In this document: one piece after another, positions 1 through 64,000 of the stretch
How the letters are laid out: every line of letters starts with the position of its first letter
How positions within the stretch are numbered: the first letter of the stretch is position 1
NCBI GenBank assembly: GCA_020161435.1
Contig: JAIUNV010000003.1
Span: forward strand, 248,001 to 312,000
Direction of reading: 5' to 3'
DNA: 64,000 nucleotides
Origin: Bacteroidota bacterium
GTDB taxonomy: Bacteria; Bacteroidota; Bacteroidia; Chitinophagales; Chitinophagaceae
Program-made: the position numbers and the translations under genes
Notes under the pieces: model-generated
Told to the model about the DNA's origin: nothing
Database searches by the model: none
Seen by the model: the letters and a program-made list of their open reading frames with translations, nothing else

Positions 1-269
1 AGGATGACATGCCCGGCTTTACATTTATACCTACCTACAGCCGCGAACTGCCCGACAATGCTTTGCTGCAACGTACCGGCTATGTGCACCAGGTGTATGA
101 AGAGCTGATAAAACAACGCACCATATTACACCAGCAAAATGGCGGCACAGGACTTAGCCCGGCCAAGTTTATGCTGTGCGGTTGGAAGAGTATGATAGAT
201 GAAGCCCGCCAACGGTTGGCGGCCATTGGCTACGATAAAAAAGACATTCATTTTGAACTGTACGGATAA
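1..269 (+). CDS. Ferredoxin-NADP reductase, C-terminal fragment (5' end outside window)
   Basis: The reading frame is open from the left edge, so only the last ~88 residues are visible. They match the NADP-binding C-terminus of plant-type ferredoxin-NADP+ reductases: GYVHQVYEEL, then FMLCGWKSMIDEARQRL, then the terminal IHFELYG, where the Cys-Gly-Trp and the final aromatic-Gly are family hallmarks. Such FAD enzymes move electrons between reduced ferredoxin and NADPH in the cytoplasm. The gene is followed after 6 bp by a small membrane protein and then a terminator, so it is transcribed separately from the nuo operon just downstream. Its closeness to a complex I operon without an NADH module is notable. 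The internal ATG at position 9 is not the true start. Confidence 0.85.
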   Translation, partial: DDMPGFTFIPTYSRELPDNALLQRTGYVHQVYEELIKQRTILHQQNGGTGLSPAKFMLCGWKSMIDEARQRLAAIGYDKKDIHFELYG

Positions 270-275
270 GCAACC

Positions 276-644
276 ATGAACGCCAACCAGCTGATAAAGT
301 CTCTGCTATATGGCTTTGCGGCCCTGCTTACACTGGGCTTTGCATTGGTTTTGTTTGATGAGCACCTGCCCATGGCTACTGTGTTTTGCGTATTGGCTGT
401 GTGCATGATGTTTGCAGCATGGCGACATCCGTTTTTTTGGAGGCATTTGCCATTGCGCACCAGTGTATTGCTGCTACTACATGCAGCTGTGCTGGCAGCA
501 ATAGCCTGGCAGTTGTACAAGCAAGGCTACCACAAAGCCACATTTGTGTACGAAGGCATCAGCATTTTTTATTTCAGCCTGGCAGCATTTATTTTTTTGC
601 TGCGCAAAAAACGAACGGTCTTTTTTGCAGAAGAAGACAACTGA
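276..644 (+). CDS. Small integral membrane protein, unknown function
   Basis: A 122-residue protein I do not recognise. It has about four hydrophobic segments (residues ~8-27, ~33-48, ~60-80 and ~92-110) joined by short loops, with a basic stretch RKKRTVFF before an acidic tail, so it is probably a polytopic inner-membrane protein. It starts 6 bp after the ferredoxin-NADP reductase stop and is followed by an intrinsic terminator, so the two share a transcript. No catalytic motif is visible. The function is unknown; the operon position only suggests a link to redox metabolism. Confidence 0.7.
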   Translation: MNANQLIKSLLYGFAALLTLGFALVLFDEHLPMATVFCVLAVCMMFAAWRHPFFWRHLPLRTSVLLLLHAAVLAAIAWQLYKQGYHKATFVYEGISIFYFSLAAFIFLLRKKRTVFFAEEDN

Positions 645-648
645 TACC

Positions 649-672
649 AACCGCCCATGTGGCGGTTTTTTT
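649..672 (+). terminator. Intrinsic terminator after the ferredoxin reductase unit
   Basis: A perfect 7-bp stem AACCGCC / GGCGGTT closes a five-base loop CATGT and runs into a T tract. It lies 5 bases after the stop of the small membrane protein and separates this unit from the nuo operon. Confidence 0.85.
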
Positions 673-711
673 ATGCGAATACTGAAGCAGGTAGTGCATT
701 CGAAAAAAACA

Positions 712-743
712 TTTGGCTATCCCCCGTTCCTGATATAAATTTT
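712..743 (+). promoter_or_regulatory. Predicted Bacteroidota-type promoter of the nuo operon
   Basis: TTTG at 712-715 is followed after 20 bases by TAAATTTT at 736-743, matching the TTTG / TAnnTTTG pattern at all but the last base. Transcription would begin near 750. This is downstream of the possible GTG start at 746, which argues that nuoA begins at the ATG at 812. Predicted from pattern only. Confidence 0.55.
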
Positions 744-811
744 CAGTGCAACTGATATTCGTCAGTATACTGCCGATTGCTACACAATTACATTCGCTAA
801 AATCAATTTCC

Positions 812-1162
812 ATGGGTGCCGGATCGTTAATTGCCCTTGCCATTGCTGCCATTGCCTTTGCATCCATTGCTCTAATGGTAGCCAAACTGGTAACAAAAGC
901 CACCAAAAACAAACAGAAGGGCGAAGCCTACGAATGTGGTATCCCCAGCCAGGGGCCCAACCTGATTCAATTCAATGTAGGCTACTATTTGTTTGCGTTG
1001 GTCTTCCTCATTTTTGATGTAGAGTTGGTGTTTTTATACCCTTGGGCAGTAGTGGTAAAAAGTGTAGGATGGATAGCCCTTGTGGAAATCGTCGTTTTCT
1101 TTTTCATCTTGTTTTTAGGATTGCTGTACGCCCACAAAAAAGGTGCCTTGCAGTGGAAATAA
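812..1162 (+). CDS. nuoA: NADH-quinone oxidoreductase subunit A
   Basis: Membrane subunit of the proton-pumping complex I, part of the quinone-channel end of the membrane arm. The protein is 116 residues with three transmembrane helices. The conserved loop after helix 1 is clear ([10 protein letters not shown], then [18 protein letters not shown]), including the Cys-Gly and the acidic residues of helix 2. An in-frame GTG at 746 would add 22 residues, but it precedes the predicted transcription start, and the shorter form fits the family length better. First gene of an 11-gene operon. nuoB begins 64 bases later. Confidence 0.93.
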
Positions 1163-1226
1163 CGATGCGCCCAAAGATGTTGATGGCAACCCTTGCTACT
1201 ACATCATCATTTGTAAAAAAGGAACT

Positions 1227-1841
1227 ATGAGTGAAGTGCCCAACAACGAAAACATTGCTGCCAACGCCGACACCGGCGCCCAGCCTGAGGCCCGCAAAAG
1301 CATTGCCGAACTGGCGGGCCCCATTCCTTTTCCTGGTACGGTACACGAAACACCCGGTGGCGGCATTTTGGTAAGTGCCATGGACGATGTCATCAACTGG
1401 GCACGTAGCAACAGTTTGTGGCCACTCACATTTGGCACCAGCTGCTGCGCTATTGAAATGATGAGTGCTTACAGCGCCAAATACGACTGGAGCAGGTTTG
1501 GCTTCGAAGTAGCCCGTGCCTCTCCACGCCAAGCCGATGTAATTATCATTGCAGGAACAATCGTAAACAAAATGGCGCCTGTACTCAAACGCCTCTACGA
1601 CCAAATGGCCGACCCTAAATATGTGGTGGCTATGGGCGCCTGCGCCACCAGCGGCGGTCCGTTTTTTTACAATACCTATAGTGTAGTAAAAGGTGCAGAT
1701 CATGTCATTCCCGTAGACGTGTACGTAGCAGGCTGCCCGCCACGCCCCGAAGCACTCATTCATGCCCTCATGACCTTGCAGGTGAAGATTAAAGCCGGCA
1801 TGACCAGAGAACAAATTCGGGATGAAATGAAAACGACGTGA
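1227..1841 (+). CDS. nuoB: NADH-quinone oxidoreductase subunit B (N2 cluster protein)
   Basis: Peripheral-arm subunit that binds the terminal [4Fe-4S] cluster N2 and hands electrons to quinone. The 204-residue form starts at ATG 1227, which follows an AAGGA-like stretch. A longer in-frame reading from GTG 1143 would overlap nuoA and adds a sequence unlike the family. The N2 ligands are visible: adjacent Cys73-Cys74 in TSCCAIEMM, Cys139 in GACATSGG and Cys170 in GCPPRPE. The N-terminal ~45 residues are a family-variable extension. It lies between nuoA and nuoC in the standard order. Confidence 0.96.
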
Positions 1842-1843
1842 CG

Positions 1844-1871
1844 GGAATGATGAATTAGGAATGATGAATTA
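1844..1871 (+). repeat. Perfect 14-bp tandem direct repeat between nuoB and nuoC
   Basis: GGAATGATGAATTA occurs twice head to tail (1844-1857 and 1858-1871). It belongs to a series of short iterated sequences found in several spacers of this operon. No gene fits in the 88-bp spacer. Confidence 0.8.
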
Positions 1872-1929
1872 AGAGTAGCAGCTCTCGAAAATCAAACATC
1901 AGATATCAGCGATCAAAATATACCAACGC

Positions 1930-2385
1930 ATGACACGTGAAGATTTGCAACAAGAGTTAACCGGTCGCTTCCCCGACTTTACGTTTGAAGAAGGCGGCCA
2001 GTTTTTAACCATGCATGTGCCCGCTGCACAGTGGAGCAACATTGCCTACTTTTTGCGGGATGCACCGGAAATGCAATTCGATTTTTTGTTTTGCCTCACT
2101 TGCGTTGATTGGCTCAAGCACCTCACCATGGTGTATCACCTGCGCAGCTACACGCACAAGCATGAGCTGGTGGTAAAGTGCCAACTCGACCGCGAACAAC
2201 CGGAAATTGCCTCTGCGGCCTACATCTGGCGTACCGCAGAATTTCACGAAAGAGAAGTGTTTGAATTGTTTGGCGTCAACTTTTTGCAACACCCCGATTT
2301 GCGCAAACTCATTTTGCCCGACGATTGGGTGGGCTACCCGCTACGCAAAGACTACGACGACCCCATAAACATGATTAAACTGTAA
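1930..2385 (+). CDS. nuoC: NADH-quinone oxidoreductase subunit C
   Basis: Peripheral-arm subunit of complex I (30-kDa subunit family), 151 residues. The C-terminal signature is clear: AEFHEREVFELFGVNFLQHPDLRKLILPDDW followed by GYPLRKDY. Unlike Escherichia coli, where nuoC and nuoD are fused, here they are separate, with nuoD starting 10 bases after the nuoC stop. It forms the docking surface for NuoD near the quinone site and carries no cofactor itself. The start is the first ATG after a non-coding spacer. Confidence 0.95.
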   Translation: MTREDLQQELTGRFPDFTFEEGGQFLTMHVPAAQWSNIAYFLRDAPEMQFDFLFCLTCVDWLKHLTMVYHLRSYTHKHELVVKCQLDREQPEIASAAYIWRTAEFHEREVFELFGVNFLQHPDLRKLILPDDWVGYPLRKDYDDPINMIKL

Positions 2386-2395
2386 GCCACGCATT

Positions 2396-3523
2396 ATGTA
2401 CAGAGAAACGGATATCATACAAACGATTCCCGGCACCGATGAAATGGTGATTAATGTGGGGCCACAGCACCCCAGCACTCACGGGGTATTGCACCTGGTG
2501 CTTACCATCAATGGTGAAATTGTAAAGAAAGTAGAACCTCATATTGGCTACATCCACCGCAGCATCGAAAAGATGTGTGAAAGCCTTACCTATCGGCAGT
2601 TTATTTACAGCACCAGCCGCATGGATTACCTGGCGGCACATACTAATAATCATGCTTGTGCCATGTGTGTAGAGCAAGGCATGGGCATAGAAGTACCCCT
2701 GCGGGCACAATACATACGGGTGCTCATGGATGAACTCACCCGCATTGCATCGCACTGCCTGTGGTGGGGCAGCATTGCCATGGACTGCGGCGCTGTTACG
2801 CCATTTTTTCTCGCCTTCCGCGAAAGAGAAATGATTAACAGCATTATGGAAGAAACCTGTGGTGCCCGCCTTACCATGAACTACAATGTGCCCGGTGGCG
2901 TGATGGCAGATATCCATCCTACATTTCAGCAAAGTGTGAAAGATTTTGTGCGGCACTTCCGCAGCAAGATTGATGAATATGATGAATTGGTAACCGGCAA
3001 TATCATTTTCCAAAGCCGGCTGAAAGGTGTGGGCAAACTGAGTAAAGAAGATGCCATTTCCTACGGTTGTACCGGCCCTACTGCCCGTGCCAGCGGCGTA
3101 AGTTGCGATGTAAGAAAACATTTCCCTTACGAAATCTACAACCAAATAGATTTTACAGAAATAACGCATACTGCTGGCGATAGTTATGCCCGCTATCTGA
3201 TGCGACTGGCAGAAATGCGGGAGTCGATGAGCATTATTGAACAACTGATTGACAATATTCCGGAAGGGGACTATCTGGCAAAAACAAAAGCGGTGCTGAA
3301 ACTGCCTAAAGGCGAATTCTACAGCCGTGTAGAAACGCCCCGCGGAGAACTTGGCGTATACATTGTGAGTGAAGGTGGCACCACACCTTACCGCATCAAG
3401 TTCCGTTCGCCGGGCTTCAGCAATCTGAGTGCGTTAGACCACATGACCCGTGGCCACAAAATAGGCGACCTCGTAGCCATTATGGGTACGCTTGATTTGG
3501 TGATACCGGATATAGACAGATGA
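2396..3523 (+). CDS. nuoD: NADH-quinone oxidoreductase subunit D
   Basis: The 49-kDa subunit, related to the large subunit of NiFe hydrogenases, which shapes the quinone-binding pocket together with NuoB. At 375 residues it has the normal unfused length. The family motif GPQHPSTHG lies at residues 22-30 and HIGYIHRSIEK follows. The C-terminal region KFRSPGFSNL and DLVAIMGTLDLVIPDIDR is typical. In standard 14-gene operons nuoE, nuoF and nuoG would follow, but here only 147 bp separate it from nuoH, so the NADH-oxidising module is not encoded at this place. Confidence 0.96.
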   Translation: MYRETDIIQTIPGTDEMVINVGPQHPSTHGVLHLVLTINGEIVKKVEPHIGYIHRSIEKMCESLTYRQFIYSTSRMDYLAAHTNNHACAMCVEQGMGIEVPLRAQYIRVLMDELTRIASHCLWWGSIAMDCGAVTPFFLAFREREMINSIMEETCGARLTMNYNVPGGVMADIHPTFQQSVKDFVRHFRSKIDEYDELVTGNIIFQSRLKGVGKLSKEDAISYGCTGPTARASGVSCDVRKHFPYEIYNQIDFTEITHTAGDSYARYLMRLAEMRESMSIIEQLIDNIPEGDYLAKTKAVLKLPKGEFYSRVETPRGELGVYIVSEGGTTPYRIKFRSPGFSNLSALDHMTRGHKIGDLVAIMGTLDLVIPDIDR

Positions 3524-3670
3524 TAGTTGTTGGATGTTGGATGTCTGATGTACGATGTACGATGTCTGATATTGAATGAGAGGCGATAGATAAATGATAT
3601 TGGAGTGTAGCAAATAATTCGAATATCCTTTTTCCCCCATCGGGGGTTAGGGGGCCAATAAAACTGACTC
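3524..3670 (+). repeat. Spacer of iterated short words plus a C/G-run element; nuoEFG absent
   Basis: The first half is built from repeated variants of GATGTTGGATGTCTGATGTAC-like words. The second half holds a C-run/G-run pair, TTCCCCCATCGGGGG followed by TTAGGGGGCC, also seen in other spacers of this window. No coding frame fits. This is where nuoE, nuoF and nuoG would stand in a 14-gene operon. Confidence 0.6.
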
Positions 3671-4747
3671 ATGTTTAGTTTAGAAAACATAACACAAATA
3701 GTACACACCTGGCTGTACGAAAACATGCACCCCACTCTGGCATTGATGGTGGAGTTTGCCTTTATTGGTGTACTGGTGATTGCGCTGTTTGCCTTTTTGG
3801 GGCTGGTGCTTGTAATGATGGAACGCAAAGTAAGTTCCTGGATGCAGCTGCGCCTTGGGCCCAATCGAATTGGTCCTTGGGGTTGGTTTCAAACCGTGGC
3901 CGATACCGTAAAGCTGATTGTAAAAGAAGGTATGACGCCGAATAACGTGGACAAATTGCTGTTCAATATGGCGCCCATTCTTGTCATCATTGTATCGATG
4001 GTAATAATGGCTCCCATCATGTTTGCCAAAGGCTTTCAAATTTGGGACATAAACATTGGTGTGTTGTTTGTGTCTGCTGTTTCATCGTTATCCATCATTG
4101 GTATTTTAATGGCCGGCTGGGCCAGCAACAACAAATACTCTTTGCTGGGAGCCATGCGTAGCGGGGCTCAAATTGTGAGCTACGAATTATCGGCAGGCTT
4201 ATCTATGCTCACCATTGTAGTACTTACCGGCAGTTTAAAAATGTCGGATATTATTCAGGCACAAGAAACAGGCTGGTGGTTATTTAAAGGCCATATTCCC
4301 GCCATCATTGCTTTCGTCATTTTCATTATTGCTGCTACTGCCGAAACCAACCGTGCTCCATTCGATTTGGCCGAAGCAGAAAGCGAACTCACCGCAGGTT
4401 TTCATACAGAATACTCCGGCATGAAGTTCGCCTTGTTTTTTCTGGCCGAATACGTGAACATATTTGTGGTGTGTGCCATTGGTGCCACGCTTTTTCTGGG
4501 CGGATGGATGCCATTTCATGTAGGCAACTGGGAACAGTTTAACAATATCATGGATTACATCCCCACTCCCATCTGGTTTTTTGGCAAAACCTTCTTCCTC
4601 ATTTTCGTCATCATGTGGTTCCGGTGGACCTTCCCCCGTTTGCGCATTGATCAGTTGTTGAACCTCGAATGGAAATACCTGCTGCCCATCAGCATCTTCA
4701 ATATTTTATTGGTAACGGTGATTGCATTGGCAGGATGGCATTTTTAG
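3671..4747 (+). CDS. nuoH: NADH-quinone oxidoreductase subunit H
   Basis: Membrane subunit joining the peripheral and membrane arms and forming the quinone tunnel, 358 residues with about eight or nine helices. Conserved cytoplasmic loops are present: the segment RLGPNRIGPWGWFQ with TVADTVKLIVKEG near residues 58-85, and AETNRAPFDLAEAESELTAG with FHTEYSGMKFALFF around residues 220-260, containing the acidic residues tied to coupling. It starts directly after the iterated spacer and is followed by a 102-bp spacer before nuoI. Confidence 0.96.
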   Translation: MFSLENITQIVHTWLYENMHPTLALMVEFAFIGVLVIALFAFLGLVLVMMERKVSSWMQLRLGPNRIGPWGWFQTVADTVKLIVKEGMTPNNVDKLLFNMAPILVIIVSMVIMAPIMFAKGFQIWDINIGVLFVSAVSSLSIIGILMAGWASNNKYSLLGAMRSGAQIVSYELSAGLSMLTIVVLTGSLKMSDIIQAQETGWWLFKGHIPAIIAFVIFIIAATAETNRAPFDLAEAESELTAGFHTEYSGMKFALFFLAEYVNIFVVCAIGATLFLGGWMPFHVGNWEQFNNIMDYIPTPIWFFGKTFFLIFVIMWFRWTFPRLRIDQLLNLEWKYLLPISIFNILLVTVIALAGWHF

Positions 4748-4849
4748 AATAGATGATAGTTGGTAGATGTTGGATGATAGTAATGGCAATCAAAGTAATT
4801 AGTAAACTGTAAGTCGATTGCTCAAAACCGAAAACGACAAACAAGCATT

Positions 4850-5329
4850 ATGAACCTCAAACAATACTTCGCGGATATTTTCAACGGTGTGAAGTCGCTG
4901 GCTACGGGCATGAAAGTGACCGGTGGTTATTTTCTGCGGCACCACAAAGAAAAAATCACTGAGCAATACCCCGACAACAGAGATACGCTTGTACTGGCCG
5001 AACGTTTTCGCGGTGAAGTGGTGATGCTGCACGACGAGAACAACGAGCATGCCTGCACCGGTTGTACTGCCTGCGAGTTGGCCTGCCCCAATGGAACCAT
5101 CAAAGTCATCACCAAGTTTGACATGACACCCGAAGGCAAAAAGAAAAAAGCGGTAGACACTTTCATCTATCACCTGGAGCTCTGCACCATGTGCAACCTC
5201 TGTGTAGAAGCTTGCCCCACAGGTGCCATTAGCATGGCCAACACATTTGAGCATAGTGTATTCGACAGAAGTACACTCACGAAACAATTGAACAAACCCG
5301 GCTCCAAAATCAGGGCAGGTGTAGAATAA
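4850..5329 (+). CDS. nuoI: NADH-quinone oxidoreductase subunit I (2x[4Fe-4S])
   Basis: Peripheral-arm ferredoxin-like subunit carrying clusters N6a and N6b that pass electrons to N2. Of 159 residues, two CxxCxxCxxxCP motifs are intact: Cys69, 72, 75, 79 and Cys112, 115, 118, 122. In an enzyme without NuoEFG this subunit would be the most exposed entry point for electrons from a soluble ferredoxin; that is an inference from structure of related 11-subunit complexes. nuoJ follows after 27 bases. Confidence 0.96.
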   Translation: MNLKQYFADIFNGVKSLATGMKVTGGYFLRHHKEKITEQYPDNRDTLVLAERFRGEVVMLHDENNEHACTGCTACELACPNGTIKVITKFDMTPEGKKKKAVDTFIYHLELCTMCNLCVEACPTGAISMANTFEHSVFDRSTLTKQLNKPGSKIRAGVE

Positions 5330-5356
5330 TTATTGCCGATCAAAGCCACCAACATC

Positions 5357-5863
5357 ATGGATATTTCAACCATCATCTTTTACCTGATTGCGGCCTTCAT
5401 ACTGGGCATGGCCCTGCTGGCCGTTACGGCAAAACAAATTTTCCGCTCCGCCATCTGGCTGCTGTTTACCCTTATTGGCATTGCCTCTTTGTACTTCTGG
5501 ATGGAAGTAGAATTTATAGCGGCTGTGCAAATAGTAGTGTATGTAGGCGGCATTGTGGTGCTCATCATCTTCAGCATTTTCCTTACCCAGCAATCTGCTG
5601 CCGATATGCCATCACCGAAACTTGGAAGAAAAATAGCCGCAGCTGTAGCATCCTTGCTGGGCCTTGCACTGTGTGGCTTGCTGGTGTACGAATACGGCTT
5701 CAGCAAAACAGAAGCGACGTTCGACAACGAAGTGAGCCGCATTGGTACTGCCATGCTCAACACCGGTTCTGATGGCTATGCTCTACCGTTTGAAGCAGTG
5801 AGCATTTTGCTATTGGCCGCCATGGTGGGTGCTATTGTAATTGCCATGAAGGAGAGTGAGTGA
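5357..5863 (+). CDS. nuoJ: NADH-quinone oxidoreductase subunit J
   Basis: Membrane subunit of complex I with five predicted helices, 168 residues from ATG 5357. A TTG at 5333 in the same frame would add eight non-hydrophobic residues and is less likely. The conserved third helix region QIVVYVGGIVVLIIFSIFL is present, with the Tyr-Val-Gly-Gly motif. The C-terminus AILLLAAMVGAIVIAMKE-like segment is typical. It pairs with NuoK in the proton path. A 118-bp spacer with iterated AGCTTTCAGC-type words precedes nuoK. Confidence 0.94.
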   Translation: MDISTIIFYLIAAFILGMALLAVTAKQIFRSAIWLLFTLIGIASLYFWMEVEFIAAVQIVVYVGGIVVLIIFSIFLTQQSAADMPSPKLGRKIAAAVASLLGLALCGLLVYEYGFSKTEATFDNEVSRIGTAMLNTGSDGYALPFEAVSILLLAAMVGAIVIAMKESE

Positions 5864-5981
5864 GTTGACGAGTTGATTGGTTAATTAGTGAAAAAGAAAA
5901 CAACAAAGAATACAACAACAATATCAAACGCAGCAGCTTTCAGCTTTCAGCCTTTAGCCTTCTGCTTTTAAATAAATAACC

Positions 5982-6290
5982 ATGGTACCTGTTTCACATA
6001 TTTTACTACTCAGTACGGCCTTGTTTTTTATAGGCATGTACGGCTTGTTTACCCGACGCAACATGATTGCCCTGCTCATGAGTATCGAACTCATGCTCAA
6101 CAGCATCAATATCAACTTCGTGGCATTCAACAAATATGTGTGGCCCGGCCAGTTGGATGGTATCTTCTTTACCATCTTCATCATCACCATTGCCGCTGCC
6201 GAAGCAGCCATTGCCATCGCCATTGTCATCAACCTGTATCGTAGCCACCTGAGCATTGATGTAAACGACGCAGCTGAATTAAAACATTAA
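5982..6290 (+). CDS. nuoK: NADH-quinone oxidoreductase subunit K
   Basis: Small antiporter-like membrane subunit (102 residues, three helices). The two conserved glutamates of the family lie in SIELMLNSININFVAF (helix 2) and AAAEAAIAIAIVIN (helix 3). The gene lies between nuoJ and nuoL as expected. Start at the first ATG after the spacer; no other start fits the family length of about 100 residues. Confidence 0.95.
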   Translation: MVPVSHILLLSTALFFIGMYGLFTRRNMIALLMSIELMLNSININFVAFNKYVWPGQLDGIFFTIFIITIAAAEAAIAIAIVINLYRSHLSIDVNDAAELKH

Positions 6291-6308
6291 CCCCAACAGC
6301 CATAACAC

Positions 6309-8240
6309 ATGAATTACGCATTACTTTCTGCCCTGCTGTTGCTGCTGCCACTGGCCAGCTTTGTGGTACTGGGCATTTGGGGACGCAGCATTTTCCGCAA
6401 AGCCTCCGGTATTATTGGCACTGCCGTACTGGGCACCATTGCTGCATTGTCGGTGTACATTGCCTGCCAGTATTTTTTGGTAGATGGACAGCTCAACGGC
6501 ACGTATCAACCCATCATTGCCTTGCAAACAGAGTGGCTCAAATTTGGCTACAAAGAACTGAGCATTGATATCGGCATCTTGCTCGATCCTATTTCAGTAA
6601 TGATGCTCGTAGTGATAACTGTGGTATCACTTATGGTGCACATCTTCAGCCTTGGCTACATGAAAGATGAAGAACGCTACAGCACCTACTTCGCTTTCCT
6701 GTCGCTGTTTACGTTCAGCATGTTGGGTCTGGTGATATCGGTTAACATCTTTCAGATTTATATGTTTTGGGAACTGGTGGGCGTGTCTTCTTACCTGCTT
6801 ATTGGTTTCTTCTTTACCAAACCCAGTGCGGTGGCGGCCAGTAAAAAAGCATTCATCGTTACCCGCTTTGCCGATCTCGGTTTTCTCATCGGCATTCTCA
6901 TCCTCGGTATTCAAACCGGCACATTGGATTTTAGCACCATCATCGATCGGTTGAGCAATCCACAAAGCGAAGCATTCATCAGCATGACCAGTGCTGGCTT
7001 CTTGGGCTTGTCTACACTTACATGGGCATTGATACTGGTGTTTATGGGTGGTGCTGGTAAGTCGGCCATGTTCCCCTTGCACATATGGTTGCCCGATGCC
7101 ATGGAAGGCCCTACACCTGTTTCGGCATTGATACATGCCGCCACCATGGTGGTAGCCGGTGTATACCTCGTAGCCCGTTTGTTCCCCGTGTTTCACCTCG
7201 ACGAAATAGCCATGAGTGTGGTGGCCTGGGTAGGTGCAACATCAGCCTTGTTTGCGGCTATCATTGCTACAACGCAAACCGATATCAAACGGGTGCTGGC
7301 GTACAGTACCATGTCCCAGATTGGTTACATGATGTTTTCATTAGGTGTATCAGGTTATGGTGGCGAAGCAGGCCTTGGCTTCACGGCTTCCATGTTCCAC
7401 TTGTTTACACATGCCTTCTTCAAATCATTGTTGTTCCTTGGTGCCGGTGCTGTGATACACTACGTACACAGCAACGACATGACTGACATGGGCGGTTTGC
7501 GTAAACACATGCCCGTTACACATGCTACATTTCTGCTGGCTTGCCTGGCCATTGCGGGTGTGCCGCCGCTGAGTGGTTTCTTCAGCAAAGAAGAAATATT
7601 GCTGGCTGCTTACGAAGGCAACAAAGCCATCTACTTTATTGCCTTGTTTACCGCAGGCCTTACTGCCTTCTACATGTTCCGTTTGTACTTCATGATTTTC
7701 TGGCAAAAAGAAAAGCACTACGATCCTCATCATGGCGAAGGTCCGATGAGTATGAAACTGCCGCTGATTGTATTGTCACTGCTGACGATTGTAACCGGCT
7801 TCATTCCTTTTGCGCAATACGTAAGCAGCAATGGCAAAGGGTTTGACACGCACCTGCACCTGATGTTTTCCATTGCACCGGTAGCCATGGTGATTATTGG
7901 CATTGGCGTTGCGTATGTGCTGTATCAAAAAGCCAACGACAAACCAACCAATTTAGCGAATGCCATGGGTGGTTTGTACAAAGCCGCTTACCGCAAGTTT
8001 TACATCGATGAACTATACCTGTTCATTACCCATAAAATCATTTTCCGCTTCATTGGCAAGCCTGCCGCATGGACCGATAAAAACATTGTAGACGGTACTG
8101 TAAACACTGTGGCCAGTGCTACCGATGATGTATCGTTTATGATTAAAGGATGGCAAAGCGGTAAAGTGCAGCAATACGCTATGTACTTCTTTGCCGGCGC
8201 CTTGTTGTTGGCTTTCATTTTTATTTACCTGTGGCATTAA
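6309..8240 (+). CDS. nuoL: NADH-quinone oxidoreductase subunit L
   Basis: Largest antiporter-like subunit at the distal end of the membrane arm, 643 residues with about 16 helices plus the long lateral helix near the C-terminus. Typical segments are LGYMKDEERYSTYFAFLSLF, then FWELVGVSSYLLIGFFF with the key glutamate of helix 5, then GKSAMFPLHIWLPDAMEGPT with the lysine, and the repeat VLAYSTMSQIGYMM. Length and order are normal. nuoM follows after 12 bases. Confidence 0.96.
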   Translation: MNYALLSALLLLLPLASFVVLGIWGRSIFRKASGIIGTAVLGTIAALSVYIACQYFLVDGQLNGTYQPIIALQTEWLKFGYKELSIDIGILLDPISVMMLVVITVVSLMVHIFSLGYMKDEERYSTYFAFLSLFTFSMLGLVISVNIFQIYMFWELVGVSSYLLIGFFFTKPSAVAASKKAFIVTRFADLGFLIGILILGIQTGTLDFSTIIDRLSNPQSEAFISMTSAGFLGLSTLTWALILVFMGGAGKSAMFPLHIWLPDAMEGPTPVSALIHAATMVVAGVYLVARLFPVFHLDEIAMSVVAWVGATSALFAAIIATTQTDIKRVLAYSTMSQIGYMMFSLGVSGYGGEAGLGFTASMFHLFTHAFFKSLLFLGAGAVIHYVHSNDMTDMGGLRKHMPVTHATFLLACLAIAGVPPLSGFFSKEEILLAAYEGNKAIYFIALFTAGLTAFYMFRLYFMIFWQKEKHYDPHHGEGPMSMKLPLIVLSLLTIVTGFIPFAQYVSSNGKGFDTHLHLMFSIAPVAMVIIGIGVAYVLYQKANDKPTNLANAMGGLYKAAYRKFYIDELYLFITHKIIFRFIGKPAAWTDKNIVDGTVNTVASATDDVSFMIKGWQSGKVQQYAMYFFAGALLLAFIFIYLWH

Positions 8241-8252
8241 AATATTGATGGT

Positions 8253-9743
8253 ATGAATCTTAACTGGCTTATTGTACTACCTGTTGTATCGGCACTGGCC
8301 ATACTGCCCTTCAGCCAACTGAAGCAGGTGCGCAGCATTGCTGCTATTGGCGCTACACTGCAGTTGTTGTTATCGTGTGTACTGCTCTATGTGTTTATGC
8401 AAGATCCTGCATCAGGCATGAGTGGTTCACTGGCGTTTGAAAGCAGCTACGCTTGGTACAAACCACTGCACATTTACCACAGCGTAGGTGTCGATGGTAT
8501 TTCCATTGCCATGATTATGCTTACCGCCATCGTAGTGCTGGCAGGTGTACTCATTAGCTGGAATATGGAAAAGATGAGCCGTGAGTTTTTCTTCCTGCTC
8601 ATGCTGCTGAGTGCCGGTGCTTACGGTTACTTTATTTCTACCGATGTATTTACCATGTTCTTCTTTTTAGAACTGGCGGTGGTGCCCAAGTTTTTGCTCA
8701 TCGGCATTTGGGGCAGTGGCAAAAAAGAATACAGTGCTACCAAACTGGTGCTCATGCTCATGGGTGCATCGGCATTGGTGTTTATTGGTTTGTCGGGTTT
8801 GTATTTCAACAATGCGAGTGGCAACCTCAGCTTCAACATGAGTGAGCTGGCCGCCAACCCGCTGAGTGTAGAACAACAGAAATTCTTCTTTCCTTTTGCC
8901 TTCATTGGCTTCGGTGTATTCACGGCGTTGTTTCCGTTTCATACCTGGGTGCCCGATGGTCACAGCAGCGCCCCCACCGCAGCCAGTATGTTTTTGGCAG
9001 GCATCAGCATGAAGCTCGGCGGCTACGGTATCCTACGTGTTGCCACCACCATCATGCCCGAAGCAGCACATTATTATTCTCCTTACATCATCGTGTTGTC
9101 GGCCATCGCCATTTTGTATGGCTCCTTCGCTACCATGATGCAAACCGATTTGAAATACATCAACGCTTACTCATCCGTAAGTCATACAGGCTTCGTGTTG
9201 TTTGGCATTGGCATGCTTACCAAAACGGCCATTGCAGGTGCAGTTATTCAAATGGTATCGCATGGTTTGATGACGGCGCTTTTCTTCGCCGTTATTGGCA
9301 TGGTGTACGAAAGAACCCACACCCGCATGGTAGATAAAATGGGCGGCTTGCTCAAAACCATTCCGTTTATCTCAACTGTATTTATGATCGCCGGTCTCAC
9401 TTCTTTGGGCCTGCCGGGCTTCAGTGGATTTGTGGCCGAAATGATGGTGTTTATTGGTAGTTGGGAAAATGGCGGCACCCTGCACAGAGTAGCTACGATT
9501 GCTGCAACTGCCTCCATCGTTGTTACAGCCGTGTACATTTTGCGGGCCATTGGCAAAGTCATAATGGGGCCTGTAGAACATGAAGCTTATTTCGAGTTTA
9601 AAGATGCCCGTTGGAATGAAAAAACAGCAGCTATCATACTCGTAGCAGCCATACTGGTTATTGGTATCACGCCCTTCCTCATCAATCACCTCATCACACC
9701 CGGTACCGAAGCCATCATGAACAAACTCGTTGCCAACCCATAA
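8253..9743 (+). CDS. nuoM: NADH-quinone oxidoreductase subunit M
   Basis: Antiporter-like proton-pumping subunit, 496 residues with about 14 helices. The helix-5 glutamate is Glu140 in FFFLELAVVPKF. The conserved TALFPFHTWVPDGHSSAPT loop and the YINAYSSVSHTGFV segment match the family. It sits between nuoL and nuoN; the 50-bp spacer to nuoN again holds iterated TGACTCATTC-like words. Confidence 0.96.
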   Translation: MNLNWLIVLPVVSALAILPFSQLKQVRSIAAIGATLQLLLSCVLLYVFMQDPASGMSGSLAFESSYAWYKPLHIYHSVGVDGISIAMIMLTAIVVLAGVLISWNMEKMSREFFFLLMLLSAGAYGYFISTDVFTMFFFLELAVVPKFLLIGIWGSGKKEYSATKLVLMLMGASALVFIGLSGLYFNNASGNLSFNMSELAANPLSVEQQKFFFPFAFIGFGVFTALFPFHTWVPDGHSSAPTAASMFLAGISMKLGGYGILRVATTIMPEAAHYYSPYIIVLSAIAILYGSFATMMQTDLKYINAYSSVSHTGFVLFGIGMLTKTAIAGAVIQMVSHGLMTALFFAVIGMVYERTHTRMVDKMGGLLKTIPFISTVFMIAGLTSLGLPGFSGFVAEMMVFIGSWENGGTLHRVATIAATASIVVTAVYILRAIGKVIMGPVEHEAYFEFKDARWNEKTAAIILVAAILVIGITPFLINHLITPGTEAIMNKLVANP

Positions 9744-9793
9744 CTCACTTCACTCAATGACAATTGACTTTTTGACTCATTCACCTTTTATAT

Positions 9794-11200
9794 ATGGTAC
9801 AAGATTTTTTCCTATTGATGCGTTCTGAGCTGATGCTCATCCTCATCATTTTTGGGTTGCTCTTTTTGAAACTGGGCAATGCCCGTTTGAAAAATGAAAC
9901 AGTGATGAACATGGTGAATGTGGTATTAATTGCCACACTGGCCATGGGCTTTTTGGTGAAGGATACCGGCATGATCTTCGGCAACATGTTTCATACCACC
10001 GATTTAATCCGGCTGGAAAAAAACATCCTGACACTCGGCACCCTCATCATCTCATTGCAGAGTTATCAGTGGTTGAAGGCGCACAAACATGCCATGGAAT
10101 TTTACCTGTTGCTCATCAGCACTTTGCTGGGCATGTTCTTCATGCTGTCGAGTGCCAACCTGCTCATGTTTTACCTCGGTCTAGAACTCAGTACCATTCC
10201 ACTGGCTGCCATGGTCAACTTCGATTTGCACAAAAAACAATCAAGTGAAGCTGCTTTTAAAATGATTGTGTCATCAGCATTTTCTTCTGCACTATTGCTG
10301 ATGGGTATTTCATGGATGTACGGCATAGTAGGTAGTGTCAGCTATTCTGCTATTGCAGCCGCCATCTCCGGCAGCCCGTTGGAAATACTCGCTTTTGTAA
10401 TGATACTCGCAGGTTTTGGTTTTAAAATTTCTGCGGTACCCTTTCACCTGTGGACGGCCGATGTGTACGAAGGTGCTCCCATCCCAGTTACGTCTTACCT
10501 GAGTGTAATTTCTAAAGGCGCTATTTTGTTTGTGTTCATCACCGTGCTGTACAGCGTATTCCGCAGCATGGGCGATACCTGGTATTACATGCTCTACATC
10601 TTGTCTGTGGCTACCATGCTCATCGGCAACCTGTTTGCCATGCGTCAGCAAAACATGAAACGCTTCCTTGCTTTTTCTTCTATTGCACAGGTTGGTTTTA
10701 TACTGCTAGGCATCAGCGGACAAAGCGTTGCCAGCAGTACATCGTTGATCTTTTTTGTACTCATTTATATCTTCAGCAATCTGGCTGCGTTTGGTGTGGT
10801 ATCGCTGGTAAGCAGCGCCTACGGCAAAGAGAAAGTGGATGATTACAAAGGCTTCTACCAAACCAATCCCTTGCTGGCATGGACACTGGCCATTGCGTTG
10901 TTTTCACTGGCGGGTATTCCACCCACTGCTGGTTTCTTTGGTAAATTCTTTTTGATACTGGCCGGTGCGGCCAAAGGCAACTGGTTGCTCATTACCATTG
11001 CTGCGCTGAACATGATTATCTCTTTGTACTACTACCTGCGGGTGGTAAAAGCCATGTTTATGGATCACAATGCTGCGCCGTTGGAAAAAATTAATACACC
11101 ATTGTCACCCAAAATTGCTTTAATCATTTGCATCGTTGGCATTTTAATAACGGGCTTGTACAGTGGCGCCTACGAGTACATTTATTCACTCGTTTCGTAA
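9794..11200 (+). CDS. nuoN: NADH-quinone oxidoreductase subunit N
   Basis: Third antiporter-like subunit, 468 residues. Family signatures are LMFYLGLELSTIPLAAMVNF with the helix-5 glutamate, then KISAVPFHLWTADVYEGAP, and KRFLAFSSIAQVGFILLG. It is the last nuo gene of the operon: eleven subunits A, B, C, D, H, I, J, K, L, M and N are present and none of E, F or G. A 136-bp spacer leads to a small gene on the same strand. Confidence 0.96.
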   Translation: MVQDFFLLMRSELMLILIIFGLLFLKLGNARLKNETVMNMVNVVLIATLAMGFLVKDTGMIFGNMFHTTDLIRLEKNILTLGTLIISLQSYQWLKAHKHAMEFYLLLISTLLGMFFMLSSANLLMFYLGLELSTIPLAAMVNFDLHKKQSSEAAFKMIVSSAFSSALLLMGISWMYGIVGSVSYSAIAAAISGSPLEILAFVMILAGFGFKISAVPFHLWTADVYEGAPIPVTSYLSVISKGAILFVFITVLYSVFRSMGDTWYYMLYILSVATMLIGNLFAMRQQNMKRFLAFSSIAQVGFILLGISGQSVASSTSLIFFVLIYIFSNLAAFGVVSLVSSAYGKEKVDDYKGFYQTNPLLAWTLAIALFSLAGIPPTAGFFGKFFLILAGAAKGNWLLITIAALNMIISLYYYLRVVKAMFMDHNAAPLEKINTPLSPKIALIICIVGILITGLYSGAYEYIYSLVS

Positions 11201-11336
11201 AGTATTTTGAGTTTGTCGTTTATGGTTTGTCGTTCTTTATGCAAGCTGATTCATCAACATCGACCGGATACTTTCAGCAAATGAGCCCTCACCTGAAGAA
11301 CGAAAAACCACAAACAAAAAATAAATAACAGATCTT

Positions 11337-11735
11337 ATGGCTATCAATAAAAATCATCCATTTGAAGACCTGAACGGTGTGAAATGCGCCGTGGTGGAAA
11401 CCAATGTGTCGCAAGACAGAGTCGACTTTTTGAAGCCATTGCTGGAGCACAACGGTTATGAAGTAGTAATAGCAGCTGCAGCGCCCCCCAAAGCAGCCAA
11501 ACCTGCGGCAGCACCTGCTGAAGGCGAGGCGGCTCCGGCAGTGGAAGCACCGCCTGCGCCCAGCTTGTTTACCATTGGCGTAACCGATGTAAAATTCAAC
11601 GCCGTGAATGCGGTGTTTGGTCGCTTGTTAAAAACACCAACTGGCCAGATTGTAACACAAGCCTATTGGCTGCAAAAAGAAACCGTGAGTGACCCTGAAA
11701 CACCGTACTACGAAAAGCGGACATTGTTTCAATAA
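11337..11735 (+). CDS. Conserved-looking 132-aa soluble protein behind nuoN
   Basis: I do not recognise a named family. It has two compact parts joined by a flexible Ala/Pro/Glu linker: residues 1-48 with a beta-alpha pattern (KCAVVETNVSQDRVDFLKPL, then YEVVIAAA), a linker at about 48-77 of the type KAAKPAAAPAEGEAAPAVEA, and residues 78-132 ending in LFTIGVTDVKFNAVNAVFG and PYYEKRTLFQ. No signal peptide or membrane segment. It lies 136 bp after nuoN on the same strand, so it may be co-transcribed and could be an accessory of the redox operon; this is only positional evidence. Confidence 0.65.
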   Translation: MAINKNHPFEDLNGVKCAVVETNVSQDRVDFLKPLLEHNGYEVVIAAAAPPKAAKPAAAPAEGEAAPAVEAPPAPSLFTIGVTDVKFNAVNAVFGRLLKTPTGQIVTQAYWLQKETVSDPETPYYEKRTLFQ

Positions 11736-11776
11736 GCGTCATTCTTTCACTTCTTCACCTATTGACTCATTGACCT

Positions 11777-12355
11777 ATGAAAAAGTGGGCCATCATCGCA
11801 TTGTTGTTTGCAGCCATAGGCTACCAAAGTTGCATTGAAGAAACACCCATAGCAACGCAGCAGCTGTACTTGCAACGTGGCGATAGCATTGCTACTGCTA
11901 CGTTTGATACGCTTCGCAAATCGTTGCTACAAGCCATGGAAACCAAAGGCATTGCAGGGGCCGTTCGGTTTTGTAACGTGCAGGCATTACCCATCACCTC
12001 ATCGCTGGCCAAAGATGGTATTACGATTCAAAGAGTGGCGGAACGATTTCGCAATCCAGCTAATGCATTAGACAGTGTAGACAGCAAGCAATGGCAAATA
12101 TTTGCGCAGCTAAAAGCCAGAGGCGATAGCCTGACCAACGTAGTTCAGGAAACGGAAACTGCGTTTGTTTTTTACAAACCCATCATCATGAATCCGCTCT
12201 GCGGTAATTGTCATGGCAATAAAGCCATGGGCATGCAACCCGAAGTGTTGGCCGTTATCGACTCACTGTATCCAAAAGATAAAGCCCTTGGATTTGTGAA
12301 AGGTGATATCCGCGGACTTTGGAAAATTACCTTCCCAAAACCTTTTACCGATTAA
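11777..12355 (+). CDS. DUF3365 haem-binding lipoprotein (CxxCH)
   Basis: A 192-residue protein with an N-terminal hydrophobic leader ending at Cys19 (GYQSC), probably a lipoprotein. It contains one c-type haem motif, Cys142-x-x-Cys145-His146 (LCGNCHG), and an extra conserved Cys66. This arrangement matches DUF3365/Tll0287-like haem sensors or electron carriers in the cell envelope. It lies 41 bp after the 132-residue protein. It converges with the GH95 gene, the two stop codons sharing the TTAA at 12352-12355. A periplasmic redox or sensor role is likely, but the partner is unknown. Confidence 0.75.
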   Translation: MKKWAIIALLFAAIGYQSCIEETPIATQQLYLQRGDSIATATFDTLRKSLLQAMETKGIAGAVRFCNVQALPITSSLAKDGITIQRVAERFRNPANALDSVDSKQWQIFAQLKARGDSLTNVVQETETAFVFYKPIIMNPLCGNCHGNKAMGMQPEVLAVIDSLYPKDKALGFVKGDIRGLWKITFPKPFTD

Positions 12356-14847
12356 GGCTTTACTGTTAGCAAGTAATATTTACCAGCTTGTGTGTTGAAA
12401 CGCATCACATAACCAATGGCTGTTTTTTCTGCCGCTACTGCCATACCATTTACCAATAGTGGTGCAGCACTACGTACCAAACATACACCACCGTTGCGGG
12501 ATAGTATGCCTGCTCTTTGCAAGGCATTGTTTTGCCAGGTAAGCGACACTACAAAATTGCCCCGGCCTACCAGGCCACTTACATGCCCGCTATGCCATGC
12601 AGTGGGCAATGCCGGCAGCAAATGCAATTCGTTGTGCTGGCTTTGCAGCAGCATTTCTGTTACGCCAGCCGTGCCGGCAAAATTGCCATCAATTTGAAAA
12701 GGCGGATGCGCATCAAACAGGTTGGGATAAGCGCCACCACCACGGCTGTTGGGATCTCCTTCCCGCACCAATCGCATGAGGTTGCGGTAGAGTTTATAAG
12801 CATGATCGCCATCCAACAGTCGTGCCCAAAAGTTTACTTTCCAGGCCAGGCTCCAGCCGGTTCCATCATCACCCCGCATCAGCAAGGTTTGCTTGGCAGC
12901 TGCTGCTAATGCCGGCGTTTGCAAGGGCGATATCAAAGTAGCTGGATGCAACGCATACAAATGCGACACATGCCGGTGATGAGGCTCTACATCTTCTACA
13001 TCATTGTACCACTCCTGCAATTGTCCTTTGCTGCCAATTTGAAATGGATGCAATAATGCTTTTGCTTGTTGTACAGAATCAATAAATGCTTTGTCTGATT
13101 GCAACACTTGTTGCGCTGCAATCAGGTTGTCAAACAAATCTTTGATGATGGACATATCCATGGTAGAGGCAATGGTCATGCCGGTGTGCTTGCTGCCATC
13201 GTAGTAATAATCATTTTCCGGCGAAGTAGATGGTGCTGTTACCAATCGGCCATTGGCATCGGGTATCAACCATTGCATTGTAAACTGTGCAGCACCTTTC
13301 ATCAACGGATAGGCGGTGTCTTTCAAGAACTTTTTGTTGCCTGTAAACTGATAATGCTCCCACGCATGGCGGCTGAGCCAGTTGGCACCCATTGCCCAGT
13401 TAGCCCATTTAGGATCGCCTTTGCCGGTATCACCTACCGGGTTGCTCAGCGCCCAAATATCTGAGTTGTGATTGACCACCCAACCGCTGTTGATGTTGTA
13501 AAAGTTCTTCGCCGTAACTGCACCTGTAACCGCCAGCTTGTTTAAAAATCCTAATAACGGTTGGTGCATTTCAGCAAGATTTGTAGCCTCTGCCGGCCAG
13601 TAGTTCATTTGCACATTGATGTTCGTGGTATAGTTGGAACTCCACGGTGCCCGCAGCTCTTTGTTCCAAATGCCTTGCAGATTCGCCGGCACATTGGGCG
13701 TTTGCGAACTACTGATGAGCAGGTAACGGCCGTACTGAAAATAGAGCACTTCCAATCCGGGGTCATTGGCACCTTTGGTGTAGGTTTCCAATCGCTGATC
13801 TGTAGGCACAGCAGCCATGGCATCTTGCTCTTCATTCAACCACATAGTCACCCGGTTGAAATAATGTTGAAATGCCTCGCTGTGTTTGCTGCGCAGTTGA
13901 AAGTAAGGCAACGCTTTTGTTACGTTCAGGTATTGCTGCATCAAAATCAACTCATCTTTTCCCTCACTATCAGGGCATTTATCAAAGCCATTAAAACTGG
14001 TGGCTGCTGAAATGTGCAACGTTAGTGTGGTGGCATTGCTTATTTGCAGGCCGCTGGTATCTATCTGCAGGCTACCATCTTGCAAGGCTACCTGTATACC
14101 TATGGCAAAACGCATGCCCCTGCAACCATTGGTATCATTCTGAATCACAGGTTCTTTGTTGTCGCGGAAATAATTCGGATCAACATGTGCGGGTGCCTTG
14201 CCTTTGATGAGCAGCATTTGCTGAGCGGCCATTGCTACCGGCTGTATCCGCATCAGGCTAGATGCACGAATGCGCAGATTCAATTGCCCCTGTTTGCTGG
14301 CCGTGATGCGTACAATCAAATTTCGATGCGCTACAGAAGCAAATACTTCTCGTTTGTACTGCACTCCATTGGCAGTGAAAGAAGTAATGGCCATGGCATC
14401 AGCCAACTTCAATGTGCGTTGATAATCGGTTACTGTTGCATGGCCCAAGTCTTGCTCAATGTGTACATCGCCCATGGGCATGTAGCTTTCCGAATACAGG
14501 CCTTGCATCTTTTTTACCAAGCGGTTGGCCTCTTCATATTTACCCGCAAACAATGCTTCTCTTACTTTGGGTAAGTACGAAGCCGAAGCCGGATTGGGAT
14601 TGGGATTGATGGGACCACCACTCCATAACGTAGCTTCATTCAGCTGCAGCAATTCATGTTCGATGCCCCCAAACACCATGGCACCCAACTGACCGTTGCC
14701 TACAGGCAATGCTTCTGTCCATTTTTGGGCTGGCTTATCGTATAGCAATTGTAAAGATGATTGTGCAAGGGCCGGAGTAAACACAGCGCTTTGCAGCAAT
14801 AGCACAAATAGCCAACCTATAGTACTGGTAACGGTATTTTTTTGCAT
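12352..14847 (-). CDS. Glycoside hydrolase family 95 (alpha-L-fucosidase type)
   Basis: An 831-residue secreted or periplasmic glycosidase with a signal peptide ending near ALAQ. I chose ATG 14847 because the 14 extra residues of the longer reading precede the leader. The N-terminal GH95 hallmark WTEALPVGNGQLGAMVFGG is present. The catalytic-site segments are TNINVQMNYWPAEATN, whose two Asn residues match the base-activating asparagines of family 95, then TSPENDYYY with the acid Glu, and QIDGNFAGTAG with the Asp. GH95 enzymes invert alpha-1,2-fucosyl (some alpha-galactosyl) linkages. No SusC/SusD pair is nearby, so it is not in a classic polysaccharide locus. Confidence 0.9.
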   Translation of the reverse strand: MQKNTVTSTIGWLFVLLLQSAVFTPALAQSSLQLLYDKPAQKWTEALPVGNGQLGAMVFGGIEHELLQLNEATLWSGGPINPNPNPASASYLPKVREALFAGKYEEANRLVKKMQGLYSESYMPMGDVHIEQDLGHATVTDYQRTLKLADAMAITSFTANGVQYKREVFASVAHRNLIVRITASKQGQLNLRIRASSLMRIQPVAMAAQQMLLIKGKAPAHVDPNYFRDNKEPVIQNDTNGCRGMRFAIGIQVALQDGSLQIDTSGLQISNATTLTLHISAATSFNGFDKCPDSEGKDELILMQQYLNVTKALPYFQLRSKHSEAFQHYFNRVTMWLNEEQDAMAAVPTDQRLETYTKGANDPGLEVLYFQYGRYLLISSSQTPNVPANLQGIWNKELRAPWSSNYTTNINVQMNYWPAEATNLAEMHQPLLGFLNKLAVTGAVTAKNFYNINSGWVVNHNSDIWALSNPVGDTGKGDPKWANWAMGANWLSRHAWEHYQFTGNKKFLKDTAYPLMKGAAQFTMQWLIPDANGRLVTAPSTSPENDYYYDGSKHTGMTIASTMDMSIIKDLFDNLIAAQQVLQSDKAFIDSVQQAKALLHPFQIGSKGQLQEWYNDVEDVEPHHRHVSHLYALHPATLISPLQTPALAAAAKQTLLMRGDDGTGWSLAWKVNFWARLLDGDHAYKLYRNLMRLVREGDPNSRGGGAYPNLFDAHPPFQIDGNFAGTAGVTEMLLQSQHNELHLLPALPTAWHSGHVSGLVGRGNFVVSLTWQNNALQRAGILSRNGGVCLVRSAAPLLVNGMAVAAEKTAIGYVMRFNTQAGKYYLLTVKP

Positions 14848-14918
14848 GGCATCCAATCTTAAGTCGGCTAAAAATAAAAGAAGAACCATCAGGAACCGTC
14901 ATACCCTGCATTCTTTAA

Positions 14919-14955
14919 AAAATAAAAAAACGGACGACTGAATCAGCCGTCCGTT
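14919..14955 (-). terminator. Intrinsic terminator after the nifJ operon
   Basis: Arms AACGGACG / CGTCCGTT with an inner CTGA / TCAG and one mismatch form a hairpin. On the minus strand it is followed by a T tract. It lies 20 bases after the stop of the dihydroorotate-dehydrogenase-like gene. Confidence 0.85.
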
Positions 14956-14974
14956 GATATAGTTGCGATATTGC

Positions 14975-15964
14975 TTATCGCTTGCTTTCCAAAATTTTGA
15001 TGTAGTTGGCTCGTTCGTAAGCAGTGGGGTCAGAAATGTTTTGCTGACTCATGGCACCTTTGAATGCCTGAATACTTTCAAAACCTTTTGCCTTCATCCA
15101 GTTGCGAATGCCATGGTTCATCACCGTGATGTAATCAATACCGTTGCGGTACAAAGTAGAAGCCGTCATAGCAACATCGGCACCGGCCAGCAAATATTTA
15201 ATCACTTCAATCTCGCTGTTGACACCACTGGTAGCCGCCAGTGATACCGGCACACGACCATGCAATATAGCCAGCCACAACAGCGGCAAACGAATTTCGC
15301 TGGCTTCGCTGTATTGCAGGTTGGGCAATACTTTCAGCTGTTGGATATCGAAATCGGGTTGGTAAAAACGGTTGAATAATACCAAACCATTGGCACCTTC
15401 TTCGTACAAGCGTCGAGCCATATTGCCGATAGCACTGAAGTATGGGCTGAGCTTAACTGCAATAGGAATGCGTACCGATTTGCGAATCGCTTTTACAATG
15501 TCGATATAACGCCGCTCAACATCTTCTCCGGTGGAATGAATATCAGCCGGAATGAAAAAGATGTTTACTTCCAATGCGTCTGCTCCAGCTTCTTCAATCA
15601 GCTTGGCATATTCAATCCAACCTTCATTGGTAATACCGTTGAGGCTGCCAATGATAGGCAAAGATGTTCTTGCTTTTGCCTGGCGAATTTTTTCTAAATA
15701 CTCATAAGGGCCTACATGGTAATCATCCATGCTTGGAAAAAAATCTGACGCTTCTGCAAAAAGATTATTGGTGCTTTGTGAAATAGCATCATAACGAGCT
15801 GCATCTTGTCGTATCTGTTCTTCAAACAAAGAAAACATCACAACAGCACCGGCACCAGCATCTTCCATACGCAGTACATTGCTGATATCTTCGCTCAGCG
15901 TACAGGCCGAAACCACCACCGGCGATTCCAGTTTAATGCCCAGATAATTTGTAGAGAGATTCAT
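14975..15964 (-). CDS. Dihydroorotate dehydrogenase-like FMN protein with altered catalytic loop
   Basis: A 329-residue TIM-barrel flavoprotein of the dihydroorotate/dihydropyrimidine dehydrogenase family. The start at 15964 (MNLSTNYLGIKLESPVVVSA) fits the family; upstream in-frame residues do not. The barrel strands and the flavin-site Lys171 in VKLSP are present. In the family the loop after the conserved Asn reads NxSCPN, with the Cys as catalytic base; here it is N134-I-F-F-I-P, so the Cys and second Asn are gone. It lacks the Fe-S tail of PreA. It is the third gene of the unit with the GltD-like protein and nifJ. It probably does not make orotate; substrate unknown. Confidence 0.82.
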   Translation of the reverse strand: MNLSTNYLGIKLESPVVVSACTLSEDISNVLRMEDAGAGAVVMFSLFEEQIRQDAARYDAISQSTNNLFAEASDFFPSMDDYHVGPYEYLEKIRQAKARTSLPIIGSLNGITNEGWIEYAKLIEEAGADALEVNIFFIPADIHSTGEDVERRYIDIVKAIRKSVRIPIAVKLSPYFSAIGNMARRLYEEGANGLVLFNRFYQPDFDIQQLKVLPNLQYSEASEIRLPLLWLAILHGRVPVSLAATSGVNSEIEVIKYLLAGADVAMTASTLYRNGIDYITVMNHGIRNWMKAKGFESIQAFKGAMSQQNISDPTAYERANYIKILESKR

Positions 15965-16055
15965 ATTCGTTGTAACCGGTGCACTACAGCTTAGCTGCCT
16001 GTAATGCACCAGATATTTTAAAAGGGTGAAAGAACGAAATTCATACTATTTGTAT

Positions 16056-19000
16056 TTATGCAATGGGCATAAAGTCGCTGGCCGATTTAGTGGCCATTTC
16101 TTCATAGTTTTTCCAACGAAGGTTTACAAACTCCTGTGCCAAATTCATCAATCGTTCAGCTTGCTCCGGATTAGAGTTCACCAACACTTTGTACCGTAGC
16201 TCATTATAAGCATAATCTTTCATGCCCATTGTAGGTCGTTGCGAATCGAGCACAAACGGATTTAGTTTTTTGCGACGCAACATGGGGTTGTAGCGCAGCA
16301 GTGGCCAGTATCCACTATGTACCGCTTTGGTTTGCTGATTGAGGCCATCTTTCAAATCGTAGCCGTGTGCAATACAGTGGCTGTATGCCAAAATGAGTGA
16401 TGGTCCATCGTATGCCGCTGCTTCCCGCATGGCCAGCAATGCTTGCTGCGGGTTGGCACCAAATGCAACACGGGCCACATACACATTGCCATAACTAATG
16501 GCTTGCATGGCGAGGTCTTTTTTACCTACCTGCTTACCGGCTGCAGCAAACTTGGCAGTAGCCGCTGTGGGTGTACTCTTACTACTTTGTCCACCGGTGT
16601 TGCTGTACACTTCTGTATCCAGCACAATTACGTTTACGTTACGCCCACTGGCCAGTACGTGGTCGAGGCCGCCGTAGCCAATATCATAGGCCCATCCATC
16701 ACCACCTACCAACCACACACTGCGTTTCACCAGTTGGTCGGCTACACTCAGCAGTTGGCGAGACAATGAATCTTCTTTGGTACGCAAAATGCTTTTCAGT
16801 TCTTTCACTCTTGCCCGCTGTGCCACCACTTCGCTTTCCATTTCTTGCGGTGCATCTATAATACTGTTGGCCAAATCTTCACCAACAGTCGGTGCCAGTT
16901 CACGGAGCATGGTTTCCGCCATTTCAAACTGCTTATCAGCAGTAATACGCATACCCAAACCAAATTCAGCGTTGTCTTCAAACAAAGAGTTGCTCCATGC
17001 GGGGCCTTGTCCGTCTTTGTTTTTTGCCCATGGTGTAGTAGGCAGGTTGCCACCATAAATAGAAGAACAACCTGTAGCATTGGCTACCAGCAAGCGATCG
17101 CCAAACAATTGGGTGAGCAGCTTGAGGTAAGGTGTTTCTCCACAACCCGCACAGGCACCACTAAACTCAAACAAGGGTTCGAGGAACTGTGCACCATGCA
17201 CGGTAGAAAAATTAATGCGGGAACGGTCATTCCAGGGAATGTTTTCGAAATATTCGATGCTGGCCTTTTCTGTTTCCAGAATCGGAGCTTTGTCGGCCAT
17301 GTTGATGGCTTTCTTGCTGCGATCATTCGGATCACTGGCAGGGCAAGCATCTACGCATAATGTGCAACCCGTACAATCTTCAAGATAAACTTCCAGGGTG
17401 TACTTGGTTTCAGGAAAACCACGTGCATTGATTGGTGCAGACTTGAAACCTTCGGGTGCTTTCGCCAAATATTCTTCGTGGTAAAATTTGGCCCGGATAA
17501 CACTGTGCGGACAAACGAATGAACAGTTACCGCATTGTATACAAAGATCGGGTTCCCAAATGGGCACCAAATCGCTGATGTTGCGCTTTTCATACTGCGT
17601 GGTAGCACTGGGCCATGTACCGTCGATGCTGATAGCACTCACCGGTAATTCATCACCATGACCGGCCAGCATTGGCCCAATCACACTTTTCACAAACTCA
17701 GGTGCGTTACTACTTACACTTTGCAGGCTGGCTGTGGCAGCAGTAGCAGTGGCAGGAATGGTTACCTGATGCAAGTGATCCAGCGTAGCATCTACCGCCT
17801 GAAAGTTTTTCTCTACAATAGCCCGGCCTTTTTTGCTGTATGTTTTTTCAATTGCATGCTTAATTTCTGCAATGGCTTCTTCTTTTGGCAGTACTTCGGC
17901 CAGTGCAAAAAAGCAGGTTTGCATAATGGTGTTGATGCGGGTACCCATCCCGTTTTCACGGGCTACGGTAGTGGCATCAATCACGTACACTTTTATCTGC
18001 TTATCAATAATGGTTTGCTGCACATTGCCGGGCAAGTTATTCCAAACTTCATCCTTACTAAACGGACTATTGATCAGGAAAATAGCACCCGGCTTAGCGA
18101 ATGACAGCATCTCTACTTTTTCAGTAAAGTTGAACTGGTGACAAGCAATGAAATCGGCCTGTGATACGAGGTAAGGTGCTTTAATCGGATTTTTTCCGAA
18201 GCGTAAATGCGATACTGTTCTGGCACCCGATTTTTTAGAGTCGTACACAAAATAACCCTGACCATACATCGGTGTGTTTTCACCAATGATTTTGATGCTG
18301 TTTTTGTTGGCACCTACTGTACCATCAGCACCAAGGCCAAAGAACAAGGCCTGACGCCAGCCGCTTTCATCGAGTGTGTAAGATGGATCGTAGCTGAGGC
18401 TGGTATGCGACACGTCATCATTGATACCAATGGTGAAATGATTTTTAGGTTTCACTTTTTTCAGCTCATCAAATACGGCTTTCACCATGGCGGGTGTCCA
18501 CTCTTTACTACTCAAACCATAGCGACCACCAATGAGGCGGGGCAGTTGAGCCAGCATGCCTTGTTGGAATGCCTGCACCAAAGAAGCCAACACATCCTGA
18601 AACAGCGGTTCGCCACTGGCACCGGGTTCTTTGGTACGGTCAAGTACAGCAATACTTTGCACTGTAACGGGCAATGCCTTGATGAAGTAATCCATATCGA
18701 ACGGACGATACAGGCGAATGAGCAATACACCCGTTTTTTCGCCGGTGGCATTGAGGGCAGCTGCTGTTTCGGCAGCGGTTTCGCCACCACTACCCATGAT
18801 GATCATCACCCGGTCTGCATCGGCTGCACCATAGTATTCATACAGTTCGTATTTACGGCCAGTATGCTGTGCAAACTCCTGCATTACTCCATGCACAATA
18901 CCCGGAGTTGCTGTATAGAAATTATTGACAGTTTCGCGGCCCTGGAAGTACACATCAGGGTTTTGTGCAGTACCACGAATGAAGGGATTGTCTGGATTGA

Positions 19001-19631
19001 GAGCCCGACTGCGATGCGCAAACAACAAATCATCGGGTATCATACTACGCATTACATCTTCAGGAATCAATTCAATTTTACTCACTTCGTGAGATGTACG
19101 GAAGCCATCAAAAAAGTGAATGAACGGAATGCGGGACCGCATGGTTGCTGCTTGTGCAATCAATGCCATGTCGTGTGCTTCTTGTACCGATGCACTGCTG
19201 AGCATGGCGAAGCCGGTGGTACGAGCCGCCATTACATCCTGATGATCGCCAAAGATGGACAAGCCTTGTGCAGCCAGCGAACGGGCGGCAACGTGAAATA
19301 CTGCAGGCGTTAATTCACCAGCAATTTTATACATGTTTGGCAGCATGAGCATAAGGCCCTGCGATGCCGTAAATGTGGTAGTGAGAGAGCCGGTTTGCAA
19401 TGCACCATGCACAGTTCCTGCTGCGCCACCTTCACTTTGCATTTCCATTACATCGGGCACATGGCCCCAAATATTTTTGGTGCCTTTGGCAGCCCATTCA
19501 TCGGCCAGTTCGGCCATGGTGCTGCTGGGAGTGATGGGGTAAATGGCACAAACTTCGTTGACCCTGTAAGCCACATACGCAGCGGCTTCGTTCCCATCAA
19601 TTGTTGCGATTAATTTTTCGTTACTGGCCAT
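16056..19631 (-). CDS. nifJ: Pyruvate:ferredoxin (flavodoxin) oxidoreductase
   Basis: A 1191-residue single-chain enzyme that converts pyruvate and CoA to acetyl-CoA and CO2, reducing ferredoxin. Domain order is normal. The N-terminal pyrimidine-type domain has YPITPSSTMAE. Two [4Fe-4S] motifs lie near residue 695 (CIQCGNCSFVCP) and 755 (CTGCTLCVDACP). A further Cys-rich GACAGCGETPYLK comes near 830. The thiamine-diphosphate site GGDGWAYDIGYGGLDH lies near residue 980, followed by DTEVYSNTGGQSSKSTP. It starts 2 bases after the stop of the GltD-like gene, so the two are translationally close. The oxygen-sensitive enzyme points to micro-oxic or fermentative capacity. Confidence 0.96.
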   Translation of the reverse strand: MASNEKLIATIDGNEAAAYVAYRVNEVCAIYPITPSSTMAELADEWAAKGTKNIWGHVPDVMEMQSEGGAAGTVHGALQTGSLTTTFTASQGLMLMLPNMYKIAGELTPAVFHVAARSLAAQGLSIFGDHQDVMAARTTGFAMLSSASVQEAHDMALIAQAATMRSRIPFIHFFDGFRTSHEVSKIELIPEDVMRSMIPDDLLFAHRSRALNPDNPFIRGTAQNPDVYFQGRETVNNFYTATPGIVHGVMQEFAQHTGRKYELYEYYGAADADRVMIIMGSGGETAAETAAALNATGEKTGVLLIRLYRPFDMDYFIKALPVTVQSIAVLDRTKEPGASGEPLFQDVLASLVQAFQQGMLAQLPRLIGGRYGLSSKEWTPAMVKAVFDELKKVKPKNHFTIGINDDVSHTSLSYDPSYTLDESGWRQALFFGLGADGTVGANKNSIKIIGENTPMYGQGYFVYDSKKSGARTVSHLRFGKNPIKAPYLVSQADFIACHQFNFTEKVEMLSFAKPGAIFLINSPFSKDEVWNNLPGNVQQTIIDKQIKVYVIDATTVARENGMGTRINTIMQTCFFALAEVLPKEEAIAEIKHAIEKTYSKKGRAIVEKNFQAVDATLDHLHQVTIPATATAATASLQSVSSNAPEFVKSVIGPMLAGHGDELPVSAISIDGTWPSATTQYEKRNISDLVPIWEPDLCIQCGNCSFVCPHSVIRAKFYHEEYLAKAPEGFKSAPINARGFPETKYTLEVYLEDCTGCTLCVDACPASDPNDRSKKAINMADKAPILETEKASIEYFENIPWNDRSRINFSTVHGAQFLEPLFEFSGACAGCGETPYLKLLTQLFGDRLLVANATGCSSIYGGNLPTTPWAKNKDGQGPAWSNSLFEDNAEFGLGMRITADKQFEMAETMLRELAPTVGEDLANSIIDAPQEMESEVVAQRARVKELKSILRTKEDSLSRQLLSVADQLVKRSVWLVGGDGWAYDIGYGGLDHVLASGRNVNVIVLDTEVYSNTGGQSSKSTPTAATAKFAAAGKQVGKKDLAMQAISYGNVYVARVAFGANPQQALLAMREAAAYDGPSLILAYSHCIAHGYDLKDGLNQQTKAVHSGYWPLLRYNPMLRRKKLNPFVLDSQRPTMGMKDYAYNELRYKVLVNSNPEQAERLMNLAQEFVNLRWKNYEEMATKSASDFMPIA

Positions 19632-19633
19632 TG

Positions 19634-21277
19634 CTATTTTGTGTTTACAGGTTCAGGAATCATTTCGATGGCATGGCATGGGCATTGCTCGTAGCAAATA
19701 CCACAACCGGTGCAGGCATCGTAATTAAACTGGTAGCGATTGCCTTTGCCCAGTTTTATAATGGCTTCTTCGGGGCAGGCACCAAAGCATCCGTCACATT
19801 CAAAACAGTTGCCACAACTAAGGCAACGCTTGGCTTCGTACAACGCTTCGGCTGTGCTGATGCCAGCTACCACTTCGTCGAAAGAACGGACAGCTATATG
19901 TGGTGCCAGTTTCTCTTGTTCTTTTTGTGGGGCATCTGTTTTCATCCACATGTGCAGGCGCTTATAGCCTGCTGTGAGTGGCTTGGCGGGCTTTTGGAAA
20001 GTTTCACCACGCAGATAGGCATCCATGTATTTGGCTGCTTTTTTACCATTGCCAATGGCAATGGTGGCACTGCGCTGTTCGCCGGGCAACATATCGCCTC
20101 CGGCAAATACACCTGCATAACCTGCCATGCGTTCTCCATTGATAACGATACCGCCATCAGGCTTGCACTGCACTCCTTCGAGTGATGAGTACAAGCTGCT
20201 GTCTACTTCCTGGCCCATGGCCAAAATGATGGCATCAGCTTCCAGCACCAATTCTTCACCGGTTGCAACGGGCTTGCCTTTCTGCATTTCCATTACTTCC
20301 ACGGTTATCTGATTGCCTTCAATGGATTTGATATTGCGAAGGAAGTCTATTGCTACACCTTCGGCAATGGCGTCGTCGGCTTCAAAGTCGTAGGCGGGCA
20401 TCAACTTGCGGTCGCCGGGATATAAAATAACTGGTACCAAACCCAGTCGGCGAGCCACCCTTGAGAGATACATAGCCATTTTGCTACCGCCATAAATCAC
20501 CACTTTGCTACCGGGCTCCGGCACATCGTTGGCTTTGAACATGCGCAGAAAATCGATGGCCTGAATTACAGGAATGGATGGCTTACCGGTGTAGCCAATG
20601 GCTTTGCCCAAATGCGCACCAATGGAAAGGTATACGGCATCAAAACCACCAGCTGTTTTTTCAGCTTCCAGATCGGTTACTTTATGATTGAGGTGGAGCT
20701 TTACGCCCATATCTAATATGCGTTGTATTTCGGCATGCAATATTTCGCGGGGAAGGCGGTATTCGGGAATACCCATTTCCATTAAACCACCCGCTGCGCT
20801 GCTGGCTTCAAACACTTCTACCTGGTGGCCAAGGCGTACCAAATGGTAGGCAGCTGTAAGGCCACTGGGGCCGGCACCAACAACCATTACTTTTTTTCCA
20901 CTGGCTAAAGGTGTTGCAAATTTCACCGGCCATTTGTGTGCCATTGCTTCGTCGGCTATGTAGCGTTCAACCGCATGTATGTTAATGGTTTCATCTACAT
21001 GGTTGCGGTTACAGCCGGTTTCGCAGGGCTTTACGCAAATGCGGCCCATAATACCGGGGAATGGATTGTCTTCCAGAATTTTTTGGAAAGCTGTTTCAAA
21101 ATCGCCAGCCTGGGCAAAGCTGAGCCAGGCTTGAATGTTTTCGCCAGCTGGGCAAGCGCTGTTGCAGGGTGGCATAAAATCCATATACACCGGGCGTTGG
21201 CTGCGCAGGTGACCGGTACCGGATGCATGCTGCAGCAGGTCTACGGGTTTGGTAATGTCGTTGTAGGAAATGGCCAT
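19634..21277 (-). CDS. GltD/PreT-like NAD(P)H flavoprotein with C-terminal 2x[4Fe-4S]
   Basis: A 547-residue electron-transfer flavoprotein. Residues ~36-90 form the Fe-S helical domain of glutamate synthase small subunit and PreT (Cys38, Cys42, Cys81, Cys85, Cys89). The FAD site is GAGPSGL at 134-140, followed by the NAD(P)-binding part and AGGDM near the end. The last ~65 residues are a ferredoxin domain: Cys485, 488, 491, 494, 497, 501 and Cys522, 525, 528, 532. Start ATG 21277 is preferred over an upstream in-frame codon that adds 17 atypical residues. First gene of a unit with nifJ; it probably exchanges electrons between ferredoxin and NAD(P)H. It could alternatively serve the DHOD-like protein. 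Confidence 0.85.
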   Translation of the reverse strand: MAISYNDITKPVDLLQHASGTGHLRSQRPVYMDFMPPCNSACPAGENIQAWLSFAQAGDFETAFQKILEDNPFPGIMGRICVKPCETGCNRNHVDETINIHAVERYIADEAMAHKWPVKFATPLASGKKVMVVGAGPSGLTAAYHLVRLGHQVEVFEASSAAGGLMEMGIPEYRLPREILHAEIQRILDMGVKLHLNHKVTDLEAEKTAGGFDAVYLSIGAHLGKAIGYTGKPSIPVIQAIDFLRMFKANDVPEPGSKVVIYGGSKMAMYLSRVARRLGLVPVILYPGDRKLMPAYDFEADDAIAEGVAIDFLRNIKSIEGNQITVEVMEMQKGKPVATGEELVLEADAIILAMGQEVDSSLYSSLEGVQCKPDGGIVINGERMAGYAGVFAGGDMLPGEQRSATIAIGNGKKAAKYMDAYLRGETFQKPAKPLTAGYKRLHMWMKTDAPQKEQEKLAPHIAVRSFDEVVAGISTAEALYEAKRCLSCGNCFECDGCFGACPEEAIIKLGKGNRYQFNYDACTGCGICYEQCPCHAIEMIPEPVNTK

Positions 21278-21568
21278 AGCTAACACTCTTTTTTCAGGAC
21301 ACACAATGTCCCCTGATGGAAGATCCAAGTTAGAAACCAGCGCTTGGGCGAATGCTGATATAAGTCAGTCGGCAATATGAATTAAATAAGGCTGCCCAAC
21401 CGGAAATCAATTTGAAGCAATGCGAAAAATGGCCTGCGGCAAGGCTTTTACCGTACGGCATCGATTGCGAAAGACTGGACAAAGGACTGCATTTGGTAAA
21501 AGCGCTGAAAACTGTACTTTCCCATTTCAATTCAACATTTTCGTTCACACAACACTTTTTATCGCCGT

Positions 21569-22663
21569 ATGAAACGTCTGCCTTCACACTTTCTCGTTTG
21601 CTTTTTTCAATGTCTGGTTCTTGTTACTGCTGCGCAAAATGTGGGCATAGGCACCAGTAGCCCTGTAGCCAAGTTGCATGTTCAGTCTGCCGGATTCGAG
21701 AGCCTTCGCCTGCAGGGGCCGAGTGCTGCCGCCACTTTTTACGACAACGGCTCGTTGCGTGGATACATTCAAGCATGGACAGATGGCATTACCATGAGTG
21801 GTGCTGCAGGCCAAAGCCTGAGATTGTACAGCAATGGTGGCAGCAATGAACGAATCAGTATTTTATCAAACGGCAATGTGGGCATCAATAACAGCAACCC
21901 GCTGGCCAATGTACACATTCACAGCACCACAGTAGAAGCATTGCGCATCAGTGGTTTTAACCCTGCTCAAACTTTTTACAACGGCAACAATTATGTTGGT
22001 TATCTGCAAGCGTATCAAAACATCATGTCGGTGGCGGCGGATGGCAGCAACCGTGTGGGATTGTTTACGGTGCAAACAGAACGCCTGACCGTTTTACCCA
22101 ATGGTAATGTTGGCATCAACAATGTGGTTCCCGATCAGAAACTGGATGTAGCCGGTAATGTGAAATTTAGTGGCACCCTCATGCCCAATGGCAACAGCGG
22201 TCAAAACTATCAGGTACTCACCAGCAGCGGCAGCGGCGTACCAGAGTGGCATGTGCCCGGCTATAGCCATGCCAACAGGATGCAGAACGTAAACATGGCA
22301 GGCTCACAATATTTAACCGTAAACGGCACTTATGAAATTCTACCTACTCTGTCGCCGGCATATGTTAGCACTACCGAAACCAGTATGCTACACTATCAGG
22401 CAAAGTATATTGTTACAGACATCAACAACACTTTTGGCGCTGACACAGAATTTGAATTGCAATTGTTTTTTCGGGTGGGGGCCACAGTGGCTTACAGCCA
22501 CAAGCAGGCATTTGTAACCAAAAACGGACGACAAACAGATGTGAGCATCTCCGGCTTTTTTCCGGTTACAGCAGGTATTAGTTATGCAGTAGAAGTGTAC
22601 TTTGTAAAATATGCCGGCGATGAAATGACAGTGGTAAGTGGTGGCGTAAAAACCTATCATTAA
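21569..22663 (+). CDS. Secreted protein with NVGIG-type repeats
   Basis: A 364-residue protein with a signal peptide (cleavage near VTAAQ). The mature N-terminus, NVGIGTSSPVAKLHVQ, is a motif common in Bacteroidota surface and phage-fibre-like proteins. It recurs as GNVGINNSNPLANVHIH and GNVGINNVVPDQKLDVAG, about 80 residues apart, which suggests a repetitive beta-rich fibre. The C-terminal ~120 residues form a different beta-rich domain. There is no T9SS tail and no catalytic motif. A single gene between the divergent redox unit and glyQS; function unknown, probably cell-surface or extracellular. Confidence 0.7.
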   Translation: MKRLPSHFLVCFFQCLVLVTAAQNVGIGTSSPVAKLHVQSAGFESLRLQGPSAAATFYDNGSLRGYIQAWTDGITMSGAAGQSLRLYSNGGSNERISILSNGNVGINNSNPLANVHIHSTTVEALRISGFNPAQTFYNGNNYVGYLQAYQNIMSVAADGSNRVGLFTVQTERLTVLPNGNVGINNVVPDQKLDVAGNVKFSGTLMPNGNSGQNYQVLTSSGSGVPEWHVPGYSHANRMQNVNMAGSQYLTVNGTYEILPTLSPAYVSTTETSMLHYQAKYIVTDINNTFGADTEFELQLFFRVGATVAYSHKQAFVTKNGRQTDVSISGFFPVTAGISYAVEVYFVKYAGDEMTVVSGGVKTYH

Positions 22664-22682
22664 CCACCATCACTTTACATAC

Positions 22683-22716
22683 AAAACGGCCACCGCAATT
22701 TGCAGTGGCCGTTCAT
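22683..22716. terminator. Hairpin between convergent genes
   Basis: AACGGCCAC / GTGGCCGTT with a loop of about 11 bases, followed on the plus strand by TCATTTTATTT. It can end both the secreted-protein transcript and the glyQS transcript. Confidence 0.75.
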
Positions 22717-22783
22717 TTTATTTAAGGAGTGCTTTTTTCTTTCTCTAATTAACCAATCAACTAATCACCCAATCCACAACTCC

Positions 22784-24232
22784 CTACTTCGTAATCGCCG
22801 CCAGCACTTTCGCTTTCACTTCGTTCATGTGGATGCGTTCCTGCGTCATGGTATCGCGGTAGCGAATGGTTACGGTGCCGTCTTCCTTGGTTTGGTGGTC
22901 GATGGTAACACAGAACGGCGTACCCACGGCATCCATCCGGCGGTAGCGTTTGCCAATGGTATCCTTCTCTTCGTAGAAACAGTTGAATGCCGGGCGACAT
23001 TCATTCATGAGTTCACGGGCAAGATCGGGCAGACCGTCTTTTTTGGTGAGCGGCAACACGGCCAGCTTGGTAGGCGCCAGGTTAGCAGGAATTTTCAATA
23101 CCACACGGCTGTCTTCGCTGCCATCTTCCTTGGTCCATTTTTCTTCAGCATAGGCATTGGCCAAAGTAGCCAGCACCAGGCGGTCGAGGCCTACGGATGT
23201 TTCAATCACATACGGCACATAGTTCTGGTTGATTTCGGTATCGAAGTATTGCTGCTTCTTTTTGCTGAACTCCTGGTGGCGGCCCAAATCGTAATCGGTA
23301 CGGCTGTGAATGCCTTCCAGCTCTTTGAAGCCGAACGGAAATTCAAATTCAATGTCCACTGCAGCGTCGGCGTAGTGGGCCAGCTTCACGTGGTCGTGGT
23401 ATTGCAGGCGGTTAGTAGGGAAGCCCATGATTTCCTTATGCCACTTGAGACGTTCGGTTTTCCAGTGTTCGTACCATTCTTTCTGGCTGCCGGGGCGAAT
23501 GAAAAACTGCATTTCCATTTGCTCAAACTCCCGCATTCTAAAAATGAACTGACGGGCAACAATTTCGTTGCGGAAAGCCTTACCGGTTTGGGCAATGCCA
23601 AACGGAATTTTCATGCGGCCGGTTTTTTGCACGTTCAGGAAGTTCACGAAGATGCCCTGAGCCGTTTCGGGACGCAGGTAAATGGTGCTGGCTTCGTCGG
23701 TTACGCTGCCCAGCTCCGTGCTGAACATGAGATTGAACTGACGCACATCGGTCCAGTTGCAGGTGCCACTTACGGAGCACTTCATGTTGTTGTCGATGAT
23801 GAGCTGTTTTACGCCAGCCAAATCATCGGCCGCCAGCAGTTGATCCATTTGCGCAATCAAGGCATCCGCCTTTTGCGTTTCGCCTTCGGCTTTCAGCTTT
23901 TCTGCATGGGCTTCTATCAGGTGGTCTACGCGGTAGCGTTTGTTGCTGTCTTTGTTGTCGATCATGGGATCGCTGAAGCTATCCACGTGGCCGCTGGCCT
24001 TCCAGGTGGTAGGATGCATAAAGATGGCTGCGTCGATACCCACAATGTTATCGTTGAGCTGGGTCATGGTTTTCCACCAGGCGTCGCGGATGTTCTTTTT
24101 GAGCTGGGCACCGTTTTGGCCATAGTCGTACACAGCGCTGAGGCCGTCATATATTTCGCTGCTCTGAAAAATGTATCCGTATTCTTTGGCGTGGCCAATG
24201 AGGTTTTGAAATGTGTTTGCTTCGTATGCCAT
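22784..24232 (-). CDS. glyQS: Glycyl-tRNA synthetase (alpha2 type)
   Basis: A 482-residue class II aminoacyl-tRNA synthetase of the dimeric type. The start MAYEANTFQNLIGHAKEYGY is at 24232. The frame stays open for 77 codons upstream, but that part is repeat-rich non-coding sequence. Class II motifs are visible: motif 2 AFRNEIVARQFIFRMREFEQ and motif 3 VGLDRLVLATLA, with the ATP-site segment TIYLRPETAQGIFVNF. The C-terminal anticodon-binding domain ends the protein. A perfect TATCTTTG -7 element lies 94 bp upstream. Confidence 0.95.
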   Translation of the reverse strand: MAYEANTFQNLIGHAKEYGYIFQSSEIYDGLSAVYDYGQNGAQLKKNIRDAWWKTMTQLNDNIVGIDAAIFMHPTTWKASGHVDSFSDPMIDNKDSNKRYRVDHLIEAHAEKLKAEGETQKADALIAQMDQLLAADDLAGVKQLIIDNNMKCSVSGTCNWTDVRQFNLMFSTELGSVTDEASTIYLRPETAQGIFVNFLNVQKTGRMKIPFGIAQTGKAFRNEIVARQFIFRMREFEQMEMQFFIRPGSQKEWYEHWKTERLKWHKEIMGFPTNRLQYHDHVKLAHYADAAVDIEFEFPFGFKELEGIHSRTDYDLGRHQEFSKKKQQYFDTEINQNYVPYVIETSVGLDRLVLATLANAYAEEKWTKEDGSEDSRVVLKIPANLAPTKLAVLPLTKKDGLPDLARELMNECRPAFNCFYEEKDTIGKRYRRMDAVGTPFCVTIDHQTKEDGTVTIRYRDTMTQERIHMNEVKAKVLAAITK

Positions 24233-24325
24233 GAGAAGAATTTGAAAATGTGCGAATGAGCCAATTGGGAAATGTACCAATGCTGCAGTAGCAAGGCGAA
24301 CATGACCCGTTTTTTTGGCGGGAGG

Positions 24326-24333
24326 CAAAGATA
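24326..24333 (-). promoter_or_regulatory. Predicted -7 element for glyQS
   Basis: Minus-strand TATCTTTG matches TAnnTTTG exactly, 94 bases upstream of the glyQS start. No clear TTTG box lies 19-20 bases further upstream, so only the -7 element is proposed. Confidence 0.45.
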
Positions 24334-24604
24334 AGGGTTGCGGGTAAGCGCCCCCAGCCCCCGGTGGGGAAATGGAATGGGACGTGGATGATGGGATACA
24401 CGGATATATGGGACGCGGATGTTGCGGATGGGTCGGATTTTCACGGATCTTTTTTGGGTGCATTCTCTCGCAGGCCTCCTGGCCTGTGAGAAGCCGTTAC
24501 TAATGTTTGAATAATGAATGGGGTGCGGATATATGATACGCGGATTTTTGCGGATGGAACGGATGTTCACAGATTTATTGGTGATGATTTGATAGGCTGC
24601 CAAA

Positions 24605-24683
24605 GCCCTGAAAGGGCGATACTTTTGTAGCCACGGGCGTAGCCCGTGGAATATGCATACAACAAGTAGAGCCCTGAAAGGGC
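24605..24683. repeat. REP-like cluster of three palindromes
   Basis: GCCCTGAAAGGGC occurs at 24605-24617 and again, identical, at 24671-24683. Between them lies a perfect 8-bp-arm palindrome CCACGGGC-GTA-GCCCGTGG at 24631-24649. The symmetric layout (A-B-A) in a gene-free region resembles bacterial interspersed palindromic elements. No transposase is associated in this window. Confidence 0.75.
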
Positions 24684-24860
24684 GGTGATAATTTTATGGC
24701 CACAAATTCACGGATTTCTTGGACGCGGATTCTGAGGATGAAACGGATTTTGCGGATTCTATTTCGATCTTCGAATAGAAATCGTAATCCAAAAAACGAG
24801 TTCTGATACATCAAAATATATCTGTAATCTTTTCCTATACAATACTTACAAAAAAATAAG

Positions 24861-25598
24861 ATGATTCGCCAAGCAATTATCACAAGTTCTACTTGGAAAT
24901 TTCTACTTCATGGAGTAATCAACATTCAAGATTATAGGAACCATGTAACAAAAAACAGCGATTTAAAAGCGTTGAATGCAACGATTTTAATGCAAACGGC
25001 TTCAGCAATTGAAGGAGCAATTACAAGCACTTTGATACAACATATTCATAATAGCAAACCTTATAAAACTGCAAATCGAACAAACGACTTTGATACAAGA
25101 AGAATTCTCGATGACTTGATAGAACAATTATTCAAATCTCAATGGAAAGACCTTGAATCAAAAGCAAATCTCATAGCCGAAATCGAATTGAAAACGATTG
25201 GCAAAAAATCTTGGGAGGATATCCAGCACTTGTTTAAACTAAGAAACTTACTTGCTCATGGCGGAAGTGTCATTTATAAACTTGATTTAATCTCTAATGA
25301 GAATTCTGAATTTGGAACTTATGTTGAAAAAAGAAAAACCACATTTAATAAAAGCGACCTCTTCCAATATCTAAAAAAGAAAAATCTCATTCATGACATA
25401 AGCAATGAACGAGATTTCCTATTAGAGTCACAATTCTTAACATCTGCAATTACAAATCACTTTTCCAATCAAGGATTACGATTTCTACAAAGCTTTCTGC
25501 TTGCTTATAGCAATGTCCGCCACCCAACTGGTATATTAAAAAATGACATTGAATCTACAATTCAGAAGATCCAATCTTTCTTGGATTCTTCTAAATAA
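24861..25598 (+). CDS. AT-rich orphan gene with HEPN-type RNxxxH motif
   Basis: A 245-residue, mostly helical protein of no family I can name with confidence. Residues 125-135 read FKLRNLLAHGG, giving Arg128-Asn129-x3-His133, the signature of HEPN-fold RNases and related helical proteins. There is no signal peptide or membrane segment. Base composition is much more AT-rich than the neighbouring genes and codons end mostly in A/T, which suggests transfer. It is a single gene between a repeat-rich region and a GC-rich repeat; no antitoxin-like or nucleotidyltransferase partner is adjacent. It could be a defence or toxin-like protein, or a structural HEPN protein. Confidence 0.6.
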   Translation: MIRQAIITSSTWKFLLHGVINIQDYRNHVTKNSDLKALNATILMQTASAIEGAITSTLIQHIHNSKPYKTANRTNDFDTRRILDDLIEQLFKSQWKDLESKANLIAEIELKTIGKKSWEDIQHLFKLRNLLAHGGSVIYKLDLISNENSEFGTYVEKRKTTFNKSDLFQYLKKKNLIHDISNERDFLLESQFLTSAITNHFSNQGLRFLQSFLLAYSNVRHPTGILKNDIESTIQKIQSFLDSSK

Positions 25599-25780
25599 TA
25601 TGTTCATTCAATTCTTGCACTACTGCCGAAGGGCTGCGCTGGCTGGAAGGTGAGGCCGCAGGCCGAAGCCCGCAACGCAGTGCAGGGCCGAACGCAGTGA
25701 GCCTGTAAGACGGCGGACTGCAGCCGGGCGATGTACTGCTGCTGACAGCCCCACATTTGTATTGCATCAATAAAAGGTCG
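25599..25780. repeat. GC-rich intergenic element
   Basis: About 130 bases from 25620 to 25755 are strikingly GC-rich and made of related words such as GAGGCCGCAGGCCGAAGCCC, AACGCAGTGCAGGGCC and GAACGCAGTGAGCC. The contrast with the AT-rich gene directly before it is sharp. No frame is convincing. It is probably a dispersed repeat. Confidence 0.55.
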
Positions 25781-26911
25781 TTACACCCGCACATACCACT
25801 TGCGTTTGTCCATCACATAGCCGGTGAGCCAGCAAACCATCATGACAGCAAGGGCAAAGAGCAAGGAACCTACCGGCCCGCCAATGAAGCCGAAGAAGGT
25901 TTGGTACACCCACTGATACATGGGCTGTCCATCGGCAGTATGGAAGAACCACAAGAGGATGGCGATTACTTCGCTGAGCAGGTAAATGAACAATGGATTT
26001 TTGCCAAACACTTCGAAGAAGTAGGCCCAACGGTTGCGGCCGGCAAAATCGAGCACATACATCACCACGGATAAAATGAGTAAATCGAGGCCAACGGTAT
26101 GCAGCACAAAAGAACTGGTCCACAGTTTTTTGTTGATGGGAAAAGCAAGATCCCATGCATAGGCTGCGGCCAGCAACACAGCGCCAGCCATGAGCAGTTT
26201 GGCCAGCATTTCATAACTGCGGCCTTGTTGCTGTATGTACCGGCCGGCAGCAAAACCGGCCACCACATTTACAATAGCAGGCAGTGTGCTCAGCAAACCT
26301 TCGGGGTCGAAGGCAATGCTATCGCCATGGTACATATGGGCTTCGCCAATGAGCCACTTATCGAGCACTGCCGTTGCATTGCCTTCGAGGCTCAATGCAT
26401 CGGCCCCGGCAGGCGCCAACCAATAGGCCAAACCCCAATACAACAGCAACATACCTGCACTAAGCCAATACATGGTTTTGGGCTTGAGGTAATATACCAT
26501 GAGTGCTGCAGCACCATAGCAAAGCGCAATGCGCTGCAATACACCAAATACCCGTGTTTCAGCAAAAGGAAAAGCAACATAAGCTCCATTCTGATACTTT
26601 ACAAATGGAAACCAATACATGAGATAGCCCAGCAGAAAAATAATGAATGTTCGCTTGGCTATTTTGAGCAGCACCTGCGACTGCGGCATGTTGCTCCACT
26701 TGAGCATTACAAAACTCATAGCATTGCCTACTGCGAAAAGAAAACTGGGAAACACTAAATCGGTGGGCGTAAAGCCGTGCCAGTTAGCATGCTGCAAGGG
26801 CGAAAAAGAAACACTGCCATCGCCGGGCGTGTTTACAATAATCATGAGGCAAACGGTGAGCCCACGAAATACATCGAGGGCTTTGAAACGAGTGGCAGCA
26901 TGAGCAGTCAT
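25781..26911 (-). CDS. Heparan-alpha-glucosaminide N-acetyltransferase-like membrane protein (DUF5009 type)
   Basis: A 376-residue integral membrane protein with about ten helices. The start MTAHAATRFKALDVFRG (26911) places the family signature RFKALDVFRGLTVCLMIIVN at the first helix. The loop TPTDLVFPSFLFAVGNAMSF with conserved Asp and Pro also fits the bacterial relatives of HGSNAT (COG4299), which transfer acyl groups across membranes. The physiological acceptor in bacteria is not known; envelope glycans are plausible. The MazG-like gene starts upstream on the same strand and ends 35 bp before this start. Confidence 0.82.
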   Translation of the reverse strand: MTAHAATRFKALDVFRGLTVCLMIIVNTPGDGSVSFSPLQHANWHGFTPTDLVFPSFLFAVGNAMSFVMLKWSNMPQSQVLLKIAKRTFIIFLLGYLMYWFPFVKYQNGAYVAFPFAETRVFGVLQRIALCYGAAALMVYYLKPKTMYWLSAGMLLLYWGLAYWLAPAGADALSLEGNATAVLDKWLIGEAHMYHGDSIAFDPEGLLSTLPAIVNVVAGFAAGRYIQQQGRSYEMLAKLLMAGAVLLAAAYAWDLAFPINKKLWTSSFVLHTVGLDLLILSVVMYVLDFAGRNRWAYFFEVFGKNPLFIYLLSEVIAILLWFFHTADGQPMYQWVYQTFFGFIGGPVGSLLFALAVMMVCWLTGYVMDKRKWYVRV

Positions 26912-26946
26912 ATAGCTTTTTTCTGCCCTGAATGTACGGTAAAACT

Positions 26947-27273
26947 TTACTGCAATTTTTCGTTTTGCTGATGGCGGTTGGCGTCGCGGATATTTTTCTT
27001 TTCGAAGTTTTTTTGCAGGGCCGTGGTGAGGTCTACACCGGTTTGGTTGGCAAGGCATATGAGCACCCATAATACATCGGCCATTTCATCGGCCAGTTCT
27101 TTGCCTTTGTCGCTTTCTTTAAACGACTGCTCACCGTAGGTTCGCACCATGAGGCGGCTGAGTTCGCCCACTTCTTCCATGAGTATGCCGAGGTTGGTGA
27201 GCTCATTAAAATAGCGGACACCCACGGTTTTGATCCACTGGTCTACTTGCTGCTGTGCTTGTTCGATAGTCAT
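26947..27273 (-). CDS. MazG-like nucleotide pyrophosphohydrolase
   Basis: A 108-residue all-alpha protein of the MazG/RS21-C6 type. The metal-binding helices are visible: ILMEEVGELSRLMVR (EExxE) and GKELADEMADVLWVLICLAN (ExxxD). Such enzymes split non-canonical or excess NTPs or dNTPs to monophosphate and pyrophosphate, cleaning the nucleotide pool. It is the first gene of a possible two-gene unit with the acyltransferase-like membrane protein downstream. The 217-bp upstream spacer is repetitive. Confidence 0.85.
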   Translation of the reverse strand: MTIEQAQQQVDQWIKTVGVRYFNELTNLGILMEEVGELSRLMVRTYGEQSFKESDKGKELADEMADVLWVLICLANQTGVDLTTALQKNFEKKNIRDANRHQQNEKLQ

Positions 27274-27490
27274 GATAGTTGATGGTTGGTGGTTGGCGGG
27301 GGTAGATTGGAGACTTCGGACTTTCGGACTTTCGTTTTACGATTCTTTTATCCTCTCCCGACCTCTCCAAAGGAGAGGTGCTGTAGAGTAAGGTAGTTGA
27401 TATTGGGGATTGGACTTCGTTTGCCCGTCTTTCCTTATTTCGGACTTTCAGTCTTTCAGTCTTTCAGTCTTCCCGACTTTCGGTCTTTCC
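27274..27490. repeat. Spacer of iterated CTTTCAGT/GGACTTTC words
   Basis: Two stretches consist of near-exact iterations: around 27310-27335 the word CGGACTTT, and around 27445-27490 the word CAGTCTTT in variants. Between them lies CCTCTCC-AAA-GGAGAGG (about 27363-27379), another run-type inverted repeat. No gene fits. Confidence 0.65.
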
Positions 27491-27943
27491 TCACTCTTTG
27501 TTTTTTGAATCAATGACAATCGTCAGCGGGCCGTCGTTGAGGAGCTGCACTTTCATATCGGCACCAAAGATGCCGGTGGCCACGGGCTTGCCCAATTCGG
27601 TGCTGAGTTGCGCTATCATTTTTTCGTACATGGGCTTGGCAAAATCGGGCTTGCTGGCCCGGATGTACGAAGGCCGGTTGCCCTTTTTGGTAGCTGCATG
27701 CAGGGTGAACTGGCTGATGAGCAAGATGCCGCCTTCCACGTCTTTTACCGACAGGTTGGGTACTTTGTCAGCATCATCAAAAATGCGGAGGTTTACTATT
27801 TTATTACACAGCCATTGCATGTCTTCTGTGCTGTCGGCATCTTCTATACCTACCAACACCAGCAGGCCCAATCCTATTTGTCCGGTTACGTTTTCCTCCA
27901 CCGTTACGCTGGCTTCGGTTACCCGTTGTATTACTACTCTCAT
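27491..27943 (-). CDS. dtd: D-aminoacyl-tRNA deacylase
   Basis: A 150-residue editing enzyme that removes D-amino acids (and Gly) mischarged on tRNA. The N-terminus MRVVIQRVTEASVTV is characteristic and fixes the start at 27943. The active-site segments SQFTLHAATKKGNRPSY and NDGPLTIVID (the Gly-Pro motif) are intact. Divergent from engB with 68 bp between the starts, so the two share a regulatory region. Confidence 0.95.
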   Translation of the reverse strand: MRVVIQRVTEASVTVEENVTGQIGLGLLVLVGIEDADSTEDMQWLCNKIVNLRIFDDADKVPNLSVKDVEGGILLISQFTLHAATKKGNRPSYIRASKPDFAKPMYEKMIAQLSTELGKPVATGIFGADMKVQLLNDGPLTIVIDSKNKE

Positions 27944-27997
27944 AGGTGGCAAATTAATCAGGAAAAGGGTTGCCAGAGCCATCCGATTCAGAATGGC

Positions 27998-28005
27998 TAT
28001 TTTTG
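27998..28005 (+). promoter_or_regulatory. Predicted -7 element for engB
   Basis: TATTTTTG matches TAnnTTTG exactly and ends 6 bases before the engB ATG at 28012. If it is used, the mRNA would be leaderless or nearly so. The matching upstream TTTG box is not at the ideal distance. Confidence 0.45.
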
Positions 28006-28011
28006 CCAGCT

Positions 28012-28641
28012 ATGGAAATCATCAATGCCAGCTACCTGATTAGCAGACCCGAAGTAGCCCAATGCCCTGCGGGAGATAAGCCGGAGTTCGCTTTTATTGG
28101 CCGCAGCAACGTGGGCAAAAGTTCTTTGCTAAACATGCTTACCGGCCAACAACGGCTGGCCAAAACATCGGCTGCTCCCGGCAAAACACAAATGATTAAC
28201 CACTTTGTGGTAAAGAGCCGCAACAGTGCAACTGCAAAATCGGTAGCGGAATGGTATATGGTAGATTTGCCCGGCTATGGCTATGCTAAAGTGAGCCAGA
28301 AAAACCGCAAGAGCTGGGGCAAAATGATTGAAGATTATCTGCGCAAAAGAGAAAACCTGCTCACCACTTTTGTACTCATTGATAGCAGGCACGAACCACA
28401 AACCATCGACCTTGAATTTGTGAACCAGATGGGTGAATGGCAGTTGCCCTTTGCCATTGTGTTTACCAAAGCCGACAAAATGAAACCAGGCGGGTTGCAA
28501 CGCAACGTAGATTTATTTGCTGCTGCCCTGCGGGAAAATTGGGAAGCATTACCGCCTTTTTTCATCAGTAGCAGCACCGACAAAAGTGGCAAGCAAGAAA
28601 TACTCAATTATGTGCAGGGCATTTTGAAATCAGTATCGTAA
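28012..28641 (+). CDS. engB: Ribosome biogenesis GTPase EngB (YihA/YsxC)
   Basis: A 209-residue GTPase needed for large ribosomal subunit assembly. G motifs are clear: G1 GRSNVGKS at residues 30-37, G2 region SAAPGKTQ, G3 DLPGYGYAKV, G4 TKADK and G5 SSSTDKSG. The start MEIINASYLISRP at 28012 fits the family. A longer reading from TTG 27970 would extend into the divergent promoter region. Confidence 0.95.
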   Translation: MEIINASYLISRPEVAQCPAGDKPEFAFIGRSNVGKSSLLNMLTGQQRLAKTSAAPGKTQMINHFVVKSRNSATAKSVAEWYMVDLPGYGYAKVSQKNRKSWGKMIEDYLRKRENLLTTFVLIDSRHEPQTIDLEFVNQMGEWQLPFAIVFTKADKMKPGGLQRNVDLFAAALRENWEALPPFFISSSTDKSGKQEILNYVQGILKSVS

Positions 28642-28750
28642 AGCATCAAAATTGTTTGCAACAATGCACAATCTTTAAATAGCGCATTGTTGCGCCAGCC
28701 TTCTCCATAAGGATTGCTGTAATATTTAAACAAACATCAAAGACTATTAT

Positions 28751-28785
28751 AAACACGGGACTGTAATTGATACAGTCCCGTGTTT
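28751..28785. terminator. Bidirectional terminator between engB and the YkuK-like gene
   Basis: A perfect 15-bp inverted repeat AAACACGGGACTGTA / TACAGTCCCGTGTTT with a five-base loop, flanked by A/T tracts on both sides, lies between two convergent genes. Confidence 0.92.
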
Positions 28786-28787
28786 AT

Positions 28788-29261
28788 TTAATTCACCACT
28801 TTGTTGGCACAGCTGCTGCTGGCAAAGGCTTCTGGCTTGGCTTTAAAGGCAAAGCCCATGCCGAGTATGTAGCCCATGGCTTCCCGCAGTGCCTCGTTGC
28901 TTTTAAAACTGGGGTTGGTGTTGATGTCCGCATGCACTTCCATATCTACCTCATATTGGGTAAACAAGTCGCAAAGCTCATAAGCAATTTCAATGCTCTT
29001 GGCTACTTCTACCAACATGCGTTCTTTGATGCTGAATTTTTGTGTGGTTCGTTCATTGTGAATGAACATAAATCCGCCACTACGTTCCCGCAGAAATACA
29101 ATGACCGTTGCAAATTCTGTATCGATGCCTTTTACCTGACTATCGGTACCAATGCACACCTTGAGTTTGTTGCCAATGGCGTGTTCTCTTTTGATGGCGT
29201 CTTCCACTGCCTGCTTAATGGGAAGGCTAATGGTTTCGCCATTGAATTTTCTCCAACGCAT
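28788..29261 (-). CDS. RNase H-like YkuK family protein (DUF458)
   Basis: A 157-residue protein of the YkuK/DUF458 family with predicted RNase H-like fold. The first acidic motif is KVCIGTDSQVKG and the second VHADINTNP, consistent with metal-binding carboxylates. The biochemical role of this family is not settled. It converges with engB, its stop lying just after the shared terminator. It forms its own unit, with about 100 bp to the CoA-binding gene upstream on the same strand. Confidence 0.8.
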   Translation of the reverse strand: MRWRKFNGETISLPIKQAVEDAIKREHAIGNKLKVCIGTDSQVKGIDTEFATVIVFLRERSGGFMFIHNERTTQKFSIKERMLVEVAKSIEIAYELCDLFTQYEVDMEVHADINTNPSFKSNEALREAMGYILGMGFAFKAKPEAFASSSCANKVVN

Positions 29262-29364
29262 ACTTGAAGGGGTTTTTTAAAGTTACTGTTGAACAGCCTT
29301 TGCCCGCATCAATGTTTGTCATGCTTTTATGAACAATTTGCTATGCATTGAGTGAATAACCTGA

Positions 29365-29733
29365 TTAAAACTGCCCGGTACTCAGCATAACGAGGGTGCA
29401 GGCTTCCATGGTTTGTATGCCTTGCTGTTGCAGCATTTCCTCCAGTTCGTCGTTTTCTGTACCGGGGTTAAAAATCACCCGCTTGGGATGCAGGCTGAGG
29501 ATGTAATCATAATACGCCAGCTGGCGCTGTGGATTGATGTACATCGTAATGGTATCAACCTGCTCCAGCGCCGGATGGTCGGTAATGATATCGAGCCCTG
29601 CTACCCTGCCTTTTTTTATACCAATGGGCACAACTTCGTGGCCATGCGCCACCAATCGGTTGGCTGCAATATAACTATACCTGTTGCTGTTGTCTGAAGC
29701 GCCTATGATCACCGTTTTTTTGCTCTCACTCAT
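29365..29733 (-). CDS. CoA-binding domain protein (YccU type)
   Basis: A 122-residue single-domain Rossmann-fold protein. The N-terminal KTVIIGASDNSNRYSYIA carries the Gly-Ala-Ser nucleotide loop of the CoA-binding family (also found in succinyl-CoA synthetase alpha). VIFNPGTENDELEEML and MEACTLVML follow the same pattern. It probably binds CoA or an acyl-CoA; the role in the cell is unknown. Confidence 0.85.
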   Translation of the reverse strand: MSESKKTVIIGASDNSNRYSYIAANRLVAHGHEVVPIGIKKGRVAGLDIITDHPALEQVDTITMYINPQRQLAYYDYILSLHPKRVIFNPGTENDELEEMLQQQGIQTMEACTLVMLSTGQF

Positions 29734-29763
29734 GGGTTAAAAATACTATAGATGCACCATTGG

Positions 29764-30537
29764 CTATTTATTTTTATACATGCTGATTTGCAGTTGTACA
29801 TATTGCCAGCGCTGTTTGCTTTGCAGCCAAAGCAATTGCAAAAAGTAAAAGGTGCCTACTATTGCTGTTAACCATGGCTTTTGCAAATACTGCTGCACAT
29901 TACCCAGCAACCAACCACCTACTGAAGTCAACAACAACCACACGGTTATTTGACCGAATATTTCCATCCACAACTGCTGCAGCTTTTGTGACAAGAAAAA
30001 AACGATGCTCAATATAGCAGATACGGCCAGCATCCACCAGCCTGCATGCAGGGCAAACGGGATGTCAAAACCTGTAACAATTCCAGATATAAAAACCGAA
30101 CTCATGAGCAGCTGCATCAACACAACAAAAGCTATGCGGTACCGCAAATGAAATGCAGGTGCACAAGTCATGTGGCTGCAAGAAGGCAAGGTACCTGTAA
30201 TTACTTTTCTATTGTAAGAAATGAAGCTGTACAAGGTTTTGATGAACGGCTGAAAAGCTCTCCAGGAAGCTATTTTAGCAAGGGTTGGATGCTTTTTACC
30301 AATGATCGCAATGATTGCATCTGTACCATAACGCACAGACTGTTGTGCAATATTGACCAACGGAATTTCATTGGTCATTTTTTGGCGGTGAAGGCCCGGT
30401 AATTGTTGCAGGTTAGCCTGCTGCATGGGTACTACTTCTGCGGGTTGTAAATAGCCATGTTTTTTGAAGTATCCGGTATACCATACACAAAGCGGACAGT
30501 CGGCATCGTAGAGTCACTGATATTGTATTGCTGACAT
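29764..30537 (-). pseudogene. DCC-family thiol-disulfide oxidoreductase with membrane domain, in-frame TGA at codon 8
   Basis: From ATG 30537 the frame reads seven codons (MSAIQYQ), then TGA at 30516-30514, and continues with LYDADCPLCVWYTGYFKKHG. That is the N-terminal CxxC signature of DCC1-like (DUF393) thioredoxin-fold proteins. The frame then stays open to 29764 (residues 9-257), with a DCC domain to about residue 130 and four hydrophobic helices after it. The next ATG in frame (30426) lies after the CxxC motif, giving a 220-residue protein without it. No NTG start codon lies between the TGA and the CxxC. Either the gene is broken by a nonsense change or a two-base deletion, or the base call is wrong. 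It follows the small membrane protein after 30 bp. Confidence 0.7.
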
Positions 30538-30567
30538 GGTAAAATATTTGTAAGGTGAACAGATATG

Positions 30568-30939
30568 TTAGTGAGTGGGGATGAGCTGGCGGCGATAGTT
30601 GTGCATGTATTCTATTCGGGTGATGATGGTGTACCAAACTGCGAGTACTGGTGAAACATACATGAGTAACATGAGGCCAAACCATACCAGCACAGGTAAA
30701 ATGATACCTGCCAGAAAAATGATGATGATGGCAAGTAAAACCCACTGATAATATTGCCGCTGTTTTGACAGGATGAAAGACGACCGGTTGGGCAAATGCA
30801 ACAGCACACTCAGCAGTTGCCAGCCACCCATCAGCAGATAGGCCGAATAGAAATAATCGATTTTCCAAAGCATGAGCACAGCTATGATGGCATAGAGCAA
30901 CAGCTGTCCGTAGTAGTCAATTTTGTGCAGCATTTTCAT
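30568..30939 (-). CDS. Small polytopic membrane protein in the GbsR locus
   Basis: A 123-residue protein with about three to four hydrophobic helices (for example LLLYAIIAVLMLW and VLLAIIIIFLAGIILPVLVW), not assigned to a family. It lies between the GbsR-type regulator and the DCC-family gene, 30 bp before the latter. Its start region has an 18-bp palindrome nearly identical to the one before the regulator gene, so both units are probably controlled by that regulator. An alternative start two codons later (30933) cannot be excluded. Confidence 0.7.
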   Translation of the reverse strand: MKMLHKIDYYGQLLLYAIIAVLMLWKIDYFYSAYLLMGGWQLLSVLLHLPNRSSFILSKQRQYYQWVLLAIIIIFLAGIILPVLVWFGLMLLMYVSPVLAVWYTIITRIEYMHNYRRQLIPTH

Positions 30940-30956
30940 GATTGAATTATTTATAT

Positions 30957-30974
30957 TTTCAGAAATTATTGAAA
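30957..30974. promoter_or_regulatory. Putative GbsR operator, site 2
   Basis: TTTCA-GAAATTAT-TGAAA, an 18-bp palindrome that differs by one base from site 1 (31555-31574) read on the opposite strand. It lies 18 bp upstream of the small membrane protein gene and downstream of the gbsR terminator, where that gene's own promoter must be. Confidence 0.6.
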
Positions 30975-30985
30975 CTTATAATTCT

Positions 30986-31008
30986 ATAAAAAGGAGGTTT
31001 CCCTCCTT
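30986..31008 (-). terminator. Intrinsic terminator of the GbsR-type gene
   Basis: On the minus strand AAGGAGG-GAAA-CCTCCTT is followed by a T run (TTTTTATAG). It lies 12 bases after the regulator's stop codon and so separates the regulator from the membrane protein gene. Confidence 0.85.
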
Positions 31009-31019
31009 GCCTTTCTTGT

Positions 31020-31526
31020 TTACTTCACCAGCTTGAGTAAGGTGCTCACCAGCCAGCTTTCCTCTGCTTTTAGCATGGCTTCCATAGCTTGGTCTGTTTG
31101 CCGGCCAAATTTGCGAATGCCTTCCATGGTTTGTTGAAATGCCTGTATGTCGGCTTCAGTACCACCTTCGTTTACCTGCTGCAGGCTTTCAATAAACTTG
31201 AGCATGGGCTCCAGTTCCCGCTTTTTCCGTTCCCGTACAATAATGCGGGCCACTTTCCAAATATCTTTTTCTGCCTGAAAATATTCCTTGCGTTCGCCAT
31301 GCACCACTACCCTGTCTACCAACCCCCAATTAATGAGCTCCCTGATGTTCATATTGGCATTTCCCCGGCTCACACTCAGTTGTTGCATAATGTCTTCGGT
31401 GCTTTGCGGCTGCGTACTCACCAATAGGTATGCATGAATTTGAGCCATAGTTCGGTTAATTCCCCAGTTGCTGCCGAAGCTTCCCCAGGCGGCTACAAAT
31501 TGATTTTTGGCATCTGCTAATTGCAT
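31020..31526 (-). CDS. GbsR/MarR-type transcriptional regulator
   Basis: A 168-residue winged-helix regulator. The HTH reads STEDIMQQLSVSRGNANMNI with the recognition helix SRGNANMNIRELINWG, typical of the GbsR family, followed by a wing (VVVHGERKEYFQAEKDIW) and a helical dimerisation region. Relatives regulate osmoprotectant uptake or membrane-associated functions; the ligand here is unknown. Two nearly identical palindromes, one overlapping its own predicted -33 box, suggest that it represses itself and the adjacent membrane protein unit. Confidence 0.88.
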   Translation of the reverse strand: MQLADAKNQFVAAWGSFGSNWGINRTMAQIHAYLLVSTQPQSTEDIMQQLSVSRGNANMNIRELINWGLVDRVVVHGERKEYFQAEKDIWKVARIIVRERKKRELEPMLKFIESLQQVNEGGTEADIQAFQQTMEGIRKFGRQTDQAMEAMLKAEESWLVSTLLKLVK

Positions 31527-31530
31527 GACA

Positions 31531-31561
31531 TAAAACTACAGCAATCATTCTAAACTTTCAA
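31531..31561 (-). promoter_or_regulatory. Predicted promoter of the GbsR-type gene
   Basis: On the minus strand TTG (31561-31559) is followed after 20 bases by TAGTTTTA (31538-31531), one base off TAnnTTTG. Transcription would start almost at the ATG (31526). The TTG lies inside palindrome site 1, so a bound regulator would block it. Confidence 0.45.
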
Positions 31562-31574
31562 TTATTTCTGAAAG
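31555..31574. promoter_or_regulatory. Putative GbsR operator, site 1
   Basis: Minus strand CTTTCA-GAAATAAT-TGAAAG: 6-bp arms around an 8-base centre. The inner 18 bases match site 2 (30957-30974) at 17 positions. It overlaps the predicted -33 element of the regulator gene, a typical autorepression layout. Confidence 0.6.
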
Positions 31575-31652
31575 AAAAAAATTTAATAATGGTGCAGCAC
31601 TCAGGAATTGTGGCTGGTCATATATGGGTCAATCAACACTAACTGCAACAAT

Positions 31653-31676
31653 ATGGCTGCCCGCATGGGCAGCCAT
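31653..31676. terminator. Hairpin after the SdrD_B repeat gene
   Basis: Perfect 10-bp arms ATGGCTGCCC / GGGCAGCCAT with a four-base loop, 40 bases after the stop of the large repeat protein (minus strand). The T tail is weak, so termination may be partial. Confidence 0.6.
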
Positions 31677-31716
31677 TTGTAATTTGGGGGGTAAGCGTGA
31701 CGGCGATGAGGAATCA

Positions 31717-34700
31717 TCAATCGAACATGACATTGAAGGCACTGCTTCCTGTTTTTCCTGATGTGTCGGCGATCACCAACCGATATACACCGGCAGGCCA
31801 ATGCTTCCGGGTAATTGCATGTGTAGCGCCCCCCTGGCTGCCGTCAACCGTTTGGCTGTACACCGTTTGTCCGGCAGTGTTCATCAGGTGTACCTGATAG
31901 AGTCCTTTTTGTGGCAAGGTTATATACAGTTGCTTATGCACGGGGTTGGGGTACACCGTTGTAGCTACTGCTATATTGCTACTCACCACTGCTATGTTAG
32001 AAGTAAGCGACTTGTCATCTTTATCCATTACCCGTATTCTGTAATACAAGCTGCCGGCAGGTACATTCCGGTCGATGAAATAGTACTGGTGGCCATTGTT
32101 GCTATTACCCACAGCTGGCATTTCTGCAATACGGGTAAAGGTTTGCCCGTTCGTACTTCTTTCTATCACACAAGTTTGTGTGTTGGCTTCCCATATTGTT
32201 TTCCAGGTAAGGTTTACATGCTCTTGTTGTTTGCTGGCACTAAGTGTCAAACCTTTTACAGGCAGTGCACCCGGAGGCCTGATTAAGCCAGCATCAATAT
32301 TGTAAATACCGGAAGCGTATGGCAGCGTAAAGTTGCTGATGGTTACACCGCTGGCATCCACTTTGCTGTCGTTACTTCCATTGCCCTGATTGGCTACGGT
32401 AAAGTTGGCTATGGCATTGGCAAAAATGGCTCTTAGTGGTACATCAATTGGTACAGTAAAGAATTGGAAGAAGCCATTGCCTTTTGTAACTGCTTCACCT
32501 ATTACCTGTCCTGTGTTTAGATTAATGAGTTGCACGGTAATGCCTGCTACGCCCGGCTCATTAGCATCTTGTATGCCATCCTGATCGTAGTCGTCCCACA
32601 CATAATCTCCCACACGACCAATGAATGATGCACGAAGGCCAGCATCCACATCAATATTATTTACACCAGATACAACTGTAAATACATTGGTGCGACCAGT
32701 GGTTCGGCTTACATCGCTACCATTAGCAGCGGGAGCAGCCTCTTGCAATGTAAACTCCATTATGGTTGGATAGGTACTATAACCCATGGTATAATTACCG
32801 GCCGGTACATTGAAGAAATAATATTTACCAGCAGCATCAGTAACAGTTGAACCCAGCGGTGTTCCCATATCGCTATATAATGTAACGGTTACGCCTGCCA
32901 AGCCTGGTTCGCCGGCATCTTGTATACCATCGCCATTCAAATCGTTCCATACATAGTCGCCTATATAGCTAGCCAGAGGAATAACACCCAAATCGGCGGT
33001 ATAATTGGTACGAGCTACAGATGTAATTGGTAAACCAGCCGTAACACGGCCATTTACACCATTCACGTCACTATCAATAAGATCATTGCCACCCTGGTCA
33101 ATGGGTGAAAGCATAAAGCCCGCAGGCAAGTTGCTGAATCTTGGAAAGTATGTACCATCGGCCAAACCATAAAAACGATAGTAGCCGCTCCTGTTGGTGG
33201 TTGTTTGTACTCTTTTGCCACCAATGGTCACCAGATTACCGCCTACATCCAGCAGGTCCACGGTTACACCGGGTATACCTCTTTGTTCTCCTGCCTCTTG
33301 CATACCATTCAGGTTCAGGTCCAGCCATACACGGTCACCAATTATTCTGTTGCTGCTGGCAGTAAGCAATAAACCAAGTGCAATGTCAATTTTTTGTTCG
33401 CCTTCAGCCAGGCCAAAATCACTGGTTACAGAAGTGCTTCCTACCAATGGCAAGCCATCACTATCGTACTTATCATCGGCGCCGGCATTCAGCGTAGTAA
33501 GTGTATACCAAGAGGTATTGATATTACTAAACTCTACACGGTATTTGTGAGAAGACGGCAAATTGGTAAATGAATATTCACCCAAAGCATTGGTTATGGT
33601 TGTGTACAATACATCATCGGCATCATTTAAAATACCGTTAGCACCCGCCTCACGTAGGGTGACAGTAACATCGGATACGCCGGTTTCATTTTCATCCTGA
33701 ACACCATCGGCATCCAAATCTATCCAAACCAGATTGCCGACGGAACCTGTACCTGGGTTTTTGCCTTGGCGAATAGCTGCATCAAAACTCAGGTTGGTAA
33801 CGCCACCAGCCAGTGCAAACAAGTTAGTTAAACCCGTAAGTGCATCTACATCGCTGTCGATATTATCATTACCACCCCGATCTTGCAGGCTAAACAAATA
33901 ACCATCTGGCAAATTGCTAAAGCCCAATACATAATTTGCTGGAGCCACATTTACAAAACGGTAATACCCCAATGAGTCGGTAGTAGTGGTGCTAACCACG
34001 GCACCAAGGGCATTGTACAATGTAACTGTAATAGCTGGCATGTAAGGCTCATTCGCATCTTGTATGCCATCGGCATCTAAATCGTTCCAAACCACATCAC
34101 CAATAGATGACCAATTGGCAGGAGGATTGGTAAGGCGCAAGCCAATGTCTACATGGTACACATTTAAATCCCACACCAAAAAACCAATAAGTGGAGAGCA
34201 CAAAGTAGCGGGTTGAATGTCGTTGTCTGCATAATCATTGCTTCCCTGATCGGCTGCTACCACAGCATATCCGGCAGGCAGCGTCAACTTCACGAAGTAA
34301 TAAGTAATGTCCAGATCATTGAATTGGTACACCCCAAAACCATCAGTAATGGTAGTAGCGATGTAGATATCGTCGGCGGTGTTGGGCAATCCATCAGCTC
34401 CGGGTTTGTACAGAGAAAGCTCAACACTGGGTATGCCCGGTTCGCCAGCGTCCTGAATACCGTTATTGTTGATATCGTTCCATACACGGTCGCCAATGCT
34501 GTAGCGGGTAGCATCGGTAATAAACAAGCCAATGTCTACATTAGAAATGGTTTGACCCGTAGTGAGGGTTATCAAATCTGTACGACCAGCGTATAATCCT
34601 GTTGTATTTATGTCATTATCTGCCGCATCATTCCCACCTTGATTTATCAGCGTAACTATAGTGCCTGGAGGGGTAGTAACACCAATACGATATTGTCCTG

Positions 34701-36777
34701 GATTCACCCTGTCGAAACGGTAAAAACCCCTTGCGTCTGAAATAGTAGAGGCCACCAGCACATCGCTACTATTGAAAAGAGAAATAACTACACCAGATAC
34801 GCCTGCTTCACCAGCATCCTGAATACCATCGCCGTCATTATCCATCCACACAAAATCGCCGATGGAAGCATACTGAGTAGGAGTATTAAAAATGAGGCCG
34901 CAGTCAATATCCCGCTGGCTGGTACCAGGCGTAAGTGTAAAGTTGGCCGTGCGACCGTTTACAGGATTTGGGTCGCTATCATTTGCTTGTGTAGCACCAC
35001 TACCAACCCTTGCAGTAAAGCTGTAGTTTGGTGGTGCAATAAATGAAACAGAATAGTTATCGGTATTGTAAGGCACGTTGAATTTATAGTTACCAAAAGC
35101 GTCTGAAACGGTTGTTTTTATTGGGTTTCCTGAAGCATCGTTGAGGGTAACGGTAATGTTAGCCATACCAGGTTCGTCGGCATCCTGCAGGCCATTTTTA
35201 TTCAGGTCGTTCCATACTTTATCGCCTATATAAGTTATCTCATACAACTCCACATCATCAATCAAAAAGTCGTTACCAAAACCTCCTTGTTGGAGGTTGT
35301 AAATACCCACGTTTGAATTGCTGTTATTTACCGGAGCAGTAAAGCGAATTTTAAATTGTTCCCAACCCATTTGGGTAAGGTAGGTAGAAGAGGAATAAGA
35401 AGCAGGTTCTACTACATATCCCAACTCAGCGTAATCATAAATAATACCATTTACTACCAGGCCCAACCTTGGCACAATAGGTTGGTAAGTTGGTTCGCCA
35501 TCGGCAGTACCATTGTTTTTATTTTTAGGCATAAATGGCTGTAAGTTTTTTGCCCAAAAAGAAAACTGATAAGTACGGCCTTGTATCAGGTTAAGGCCTT
35601 GTAAAAACAATACTTTGTCGGTTCTGTAGTGGGCATTTACCACCATCATAAATCCATTGGTAGTGCCATCGGCTTGAGTTACAGATCCTGTATGATCTTT
35701 GGATTTTTGCAAACAGGCAAAAATATGGTTGCCCTGTCGGGGATATTGCAAATTGCGCAGCCTACCATTAAAAGCCACAACACCACCGTTATCTGCATTA
35801 TCGGTAGAGCGGGCAATGGCATATCTGGAGTCTTGTGGCTGACCACTACCAATTGCAACCGCTGTATAATCTGTAACACCTGGTGTACCTGCCAAACTAG
35901 GCATGGTTGCCGCAGCAGTACCAAAGTTGCCATTGGTAATGATACTGGTACCAGTTGGCGCAAAATCTATCAGTTCATCGGTAGTAAAACATGGTACCCC
36001 AACAGGGCTTGGTACTTTAATGTTCAACTCACGATAACAAGTGGTACCAGCCACCCTTATCTTAACCGGATAATTGCCAGGATACAGATTATTAATTGTA
36101 AACTGCCCGGAAGCTGGTATTACACCTGTGCTGGTGTAAGTACCACCAACTAAGGTGGCATATTCATAAGTTGTACCTGGTGTAAGGCCGGTGATAACGA
36201 CGCGGCCCACAGAACTAATGCAACTTGTGGCAGCTTCAGCTGTGGCGGTAATATTAGGCAGGTTTCCGGTGCTTGGCATGATGATAACGCCAATGACGGC
36301 ACAACGTTGCTGGTCACCGATTGAATTATAATTCCCAATCGCCCAATCGTCTGCGGCACCTGCTGCTACGTTGTTCGTAGTCAAAATATCATCATACGGG
36401 TCTCTTGATAAACTAAAGGTGTAAGTACCGGGAGCCAGACCGGTAAAAGTGTAGGTATAACTGTTGGCGCTTGTAAGATTATTTGACGAACCTGCTATTA
36501 AAGTACCCCCGAACGTTAAACCACCGTGCCGGGCTATTTGCCGAACAGTTGTTGATTTAGTACCCCCGTTCCATACGATGCGTACAGAGCCTGTACCGGC
36601 GCAGGTAGTAGGCGCAGTAACAGTAAACGAAGGCATATAATCGCCCACGTTATAGTTGCCGATGTAATAGACCTGATTAATTGGTTTATTGACATCGCCG
36701 CCAATTAGTTGTGCACCGCTCATCAACGGTGTGGTACAACCCAAAATAATTAATATCCTATAGACCCATTTTATCAT
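31717..36777 (-). CDS. Giant SdrD_B-repeat surface protein with T9SS sorting domain
   Basis: A 1686-residue secreted protein. The signal peptide ends near LMSGAQ. Residues ~20-510 hold beta-rich domains, including a carbohydrate-binding-like region with FLIDDVELYEITYIG. Eight SdrD_B-type repeats follow, each opening with a variant of IGDxVWNDLNxNGIQDAxEPG, with Asp/Asn-rich calcium-binding loops. A stretch with WKTIWEANTQTCVIERSTNG comes next, and the last ~80 residues are a T9SS type A sorting domain (TVYPNPVHKQLYITLP to the end). It is expected to be exported by the type IX system and anchored at the cell surface, where it could act as an adhesin or scaffold. Divergent from a T9SS-tagged sugar dehydrogenase. 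Confidence 0.88.
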   Translation of the reverse strand: MIKWVYRILIILGCTTPLMSGAQLIGGDVNKPINQVYYIGNYNVGDYMPSFTVTAPTTCAGTGSVRIVWNGGTKSTTVRQIARHGGLTFGGTLIAGSSNNLTSANSYTYTFTGLAPGTYTFSLSRDPYDDILTTNNVAAGAADDWAIGNYNSIGDQQRCAVIGVIIMPSTGNLPNITATAEAATSCISSVGRVVITGLTPGTTYEYATLVGGTYTSTGVIPASGQFTINNLYPGNYPVKIRVAGTTCYRELNIKVPSPVGVPCFTTDELIDFAPTGTSIITNGNFGTAAATMPSLAGTPGVTDYTAVAIGSGQPQDSRYAIARSTDNADNGGVVAFNGRLRNLQYPRQGNHIFACLQKSKDHTGSVTQADGTTNGFMMVVNAHYRTDKVLFLQGLNLIQGRTYQFSFWAKNLQPFMPKNKNNGTADGEPTYQPIVPRLGLVVNGIIYDYAELGYVVEPASYSSSTYLTQMGWEQFKIRFTAPVNNSNSNVGIYNLQQGGFGNDFLIDDVELYEITYIGDKVWNDLNKNGLQDADEPGMANITVTLNDASGNPIKTTVSDAFGNYKFNVPYNTDNYSVSFIAPPNYSFTARVGSGATQANDSDPNPVNGRTANFTLTPGTSQRDIDCGLIFNTPTQYASIGDFVWMDNDGDGIQDAGEAGVSGVVISLFNSSDVLVASTISDARGFYRFDRVNPGQYRIGVTTPPGTIVTLINQGGNDAADNDINTTGLYAGRTDLITLTTGQTISNVDIGLFITDATRYSIGDRVWNDINNNGIQDAGEPGIPSVELSLYKPGADGLPNTADDIYIATTITDGFGVYQFNDLDITYYFVKLTLPAGYAVVAADQGSNDYADNDIQPATLCSPLIGFLVWDLNVYHVDIGLRLTNPPANWSSIGDVVWNDLDADGIQDANEPYMPAITVTLYNALGAVVSTTTTDSLGYYRFVNVAPANYVLGFSNLPDGYLFSLQDRGGNDNIDSDVDALTGLTNLFALAGGVTNLSFDAAIRQGKNPGTGSVGNLVWIDLDADGVQDENETGVSDVTVTLREAGANGILNDADDVLYTTITNALGEYSFTNLPSSHKYRVEFSNINTSWYTLTTLNAGADDKYDSDGLPLVGSTSVTSDFGLAEGEQKIDIALGLLLTASSNRIIGDRVWLDLNLNGMQEAGEQRGIPGVTVDLLDVGGNLVTIGGKRVQTTTNRSGYYRFYGLADGTYFPRFSNLPAGFMLSPIDQGGNDLIDSDVNGVNGRVTAGLPITSVARTNYTADLGVIPLASYIGDYVWNDLNGDGIQDAGEPGLAGVTVTLYSDMGTPLGSTVTDAAGKYYFFNVPAGNYTMGYSTYPTIMEFTLQEAAPAANGSDVSRTTGRTNVFTVVSGVNNIDVDAGLRASFIGRVGDYVWDDYDQDGIQDANEPGVAGITVQLINLNTGQVIGEAVTKGNGFFQFFTVPIDVPLRAIFANAIANFTVANQGNGSNDSKVDASGVTISNFTLPYASGIYNIDAGLIRPPGALPVKGLTLSASKQQEHVNLTWKTIWEANTQTCVIERSTNGQTFTRIAEMPAVGNSNNGHQYYFIDRNVPAGSLYYRIRVMDKDDKSLTSNIAVVSSNIAVATTVYPNPVHKQLYITLPQKGLYQVHLMNTAGQTVYSQTVDGSQGGATHAITRKHWPAGVYRLVIADTSGKTGSSAFNVMFD

Positions 36778-37280
36778 ACATGTTCCAGCTAGTATGATGA
36801 AAAATCAGGTGGACTAAGGTGGTGAAACCTTAATGAACCCATGAATGTCCAAGGAATGTCAGGTATTGAACAAAAGCGCAGGGCTTTTAAGTTCAGGGTA
36901 TAGGTGAATCAGCTTAAGAAGGAAGGGATTTGATCCGAATAGCAGCATGGGAGTACCCATTTGAAGGGTAAAGGTACACCGTTTTCCACAGAAAGCGCAG
37001 CATCTGCATAAAATTTTCGTCAAATGCACAATTATTAAATCATTGATTATCAATATCTTGCAAATAACTGCCAATTATTTTTTTACGATTTTGATGAATG
37101 TCAAATGTCTAAACAATAATTTTAACGCTTAGATAAGATACCCATCAGAGCGTATGTGAGCCAATAAGCCAAACGCACCCCACCCAGGAGCTTTGAAAAC
37201 CAGCATACGTTTCGCAGCAAAACCCTGAGCGTCCTTAAACTGCCCTGGAAATTCATTTTTTTACTAACCCCCTTGCTTCT
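36778..37280. other. 503-bp divergent intergenic region, no gene seen
   Basis: This stretch separates two divergent T9SS-cargo genes. The middle (about 37010-37130) is AT-rich and could hold the promoters. I see no confident TTTG/TAnnTTTG pair, no large palindrome and no coding frame. Confidence 0.6.
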
Positions 37281-39935
37281 ATGCAAAAGACTTTTACGCT
37301 TGTGCGTATGTTATGCCTGTTGCTCCTCATTCACTCCAGCACTCAGGCTCAGGTTGTAGGTGGCCGTCATGGCGAAGTGTTTAAATCCACCAATCTTCAA
37401 ACCAATTTTTTTGACCCTTGGGATGTGGCTTACGGCCCCGATGGATTTTTGTGGGTAACCGAAGCCCGTGGCTACCGGGTGAGAAGAATTGATCCATCGA
37501 CAGGTGCTGCTACCACTGCCTTAGATATCCAACACAATACCACAAACAATGCTGCTACTTCGGGCCTTACCAATGCTGTTTTTGATGCCCATAAAAGAAC
37601 TTTCACAGGCAGCGAAAGCAACTTTCAGTGGCCGCAGGGCGGCATGATGGGCATGGCTTTTCATCCCGACTTTAGCGGTTCAAGCCCCTATGTCTTTTTG
37701 GCTTACGTACGCTCCTATACGGGCAGAAATACCACAACAACTGTGTCGGGCACTTACCCAGATGGTCAGGGCCAATATTTTAGAACATTTCTTACCCGCT
37801 GGACCTGGAACTCTACACTAGGTAAATTAACCAACCCGATTATTTTGTGCGATACGCTGCCCGGTAGCAACGACCACAACTCTGGCCGCATGACCATTGC
37901 ACCGGTAGGTGGCACCAACTATCTTTTTTATTCCGTGGGCGATATGGGTGCCGGTCAGTTTAGCAATCAAAGCCGCATCATCCGTGCTCAAGATCCTGCC
38001 TCGTATCAGGGCAAAATATTGCGCTTTAATATAACTGAAGATGCAGATGCAGACCAAGGCGCTGTAGATTACAATAAGTGGATACCAAACGACAACCCTT
38101 ACAGTACAAACAGTGCCGTTTGGTCGATTGGCATTCGCAACAACCAAGGCTTTTCTTATGCCAATATTGGTGGAGTGGGCCGTTTATACGGAAGCAGCCA
38201 TGGCCCGTTCAGCGATGATGAAATAAACGTGATTGAAGGTGGTAAAAACTACGGCCACCCCTTGGTCATAGGTATGAATGATGGCAATTACAACGGTTTG
38301 AAAGCAGGCGCAACGGGTGGTTCTTTGCCTACTATTCCGGCAAGCAATGGTGAGCAAAACAATGCTACCGCTATCGGGGCCAATTACCGCAATCCGATTT
38401 ATGCTTTTTACGATGCATCTCTTGCTACAGTAACATCTATCTACAACAACCAAACTAATAATGGTGCCTGGCCAAGCGAAGCACCATCGGGTATGGAAAT
38501 ATATACCGGCAGCGTTATTCCAGGCTGGAAAAACAGCCTCCTGCTCTCATCTCTCAAATGGGGTAGAATATTGCGATTGAAATTGAATGCTGATGGCTCG
38601 GCAATGACAACAGTAGATGGTGTTCGTGACACTGTTACATTATTTGGCAGTCAAAACCGATTCAGAGATGTCACTTACGCTCCGGATGGAAAATCCCTTT
38701 TTGTAATAATGGACCAGTCGGCCACCACCTCCGGCCCAAGTGCCCTTAACCCAATTGTACCGGGCTGCCCGGGATGTGTGCAGAAATACGAATTCATAGG
38801 CTACAATAACAACGCCGGAAAAAGCACCATTCCTTCCCACATTCCCATTGCCCCAGGTACCGATAATACCTGCGTAACAGTGAACTCCGTTGTAATTAAT
38901 GCGGACAACACCAACCTGTGGGTACCCATTACCGATGCTGATGGCAACATTGTAGCGGAGATTCGTGCTAATGGAAATAATGTGGGTACCGTTTCTACTG
39001 TTCTTTACAAAAGCGGCACGCAAAGAGAAGATGGCTCAAAGCGTTTGTACCTCAATCGCAACATGACTATTTCTGTTTCCGGAGCCGGCCCTTTCACCAC
39101 CAATGGTGGTGTTGGTGTGCGTATTTATCTCACCAAGGCCGAATTTGAAGCACTTCGCGATGGTACCAATAGTTCAGGTTTTGCCAGTGGTATTGAAACA
39201 ACAGCAGACTTGGGCATATTTAAAACAAATGGTAGTGGCTGTGTTACCGGCATGATTGGCAACGCTGCTCAGGTGGCTGGTGCTTCAATAGAAGCGTTTG
39301 GCTCCAATGGGTATGTAATGACCGCTACTATCAACAGCTTTAGTGCATTTTATGTGGCCAACAACAGCTCATTGGTACTACCAATTAAGCTCAAAGACTT
39401 TACAGCTAACTGGCTCGGTAGCAGTGCATCTCTAAGCTGGGCAACTTCATCGGAGTCTGGCGCAGATGGTTTCGATATTGAAAGAAGTACAGATGGCCGC
39501 TATTTTACCAGTATTGGTTTTATAAAAGCAAAAGGTAACAGCAGCACAACAAACACTTACCGGTATAACGATGCAACCATTGGTGGACTTGTTGGTACCA
39601 CTTTTTACTACAGGCTTAAGTTGAAAGATGCCGACGGAAAGTACGTGTACTCTTCTGTAGCAACACTTACTCGTTCTGCAGCAGCCTTTGTTGTAAAAGT
39701 TTACCCCAACCCGGTAAAGAGCCAGGCAACCCTCAGCATTTTTGCCGACAAAGAAGATAAGGTGCAATGGCAACTTACCGATGCCAGCGGCCGTGTTGTA
39801 AGAAGCCAGAATGCTGCTATCGCAAAAGGTCAAAACAACATCTTGATTGATATGAACGGGCTTCCTGCCGGTACTTATCAAATGCAGGCAAAAGGTCAGT
39901 ATTTCATTCAAACATTGAAGCTGCAAAAGCAATAA
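37281..39935 (+). CDS. PQQ-type sugar dehydrogenase with T9SS sorting domain
   Basis: An 884-residue secreted protein with a signal peptide ending near TQAQ. Residues ~25-500 form the six-bladed propeller of soluble glucose/sorbosone dehydrogenases: DPWDVAYGPDGFLWVTEARG, GGMMGMAFHPDFSGS, the segment GSNDHNSGRMTIAP, and DDEINVIEGGKNYGHPLV. The middle part (~510-700) is beta-rich, then comes WATSSESGADGFDIERSTDGR, and the last ~79 residues from VYPNPVKSQATLSIF are a T9SS type A sorting domain. It probably oxidises sugars or related compounds outside the cell using PQQ; the substrate is not predictable. A terminator follows the gene. Confidence 0.88.
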   Translation: MQKTFTLVRMLCLLLLIHSSTQAQVVGGRHGEVFKSTNLQTNFFDPWDVAYGPDGFLWVTEARGYRVRRIDPSTGAATTALDIQHNTTNNAATSGLTNAVFDAHKRTFTGSESNFQWPQGGMMGMAFHPDFSGSSPYVFLAYVRSYTGRNTTTTVSGTYPDGQGQYFRTFLTRWTWNSTLGKLTNPIILCDTLPGSNDHNSGRMTIAPVGGTNYLFYSVGDMGAGQFSNQSRIIRAQDPASYQGKILRFNITEDADADQGAVDYNKWIPNDNPYSTNSAVWSIGIRNNQGFSYANIGGVGRLYGSSHGPFSDDEINVIEGGKNYGHPLVIGMNDGNYNGLKAGATGGSLPTIPASNGEQNNATAIGANYRNPIYAFYDASLATVTSIYNNQTNNGAWPSEAPSGMEIYTGSVIPGWKNSLLLSSLKWGRILRLKLNADGSAMTTVDGVRDTVTLFGSQNRFRDVTYAPDGKSLFVIMDQSATTSGPSALNPIVPGCPGCVQKYEFIGYNNNAGKSTIPSHIPIAPGTDNTCVTVNSVVINADNTNLWVPITDADGNIVAEIRANGNNVGTVSTVLYKSGTQREDGSKRLYLNRNMTISVSGAGPFTTNGGVGVRIYLTKAEFEALRDGTNSSGFASGIETTADLGIFKTNGSGCVTGMIGNAAQVAGASIEAFGSNGYVMTATINSFSAFYVANNSSLVLPIKLKDFTANWLGSSASLSWATSSESGADGFDIERSTDGRYFTSIGFIKAKGNSSTTNTYRYNDATIGGLVGTTFYYRLKLKDADGKYVYSSVATLTRSAAAFVVKVYPNPVKSQATLSIFADKEDKVQWQLTDASGRVVRSQNAAIAKGQNNILIDMNGLPAGTYQMQAKGQYFIQTLKLQKQ

Positions 39936-39960
39936 GCTCTTCCAACAATTCAGTATAGTA

Positions 39961-39986
39961 AAGGCTACCTTCGGGTAGCCTTTTTT
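39961..39986 (+). terminator. Intrinsic terminator after the sugar dehydrogenase
   Basis: AAGGCTACC-TTCG-GGTAGCCTT followed by more T's, 26 bases after the stop codon: 9-bp stem and a TTCG tetraloop. Confidence 0.93.
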
Positions 39987-40045
39987 GTGCAATCGTTAAA
40001 CCTTTTCACAACATTGCCGTCTCAACGCCATAAGCATTTCGCTGT

Positions 40046-41476
40046 ATGAATCTTGCGCAACATTTTTTCTGGCGGGCCGGCTTTGGCCCCACTGCAGCCA
40101 CCTTACTCTCGAATGGCAAATGGAAGGCCGAATCTCATTTTGATAAATACTGGAAGCAATCACAGCAACCACTCCGGCCCATAACTGTACCGCAACCATC
40201 TTTGGAATCGCTACCTGCGATGATAGCTGGCAACAACAATGGCCAAGCTGCACTGCAAAAAGAGCAACGTGAAAAACTACAGCAGCAAAGCAGAGAAGCC
40301 ATTAAGCAGTTGAACCTCCACTGGCTGGATGAAATGGTAAACAGCGAAGCACAACTGCGGGAAAAAATAGCCCTGTTTTGGCATGGACATTTTGCCTGCC
40401 GCAACCTCAATAGCTTACATCAGCAGCAATTGCTGCACGTAATACGTGAAGGTGCTTTAGGCAACTTTGCCACACTGCTTACCAACGTGAGCAAATCTGC
40501 CGCCATGCTGGCCTTCCTCAACAATCAGCAAAACAGAAAACTGCAGCCCAACGAAAACTTTGCCCGTGAGGTAATGGAGCTCTTTACCCTTGGCCGTGGG
40601 CACTACACAGAGCAAGATGTAAAAGAGGCAGCCAGAGCTTTTACCGGCTGGGGTTTCAATCCAAATGGCGAATTTGTATTTAGAAAAAACCAACATGATG
40701 TTGGCAGCAAAACCATCTTTGGAATGAGCGGCAATTTTAATGGCGATGACGTATTGGCGATGCTGCTTAAACAACCGCAAACAGCTCGTTTCATTACCGC
40801 CAAACTGTATCGCTTTTTGGTAAATGAAGAGGTGAATGAGGAACACGTCAGCTGGCTGTCGAAAAGATTTTATGATAGTGGTTATGAAATGAAACAACTA
40901 CTCGGCGACATTTTTACAGCCAACTGGTTTTATGATATCGTCAATCAAGGAAAAATCGTAAAAAGCCCTGTGGTTTTGTGGGTGGGTATGCGCCGCATGC
41001 TACCCATGCAGTTAGAAAATCCCGACATACAATTGTTGTTGCAAAGAGCACTCGGGCAAATACTGCTCTACCCGCCATCGGTAGCAGGCTGGCCCGGCGG
41101 CACTAATTGGATAGACAGCAGTTCGCTGCTGCTACGTATGCGGCTGCCGCAGTTGGTAGCCCTTGCTGAGCCGTTTGAACTTAGCACCCCCGCCGATGAC
41201 GATATGCAAATGGGTAAGATGCAAAATACACTCGGCAAAAAAGCCATCAACCGTTTTAAACTCAAAGGTGATATTGAATGGGAACCATTAATAGAAGCCT
41301 TGCATAAATACAAAAAGAGTGACATTGTACAACAGCTTTGTGAGCACTTATTACAAAGCCCGCATCAACTCTCTTCCATCATTGAAGCACAGGTAGCACC
41401 GGGCTTGCCTGTCAACAGTTTTATTAAACAAACAACGCTGTTGGCTATGGCCACTCCCGCCTACCAGTTGTGTTAA
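40046..41476 (+). CDS. DUF1800 family protein
   Basis: A 476-residue protein of the DUF1800 family. It has the N-terminal HFFWRAGFGPTAATL segment, then FWHGHFACRNLNSL, NENFAREVMELFTLGRGHYTEQDVKEAARAFTGWG and a C-terminal VAGWPGGTNWIDSSSLLLRM, all typical. No clear signal peptide is seen. The family is almost always encoded next to a DUF1501 protein, as here (27 bp downstream). The biochemical function is not established. Confidence 0.88.
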   Translation: MNLAQHFFWRAGFGPTAATLLSNGKWKAESHFDKYWKQSQQPLRPITVPQPSLESLPAMIAGNNNGQAALQKEQREKLQQQSREAIKQLNLHWLDEMVNSEAQLREKIALFWHGHFACRNLNSLHQQQLLHVIREGALGNFATLLTNVSKSAAMLAFLNNQQNRKLQPNENFAREVMELFTLGRGHYTEQDVKEAARAFTGWGFNPNGEFVFRKNQHDVGSKTIFGMSGNFNGDDVLAMLLKQPQTARFITAKLYRFLVNEEVNEEHVSWLSKRFYDSGYEMKQLLGDIFTANWFYDIVNQGKIVKSPVVLWVGMRRMLPMQLENPDIQLLLQRALGQILLYPPSVAGWPGGTNWIDSSSLLLRMRLPQLVALAEPFELSTPADDDMQMGKMQNTLGKKAINRFKLKGDIEWEPLIEALHKYKKSDIVQQLCEHLLQSPHQLSSIIEAQVAPGLPVNSFIKQTTLLAMATPAYQLC

Positions 41477-41503
41477 TTTTTTTGACCCCTATCCAAATCC
41501 GTT

Positions 41504-42706
41504 ATGTTCATTAAACGTCGCCGATTTATAGCACAATCATCACTGGCCGCTGCGGGTACTTTATTTGTGCCCAAATTTTTGCAGGCAGCTGCCGGCCCTT
41601 TGTACAAAGGCACTGCCGAGCCCGAACGTATCCTTATTGTTATTCAACTTAGTGGTGGCAATGACGGCCTCAATACTGTCATTCCCATCAGCAACGATAT
41701 TTACTACCAATCAAGACCGGGCATTGGTATTGCTGCTTCTAAAGCAGCCGTTATTCACACCGATGCTGCTTTGCACCCTGCACTCACGGCTTTTCAAAAA
41801 ATGTACGATCAGGGCGAACTCGCTATCCTCAACAATGTGGGCTATCCTAACCCTGACAGAAGCCATTTCAGAAGCATGGATATCTGGCACAGTGCCAGTA
41901 ATAGCCAAGATTATTGGAATACCGGATGGCTGGGCCGCTACCTCGACCATGCCTGCCATGGCTGCGACAAACCCACCCAGGTGCTGGAAATAAATGATGT
42001 GCTCAGTCTTGCGTTAAAAGGCGAACAACACAAAGGCATTGCCACGCAAGATCCTGCTCAATTATTTGCTACCAGCAGTGCACCATACTTTAAGCAACTG
42101 GCCAAGCACGACCATCCTCATGAACCGCTGGCTGATTATTTGTATAAAACGCTGGCCGACACCATCAACAGTGCCGAAAGTATTTTTACCGCAGCCAAAG
42201 CTGGTCGTACTAATAGTGCTTACCCAAACACAGCGTTGGCAAAACATTTGAAAACAGTAGCCTCACTCATTGCAGGAGGCATGAATACCAGCGTGTATTA
42301 TCTGAGCCTCGGCAGTTTTGATACACATGTAAACCAACCGGCACAGCAACAACGCCTGCTTGCAGAACTCAATGGCGCAGTGGAAGCATTTGTAGCCGAC
42401 ATGAAAAAACAGAACCGGTTTAAAGATGTGCTGCTCATGACCTTTAGCGAATTTGGCCGCAGGGTAGCACAAAATGCCAGCGCCGGCACCGACCACGGAG
42501 CTGCCAACAATATGTTTTTCGTAAGCGGAAGCCTGCAGGAAAAAGGTTTACTCAACAGCATGCCCAAACTACAGCAACTGGTGAATGGCGATATCCCTTT
42601 CGACATCGATTTCAGGCAGGTACTGGCTACTGTTTTGCAACAATGGCTGAAAACCGATCCTACACCAATTTTGAAGCAAAGCTTTCAACCGTTATCATTT
42701 GTATAG
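41504..42706 (+). CDS. DUF1501 family protein with Tat-type leader
   Basis: A 400-residue protein related to the alkaline-phosphatase/sulfatase fold. The N-terminus KRRRFIAQSSLAAAGTLFVP is a twin-arginine-type leader, suggesting export of a folded protein, perhaps with a metal. Conserved parts are VIQLSGGNDGLNTVIP, GYPNPDRSHFRSMDIWHSA, SLGSFDTHVNQ and TFSEFGRRVAQNAS followed by GTDHGAAN, whose Asp/His residues are likely metal ligands. It forms a two-gene unit with the DUF1800 gene. Function unknown. Confidence 0.88.
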   Translation: MFIKRRRFIAQSSLAAAGTLFVPKFLQAAAGPLYKGTAEPERILIVIQLSGGNDGLNTVIPISNDIYYQSRPGIGIAASKAAVIHTDAALHPALTAFQKMYDQGELAILNNVGYPNPDRSHFRSMDIWHSASNSQDYWNTGWLGRYLDHACHGCDKPTQVLEINDVLSLALKGEQHKGIATQDPAQLFATSSAPYFKQLAKHDHPHEPLADYLYKTLADTINSAESIFTAAKAGRTNSAYPNTALAKHLKTVASLIAGGMNTSVYYLSLGSFDTHVNQPAQQQRLLAELNGAVEAFVADMKKQNRFKDVLLMTFSEFGRRVAQNASAGTDHGAANNMFFVSGSLQEKGLLNSMPKLQQLVNGDIPFDIDFRQVLATVLQQWLKTDPTPILKQSFQPLSFV

Positions 42707-42782
42707 AGATCAGCACCTTGCCATCATTTAAACCTGCATTTTTATTATCAAATTGTTTTCAACACGATTTAAGAAATAAAGC

Positions 42783-42814
42783 TTTGTTGCTATGGTTTCA
42801 AAATTTTTACTTTG
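42783..42814 (+). promoter_or_regulatory. Predicted promoter of the 36-aa membrane peptide gene
   Basis: TTTG at 42783-42786, then 20 bases, then TTACTTTG at 42807-42814, one base off TAnnTTTG. The expected start of transcription is about 14 bases before the ATG at 42834. Confidence 0.5.
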
Positions 42815-42833
42815 CAACACTCAAACTACACTT

Positions 42834-42944
42834 ATGAAAGAGAACCTCAAACGTTATCTTAACCCAAGTAACTTACTCGCATTTTTTCTTTGGGCATTTG
42901 TAATGGCACTCGTTATTTACTGGAACAACTCCCACCATTTTTAA
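42834..42944 (+). CDS. 36-residue single-span membrane peptide
   Basis: A short frame from ATG 42834 to TAA 42942-42944 encoding MKENLKRYLNPSNLLAFFLW followed by AFVMALVIYWNNSHHF. A positively charged N-terminus leads into one hydrophobic helix (residues ~14-30), so it would insert with the N-terminus inside. It has its own near-consensus promoter upstream and a strong terminator 28 bases downstream, which supports a real gene. No family recognised. It does not belong to the DUF1501 transcript by spacing (127 bp). Confidence 0.55.
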   Translation: MKENLKRYLNPSNLLAFFLWAFVMALVIYWNNSHHF

Positions 42945-42972
42945 TGAAACCGAACTTTTAAGTTGTATAAAC

Positions 42973-43006
42973 AAAAAGGCCACTCATTTTACTGAGTGGC
43001 CTTTTT
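42973..43006. terminator. Bidirectional terminator between the small peptide gene and scpA
   Basis: Perfect 14-bp arms AAAAAGGCCACTCA / TGAGTGGCCTTTTT around a six-base loop, with A/T tracts on both sides and convergent genes on either side. Confidence 0.93.
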
Positions 43007-43049
43007 AATGTAGACTATGTTTCTGGTGCCAATGCACACCAATTTTTCG

Positions 43050-43850
43050 CTAGTTCAACACAGGATTTACCTCCATGGGCCATGATGCGGTCGCATCTTC
43101 GGGTCGCTCCTCATTCCATTCAATAATGAAGTTATTGCGTCCTTCGCCTACCATTATTTGAAAATATTGCTGCTGTACCAGCTCCAGCATGCCTAAAAAA
43201 AGAAAAATGGCATGCACACGGTCCTGGCAGGTTTCAAATATTTTTTCGAAGCCCATGGAACGTTCTCTTTTCACCTTATGCAGCATGTATTCGCGGCTTT
43301 CTTCCATGGTATAGTTATACTTAAATACCACGTGCTGAGGCTTGTTGTTCCGCTCGTTTACCCGCTTCATCACCTTCTCAAAGGTCTTCATCAGTTTAAA
43401 GAGCGTTATGCTTTGTATTTCGGTGCCTTCGCCGGCATCTTCTCCTATGCTATTCAGCTCTTGCTGTATGTTGCCCCGCTTTACCATCAGCATCCGAATG
43501 GCTTCTAGTTCGGCCATTTTCAGTGATGCTTCCTTAAAGCGTTTGTACTCCAAAATTTTATCGACCAGTTCTTGGCGAGGATCAATTTCATTGCCTTGGG
43601 CGTCGAGTTCTTTGCGGGGCAGCAGCATTTTGGCTTTAATCCGCATTAGTGTGCTCACAAACAGGATAAACTCACTGCTGAGTTCAATGTTCAGCTTTTC
43701 CTGATTGTGTACATAGCTCAAAAAATCTTTGATGATGCGGGTAATCGGAATATTGTAAATGTCCAGTTCATCTCTCTCAATGAAAAACAGCAGGAGATCG
43801 AACGGGCCCTCGAACTGGGGCAATTTTATTTGATAAGAAATAGCGGCCAT
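43050..43850 (-). CDS. scpA: Segregation and condensation protein A
   Basis: A 266-residue kleisin that bridges the two SMC heads and, with ScpB, forms the bacterial condensin. The N-terminal helix motif YQIKLPQFEGPFDLLLFFIE and ELSSEFILFVSTLMRIKAKMLLP are typical; the C-terminal winged helix (DRVHAIFLFLGMLELVQQQY) binds the SMC cap. ATG 43850 is preferred over TTG 43859. scpB is not adjacent. The gene converges with the small peptide gene. Confidence 0.93.
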   Translation of the reverse strand: MAAISYQIKLPQFEGPFDLLLFFIERDELDIYNIPITRIIKDFLSYVHNQEKLNIELSSEFILFVSTLMRIKAKMLLPRKELDAQGNEIDPRQELVDKILEYKRFKEASLKMAELEAIRMLMVKRGNIQQELNSIGEDAGEGTEIQSITLFKLMKTFEKVMKRVNERNNKPQHVVFKYNYTMEESREYMLHKVKRERSMGFEKIFETCQDRVHAIFLFLGMLELVQQQYFQIMVGEGRNNFIIEWNEERPEDATASWPMEVNPVLN

Positions 43851-43919
43851 ATAATACAATAACGGATTGCCTGCTACATGCAGTACTTACTCCCGGTATT
43901 TTCAAAAATACGGGCACAA

Positions 43920-43954
43920 AAAAGGCCTGTACCCAGTAGTTGTACAGGCCTTTT
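43920..43954. terminator. Terminator after the DUF3078 gene
   Basis: 13-bp arms AAAAGGCCTGTAC / GTACAGGCCTTTT with a nine-base loop, 18 bases after the DUF3078 stop (minus strand) and followed on that strand by T's. Confidence 0.88.
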
Positions 43955-43972
43955 ACACATGTGGAAAAGAGG

Positions 43973-44935
43973 TTAAAACTTTCCGGAAACGCCCACCCCA
44001 AAAGTGCCCAAAAACTGCATCGTAGGGCTGGTGCGGCCTTCAGGTATAAGGTCGTCGTCGTAGGCCAGGTTGAGCAGGTAACTCATGGTGAGCCATTTGT
44101 TTACCTTAAACCCGAAAGAGTTGGTCCAAAACATATCGATGTTTTGCGGATTGTGTTTGTAATTGGAATACAGGTCGAGCCGCGATGTGTAGGTTACATT
44201 TTTCACAAGCTCTTTGTTGAAGTTGGCCGATAAAAATGCACCGAATTGAGCATCTACTTTTTTCACCGGATCTACGCCGTACAGGGCTGCCAGTGGCCGC
44301 TGCCCGGGAGGTGGCGGTGTAGTGCTGTAGCTGTACGGATCGTTGGAGACTACAATCCATTTGCCGGCAAAAGGAGAAAAGAACAAACTGAAATGTTTGT
44401 TGGGTTTCCAGTCGAGACCGGGCGTAAGCAAAATATTGGCCGGAGCAAAAAAGCCCGACACCCTGCGGCGTGGTGTTAAGGCATAATCATAACCGTTGGT
44501 AAACTGCGACCGGAGGTTGAAAATGGCGGCCAGCGACAAGGTTTTCTTCTCGTTGAGTGAATGGCCGAATTTGGTATACCAATCGAAAAAATCAGCGGTT
44601 TTGCGCAGGCCTTGTGTTTGGTTGTTTTGGTAGGCATAGCTGGCTTTAAGCGTGTTATCCAGGGTGCTTTTGCCCCAGGCCCGATTGGCGTACAGGTCTA
44701 CGTTCAGGCCCACGTTGAGGGCAAACTTTTCATTTACACCTACCCAGTACGAGCTGTTTTGTTGCGCCAGCGCCAGGGTAAATGTACCGCCACTTTTCCA
44801 GCGGCCTTTTTTAGATGTATCTGCTACCATTGTTTTGGCAGTCATTGCTTCATCAATTGCCTTACGGGTTTGCTGTGCAAAAGATTGGCTGAGGAGCAGG
44901 CAAGCAACAGCTACTAAGCCTGATTTGATTGTCAT
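43973..44935 (-). CDS. DUF3078 outer-membrane-type protein
   Basis: A 320-residue exported protein with a signal peptide (LLLSQSFAQQ). DUF3078 signatures are present: RWKSGGTFTLALAQQNSSYWVGV, then WTNSFGFKVNKWLTMSYLLN and YDDDLIP, and a final FGVGVSGKF ending in Phe. Alternating hydrophobic strands and the terminal Phe suggest a beta-barrel in the outer membrane. The family's function is unknown. A single-gene unit between two terminators. Confidence 0.8.
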   Translation of the reverse strand: MTIKSGLVAVACLLLSQSFAQQTRKAIDEAMTAKTMVADTSKKGRWKSGGTFTLALAQQNSSYWVGVNEKFALNVGLNVDLYANRAWGKSTLDNTLKASYAYQNNQTQGLRKTADFFDWYTKFGHSLNEKKTLSLAAIFNLRSQFTNGYDYALTPRRRVSGFFAPANILLTPGLDWKPNKHFSLFFSPFAGKWIVVSNDPYSYSTTPPPPGQRPLAALYGVDPVKKVDAQFGAFLSANFNKELVKNVTYTSRLDLYSNYKHNPQNIDMFWTNSFGFKVNKWLTMSYLLNLAYDDDLIPEGRTSPTMQFLGTFGVGVSGKF

Positions 44936-44960
44936 GGGTATTCTATTTTGCTATAAAAAC

Positions 44961-44996
44961 CAAAATGGTTGCACTGGCAAAAGTGCAACCATTTTG
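44961..44996. terminator. Terminator after mscL
   Basis: Perfect 15-bp arms CAAAATGGTTGCACT / AGTGCAACCATTTTG around a six-base loop, 33 bases after the mscL stop (minus strand). Confidence 0.9.
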
Positions 44997-45029
44997 TTGA
45001 TGTAGAAAATGAACCGAAAAAGATGCCGG

Positions 45030-45401
45030 CTATTTTTTCAACGCATCGCGTATTTCTGCAAGCAATTGTTCAGTAGGCGTAGGCCCGGCTGGTGGTGGTG
45101 CCGGTTCTTCTTTTTTCATTTTATTAATGGCTTTTACTACCAAAAAAAGCACCAAGGCTATCACTGCAAATGAGATAATGGCCGACAGAAAATTACCATA
45201 CTTCACGGCACCCATTTTTAGGTCCTGAATGTTTTCCAGGTTGGCGGCTTTGAGTGCTGGTGCCAGCAGCAGCGGTGTAATCACATCGTCGATAAACGAC
45301 TTAACAATAGACCCGAATGCGCCGCCAATAATTACGCCGATTGCAAGGTCTACTACATTGCCTTTTACGGCAAACTCTTTAAATTCTTTTAGGAAGCCCA
45401 T
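45030..45401 (-). CDS. mscL: Large-conductance mechanosensitive channel
   Basis: A 123-residue inner-membrane channel that opens under membrane tension and releases solutes on osmotic downshock. The N-terminal helix MGFLKEFKEFAVKGNVVDLA and the pore helix GVIIGGAFGSIVKSFIDDVITP with its Gly-rich constriction are present. A second helix and a C-terminal bundle (EQLLAEIRDALKK) follow. ATG 45401 gives the usual start. Confidence 0.95.
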   Translation of the reverse strand: MGFLKEFKEFAVKGNVVDLAIGVIIGGAFGSIVKSFIDDVITPLLLAPALKAANLENIQDLKMGAVKYGNFLSAIISFAVIALVLFLVVKAINKMKKEEPAPPPAGPTPTEQLLAEIRDALKK

Positions 45402-45515
45402 AAATAAAATTTGTTGGTTAGGATTAAAAAAAATTTTCAATTATAAACAAAAAACAGCAGAAAGCCGTTGCCTTAAGCATTGCATCTTTACACCTTCATC
45501 AGGTCATTTATTTTC

Positions 45516-46466
45516 ATGAAGGCTGCACCAACAACCAAACGGGTATCTTCCTTTTCTTTCACTAGCAAAATGGTCAACTGGCTCATTTTTGTGGTGCTTT
45601 GCCTCATTTGGGGTAGCTCATTTGTGCTCATGAAGCTGGGCTTATATGGCCTCGACGGGCAGCCGGTGCTGAGTGCCTATCAGGTGGCGGCTATCAGAAT
45701 GCTGAGTGCAGGACTGGTGTTGTTGCCGCTGGCTAAGCCAGCATTGGCACGGGTAGCAACGCCATCGGTGCGGTGGTATGTATTGCTATCTGGTTTGCTG
45801 GGCAGCTTTTTTCCTGCTTTTCTTTTTTGCATAGCCGAAACGGCTATCGATAGTTCTCTTGCAGGAGCCATCAATGCCATGACGCCGCTGTTTGTATTGC
45901 TGGTGGCCACTGTAGTGTACAACAACCGCATTCCTGCCATGAAATGGCTGGGCATTATCATTGGTTTTGCGGGCTGTTTGTTATTGTTGTTTCGGCAGCA
46001 TGGCACGTCGGGTGGCAATAATGCTTTTGCCATGTTTGCCGTACTGGCCACTATGTTTTATGGTTTTAATGTAAACATGGTGAAGCACAAACTGCTCCAT
46101 ATTTCTTCGGTAGATATTGCCACGCTGGCATTTGTATTTCTTACCATTCCTTCATTGGCCGTGCTGATTGGTACGGGCTATTTTTCACTGCCCCTGCTTT
46201 CGGCACCAATACTGCTGGCCACAGCCGCTGCTGCGGTATTGGGTGTTTTTGGTACAGCACTGGCATCCATTCTTTTTTATATGTTGGTCAAAAGGGCGGG
46301 CATTGTTTTTCCATCACTGGTTACTTACGGTATTCCGTTTGTGGCCATTGGCTGGGGCATTTACTATGGCGAAAAAATAGTGTGGATGCAATTGCTGGCC
46401 CTGCTCATCATTCTTACCGGCGTTTACCTGGCCAATCTTCAATTTCCCCTTCGGAAAAAGGCATAA
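45516..46466 (+). CDS. EamA/DMT family transporter
   Basis: A 316-residue inner-membrane protein with ten predicted helices in two EamA repeats. The first begins FVVLCLIWGSSFVLMKLGL and the second near NAFAMFAVLATMFYGFNVNMVK, the usual internal duplication of drug/metabolite exporters. The substrate cannot be predicted. ATG 45516 gives a 30-residue polar leader; the in-frame ATG at 45606-type position near residue 31 (MVNWLIF) could be the real start. It converges with frr. Confidence 0.85.
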   Translation: MKAAPTTKRVSSFSFTSKMVNWLIFVVLCLIWGSSFVLMKLGLYGLDGQPVLSAYQVAAIRMLSAGLVLLPLAKPALARVATPSVRWYVLLSGLLGSFFPAFLFCIAETAIDSSLAGAINAMTPLFVLLVATVVYNNRIPAMKWLGIIIGFAGCLLLLFRQHGTSGGNNAFAMFAVLATMFYGFNVNMVKHKLLHISSVDIATLAFVFLTIPSLAVLIGTGYFSLPLLSAPILLATAAAAVLGVFGTALASILFYMLVKRAGIVFPSLVTYGIPFVAIGWGIYYGEKIVWMQLLALLIILTGVYLANLQFPLRKKA

Positions 46467-46468
46467 AA

Positions 46469-46502
46469 AATGTGCTCCTGGTTTATTACCAACAGCACAT
46501 TG
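46469..46502. terminator. Hairpin between the EamA gene and frr
   Basis: AATGTGCT / AGCACATT arms with an inner TGGT / ACCA helix, directly after the EamA stop and 24 bases after the frr stop on the other strand. A-rich on the left side. Confidence 0.7.
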
Positions 46503-46525
46503 TTTAGTCAGCTTTGCCGACTTAA

Positions 46526-47089
46526 TTAAACGTGCATGATTTCTTTTTCTTTGGCTGCCAGGTGCTTTTCAACCAAGGCAATAAACCGGTCGGTCATTTC
46601 CTGAATGTCGGCTTCGGTGTCTTTGGCAGCATCTTCGCTCAGGCCATCTTTTTGTGCCTTCTTTACTTTTTCAATAGCATCGCGGCGAATATTGCGCACT
46701 GCTACCTTGGCATGTTCGCCTTCGTTGTTCGATCTTTTCACCAATTCTTTCCGGCGTTCTTCCGTCATAGGTGGCAAAAATATGCGGATGATACTGCCAT
46801 CGTTTTGCGGAGTAATACCAATATTGGCTTGCAAAATAGACCGCTCAATAGGCTGCAGCATATTTTTTTCCCAGGGCTGAATGGTTAGCGTACGGGCATC
46901 TACCACAGAAATATTGGCCACCTGAGATATAAGCGTGGGGTTGCCGTAATAATCCACATGAATGCCATCGAGCATTTGGGGGGTTGCTTTACCAGCTCTT
47001 ACCTTGGCCAATTCTGATTCGAGGTGGCTGATGGACTTACGCATCAGCTCTTCTGTATCCTTCATCAGGAGTTCTACTTCAACCGACAT
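46526..47089 (-). CDS. frr: Ribosome recycling factor
   Basis: A 187-residue tRNA-mimic that with EF-G splits post-termination ribosomes. Family segments are HLESELAKVRAGKATPQMLD, then VDYYGNPTLISQVANISV, TIQPWEKNMLQPIERSI, and FLPPMTEERRKELVK with the two-domain architecture. Length is normal. Often next to pyrH, but here its upstream neighbour is a sugar-phosphate transferase gene 89 bp away. Confidence 0.97.
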   Translation of the reverse strand: MSVEVELLMKDTEELMRKSISHLESELAKVRAGKATPQMLDGIHVDYYGNPTLISQVANISVVDARTLTIQPWEKNMLQPIERSILQANIGITPQNDGSIIRIFLPPMTEERRKELVKRSNNEGEHAKVAVRNIRRDAIEKVKKAQKDGLSEDAAKDTEADIQEMTDRFIALVEKHLAAKEKEIMHV

Positions 47090-47178
47090 ACTGTATGCAA
47101 TTTTAGGGCTGGCAAACCTAAAGAAAACGATGGTTCAACGAACAGATACTTGCCTGCAAAGCAAAAAATGGGGAAGAA

Positions 47179-48294
47179 TTAATTGGCGGCCTTTTTAGCT
47201 TTTACCGGAATAACAGGGGCTGAATGTATACGGGGGCTTTTATCGGCCAGCATGCGGCGGCGGTACATTTTATAACTCCACAGTGCTCCGCCAATCATAA
47301 AAAATCCTACAGCAATAATAGATACCAGCACAATGCTATTACCCAGGGATTGAAGCATCCAACCCAAGCCTGCAAATAGTAGTGCCGCTACTGCAAGTGC
47401 CATGGTAACCTGCGTATGCGACCAGCCAAAGCGTAGCAAAATGTGGTGCACATGATTTCTATCGGGGGTAAAAGGAGAAATACCCCGAACAATTCTGTAC
47501 GAAAAAACCCGCAACGTATCGAACAAAGGCACAAACATGATAGCAAAGCCCACCGCCCCGGCAGACTCTACCACCAACACTGGTGCACTACCTGCCGTGT
47601 GAATAAAATGAATAACCATGGCGCCATTTACCAATCCCAATAAAAGAGAGCCTGTATCGCCCATAAAAATGCGGGCCGGCGCATAATTGAAAATTAAAAA
47701 AGCCAAGGTGGCGCCAATGAGGGCAGTGGCCATGCAGGCATATGCATAATCGCCATTAATGGCAAAAAAGGCAGCAAACAAGCCGGAGGAAATCAGCGAT
47801 AAAGTGCCGGCCAGTCCGTCTACACCATCTATCAGGTTGTAGGCGTTAATAATTACCACCAAAGTAAAAACAGTGAGCACTTCGGCCACTAATGGCTGTA
47901 GCTCATGAATGCCAAATACACCACCAAGGTTGGTAATAATCAGCCCCCCTTTAAACACCAGTAAAGAGGCTGCCAGTACCTGCCCCAAAAACTTTTTAAA
48001 AGGTACCAGATTTAGCAAATCGTCTTTCAGCCCAATGAAAAAGATGACCAGGGTGGCGGCCAGAAAATACTGAAATACAAACTGGCTGCCGGCAAATGAA
48101 ACCGTGATGAGAAAAGCCATAATAAAGCCGGCATAAATAGCCAGCCCGCCTAAAGATGGAATGGGTTTATGATGATGCTTACGATCGTCTGGAAAATCGA
48201 ATAACCCTTTCTCTATGGTGATGTTAATAATGGCCGGTAGTGCGTAGAAGCTAATGCCAAATGCCAGTGCCAGGCTCATAAGCATTTCAATCAT
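47179..48294 (-). CDS. wecA: MraY/WecA-family undecaprenyl-phosphate sugar-1-phosphate transferase
   Basis: A 371-residue membrane enzyme with about eleven helices that links a sugar-1-phosphate (probably GlcNAc) to undecaprenyl phosphate and so starts surface polysaccharide synthesis. Motifs are PDDRKHHHKPIPSLGGLAIY, IGLKDDLLNL (the Asp-Asp pair), YNLIDGVDGLAG, FMGDTGSLLLG and DRNHVHHILLRFG (the His-rich loop of the WecA branch). ATG 48294 is used; a TTG two codons upstream is less likely. Divergent from the transketolase subunit. Confidence 0.9.
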   Translation of the reverse strand: MIEMLMSLALAFGISFYALPAIINITIEKGLFDFPDDRKHHHKPIPSLGGLAIYAGFIMAFLITVSFAGSQFVFQYFLAATLVIFFIGLKDDLLNLVPFKKFLGQVLAASLLVFKGGLIITNLGGVFGIHELQPLVAEVLTVFTLVVIINAYNLIDGVDGLAGTLSLISSGLFAAFFAINGDYAYACMATALIGATLAFLIFNYAPARIFMGDTGSLLLGLVNGAMVIHFIHTAGSAPVLVVESAGAVGFAIMFVPLFDTLRVFSYRIVRGISPFTPDRNHVHHILLRFGWSHTQVTMALAVAALLFAGLGWMLQSLGNSIVLVSIIAVGFFMIGGALWSYKMYRRRMLADKSPRIHSAPVIPVKAKKAAN

Positions 48295-48440
48295 ACTCAA
48301 AAATTTTCGCGGAGTGTGCAGGTTGTTTTAGGAAACTACGCTTGCTGCTGCAACCGTATTTTAACAAAGTAAGTGTAGCAGGTTGGGTTTTCCATCTTTC
48401 GGGGCGTGTATTTATACAAAATCCCGTGTTCGGGTGATAT

Positions 48441-48474
48441 TTTGAAACATCTGTGGCCAGTTTGAAAAATCTGT
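48441..48474. repeat. Spaced direct repeat upstream of the transketolase gene
   Basis: TTTGAAACATCTGT (48441-48454) and TTTGAAAAATCTGT (48461-48474) match at 13 of 14 positions and are spaced 20 bases start to start, that is about two helical turns. Possible protein-binding sites in the divergent wecA/transketolase region. Confidence 0.4.
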
Positions 48475-48495
48475 TCCCTCATTTGCCCAAAACTT

Positions 48496-48503
48496 TAGCT
48501 TTG
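48496..48503 (+). promoter_or_regulatory. Predicted -7 element for the transketolase subunit
   Basis: TAGCTTTG matches TAnnTTTG exactly, 20 bases before the ATG at 48524. A well-placed TTTG partner is not evident. Confidence 0.4.
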
Positions 48504-48523
48504 CCCGCAAATTCAATTTCAGC

Positions 48524-49366
48524 ATGACAGCTACATTGCCTCAAATAGCCAGCCAAATAAGAAGAGATATTGTACGAATGGTGCATGCCGTACAAAGCGG
48601 CCACCCTGGCGGCTCCCTTGGTTGTACCGATTATTTTACTGCGCTGTTCTTCAAAGTGCTGCGCCATCAGCCCCAGCCTTTTGATATGGATGGCAATAAC
48701 CAGGATCTTTTCTTTTTGAGCAATGGCCATATATCTCCGGTGTATTATTCCGCACTGGCCCGCAGCGGATATTTTGATGTAGCCGAACTGGCAACATTCC
48801 GCAAGCTCAACACCCGCCTTCAAGGGCACCCCACTACCCACGAACATTTGCCCGGCATCCGCATTGCCAGCGGCTCACTGGGACAGGGAATGAGTGTGGC
48901 TATTGGTGCTGCATTGGCAAAAAAGCTAAAACACGACAATCACCTTGTATACAGCTTGCATGGCGATGGCGAATTGCAGGAAGGCCAGGTGTGGGAAGCC
49001 ATCATGTTTGCGGCGCATCATAAAGTAGACAACCTCATTTCAACCATTGACTGGAACGGACAACAGATTGATGGCCCTACCGATAAAGTAATGAGACTGG
49101 GTAACCTCGAAACAAAGTTTGCTGAGTTTGGCTGGGATGTACTGGTAGTAGAAAACGGCAACGATATGGACCAAATGCTGGCAGGCCTGGAGCAGGCTAA
49201 AGCCCGTACCGGCAACGGAAAGCCCGTATGCATACTCATGAAAACCGCCATGGGCAAAGGCGTTGATTTTATGGAAGGCAGCCACGAATGGCATGGCATT
49301 GCACCGAGTGACGCACAACTGGAAGCGGCACTGGCCCAACTGCCCGAAACACTCGGCGACTACTAA
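48524..49366 (+). CDS. Transketolase, N-terminal (thiamine-binding) subunit
   Basis: A 280-residue protein equal to the first half of transketolase, as in split two-gene transketolases. HPGGSLGCTDYFTALFF, ASGSLGQGMSVAIGAALAKK and the thiamine-diphosphate motif HGDGELQEGQVWEA through NLISTIDWNGQQIDGP are intact. It needs a C-terminal partner subunit for ketol transfer in the pentose phosphate pathway. Unusually, that partner is not next to it: the following gene is on the opposite strand and unrelated. The protein ends at the normal N-subunit boundary (PETLGDY), so this is a split gene and not a truncation. Confidence 0.92.
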   Translation: MTATLPQIASQIRRDIVRMVHAVQSGHPGGSLGCTDYFTALFFKVLRHQPQPFDMDGNNQDLFFLSNGHISPVYYSALARSGYFDVAELATFRKLNTRLQGHPTTHEHLPGIRIASGSLGQGMSVAIGAALAKKLKHDNHLVYSLHGDGELQEGQVWEAIMFAAHHKVDNLISTIDWNGQQIDGPTDKVMRLGNLETKFAEFGWDVLVVENGNDMDQMLAGLEQAKARTGNGKPVCILMKTAMGKGVDFMEGSHEWHGIAPSDAQLEAALAQLPETLGDY

Positions 49367-49469
49367 TGTTATTACGTCTGTAAAAGAAGATACAGCGGCT
49401 TGCTACTTAACAGTGCAAGCCGTTTCTTTTTGTGAAGAAATGCAGAAAAAAAATTGAAAGATGATGCCC

Positions 49470-49928
49470 TCACTTAGCCAGCAGCTTCAGATAATGTTCC
49501 AGTTTTTTGAGTTGAAGCGAATCTGTTTTTTGGGCAAGAATGTTTTCGACTATAGCAGATTGCTCTTGCTTCGGCATTGCTGAAAATGCGGTATATACAG
49601 CTTCATTTCTAAAGATATCCAACACATCGCTTGCCGTCATTTTTTCAATGGAAGCCATCAGATACAATGTCACTTGTACCAATTCTCCGCCGCTCTTTTT
49701 TATGGCTTTCCGAATGTCGGCGTTTATGGACAGCAGCTTGTCTTGCCCGCTGATGGTGAACAGATTTTTTGCTTCAATTGGTACACCATCAATTGTGCCG
49801 GAAACCTTGAGCGAACCCCAACGGCCCACCAAATGCCTGGTGCCGGGTATTTGCAAATGATACGTCCACGCACCTTTGCCAGGTACATACTTTAATTCAA
49901 GCCATTGGTCTTTAATGAGGTATTCCAT
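49470..49928 (-). CDS. DUF1905 domain protein
   Basis: A 152-residue protein. Residues ~1-90 match DUF1905: a beta-barrel-like domain with WTYHLQIPG, VSGTIDGVPIEAKNLF and GELVQVTLYLM. The C-terminal ~60 residues are helical and resemble a shortened YdeI/OmpD-associated region (MPKQEQSAIVENILAQK). Function unknown. Its ATG overlaps the stop of the upstream permease gene by one base (TGATG), indicating translational coupling in the rbfA unit. Confidence 0.75.
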   Translation of the reverse strand: MEYLIKDQWLELKYVPGKGAWTYHLQIPGTRHLVGRWGSLKVSGTIDGVPIEAKNLFTISGQDKLLSINADIRKAIKKSGGELVQVTLYLMASIEKMTASDVLDIFRNEAVYTAFSAMPKQEQSAIVENILAQKTDSLQLKKLEHYLKLLAK

Positions 49929-51145
49929 CAGCGTAGCGATTGCTGTATGCGTAGTGCCCTGCGAGACGGAGCAAAACCTGCAATGATGGCAATGGTAAAA
50001 ATGATCACTCCAACCAACAAGAAATCCGTAGCCCGCATTTCCACCGGATAATAATCGATAATAAAGCTTTGGCCACCCAGTTTTACCCAATGAAACTGCT
50101 GCTGGCCAATGCAAATAAGCACTCCCAACAATCCACCAATGAAGCCGCCAACTCCTGCCAGCAATGCACCCAATTTTAAAAAGATACCCGCCACCGATGT
50201 GCCAGTTGCTCCCATGGCTTGTAGCACAGCTATGTCTTTTTCTTTTTCCAGCACCATCATGGTAAGGCTGCTGATAATGTTGAAAGCAGCTATCAGCAAA
50301 ATGAGAAATGCCACGGCCATAATGATAAGTTTCTCAATTTTCATGGCGGCAAACAAAGCCTGATTTTGCTGGTACCTTGTTTGCACAGTAAATGATTTCC
50401 CTAAGTGTTCTTGCAGTTGATCAGTAAGGTGTTCAACATCGGTACCGGGTGTAGCGGCTATTTCAAGTGCCGTTACTTCGTTGGGTGGCAAGTCGAGCAT
50501 ATATCGCATAAATGCAGCATTCGTGAAGGCGTACTGATTATCGAATTCTTGCTGAATAGAAAATGTACCTGCTGTAAATGCATTGGCAGTATGTAAAGCA
50601 GTAAGCGGGTCCGCATCCAGCGTTGCTCGCCGGTTGGGCAGGTATATAGTTACAGGGGCAATATTCTGACCGGCTATTACCTGCAGCCCGTTTTCTACCC
50701 CACTGCCCATTACCAAAGCAGGTGTTTCTTCATTGCCCAGCGCAAACTGCCCACGAAGCAAATGCCTTGGTACACCGCTTACATTGGCATAGCCAGGCTC
50801 CACGCCTTTCAGCCATACAATAGATTTGTCTTCGCCCTGCATCAGCATGGCCCGTTCTTGTATCACAGGTTCTACAGCAGCCACACCTTTGGTACCGGTT
50901 ATTTGCTGCAGCATAGCCGGCGAAGTAGTCAGCCATTTGCCGTTGGTGGCAGTAATTTTTATATCGGTATAAAAATCGGCGTACAGGTTTTGTACAAGTT
51001 GCTCAAACCCGTTGAACACACTCAGCACTACTACCAGTGCGGCCGTAACCACTGCCACCGCCACCATGCTGATATAGCTTATCAGGTTGATGGCATTGGT
51101 CGTTTTTTTGCTTTTAAAATACCGCCAGGCAAAAAGTGTAGTCAA
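49928..51145 (-). CDS. LolC/LolE-type FtsX-family permease
   Basis: A 405-residue inner-membrane protein with the MacB/FtsX layout: one helix at residues ~20-45, a large periplasmic domain (~45-275) and three C-terminal helices. The C-terminal segment EKEKDIAVLQAMGATGTSVAGIF is the coupling-helix signature. The N-terminal WRYFKSKKTTNAINLISYIS is typical of LolC/E, which extract lipoproteins for transport to the outer membrane. The start is a TTG at 51145, forced by an in-frame TAG two codons upstream and no nearby ATG. No ATPase (lolD) is adjacent. It starts 25 bp after rbfA. Confidence 0.88.
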   Translation of the reverse strand: MTTLFAWRYFKSKKTTNAINLISYISMVAVAVVTAALVVVLSVFNGFEQLVQNLYADFYTDIKITATNGKWLTTSPAMLQQITGTKGVAAVEPVIQERAMLMQGEDKSIVWLKGVEPGYANVSGVPRHLLRGQFALGNEETPALVMGSGVENGLQVIAGQNIAPVTIYLPNRRATLDADPLTALHTANAFTAGTFSIQQEFDNQYAFTNAAFMRYMLDLPPNEVTALEIAATPGTDVEHLTDQLQEHLGKSFTVQTRYQQNQALFAAMKIEKLIIMAVAFLILLIAAFNIISSLTMMVLEKEKDIAVLQAMGATGTSVAGIFLKLGALLAGVGGFIGGLLGVLICIGQQQFHWVKLGGQSFIIDYYPVEMRATDFLLVGVIIFTIAIIAGFAPSRRALRIQQSLR

Positions 51146-51170
51146 TGGCTACCAGATTGTGCTGATGTAA

Positions 51171-51563
51171 TTAAGATGCAGAAGAATCATCGGTGCCGGC
51201 CGGAGGTGTTGGCGGTTGTTGAATTTCGCCAAACAGTTTTTCCATTTTAAATACGTAGTCCAGCGTGTCGTCGATAAAATACTGGAGCTCGGGCATGCGG
51301 CGCAATTGTTTGCCCACTCTTCCGGCCAGTTCCCGCTTTATTTCCCAGTTACGGTCTTTTATTTTTTGCAACATGGAGGCCTGGTCTTCTATCTGAAAAA
51401 AGCTGAGGTAAATCCGTGCTTCCAGCAGGTCGGGCGTCACTTTTACAGCGGCAATTGATATCATGCCGTTGTGAATGACGTTCAATCCCAGTCTTCTGAA
51501 TATATCGCTGAGTTCCTCATTGAGTAATGCGGCTACCTGCTTCTGACGTTTAGTTTCTTCCAT
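51171..51563 (-). CDS. rbfA: Ribosome-binding factor A
   Basis: A 130-residue KH-type protein that binds the 30S subunit during maturation and cold adaptation. The N-terminal KRQKQVAALLNEELSDIFRR, the middle VKVTPDLLEARIYLSFF and ELAGRVGKQLRRMPELQYFIDDTLDYVFKMEKL match the family. A Pro/Ser-rich tail follows. First gene of the rbfA-permease-DUF1905 unit. Divergent from an ABC exporter across a palindromic region. Confidence 0.93.
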   Translation of the reverse strand: MEETKRQKQVAALLNEELSDIFRRLGLNVIHNGMISIAAVKVTPDLLEARIYLSFFQIEDQASMLQKIKDRNWEIKRELAGRVGKQLRRMPELQYFIDDTLDYVFKMEKLFGEIQQPPTPPAGTDDSSAS

Positions 51564-51614
51564 ATCCTTTGCTCAATTATAACAAGAGTGAAGGCAGTGC
51601 TACAAGTACTGCCG

Positions 51615-51638
51615 CTGTAAAAGTAGTTACTTTTACAG
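51615..51638. promoter_or_regulatory. Palindrome in the divergent rbfA / ABC exporter region
   Basis: CTGTAAAAGTA-GT-TACTTTTACAG: perfect 11-bp arms separated by two bases. It lies 51 bp before rbfA and 22 bp before the exporter gene. Each arm contains TACTTTTA, one base off TAnnTTTG, so both strands may use it as a -7 element, or it may be an operator. Confidence 0.5.
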
Positions 51639-51659
51639 CCTTTACTTTTATTCGTTTAC

Positions 51660-53483
51660 ATGAACAAATATGCAAGGGTCTTTTCGCTGCTAAAGCCGCA
51701 CCGCAGTAAAATGCTGGCTTACGTGGTTTTTATATTGCTGAGCACCGTTTTTTCCATTGCGTCTATTGGCATGCTCATGCCGTTTTTGCAACTCATTTTT
51801 GAAGGCAAATCTGCCACATTGGAAACAGCAGCCGCTGGTAGCAAACTGGATGTTTCGCAGCTGGTGAGCAACTGGATGAATGAATATGCCGCCACACACA
51901 GCCATTTCGATTTGCTGCTGCTCATTTGCATCCTCATGCTCAGTGCCATCTTACTGAAAAATGTTTTTCTATACCTCGCCATCTATATCCTCAATCCGCT
52001 TAAAAACCTGGTGGTATCTACGCTTCGGGCACAGCTGTACGAAAAAATTCTGGAGCTGCCCATTGGGTATTTTACCGAACAGCGCAAGGGCGATCTGATG
52101 AGCCGCATGTCGAACGATGTGGGCGAAGTAGAAAACAGCGTAGTTGGTACACTGGAAGGTTGGTTTCGTGACCCCATCATGATTATTGCCCACCTGGCAG
52201 TACTGCTGATACTCAGCCCGCAGCTCACATTATTCTTGTTTATCATGCTGCCCACAGTTGGTTTTGTTATTGGCCGCATTAGCCGCAGTTTAAAAAAACA
52301 AAGCCAGGCAGCAGCCATCAAGCAGGGCGAATCGGTAGCCATACTCGACGAAACATTAACCGGTCTTAGGGTGATAAAAGCATTTACTGCCGAAAACCTG
52401 CTGCGGATGCGCTTTTTTCAGGTAAATGATGATTTGCTGCACACCAAAAACAAGATGGGTTTTCGGCGAGACCTGGCATCGCCGGTAAGTGAAACGCTGG
52501 GCATTTTTGTGTTTTGCTGCATTTTGCTGTACGGTGGTATGCTGGTACTCAGCGATACCAACCACACCGGCCTCACTGGTGGCGAGTTCATTACCTACCT
52601 CGGTTTATTTTATGGCTTGATTAATCCTGCCAAGGCACTCAGCACTTCTTTTTACAATATGCAAAAAGGCTCGGCAGCGATACAGCGTATAGAAGAAGTA
52701 TTGAAAGCACCGCTGGTGATTAACGACGCACCCGATGCCAAGCCATTACTACAATTCGAAAACGCCATCGAATTCAGAAACGTATCGTTCTGCTATGAAG
52801 ACGTGACCATTTTGCAAGACATTAACCTGCGCATTACCAAAGGCAGCACGGTAGCACTGGTGGGCAGTAGCGGTGCTGGTAAAAGTACCCTGGCCGATTT
52901 GGTACCCCGCTTTCATGATGTAACAAGTGGCGAACTGCTGATTGACGGCAAAAACATCCGGGAATATCAACTGGAAACAGTTCGCCGGCAAATGGGCATT
53001 GTTACGCAGGAACCTATTTTATTTAATGATACCATTGCCGCCAACATCAGCCTTGGCGACCCCAACGCCAGCACCGAAGCCATAGAAGCAGCAGCCACAG
53101 TGGCCAATGCCCACCGCTTTATTTCGGCAAAAGAAGATGGCTACAACAGCAACATCGGCGACCGCGGCAGCAAGCTCAGCGGCGGCGAACGCCAGCGGCT
53201 TACCATTGCCCGGGCCGTGCTTAAAAATCCTCCCATTCTCATTTTGGATGAAGCCACATCCTCGCTGGATACGGAAAGTGAAAAACTGGTGCAGGATGCT
53301 ATCAACCATTTAATGAAAGACCGCACTACCATTGTCATTGCGCATCGCCTCAGTACCATTCGGCATGCCGATGAAATAGTAGTGTTGCAAAAAGGCCGCA
53401 TTGTAGAGCGGGGCACTCACGACAGCCTGATGGCTCACAATGGTTACTACCGCAAGTTGGTAGATATGCAGGAAGTGAAGTAA
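51660..53483 (+). CDS. MsbA-type ABC exporter (fused membrane and ATPase domains)
   Basis: A 607-residue half-transporter: six helices in residues ~1-330, then an ATPase domain. Walker A GSSGAGKST lies near 401-409, the Q-loop in GIVTQEPILFNDTI, the signature LSGGERQR near 505, Walker B PILILDEATSSLD near 525 and the switch His in IAHRLSTIRHAD. It works as a homodimer flipping lipids (lipid A-core or other lipid-linked molecules) or exporting hydrophobic compounds. The exact substrate is unknown. Single-gene unit divergent from rbfA. Confidence 0.92.
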   Translation: MNKYARVFSLLKPHRSKMLAYVVFILLSTVFSIASIGMLMPFLQLIFEGKSATLETAAAGSKLDVSQLVSNWMNEYAATHSHFDLLLLICILMLSAILLKNVFLYLAIYILNPLKNLVVSTLRAQLYEKILELPIGYFTEQRKGDLMSRMSNDVGEVENSVVGTLEGWFRDPIMIIAHLAVLLILSPQLTLFLFIMLPTVGFVIGRISRSLKKQSQAAAIKQGESVAILDETLTGLRVIKAFTAENLLRMRFFQVNDDLLHTKNKMGFRRDLASPVSETLGIFVFCCILLYGGMLVLSDTNHTGLTGGEFITYLGLFYGLINPAKALSTSFYNMQKGSAAIQRIEEVLKAPLVINDAPDAKPLLQFENAIEFRNVSFCYEDVTILQDINLRITKGSTVALVGSSGAGKSTLADLVPRFHDVTSGELLIDGKNIREYQLETVRRQMGIVTQEPILFNDTIAANISLGDPNASTEAIEAAATVANAHRFISAKEDGYNSNIGDRGSKLSGGERQRLTIARAVLKNPPILILDEATSSLDTESEKLVQDAINHLMKDRTTIVIAHRLSTIRHADEIVVLQKGRIVERGTHDSLMAHNGYYRKLVDMQEVK

Positions 53484-53626
53484 GTTGATAGTCTGGAGTC
53501 CGGAGACTGGAAGTCAGAAACATTAAAAGTAAGGGCTTCAAGTCTTCTGAGGACTTTCTTGTTTTCACTTTTAGTCAGTAGCATTCTTATAGTGCTGTTT
53601 CCTCCTCCGGGGGCAAGGGGGCTAAC
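53484..53626. repeat. Spacer of iterated words and a C/G-run element
   Basis: The start (GATAGTCTGGAGTCCGGAGACTGGAAGT-like words) is iterative, and CCTCCTCCGGGGGCAAGGGGG (about 53600-53620) is a run-type element like those at about 3634-3655 and 24350-24375. No gene. Confidence 0.5.
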
Positions 53627-53664
53627 AAAAAAATCGACCCGCATTACTGCAGGTCGGTTTTTTT
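53627..53664. terminator. Terminator between the ABC exporter and the DksA-like gene
   Basis: AAAATCGACC / GGTCGGTTTT (one G-T pair) with an inner GCA / TGC pairing and a T run after it on the plus strand and A run before it; lies between convergent genes. Confidence 0.8.
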
Positions 53665-53685
53665 ATCTCTGATAATCAGAAAATA

Positions 53686-54663
53686 TTAGCGTTTGCCCAG
53701 TTTGGCTTCCATGCTCAAAGTGGCATGGGGCACGGCACGAAGGCGGGCTTTTTCAATAAGCTTTCCGGTAACGCGGCAAATACCGTAGGTTTTGCTTTCA
53801 ATCCGGATCATGGCTTTTTCCAGGTGATCGATGAACTGAATCTGGCGGCTGGCCATCTGGCTCAATTGCTCCCGTTCCATGCTCAGGCTACCGTCTTCCA
53901 TGGTCATGTAGCGGTTGTCATCGTTGTCGCCGCCCATTTCGTCCTTACGGGTAATGAGGCCTTGCAGGTAATTGAGCTCTTTGCGGGCTGCTTCCAGCTT
54001 ACGCAAAATGAGTTCTTTAAATTCTGCTAATTCAGAGTCGCTGTAACGCATAGTGGGTGTTGAAATAACGGACTCTTCCTTGGGTGTATCCAGAACGGAT
54101 ACGGTAAAGTCGGGGTCGTAGGCCACTTTACCTTTTGCGGTAATGGGTGGCATTTTTACAATCTTTTTTTCTTCCACCACCGGCCGCTTTTTTTGCGGGG
54201 GATGGGGGGTATTCGAACGGGCGGGCACCTCATCCCGCTTAGGGAGCGGCTCTGGTTTTCTTGCAGCTGGTTTTTTTACTGCTTTTTTAGCTACAGGCTT
54301 CGCTGGTGTGGCAGCTTTTGCAGGAGCAGGTGCTGCTTTTGCAGGTACAGCCTTTGCAGGGGCAGCCTTTGCAGGGGCAGCGGCTTTAGCAGGCACGGCC
54401 TTGGCCGGTGCTGCGGCTTTGGCAGGAGCTGGCTTGGCGGCAGGTGCGGGTTTGGCTGCTTTAGGGGCAGCTTTTGCTGGGGCGGCAGCTTTTGCCGGAG
54501 CAGGTTTTACTGCCGGGGCCGGGGCTGCTTTTTTTGCAGCGGGCTTGGCGGCAGGTGCAACTGCTTTTTTTGCGGGGGCAGCCTTTGCTGGGGCAGCTTT
54601 TTTTGCCGGAGCAGCTTTTTTGGCCGGGGCCGCTGCTTTGGTTGCTTTGTTGTTGGTAGCCAT
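53686..54663 (-). CDS. TraR/DksA-like protein with Ala/Lys/Pro-rich N-terminal tail
   Basis: A 325-residue protein in two parts. Residues 1-~160 are low-complexity AAPAKKAAPAKAAPAKKA-type sequence, very basic, like histone H1 or nucleoid-binding tails. The C-terminal ~125 residues are DksA/TraR-like: a coiled coil (LAEFKELILRKLEAARKELN) and the finger region YGICRVTGKLIEKARLRAVP. Only Cys296 remains of the four zinc cysteines. It may bind RNA polymerase or DNA; the tail suggests nucleic-acid contact. It starts 2 bases after ileS, so the two are co-transcribed. Confidence 0.85.
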   Translation of the reverse strand: MATNNKATKAAAPAKKAAPAKKAAPAKAAPAKKAVAPAAKPAAKKAAPAPAVKPAPAKAAAPAKAAPKAAKPAPAAKPAPAKAAAPAKAVPAKAAAPAKAAPAKAVPAKAAPAPAKAATPAKPVAKKAVKKPAARKPEPLPKRDEVPARSNTPHPPQKKRPVVEEKKIVKMPPITAKGKVAYDPDFTVSVLDTPKEESVISTPTMRYSDSELAEFKELILRKLEAARKELNYLQGLITRKDEMGGDNDDNRYMTMEDGSLSMEREQLSQMASRQIQFIDHLEKAMIRIESKTYGICRVTGKLIEKARLRAVPHATLSMEAKLGKR

Positions 54664-54665
54664 CG

Positions 54666-57600
54666 TTATAACTCCTTTTTTGAAACTTTCAGGGTCAATT
54701 GAAAATCATTCACTTCCACTAAAACGCCGTCGGTTAGTGCGGGCACATAACTCAGCGAATCTGCCAAAATTTCGGCGCAAATATAGGATTTGAACTTATC
54801 GAAAGAATCCACAATATTTTCAGGTCCAGCGTATTGCACGTCAATCCGGTCGGTCAGTTCAAAGTTGCTCTCCTTGCGAATGTTCTGAATCCGGTTCACC
54901 AACTCCCTCGCATCTCCCTCTTGTTTCAGTTCATCGGTCAGGGTAATATCCAGTGCCACGGTGAGGCTACCCTTGCTGGCCACGCTCCAACCTGGAATGT
55001 CATCGGCACTAATATCCACCTCATTTACCAATATGGAAATGGCCTGCCCGTTGATGTCTAATTCAACAGCACCCGTTCTTTCCAAATCGGCAATTTGCTG
55101 CTGGCTAAATGCGGTGAGTGCAGCGCCAACGGCCTTCATATTGGGCCCCAGTTTTTTACCCAGCAGGGCAAAATTGGGCTTGATTTTTTTGTTGATGAAG
55201 CCTTCTGTTTCGGTGAGGTAATCTACTTCTTTCACATTTACCTCAGCTTTCAGCAGGTCTTCCACTTTTTCCAGCTGCGCCTTCATATCTGGGTTCAGCA
55301 CAGGTATCAGCACTTTTTGCAGCGGCTGACGCACTTTCAGGTTCACCTTTTTGCGAATGCTCAGTACCAGGCTGGTGGCATCCTGTGCCAGTTGCATGCG
55401 TTCTTCCAACGCTGCATCAATGGCCGATTCGGTGGCTTTGGGGAAAGCCGCATGGTGAATGCTTTCGGCAGTAAAACGCCCCGTCACCGCATTGAGCTGA
55501 CGGAAAACTGCATCGCTGAAGAATGGCGAGATGGGAGCCATCAGGCGAACCAGCGTTTCCAAACATTCGTACAAAGTTTGGTAAGCGCTGATTTTGTCGG
55601 TGCTGTAATCGCCTTTCCAGAAACGGCGGCGGCAGAGGCGTACGTACCAGTTACTCAGGTGTTCATCCAAAAACTGCTCCATCAAACGGCCGGCCTGGGT
55701 AGGCTCGTAGTCGTCCATGGCTTCGTTTACTTTTTTCACCAGCGTATTGAGGCTGCTCAAAATCCAACGGTCAATTTCGGGACGATCTGCCACGGGTATG
55801 TAAGCTTCTTTAAAAGCAAAACCATCCACATTGGCATAGAGCACAAAAAACTGGTAGGTATTGTACAAGGTGCCAAAAAACTTACGCTGCACTTCCTGAA
55901 TACCGGCCAGGTCAAACTTCAGGTTGTCCCATGGGCTGGCATTGGTTACGAGGTACCAGCGGGTAGCATCGGCGCCGTAGGTTTCAATGGTTTTGAACGG
56001 ATCCACCACGTTGCCGAGGCGCTTGCTCATTTTGTTGCCGTTCTTGTCGAGCACCAAACCATTGGAAACGACAGTTTTGTATGCACGACCATCTACCTGA
56101 TTGGTGAGCAAGCCGGCGGCTTTCAGTTCGGCCTCAATGTCTTCTTTTACCAAACTTCCAATGGCATGAAGGGTGTAAAACCAGCCACGGGTTTGATCTA
56201 CGCCTTCGGCAATAAAGCTGGCGGGATAGTTTTTGGCGAAGATTTCTTTGTTTTCAAACGGGAAATGCCATTGGGCATAAGGCATGGCGCCACTATCGAA
56301 CCATACGTCGATGAGGTCGGCCACCCGCTTCATGGGTTTGCCCGAGGGGCTTTTCAAAATGATATCGTCTACCTGCGGCTTGTGCAAATCTGTAATGTCC
56401 TGAATGGGACTATCAGGATGCAGGTTGGCTTTAAGATCGGCCACACTGCCAATGCACAGCTCTTCGCTGCCATCTTCGGTACGCCAAATGGGCAGCGGTG
56501 TACCCCAGTAGCGGCTGCGGCTCAGGTTCCAGTCCACCATGTTTTCCAGCCAGTTGCCAAAGCGGCCGGTACCGGTACTTTCGGGCTTCCAGCGGATGGT
56601 TTTGTTCAGCTCCACCATGCGGTCTTTCAGCGCTGTGGTGCGGATGAACCACGCATCCAGCGGATAGTACAAAATGGGCTTATCTGTACGCCAGCAATGG
56701 GGGTAGTTGTGTTCGTATTTCTCTACTTTGAAGGCCCGGTTTTCGAGCTTCAGTTTTACGGAGATGTCTACGTTTACATCTACATAATCTTTTTCGTCTT
56801 TGTAGTTTTTTACATAGCGGCCGCTAAACTCACCGAGGCCATCTACAAACTTGCCTTCGCGGTCTACCATGGTGAGGATGCCGATGTTGTGTTTTTTGCC
56901 CACCTTGTAGTCATCGGCACCAAAAGCAGGTGCAGTGTGCACAATACCGGTACCGTCTTCGGTGGTTACAAAGTCGCCCACCAACACTTTAAACGGATCG
57001 GCATCGGGGGTAATCTTCTTGATTTCTTCGAGGCTGTTGGCTTCGTAGGGTAAGAGCTGCTCGTAGTGGCAACCTTCGAGCTGGCTGCCTTTGAAGCTGC
57101 TTACCACGGCCCAGGGGGCACCTTCTTTTACCTGCTCGCCGGCAGCAATTTTGGCTTCGTAAGCTGCAAAATCGCCGTTTTCATTTTCTGCCTTCAGGTA
57201 TTTGGAGACCAAAGCTTTGGCCAACACCACATTTACCGGCAGGTGGGTGTATGGGTTGAAGGTTTTTACCAGTACATAGTCAATATTGGGGCCTACAGTC
57301 AAACCGAGATTACTGGGCAATGTCCATGGCGTGGTCGTCCAGGCCATAAAAAACACTTCGGCACCATGAACGGCATCGTGTAAAAAGTGGCTCTTGTCAT
57401 TTTGCACCGCCCGGAACATCACCGTGGCGCTGGTATCTTTTACATCTTTATACGTACCCGGCTGGTTGAGCTCATGGCTGCTGAGGCCGGTGCCGGCAGC
57501 AGGACTGTATGGCTGAATGCTCACACTTTGGTAGAGCAAACCGCGGTCGTACATTTTTTTGAGCAGCCACCACAGGCTTTCGATGTATTCATTTTTAAAA

Positions 57601-58055
57601 GTGATGTAGGGATCGTTGAGGTCTACCCAATAACCCATTTTGCGGGTAATGTCGTCCCACTTGTCTTTGAAGCGGAGCACCGCCTCGCGGCATTTCTGGT
57701 TGTATTCGGCTACGGTAATTTTTTTACCGATGTCTTCTTTGGTAATGCCCAGTTCTTTTTCTACCCCCAGCTCTACGGGCAGGCCATGGGTATCCCAGCC
57801 GCCCTTGCGGTGTACCTGGTAGCCCTGCATGGTTTTGTAGCGGCACACCAAATCTTTAATGGTGCGGCTGATAACGTGGTGAATGCCGGGCATGCCGTTG
57901 GCACTGGGTGGGCCTTCGTAAAACACAAATGGTTCGGCGCCTTCGCGGAGCTGCACACTTTTTTCAAAGGCTTGTTCGGCAGCCCATTTGGCTAAAATTT
58001 CCTGTTCTATGGCGGGCAGGTTCAACCCTGCAAACTCTTGATAACGTACAGACAT
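54666..58055 (-). CDS. ileS: Isoleucyl-tRNA synthetase
   Basis: An 1129-residue class I synthetase of the long type. The first ATP motif is PPSANGMPGIHHVISRTIKD (HIGH-like), with GGWDTHGLPVE following. The editing domain has the region TTPWTLPSNLGL and GTGIVHTAPAFGADD; the second motif is KMSKRLGNVVDPF. The anticodon-binding domain and a C-terminal region without an obvious zinc site follow, as in the eukaryote-like IleRS of Bacteroidota. Such forms are often linked with reduced mupirocin sensitivity; this is family knowledge, not shown here. Followed directly by the DksA-like gene. Confidence 0.96.
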   Translation of the reverse strand: MSVRYQEFAGLNLPAIEQEILAKWAAEQAFEKSVQLREGAEPFVFYEGPPSANGMPGIHHVISRTIKDLVCRYKTMQGYQVHRKGGWDTHGLPVELGVEKELGITKEDIGKKITVAEYNQKCREAVLRFKDKWDDITRKMGYWVDLNDPYITFKNEYIESLWWLLKKMYDRGLLYQSVSIQPYSPAAGTGLSSHELNQPGTYKDVKDTSATVMFRAVQNDKSHFLHDAVHGAEVFFMAWTTTPWTLPSNLGLTVGPNIDYVLVKTFNPYTHLPVNVVLAKALVSKYLKAENENGDFAAYEAKIAAGEQVKEGAPWAVVSSFKGSQLEGCHYEQLLPYEANSLEEIKKITPDADPFKVLVGDFVTTEDGTGIVHTAPAFGADDYKVGKKHNIGILTMVDREGKFVDGLGEFSGRYVKNYKDEKDYVDVNVDISVKLKLENRAFKVEKYEHNYPHCWRTDKPILYYPLDAWFIRTTALKDRMVELNKTIRWKPESTGTGRFGNWLENMVDWNLSRSRYWGTPLPIWRTEDGSEELCIGSVADLKANLHPDSPIQDITDLHKPQVDDIILKSPSGKPMKRVADLIDVWFDSGAMPYAQWHFPFENKEIFAKNYPASFIAEGVDQTRGWFYTLHAIGSLVKEDIEAELKAAGLLTNQVDGRAYKTVVSNGLVLDKNGNKMSKRLGNVVDPFKTIETYGADATRWYLVTNASPWDNLKFDLAGIQEVQRKFFGTLYNTYQFFVLYANVDGFAFKEAYIPVADRPEIDRWILSSLNTLVKKVNEAMDDYEPTQAGRLMEQFLDEHLSNWYVRLCRRRFWKGDYSTDKISAYQTLYECLETLVRLMAPISPFFSDAVFRQLNAVTGRFTAESIHHAAFPKATESAIDAALEERMQLAQDATSLVLSIRKKVNLKVRQPLQKVLIPVLNPDMKAQLEKVEDLLKAEVNVKEVDYLTETEGFINKKIKPNFALLGKKLGPNMKAVGAALTAFSQQQIADLERTGAVELDINGQAISILVNEVDISADDIPGWSVASKGSLTVALDITLTDELKQEGDARELVNRIQNIRKESNFELTDRIDVQYAGPENIVDSFDKFKSYICAEILADSLSYVPALTDGVLVEVNDFQLTLKVSKKEL

Positions 58056-58079
58056 GGTACAAATTGGCTAAAATGGCTG

Positions 58080-58087
58080 CAAAGGTA
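58080..58087 (-). promoter_or_regulatory. Predicted -7 element for ileS
   Basis: Minus-strand TACCTTTG matches TAnnTTTG exactly, 24 bases before the ileS ATG. The best upstream TTG is too close, so the -33 box is uncertain. Confidence 0.45.
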
Positions 58088-58148
58088 AGGATACCCCACA
58101 AGGGAGCCTTGCTGAAATATGGGGTTTCTGCATGGCAATGCTGATAAA

Positions 58149-58185
58149 AAAAGAAAGGCTGCTCGTATTGAACAGCCTTTCTTTT
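58149..58185 (-). terminator. Terminator after the 68-aa protein gene
   Basis: Perfect 13-bp arms AAAAGAAAGGCTG / CAGCCTTTCTTTT with an 11-base loop, 36 bases after the stop of the small gene on the minus strand and followed by T's. Confidence 0.88.
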
Positions 58186-58221
58186 CAAATGGCTAAGCAA
58201 CGCTGAGGTCTTCAGCTACCA

Positions 58222-58428
58222 TTAGAAACCCTTGGTAGCAACGCCGTCTTTAATGGCTTGCAATGCTTTGGCTTCTCCGAGCAATGCCGTCATTTTATTG
58301 CCTTTACCATCATGGCCCTGCGCCATATAACCACCTTTGGCAGTCTTAGTAATTACGGCATCCTGCATGGGTACGTTTTTTTCTTTTGTCTTCAGGCAGT
58401 AGGCCGTCAGCATTTTTGATTTGTCCAT
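58222..58428 (-). CDS. Small 68-residue protein (DUF5679-like pattern)
   Basis: Start chosen at MDKSKMLTAYCLKTKEKNVP (58428); the frame is open further upstream but that part is not protein-like. The pattern AYCLKTKEKNVPMQDAVITK followed by KGGYMAQGHDGKGNKMTALL resembles DUF5679-type small proteins, but the usual second Cys is a Thr here, so metal binding is doubtful. Rich in Lys; probably cytoplasmic, perhaps nucleic-acid-binding. It has its own terminator. Function unknown. Confidence 0.65.
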   Translation of the reverse strand: MDKSKMLTAYCLKTKEKNVPMQDAVITKTAKGGYMAQGHDGKGNKMTALLGEAKALQAIKDGVATKGF

Positions 58429-58667
58429 AGTGACCGATTTTTTAAGTAGAATAATGACTAAAGGAAACGGTTTTGCCCCAACATTCAAAAGCCAGGCGCT
58501 TAATTGGTTGATAAAATGTGGGATACTGCGCTGTGGCACAACCGGTTAGCCTCCCAACAGTTTGCCAAAATTGCGTCATCGGGGGGGGCAAAATAACCAT
58601 TGAATGGGCGCATATTTTGTGCAATACCCCACTCTGAATTACCTTCCGCCTTTCTTGAACTTGCCAG

Positions 58668-59456
58668 ATGAACCCTTCTACAACAACCGCCTCTATTAAA
58701 GCCGTACTTCCTGAAGACAGCCAGCGAGTGGCTGTTTTTATCCGTCAGCATTCTGGCGGATTGCAACAGAGTAGTGCCGTTTTTATAATGCACCACTGCT
58801 CCAGTATCTGGATGGCTGTGCAACCGGATACTCAACAAATTATGGGCATTATTATTTCATGGCTTTCCCCCAACCTTCATAATGCTGCCACAGTAGAGTG
58901 TATTGTGTTGCACCCCGAAGCGCACCGCAAAACAGTTGCGTCTGCCCTGTTGGACACGGCTGTGAACTACTGGCAAAATGCCTGCATGAAACAGCTGACG
59001 GCACCAGCATACCCCCACAACCACTGGCTGGCAGAGATATTTATTCAGGCTGGTTTCAGCAATCGTTTGTCTACCGCTATTCCTACCATATCTAAACAGT
59101 TGCAGCCATTGAAAATATGCCTGCACAACAAACGGATGCGCCCCCGCATCAACAGTGCCAACGGGCAGGTGGATGAGTCTACTTTGTTTCAGTATTATCA
59201 GGATGGAGATTACGTGTGGGGCACGTATAGTGGCGGTAGTGTAGAACGGGGCGTACTGATAGGTAAAATGAATGCAAAGCGCAACATTTTATTTCACTAT
59301 TTGCAAATAGAAAAAGACGGCACCCTTGGTCAGGGTTTCTCAAAATCATCTACAGAATACCTGAACAATGGCCGGCTTGCGCTGTACGAAGACTGGGAAT
59401 GGACAGGCAACCGCAGCGGTAGTGGCACGGCTATTATAGAAGAAGTAGAAGAATGA
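58668..59456 (+). CDS. GNAT acetyltransferase fused to an n-acetylglutamate-synthase-annotated domain
   Basis: A 262-residue fusion. Residues ~8-140 are a GNAT fold: IMGIIISWL, then VECIVLHPEAHRKTVASALLD, the acetyl-CoA loop region with HRKTVA in place of the classical QxxGxG/A. Residues ~158-262 match a small ~105-residue domain usually found alone and named n-acetylglutamate synthase in databases: SANGQVDESTLFQYYQDGDY, VWGTYSGGSVERGVLIGKM and LYEDWEWTGNRSGSGTAIIE. The role of that domain is not established. A single-gene unit with a terminator behind it. Confidence 0.75.
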   Translation: MNPSTTTASIKAVLPEDSQRVAVFIRQHSGGLQQSSAVFIMHHCSSIWMAVQPDTQQIMGIIISWLSPNLHNAATVECIVLHPEAHRKTVASALLDTAVNYWQNACMKQLTAPAYPHNHWLAEIFIQAGFSNRLSTAIPTISKQLQPLKICLHNKRMRPRINSANGQVDESTLFQYYQDGDYVWGTYSGGSVERGVLIGKMNAKRNILFHYLQIEKDGTLGQGFSKSSTEYLNNGRLALYEDWEWTGNRSGSGTAIIEEVEE

Positions 59457-59477
59457 ATCATCAATAGGATAAAAACA

Positions 59478-59508
59478 AAAAACGCTGACTTATAAGGTCA
59501 GCGTTTTT
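59478..59508. terminator. Bidirectional terminator between the GNAT fusion and the TlpA-type gene
   Basis: Perfect 12-bp arms AAAAACGCTGAC / GTCAGCGTTTTT with a seven-base loop, between convergent genes. Confidence 0.92.
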
Positions 59509-59580
59509 CTATATGGTTTTTGCCTATAGCTTTTTGGTTGATACCCGACTCTCTGCCGCCAGCAAGTCAAAGGATGTCCT

Positions 59581-61011
59581 TTACTTGTTGCCTTTAACTA
59601 AAACCCAATCTACCCAGGCATCCATTTGAGCTACTGAATTTGGCTTAAGCAATATTTCCTGGTTTTCATTTAGCAGATACATGGTAGGCGTACTGTACAC
59701 ATGGTAGTCTTTCGCAGCCTTTGTTTCCCACTTTTGAAAATCGGACGTTCGCAAAAAAGGCAAACTGCCGGCGAACAGCATGAAGCTGTTGGCATTTTCA
59801 TCCAACGAAACCAATACCACTTCTACCCCTTGCTGTTTCCAGCCTGGATATTTATCAGCAACCTGTGGCATCATTTCTGTGCAGTGCGGGCACCAACCTG
59901 CAGCAAATAATACCAGTTTATACTTTGATTTCAAAGCCGAAAGGCGGTTGGTCGCTTCGCTGCCTGTTGGGTAAAGGGTATTGGCACCAAAGTAGATATC
60001 AGGTGCTATATTTCCCCTTTTCATTCTTCGATAGGCCTCCAACTTGTTGGTCAGGTTGCCTCCCAACTCACAGCCATTATCACTCAATAATGACAATGCC
60101 AAGTATTCGGCAGCAGCAAACAAGCTGCGATCCTCGAGGTAATCAAACAAATGATCAGTGACGATTGAAAGAATGGATGGATGGCTCTTCAATTTGCTTA
60201 CCAGCAAATCGGTAGACTGCCTAATCGAAGCATTCACCGAATCGAGGGGACCGGCACTGTTTTCAATCAGCCAAACATGTTTTTCAATAGCATCACGCAT
60301 AATGCCACTAGTAAGCCACTTGGGGTCAGCAAAATCGATGGCCCGAAAGGCAGCGATGGCAGCAGGTATTTCGTTGGTACGATATTGGGCAAGTGTCTGT
60401 ACACTACTTACTAAGCCCCGGTAGGGAAGGTACCATCGGATATAGCTTTCGGCAGGCAATGTGGCGAGGAAACTGCTGTCTTCTTTGTTGATTCTTGCCA
60501 TTTCCTGCATAATGGCCGCTTTTGGCGCAGCATGCCGGCGAAAAAGCGGATCGGATTGGTAAAGATTTTGCAGATAGTACCAAGCACTTAGCGCTTGCTC
60601 TCGCCGTGGATGCTCGGTGGCGTATTGCTCAAACCACTGGTTCTGTAAGCCCTTCGTGATGCGGATGGTTGTCTTGTCGGCAAGGGAAGATCCCTGCAAC
60701 TTTACGCCCCCCGGTTCCAGCACCAACACATGGCTTTGTTGAGGACCAGCAGTAAGAATAGCCATGCCTGTATAACCGGCAGGATACCTCAGCACAAAAC
60801 TACCATTGGGTAAAATTTTGGTGCTATCCAACACTGATGCCTGCAACCCATTAAAGCCTGTCAGTGTAATGGATTGGTTGGCAAGGTCAGCAAGCCGTCC
60901 TTCCAACGTCGCATTTTGTTGAGCCCAAACAGAATTGAAGTGTTGCAAGACACAGAAAAAAAATACCATGGCTCCTGCTAATCTCCGCTGCTGAGTTTTC
61001 AGTATCTCCAT
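59581..61011 (-). CDS. TlpA-type thioredoxin-fold protein with DUF4369-like N-terminus
   Basis: A 476-residue exported protein; the signal peptide ends near SVWAQ. Residues ~33-115 are a beta-rich domain of the DUF4369 type, ~120-340 are helical, and the last ~130 residues are a thioredoxin domain with active site Trp373-Cys374-Pro-His-Cys377 and cis-Pro442 (STPTMY). Such proteins reduce or isomerise disulfides or serve cytochrome maturation in the periplasm. The substrate is unknown. It lies directly downstream of the large FISUMP repeat protein gene on the same strand (79 bp), so co-transcription is possible; that protein is rich in regularly spaced cysteines. Confidence 0.82.
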   Translation of the reverse strand: MEILKTQQRRLAGAMVFFFCVLQHFNSVWAQQNATLEGRLADLANQSITLTGFNGLQASVLDSTKILPNGSFVLRYPAGYTGMAILTAGPQQSHVLVLEPGGVKLQGSSLADKTTIRITKGLQNQWFEQYATEHPRREQALSAWYYLQNLYQSDPLFRRHAAPKAAIMQEMARINKEDSSFLATLPAESYIRWYLPYRGLVSSVQTLAQYRTNEIPAAIAAFRAIDFADPKWLTSGIMRDAIEKHVWLIENSAGPLDSVNASIRQSTDLLVSKLKSHPSILSIVTDHLFDYLEDRSLFAAAEYLALSLLSDNGCELGGNLTNKLEAYRRMKRGNIAPDIYFGANTLYPTGSEATNRLSALKSKYKLVLFAAGWCPHCTEMMPQVADKYPGWKQQGVEVVLVSLDENANSFMLFAGSLPFLRTSDFQKWETKAAKDYHVYSTPTMYLLNENQEILLKPNSVAQMDAWVDWVLVKGNK

Positions 61012-61090
61012 TTGCTTAATAAAAAGAAGGTAATGAGCAATTGATTGTGACCGCTGCCTAAAGGATACTCCAAATCACTTCCGTACATAT

Positions 61091-64000
61091 CTAGTCCTTG
61101 ATACACCTTACAGCGAAGCCGTATCCTCGAGGCTGTTCAGATACCAGTCCTTTCGGTGTGCTTGAATTAAAGTAAACGGCCGTTGAAAATCCACTTGTTT
61201 GTGTAGAAACTGTACTTGTCCAATAAAATGCATGCGTGCCCTCGAATAGATCAAACCTGTTTTGATCAAACGATCGGTAACCTGCGTGGGGCAGAAAAAG
61301 TGAGTTGAAATAAGAGAAGCTCTGATTAGTTGCCGTGATTTCACTTGTCCACTCGGCCAAGGTAGGTACTCTATAGCCAATGGGACAAGGGTTGTTAATG
61401 CCATTCTCACCTTGCCATAAATTCCCGTTCTGCGGATTGCGCCAGTCTGATTTTAAATTGGGGTCTGGCAAAATAAAATCACCATGTCCGGGCTGGTCAA
61501 GGCTGCTTAATGCTCCCGATCGCACTGCTGATTTTCGGCACTGATGTCCATCTGCACCACGCCCCCATTGATACAAATCTCCCCAGCCTGATGCATCTTC
61601 TTGAGATACAGCACGACGGGTTGCACCCAGGTTCCGATCCATCCAAATCCGCCCTGTACCAGCACTGGTAATTGGCTGCAATTCTGCTTTGCCCCCGCTA
61701 CAATGCACAGTTCCTTGCCTGTAGCTTGCCTTTGCCACAACAGCAAAGGTGACTGTACAACTCTGTCCGCCGATATTTAATGCGAAGTTTGCAGTGCCAG
61801 CATTTGCAGGTATACCTGTAACAATGAAACTTAGTGTGTCGAGTCCTCTAGCAAAGTTGCCAGCAGCAAGCGTGGCCGTTAAACCCGTAATACCAGTAGA
61901 TGGCACAGATAATGCAGAATAGCTACCACCATTACCGCCATCATAAATAATTCGCAATAAAACACTATCAGCCAGCTCTCCCTCAGTAAAAATGTCGCTA
62001 AAATCAGGAGAGGCACAATACAGGACACTTATTACACCGTTTCTCAACGCTACACTCCGCTGTAGTATACAGGTTTGTCCACCAATATTGATAGCAAAAC
62101 TGGCAATCCCTGCCGCAGAAGGTGTACCAGTTATGTTCAACGTCAATGTCCCGTCGCCCAGTTGAAACTGGCCAGCCGATAAGGTGGCGGTAAGCCCGGT
62201 AACACCTGAAGAAGGAATTGACTGTGCCGCATACATGCCGCCATCGCCACCGGTGTAGCGCACTGTGGAGGAAACACCGGTTGCTACCAATCCACTCACC
62301 AAAACTCCCGTGGTATCCGTGGCTGCACATGACAGCGAAAGAATGGAGCCTACTTGAGGTGCCACAAACATGGAAAAGGAACACGAAAGGCCGCCTACTA
62401 CAACAGAAAAGCTGGCTGTACCTGCCGACGAAGGCGTACCAGTAATTTGAAAGCTCAGCGTACCGGCACCGTTTGCCAACACACCGGGAGTCAAAACAGC
62501 ACTTAGCCCCGTTACACCCGTAGACGCAACTGTTTGGCTTGCTATACGCCCCCCGTTGCCACCCAGGTAGCTGATGGAAACTGCAACTCCGCTGCTTTGT
62601 ACTCCGCTTACCAGAGTACCGGTAGATACAGCAGTTGCACAAAGCAATTCGGAAAGCAGGCCAGGCGGCAAATCAACCGTTCTACTAAGTACACAACTTT
62701 GACCACCGATAGAAATGGCAAAACTGGCAACGCCAGCACTACCCGGAGTACCTGTAATGCTAAATGTCAATGTACCACTACCATCGGCCAATACGCCTGC
62801 TTGTAAGCTGGCAGTGAGGCCGGTTACACCAGTAGATGCAACCGATTGGCCACTGTAAGTACCCGCATTGGCACCATTGTAGCTGATGGTTGAAGTAGCT
62901 GTGGCGGCAACACCTTTTTGAAGTAAACCTGTACTATCTACAGCCACACAATTCAGGCCTGTCAAAGTGCCGGGAGGAGGTGCAACTGTTCGAATCACGA
63001 TACAATTGCGGCCGCCAATATTTACGGTGAATATTACCGTTCCTGCAGTTGCAGGTGTTCCGCTGATGGAAAATTGTAGGGTGCCGCTGCCAACATTAAA
63101 TGTGCCGGCGCCAATTGAAGCAGTTAGGCCCAACACGCCAGTCGATTCTATCGACTGAGCAGCAAAAGTGCCACCGTTTCCACCTGTATACGGAATGCTG
63201 AATCCTGCTCCAACAGCAGCAGTTCCCCTTACCAGACTGCCGTTATGGGTTGTGCCAGCCGAGTCCAACCCCGCTACAGAGCCGGGCCCCAGGATGACAG
63301 ATATGTATCTGGAGCATTGCAGCCCGCCAATGTTAATAGCGAATGTAGCATTCCCTAAAGTCGAGGCTCTACCGGAGATTTGGTAAGTCAGCGTTCCATT
63401 ACCGTTCGCAAAGTTGCCCGGCACGAGGGTGGCGGTCAGCCCTGTTACACCAGTAGACTGTACTACCTGCCCCATGTGGGCAGAGCCGTTTCCTCCGGTG
63501 TACGGTATTGAAAAGGTAACACCAACCGCAATGCTATCTTTATATAGCGTTCCGACCGTGGTACCCGAATTACAATTGATTGAACCGATTGGATTAACTA
63601 CGGCTCCGCCAATGTCCTTGATACATCGAACGGAGTTGCCGTTGGCCCTCACACCTCCAACAACGGATGCAATTAGGGGTTGTATCCTGAGTGTAAATGA
63701 TTGGCCAGTTCCGCTTACGGTAGAAGACCAATAGGCACTTTCATATTCATTCAATGTTCCCAAAGTGCCATAGCGGGATCCGCTCATAATCAACCGTAGC
63801 GGTGATGTAGAGGAACCTCCCGCATCCTGACTTACCCAGCTTGCTAATTCGTCCGACCATTCTGCAGCAGTTGGTAAACGATAGCCTGATGGACAAGGAT
63901 TATTCACACCATTAAGACCCTGCCAAAGATTTGGATTGGAGGGATTACGCCAGTCGAGATTATTTGTTATAAACTTTCCATTACCGGGTATATCGGCAGT
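61091..64000 (-). CDS. Large repeat protein with two FISUMP domains, 5' end outside window
   Basis: The frame runs to the right edge; about 969 residues are visible. The leftmost-coded part (up to NSVRCIKD, near 63605) is the end of a FISUMP domain: DWRNPSNPNLWQGLNGVNNP and NPCPSGYRLPTAAEW. Six tandem repeats of about 104 residues follow, each with a version of YTGGNGG, STGVTGLTATL and FAINIGGQxC. The final ~200 residues are a complete second FISUMP domain (GRIWMDRNLGATRR, then NPCPIGYRVPTLAEW, ending GFAVRCIKD). No T9SS tail at the C-terminus. Probably a secreted or surface protein; function unknown. An internal ATG/GTG near 63907 is not the real start. Confidence 0.8.
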   Translation of the reverse strand, partial: TADIPGNGKFITNNLDWRNPSNPNLWQGLNGVNNPCPSGYRLPTAAEWSDELASWVSQDAGGSSTSPLRLIMSGSRYGTLGTLNEYESAYWSSTVSGTGQSFTLRIQPLIASVVGGVRANGNSVRCIKDIGGAVVNPIGSINCNSGTTVGTLYKDSIAVGVTFSIPYTGGNGSAHMGQVVQSTGVTGLTATLVPGNFANGNGTLTYQISGRASTLGNATFAINIGGLQCSRYISVILGPGSVAGLDSAGTTHNGSLVRGTAAVGAGFSIPYTGGNGGTFAAQSIESTGVLGLTASIGAGTFNVGSGTLQFSISGTPATAGTVIFTVNIGGRNCIVIRTVAPPPGTLTGLNCVAVDSTGLLQKGVAATATSTISYNGANAGTYSGQSVASTGVTGLTASLQAGVLADGSGTLTFSITGTPGSAGVASFAISIGGQSCVLSRTVDLPPGLLSELLCATAVSTGTLVSGVQSSGVAVSISYLGGNGGRIASQTVASTGVTGLSAVLTPGVLANGAGTLSFQITGTPSSAGTASFSVVVGGLSCSFSMFVAPQVGSILSLSCAATDTTGVLVSGLVATGVSSTVRYTGGDGGMYAAQSIPSSGVTGLTATLSAGQFQLGDGTLTLNITGTPSAAGIASFAINIGGQTCILQRSVALRNGVISVLYCASPDFSDIFTEGELADSVLLRIIYDGGNGGSYSALSVPSTGITGLTATLAAGNFARGLDTLSFIVTGIPANAGTANFALNIGGQSCTVTFAVVAKASYRQGTVHCSGGKAELQPITSAGTGRIWMDRNLGATRRAVSQEDASGWGDLYQWGRGADGHQCRKSAVRSGALSSLDQPGHGDFILPDPNLKSDWRNPQNGNLWQGENGINNPCPIGYRVPTLAEWTSEITATNQSFSYFNSLFLPHAGYRSFDQNRFDLFEGTHAFYWTSTVSTQTSGFSTAVYFNSSTPKGLVSEQPRGYGFAVRCIKD

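Follow-up and report, generated by a model that had tools for sequence, protein, structure and literature searches.

A putative single-gene HEPN effector on a small AT-rich insert in a repeat-filled intergenic site of a Chitinophagaceae genome

HEPN systems and the gene under study

HEPN ribonucleases are recognised by an R-x4-6-H motif in which a polar residue follows the arginine, together with an acidic residue further upstream (PMC3710099). HEPN proteins of the AbiD/AbiF and AbiJ types have been tied to phage defence (PMC3710099, PMC12373285), and the AbiF of C. difficile resides in a prophage (PMC12373285). The PD-T4-2 system, whose B component belongs to the HEPN_RiboL-PSP family (PF18735), gave native protection against T4 (PMC9519451). 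Other described proteins of this kind include those of the HEPN-MNT toxin-antitoxin pairs, the RTasHEPN family of PADLOC (PDLC03820, labelled 'DRT') and the DUF4145, MAE_28990 and ApeA HEPN families.

The gene considered here lies in a window of 64,000 nucleotides, by which we mean the whole stretch of DNA that was analysed. It reads on the plus strand from an ATG at 24861 to a stop at 25598 and encodes 245 residues; the frame is intact, with no internal stop. A preliminary description of the locus had given the same coordinates, frame and length. The features of the region are the following.

24394..24761, no strand: host repeats, CGGAT-type and hairpin units; genome G157, which lacks the gene, carries a copy at this site with 82% identity
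24604..24649, no strand: hairpin repeat unit, sub-threshold Rfam Acido-Lenti-1 match on the minus strand
24762..24860, plus strand: AT-rich leader, presumed to carry the promoter; 99 bases, 26% G+C, RNA structure z -0.53
24762..25591, no strand: DNA with no counterpart in G157; roughly the span that was acquired, ends not fixed to the base
24861..25598, plus strand: HEPN-type gene, 245 aa, conserved E51, G52, R128, N129 and H133
25242..25259, plus strand: putative HEPN active site, codons R128-N129-L-L-A-H133, based on conservation in relatives
25618..25756, no strand: GC-rich dispersed host repeat, 7 own-genome matches at E <= 1e-5

The composition of the gene had been described as sharply unlike that of its neighbours, and the figures bear this out. 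Its G+C content is 0.325 (32.5%), against a mean of 0.476 (sd 0.021, minimum 0.427) for the 33 other genes of the window, which gives a z of -7.1; its GC3 is 0.280 against 0.518 (sd 0.052), a z of -4.6. On reading their sequences, we take the two neighbours to be glyS and a membrane acyltransferase-like gene, and they look like housekeeping genes. No sensor, antitoxin or defence gene adjoins the HEPN-type gene among the window ORFs of at least 150 aa, as judged by reading, and the earlier remark that it stands alone is true within the window. Unlike PD-T4-2, it has no DUF262 partner, such a pair adjoining only the relative found in genome G126. It also differs from RTasHEPN in having no reverse transcriptase beside it (by eye, window ORFs of at least 150 aa) and from the HEPN-MNT pairs in having no adjacent MNT nucleotidyltransferase (by reading). 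Unlike the AbiD/AbiF and AbiJ types, the protein gave no Abi_2 or AbiJ profile match, and no upstream ncRNA was found.

The insertion site in related genomes

We searched nine genomes of the same genus with both flanking genes, and found glyS in eight and the membrane acyltransferase-like gene in seven. The two genes adjoin each other in G210 and G157. In G210, the flanks match at the DNA level with 96.1% identity (2725 bases) and 92.3% identity (2644 bases); in G157, the values are 92.9% (1775 bases) and 92.8% (1698 bases). The HEPN-type gene is absent from this site in both genomes. The preliminary description had proposed that the gene was inserted and had suggested looking for it at this locus in relatives; these two empty sites, with flanks 92-96% identical, agree with the proposal. 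A single-sequence query recovered the gene from one of ten genomes of the genus and from two of the 394 that were sampled across the taxonomic family. Given the two empty sites in close relatives and its presence in one genome of the genus out of ten, the gene is a recent, patchy acquisition. A gain in this lineage would fit better than repeated loss because of the composition of the gene. The opposite picture, vertical conservation with host-like composition, was not found: the distribution is patchy and the z is -7.1.

The comparison with G157 also delimits what was acquired. This genome has no HEPN-type gene but does hold the right repeat and, at 82% identity, the left repeats, separated by about 216 bases of other sequence that is mostly a hairpin-type repeat. 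G210 has neither the left repeats, nor the right repeat, nor this intervening sequence. The gene and its AT-rich leader therefore form a separate segment of about 0.83 kb, and the HEPN-type ORF is the only one of at least 80 aa confined to it (about 24762-25600). No target-site duplication could be read in the comparison with G157, because that genome has the 216 or so bases of other sequence at the position of the insert. In our best reading, a recent event brought some 0.83 kb of AT-rich DNA, the gene and leader only, into this intergenic spot, which is filled with repeats and lies between glyS and the membrane acyltransferase-like gene.

The repeats match the earlier report of a palindrome cluster on one side of the gene and a GC-rich repeat on the other. 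Those on the left (50% G+C) comprise three imperfect CGGAT-type units (24394-24764), of which further copies occur at the same spot in G157. They contain two exact copies of AGCCCTGAAAGGGCG, and a CCACGGGC/GCCCGTGG hairpin, as read from the sequence, stands between the repeat copies. The hairpin unit at 24604-24649 matches Acido-Lenti-1 with 29 bits for a gathering threshold of 37 (E 3.4e-4); a strict pattern of it was found at five places in its own genome, a reversed control giving none, and it may be a dispersed REP-like element. The right repeat (61% G+C) also adjoins glyS in G157 and in the more distant G290 and G367 of the same genus. We considered whether the repeats were part of the gene's own system and rejected the idea: they are a host feature, since G157 has repeats of both kinds at this site although it lacks the gene.

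A perfect 15-base inverted repeat (24776-24790 and 25473-25487) joins the leader to the 3' part of the gene. It was rejected as marking the ends of an element: one arm lies inside the gene, and about 2.6-3.1% of sequences simulated with this composition contain such a repeat.

A family with conserved residues

Seven homologues make up the family, namely the window protein and one protein each from G362, G701, G213, G1178, G1351 and G126. The G362 protein was found with a single-sequence query, that of G701 and then those of G213, G1178 and G1351 with growing alignments, and the G126 one adjoining a PF18735 gene. A repeat search of 186 genomes with all seven matched the already known G000 and G126 and no further member. 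Two other matches were rejected as relatives, one in G1087 covering 51 positions and one in G962 that falls within a transporter-like protein about 1,000 aa long. The searches sum to 1,994 genome-searches, with many genomes repeated and queries differing among genomes; at the sensitivity of these searches, the family is rare. No match to the window protein turned up by tblastn among 72,556 plasmid records or among 50,697 phage records; the same holds for two relatives in the plasmids and for one in the phages, and pattern-plus-tblastn scans of viral contigs and of genome contigs were likewise empty. The window protein and two alignments, compared by sequence with solved structures, gave nothing credible, and a narrow literature search on solitary HEPN genes in this group listed no paper on such a family.

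The preliminary description had pointed to an Arg-Asn-x3-His motif at Arg128 and His133, and it is indeed present as R128-N129-L-L-A-H133. By itself, RN-x3-H is thin evidence for a HEPN protein: about 0.03 occurrences are expected in a protein of such composition, and 2 of the 33 other window genes also contain it. The evidence becomes strong only because the motif is conserved in the relatives. These share 16-23% identity with the window protein over the alignment, in which the start Met, E51, G52, R128 and H133 are the only invariant columns; N129 is kept in six of the seven members and replaced by D in G126. The R-x4-6-H element of the superfamily is therefore found in all seven proteins as R128 and H133, with the following N129 in six, and E51 supplies the upstream acidic residue in all. 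This conserved set reads as the HEPN endoRNase signature, and the earlier statement that the motif is typical of HEPN ribonucleases gains from it as well as from several sub-threshold matches to HEPN-family profiles.

The window protein passes no curated family cut-off, and neither it nor any relative matches Pfam at its own. Below the cut-offs (PF18735, PF18737, PF18739 and PF13643), five of the seven members match a model of the HEPN clan at E < 0.1: RiboL-PSP with G701 (8.6e-5), G1351 (0.012) and G362 (0.059), Apea with G213 (0.063) and DUF4145 with the window protein (0.095). G1178 and G126 match none at this level. The DUF4145, MAE_28990 and ApeA models each weakly match one member across the motif region, but below cut-off, and no fused domain of their kinds was reported. 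The likeness to HEPN_RiboL-PSP extends to three of the seven members, to an aligned RN-x3-H motif and to the true PF18735 gene directly upstream of the G126 relative. On the other hand, no member reaches its 28.4-bit cut-off (the best has 23 bits), the window protein has no PF18735 match at E <= 10, and most members of the present family share a longer C-terminal part. In a profile comparison with five RiboL-PSP HEPNs, of the eight PF18735 loci found, the RN-x3-H helices were aligned, though at an hhalign probability of only 8.6%; none of 60 column-shuffled decoys did as well (maximum 17.6 against 27.6 for the real profile).

The only PADLOC family matched by the window protein is RTasHEPN (6.4e-5, 21 bits, residues 41-135 on profile positions 6-91 of 148), which matches five of the seven members. 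NCBIfam and PHROGs gave weak matches to unrelated or unnamed models only. AlphaFold2, run twice with the window protein as a single sequence, produced all-helical models of very low confidence (pLDDT 38 and 44), too poor to be compared with known folds. Altogether, it is very improbable that the protein is some other helical protein with RNxxxH by chance: the occurrence of the motif elsewhere in the window and the poor models would allow it, but conservation at such low identity and the convergent HEPN-clan matches argue against it.

The relatives occur in varied settings. The G1351 copy has a tyrosine recombinase gene on either side, the two being separated by about 7 kb. That of G701 (locus L042, 9312-9827) is near a tyrosine recombinase; it ends early and may be a pseudogene, because its C-terminal part continues as a match in another frame (E 0.0087). 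In G126 (locus L051, 302-2822), a DUF262 gene, a PF18735 HEPN gene and the family member follow one another on the same strand. The DUF262 gene matches PD-T4-2 A at 1.7e-49, but NsnA better at 6.5e-62, and the PF18735 gene matches PD-T4-2 B at 1e-5; this run could possibly be an extended PD-T4-2-like locus. The G213 copy comes after the gene of a 201-aa protein that also has an RN-x3-H motif and weakly matches HEPN models. The two RN-x3-H genes of G213 (locus L047, 8753-10257) are 221 bases apart and the family member is the downstream one, as it is in G126. The copies of G362 and G1178 have metabolic-looking neighbours on short contigs.

Proposed role and competing explanations

We consider the gene to be, with somewhat better than even confidence, a horizontally acquired, single-gene HEPN effector, and our best reading is that it was carried as mobile cargo. 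It is most likely a small acquired effector of the phage-defence or toxin type, of a rare but recognisable kind. The tyrosine recombinases beside the G701 and G1351 copies, the ParE-like gene near the former and the PD-T4-2-like pair in G126 speak for this reading; against it stand the housekeeping-looking neighbours of the window copy, the metabolic-looking ones in G362 and G1178, the lack of any Pfam match above cut-off, the low hhalign probability, the uninformative models and the inactivity of the HEPN domain of AbiA on the RNAs tested (PMC11077055). By its residues, the protein fits the HEPN superfamily, and it probably works like known HEPN effectors. We infer a HEPN fold, a dimer, a trigger and a benefit. 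The protein would dimerise, and the helix bearing R128-N129-x3-H133, aided by E51, would make a metal-independent RNA-cutting site. The effector would be latent in the uninfected cell, and phage or another stress would trigger the cutting of RNA, so that growth or the phage is stopped. Such RNase activity and a role in phage defence, possibly of the abortive-infection type, are predicted for the gene.

One could assume instead that the gene is the orphan toxin of a toxin-antitoxin pair, HEPN-MNT or similar, whose partner was lost and which is silenced or tolerated. HEPN genes are common as toxins of such pairs (PMC3710099), a ParE-like toxin gene lies about 250 bases from the G701 copy, and the 0.83 kb insert confines no partner ORF of at least 80 aa. 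However, no MNT-like neighbour was recognised by eye among the ORFs of the relatives, no Pfam model of an MNT-associated HEPN (such as DUF86) matches any member, and the ORF has stayed intact despite the cost that an active toxin without its partner would impose. We hold this explanation to be unlikely.

A non-catalytic HEPN protein, with an RNA-binding or structural part to play, or a decaying relic without present role, seems to us no more probable than an orphan toxin. The HEPN domain of AbiA has the motif and cut none of the RNAs tested (PMC11077055), the window gene is alone, and the G701 copy is apparently broken. Against this, R128 and H133 are kept in all seven members despite their divergence, as would be expected for catalytic residues, and the window ORF has no internal stop. 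The 'harmless relic' that the preliminary description had offered as one option is less likely, given an unbroken ORF that has kept the conserved residues of its family.

It is more improbable still that the effector is restrained by an ncRNA just upstream, in the manner of AbiF and RCd22. In C. difficile, the HEPN-like toxin AbiF is neutralised by an ncRNA that bears repeats and lies upstream of it (PMC12373285), and our gene is likewise preceded by a 99-base AT-rich leader and by repeats. But the leader folds no better than shuffled sequences (z -0.53), no Rfam family was found at gathering threshold, the repeats upstream are those of the host and occupy the G157 site without the gene, and Abi_2 does not match the protein.

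Returning to the acquired single-gene effector, a broader and rather doubtful hypothesis would be that the family, as yet unnamed and with proteins of about 225-245 aa, consists of stand-alone HEPN proteins, each a complete one-gene phage-defence module. A single polypeptide would then sense and act through its HEPN core and shared C-terminal part; the gene would travel by itself into clusters of intergenic repeats and would at times join PD-T4-2-like pairs as an accessory effector.

The gene introduces a family of small, rarely found HEPN proteins that the Pfam cut-offs miss and that one profile of a defence library reaches only weakly. It is also a clear instance of one defence-like gene having entered an intergenic site full of repeats, and sister genomes preserve the site as it was beforehand. 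Should the protein prove active, the gene would amount to a compact system of its own in which four residues are defined.
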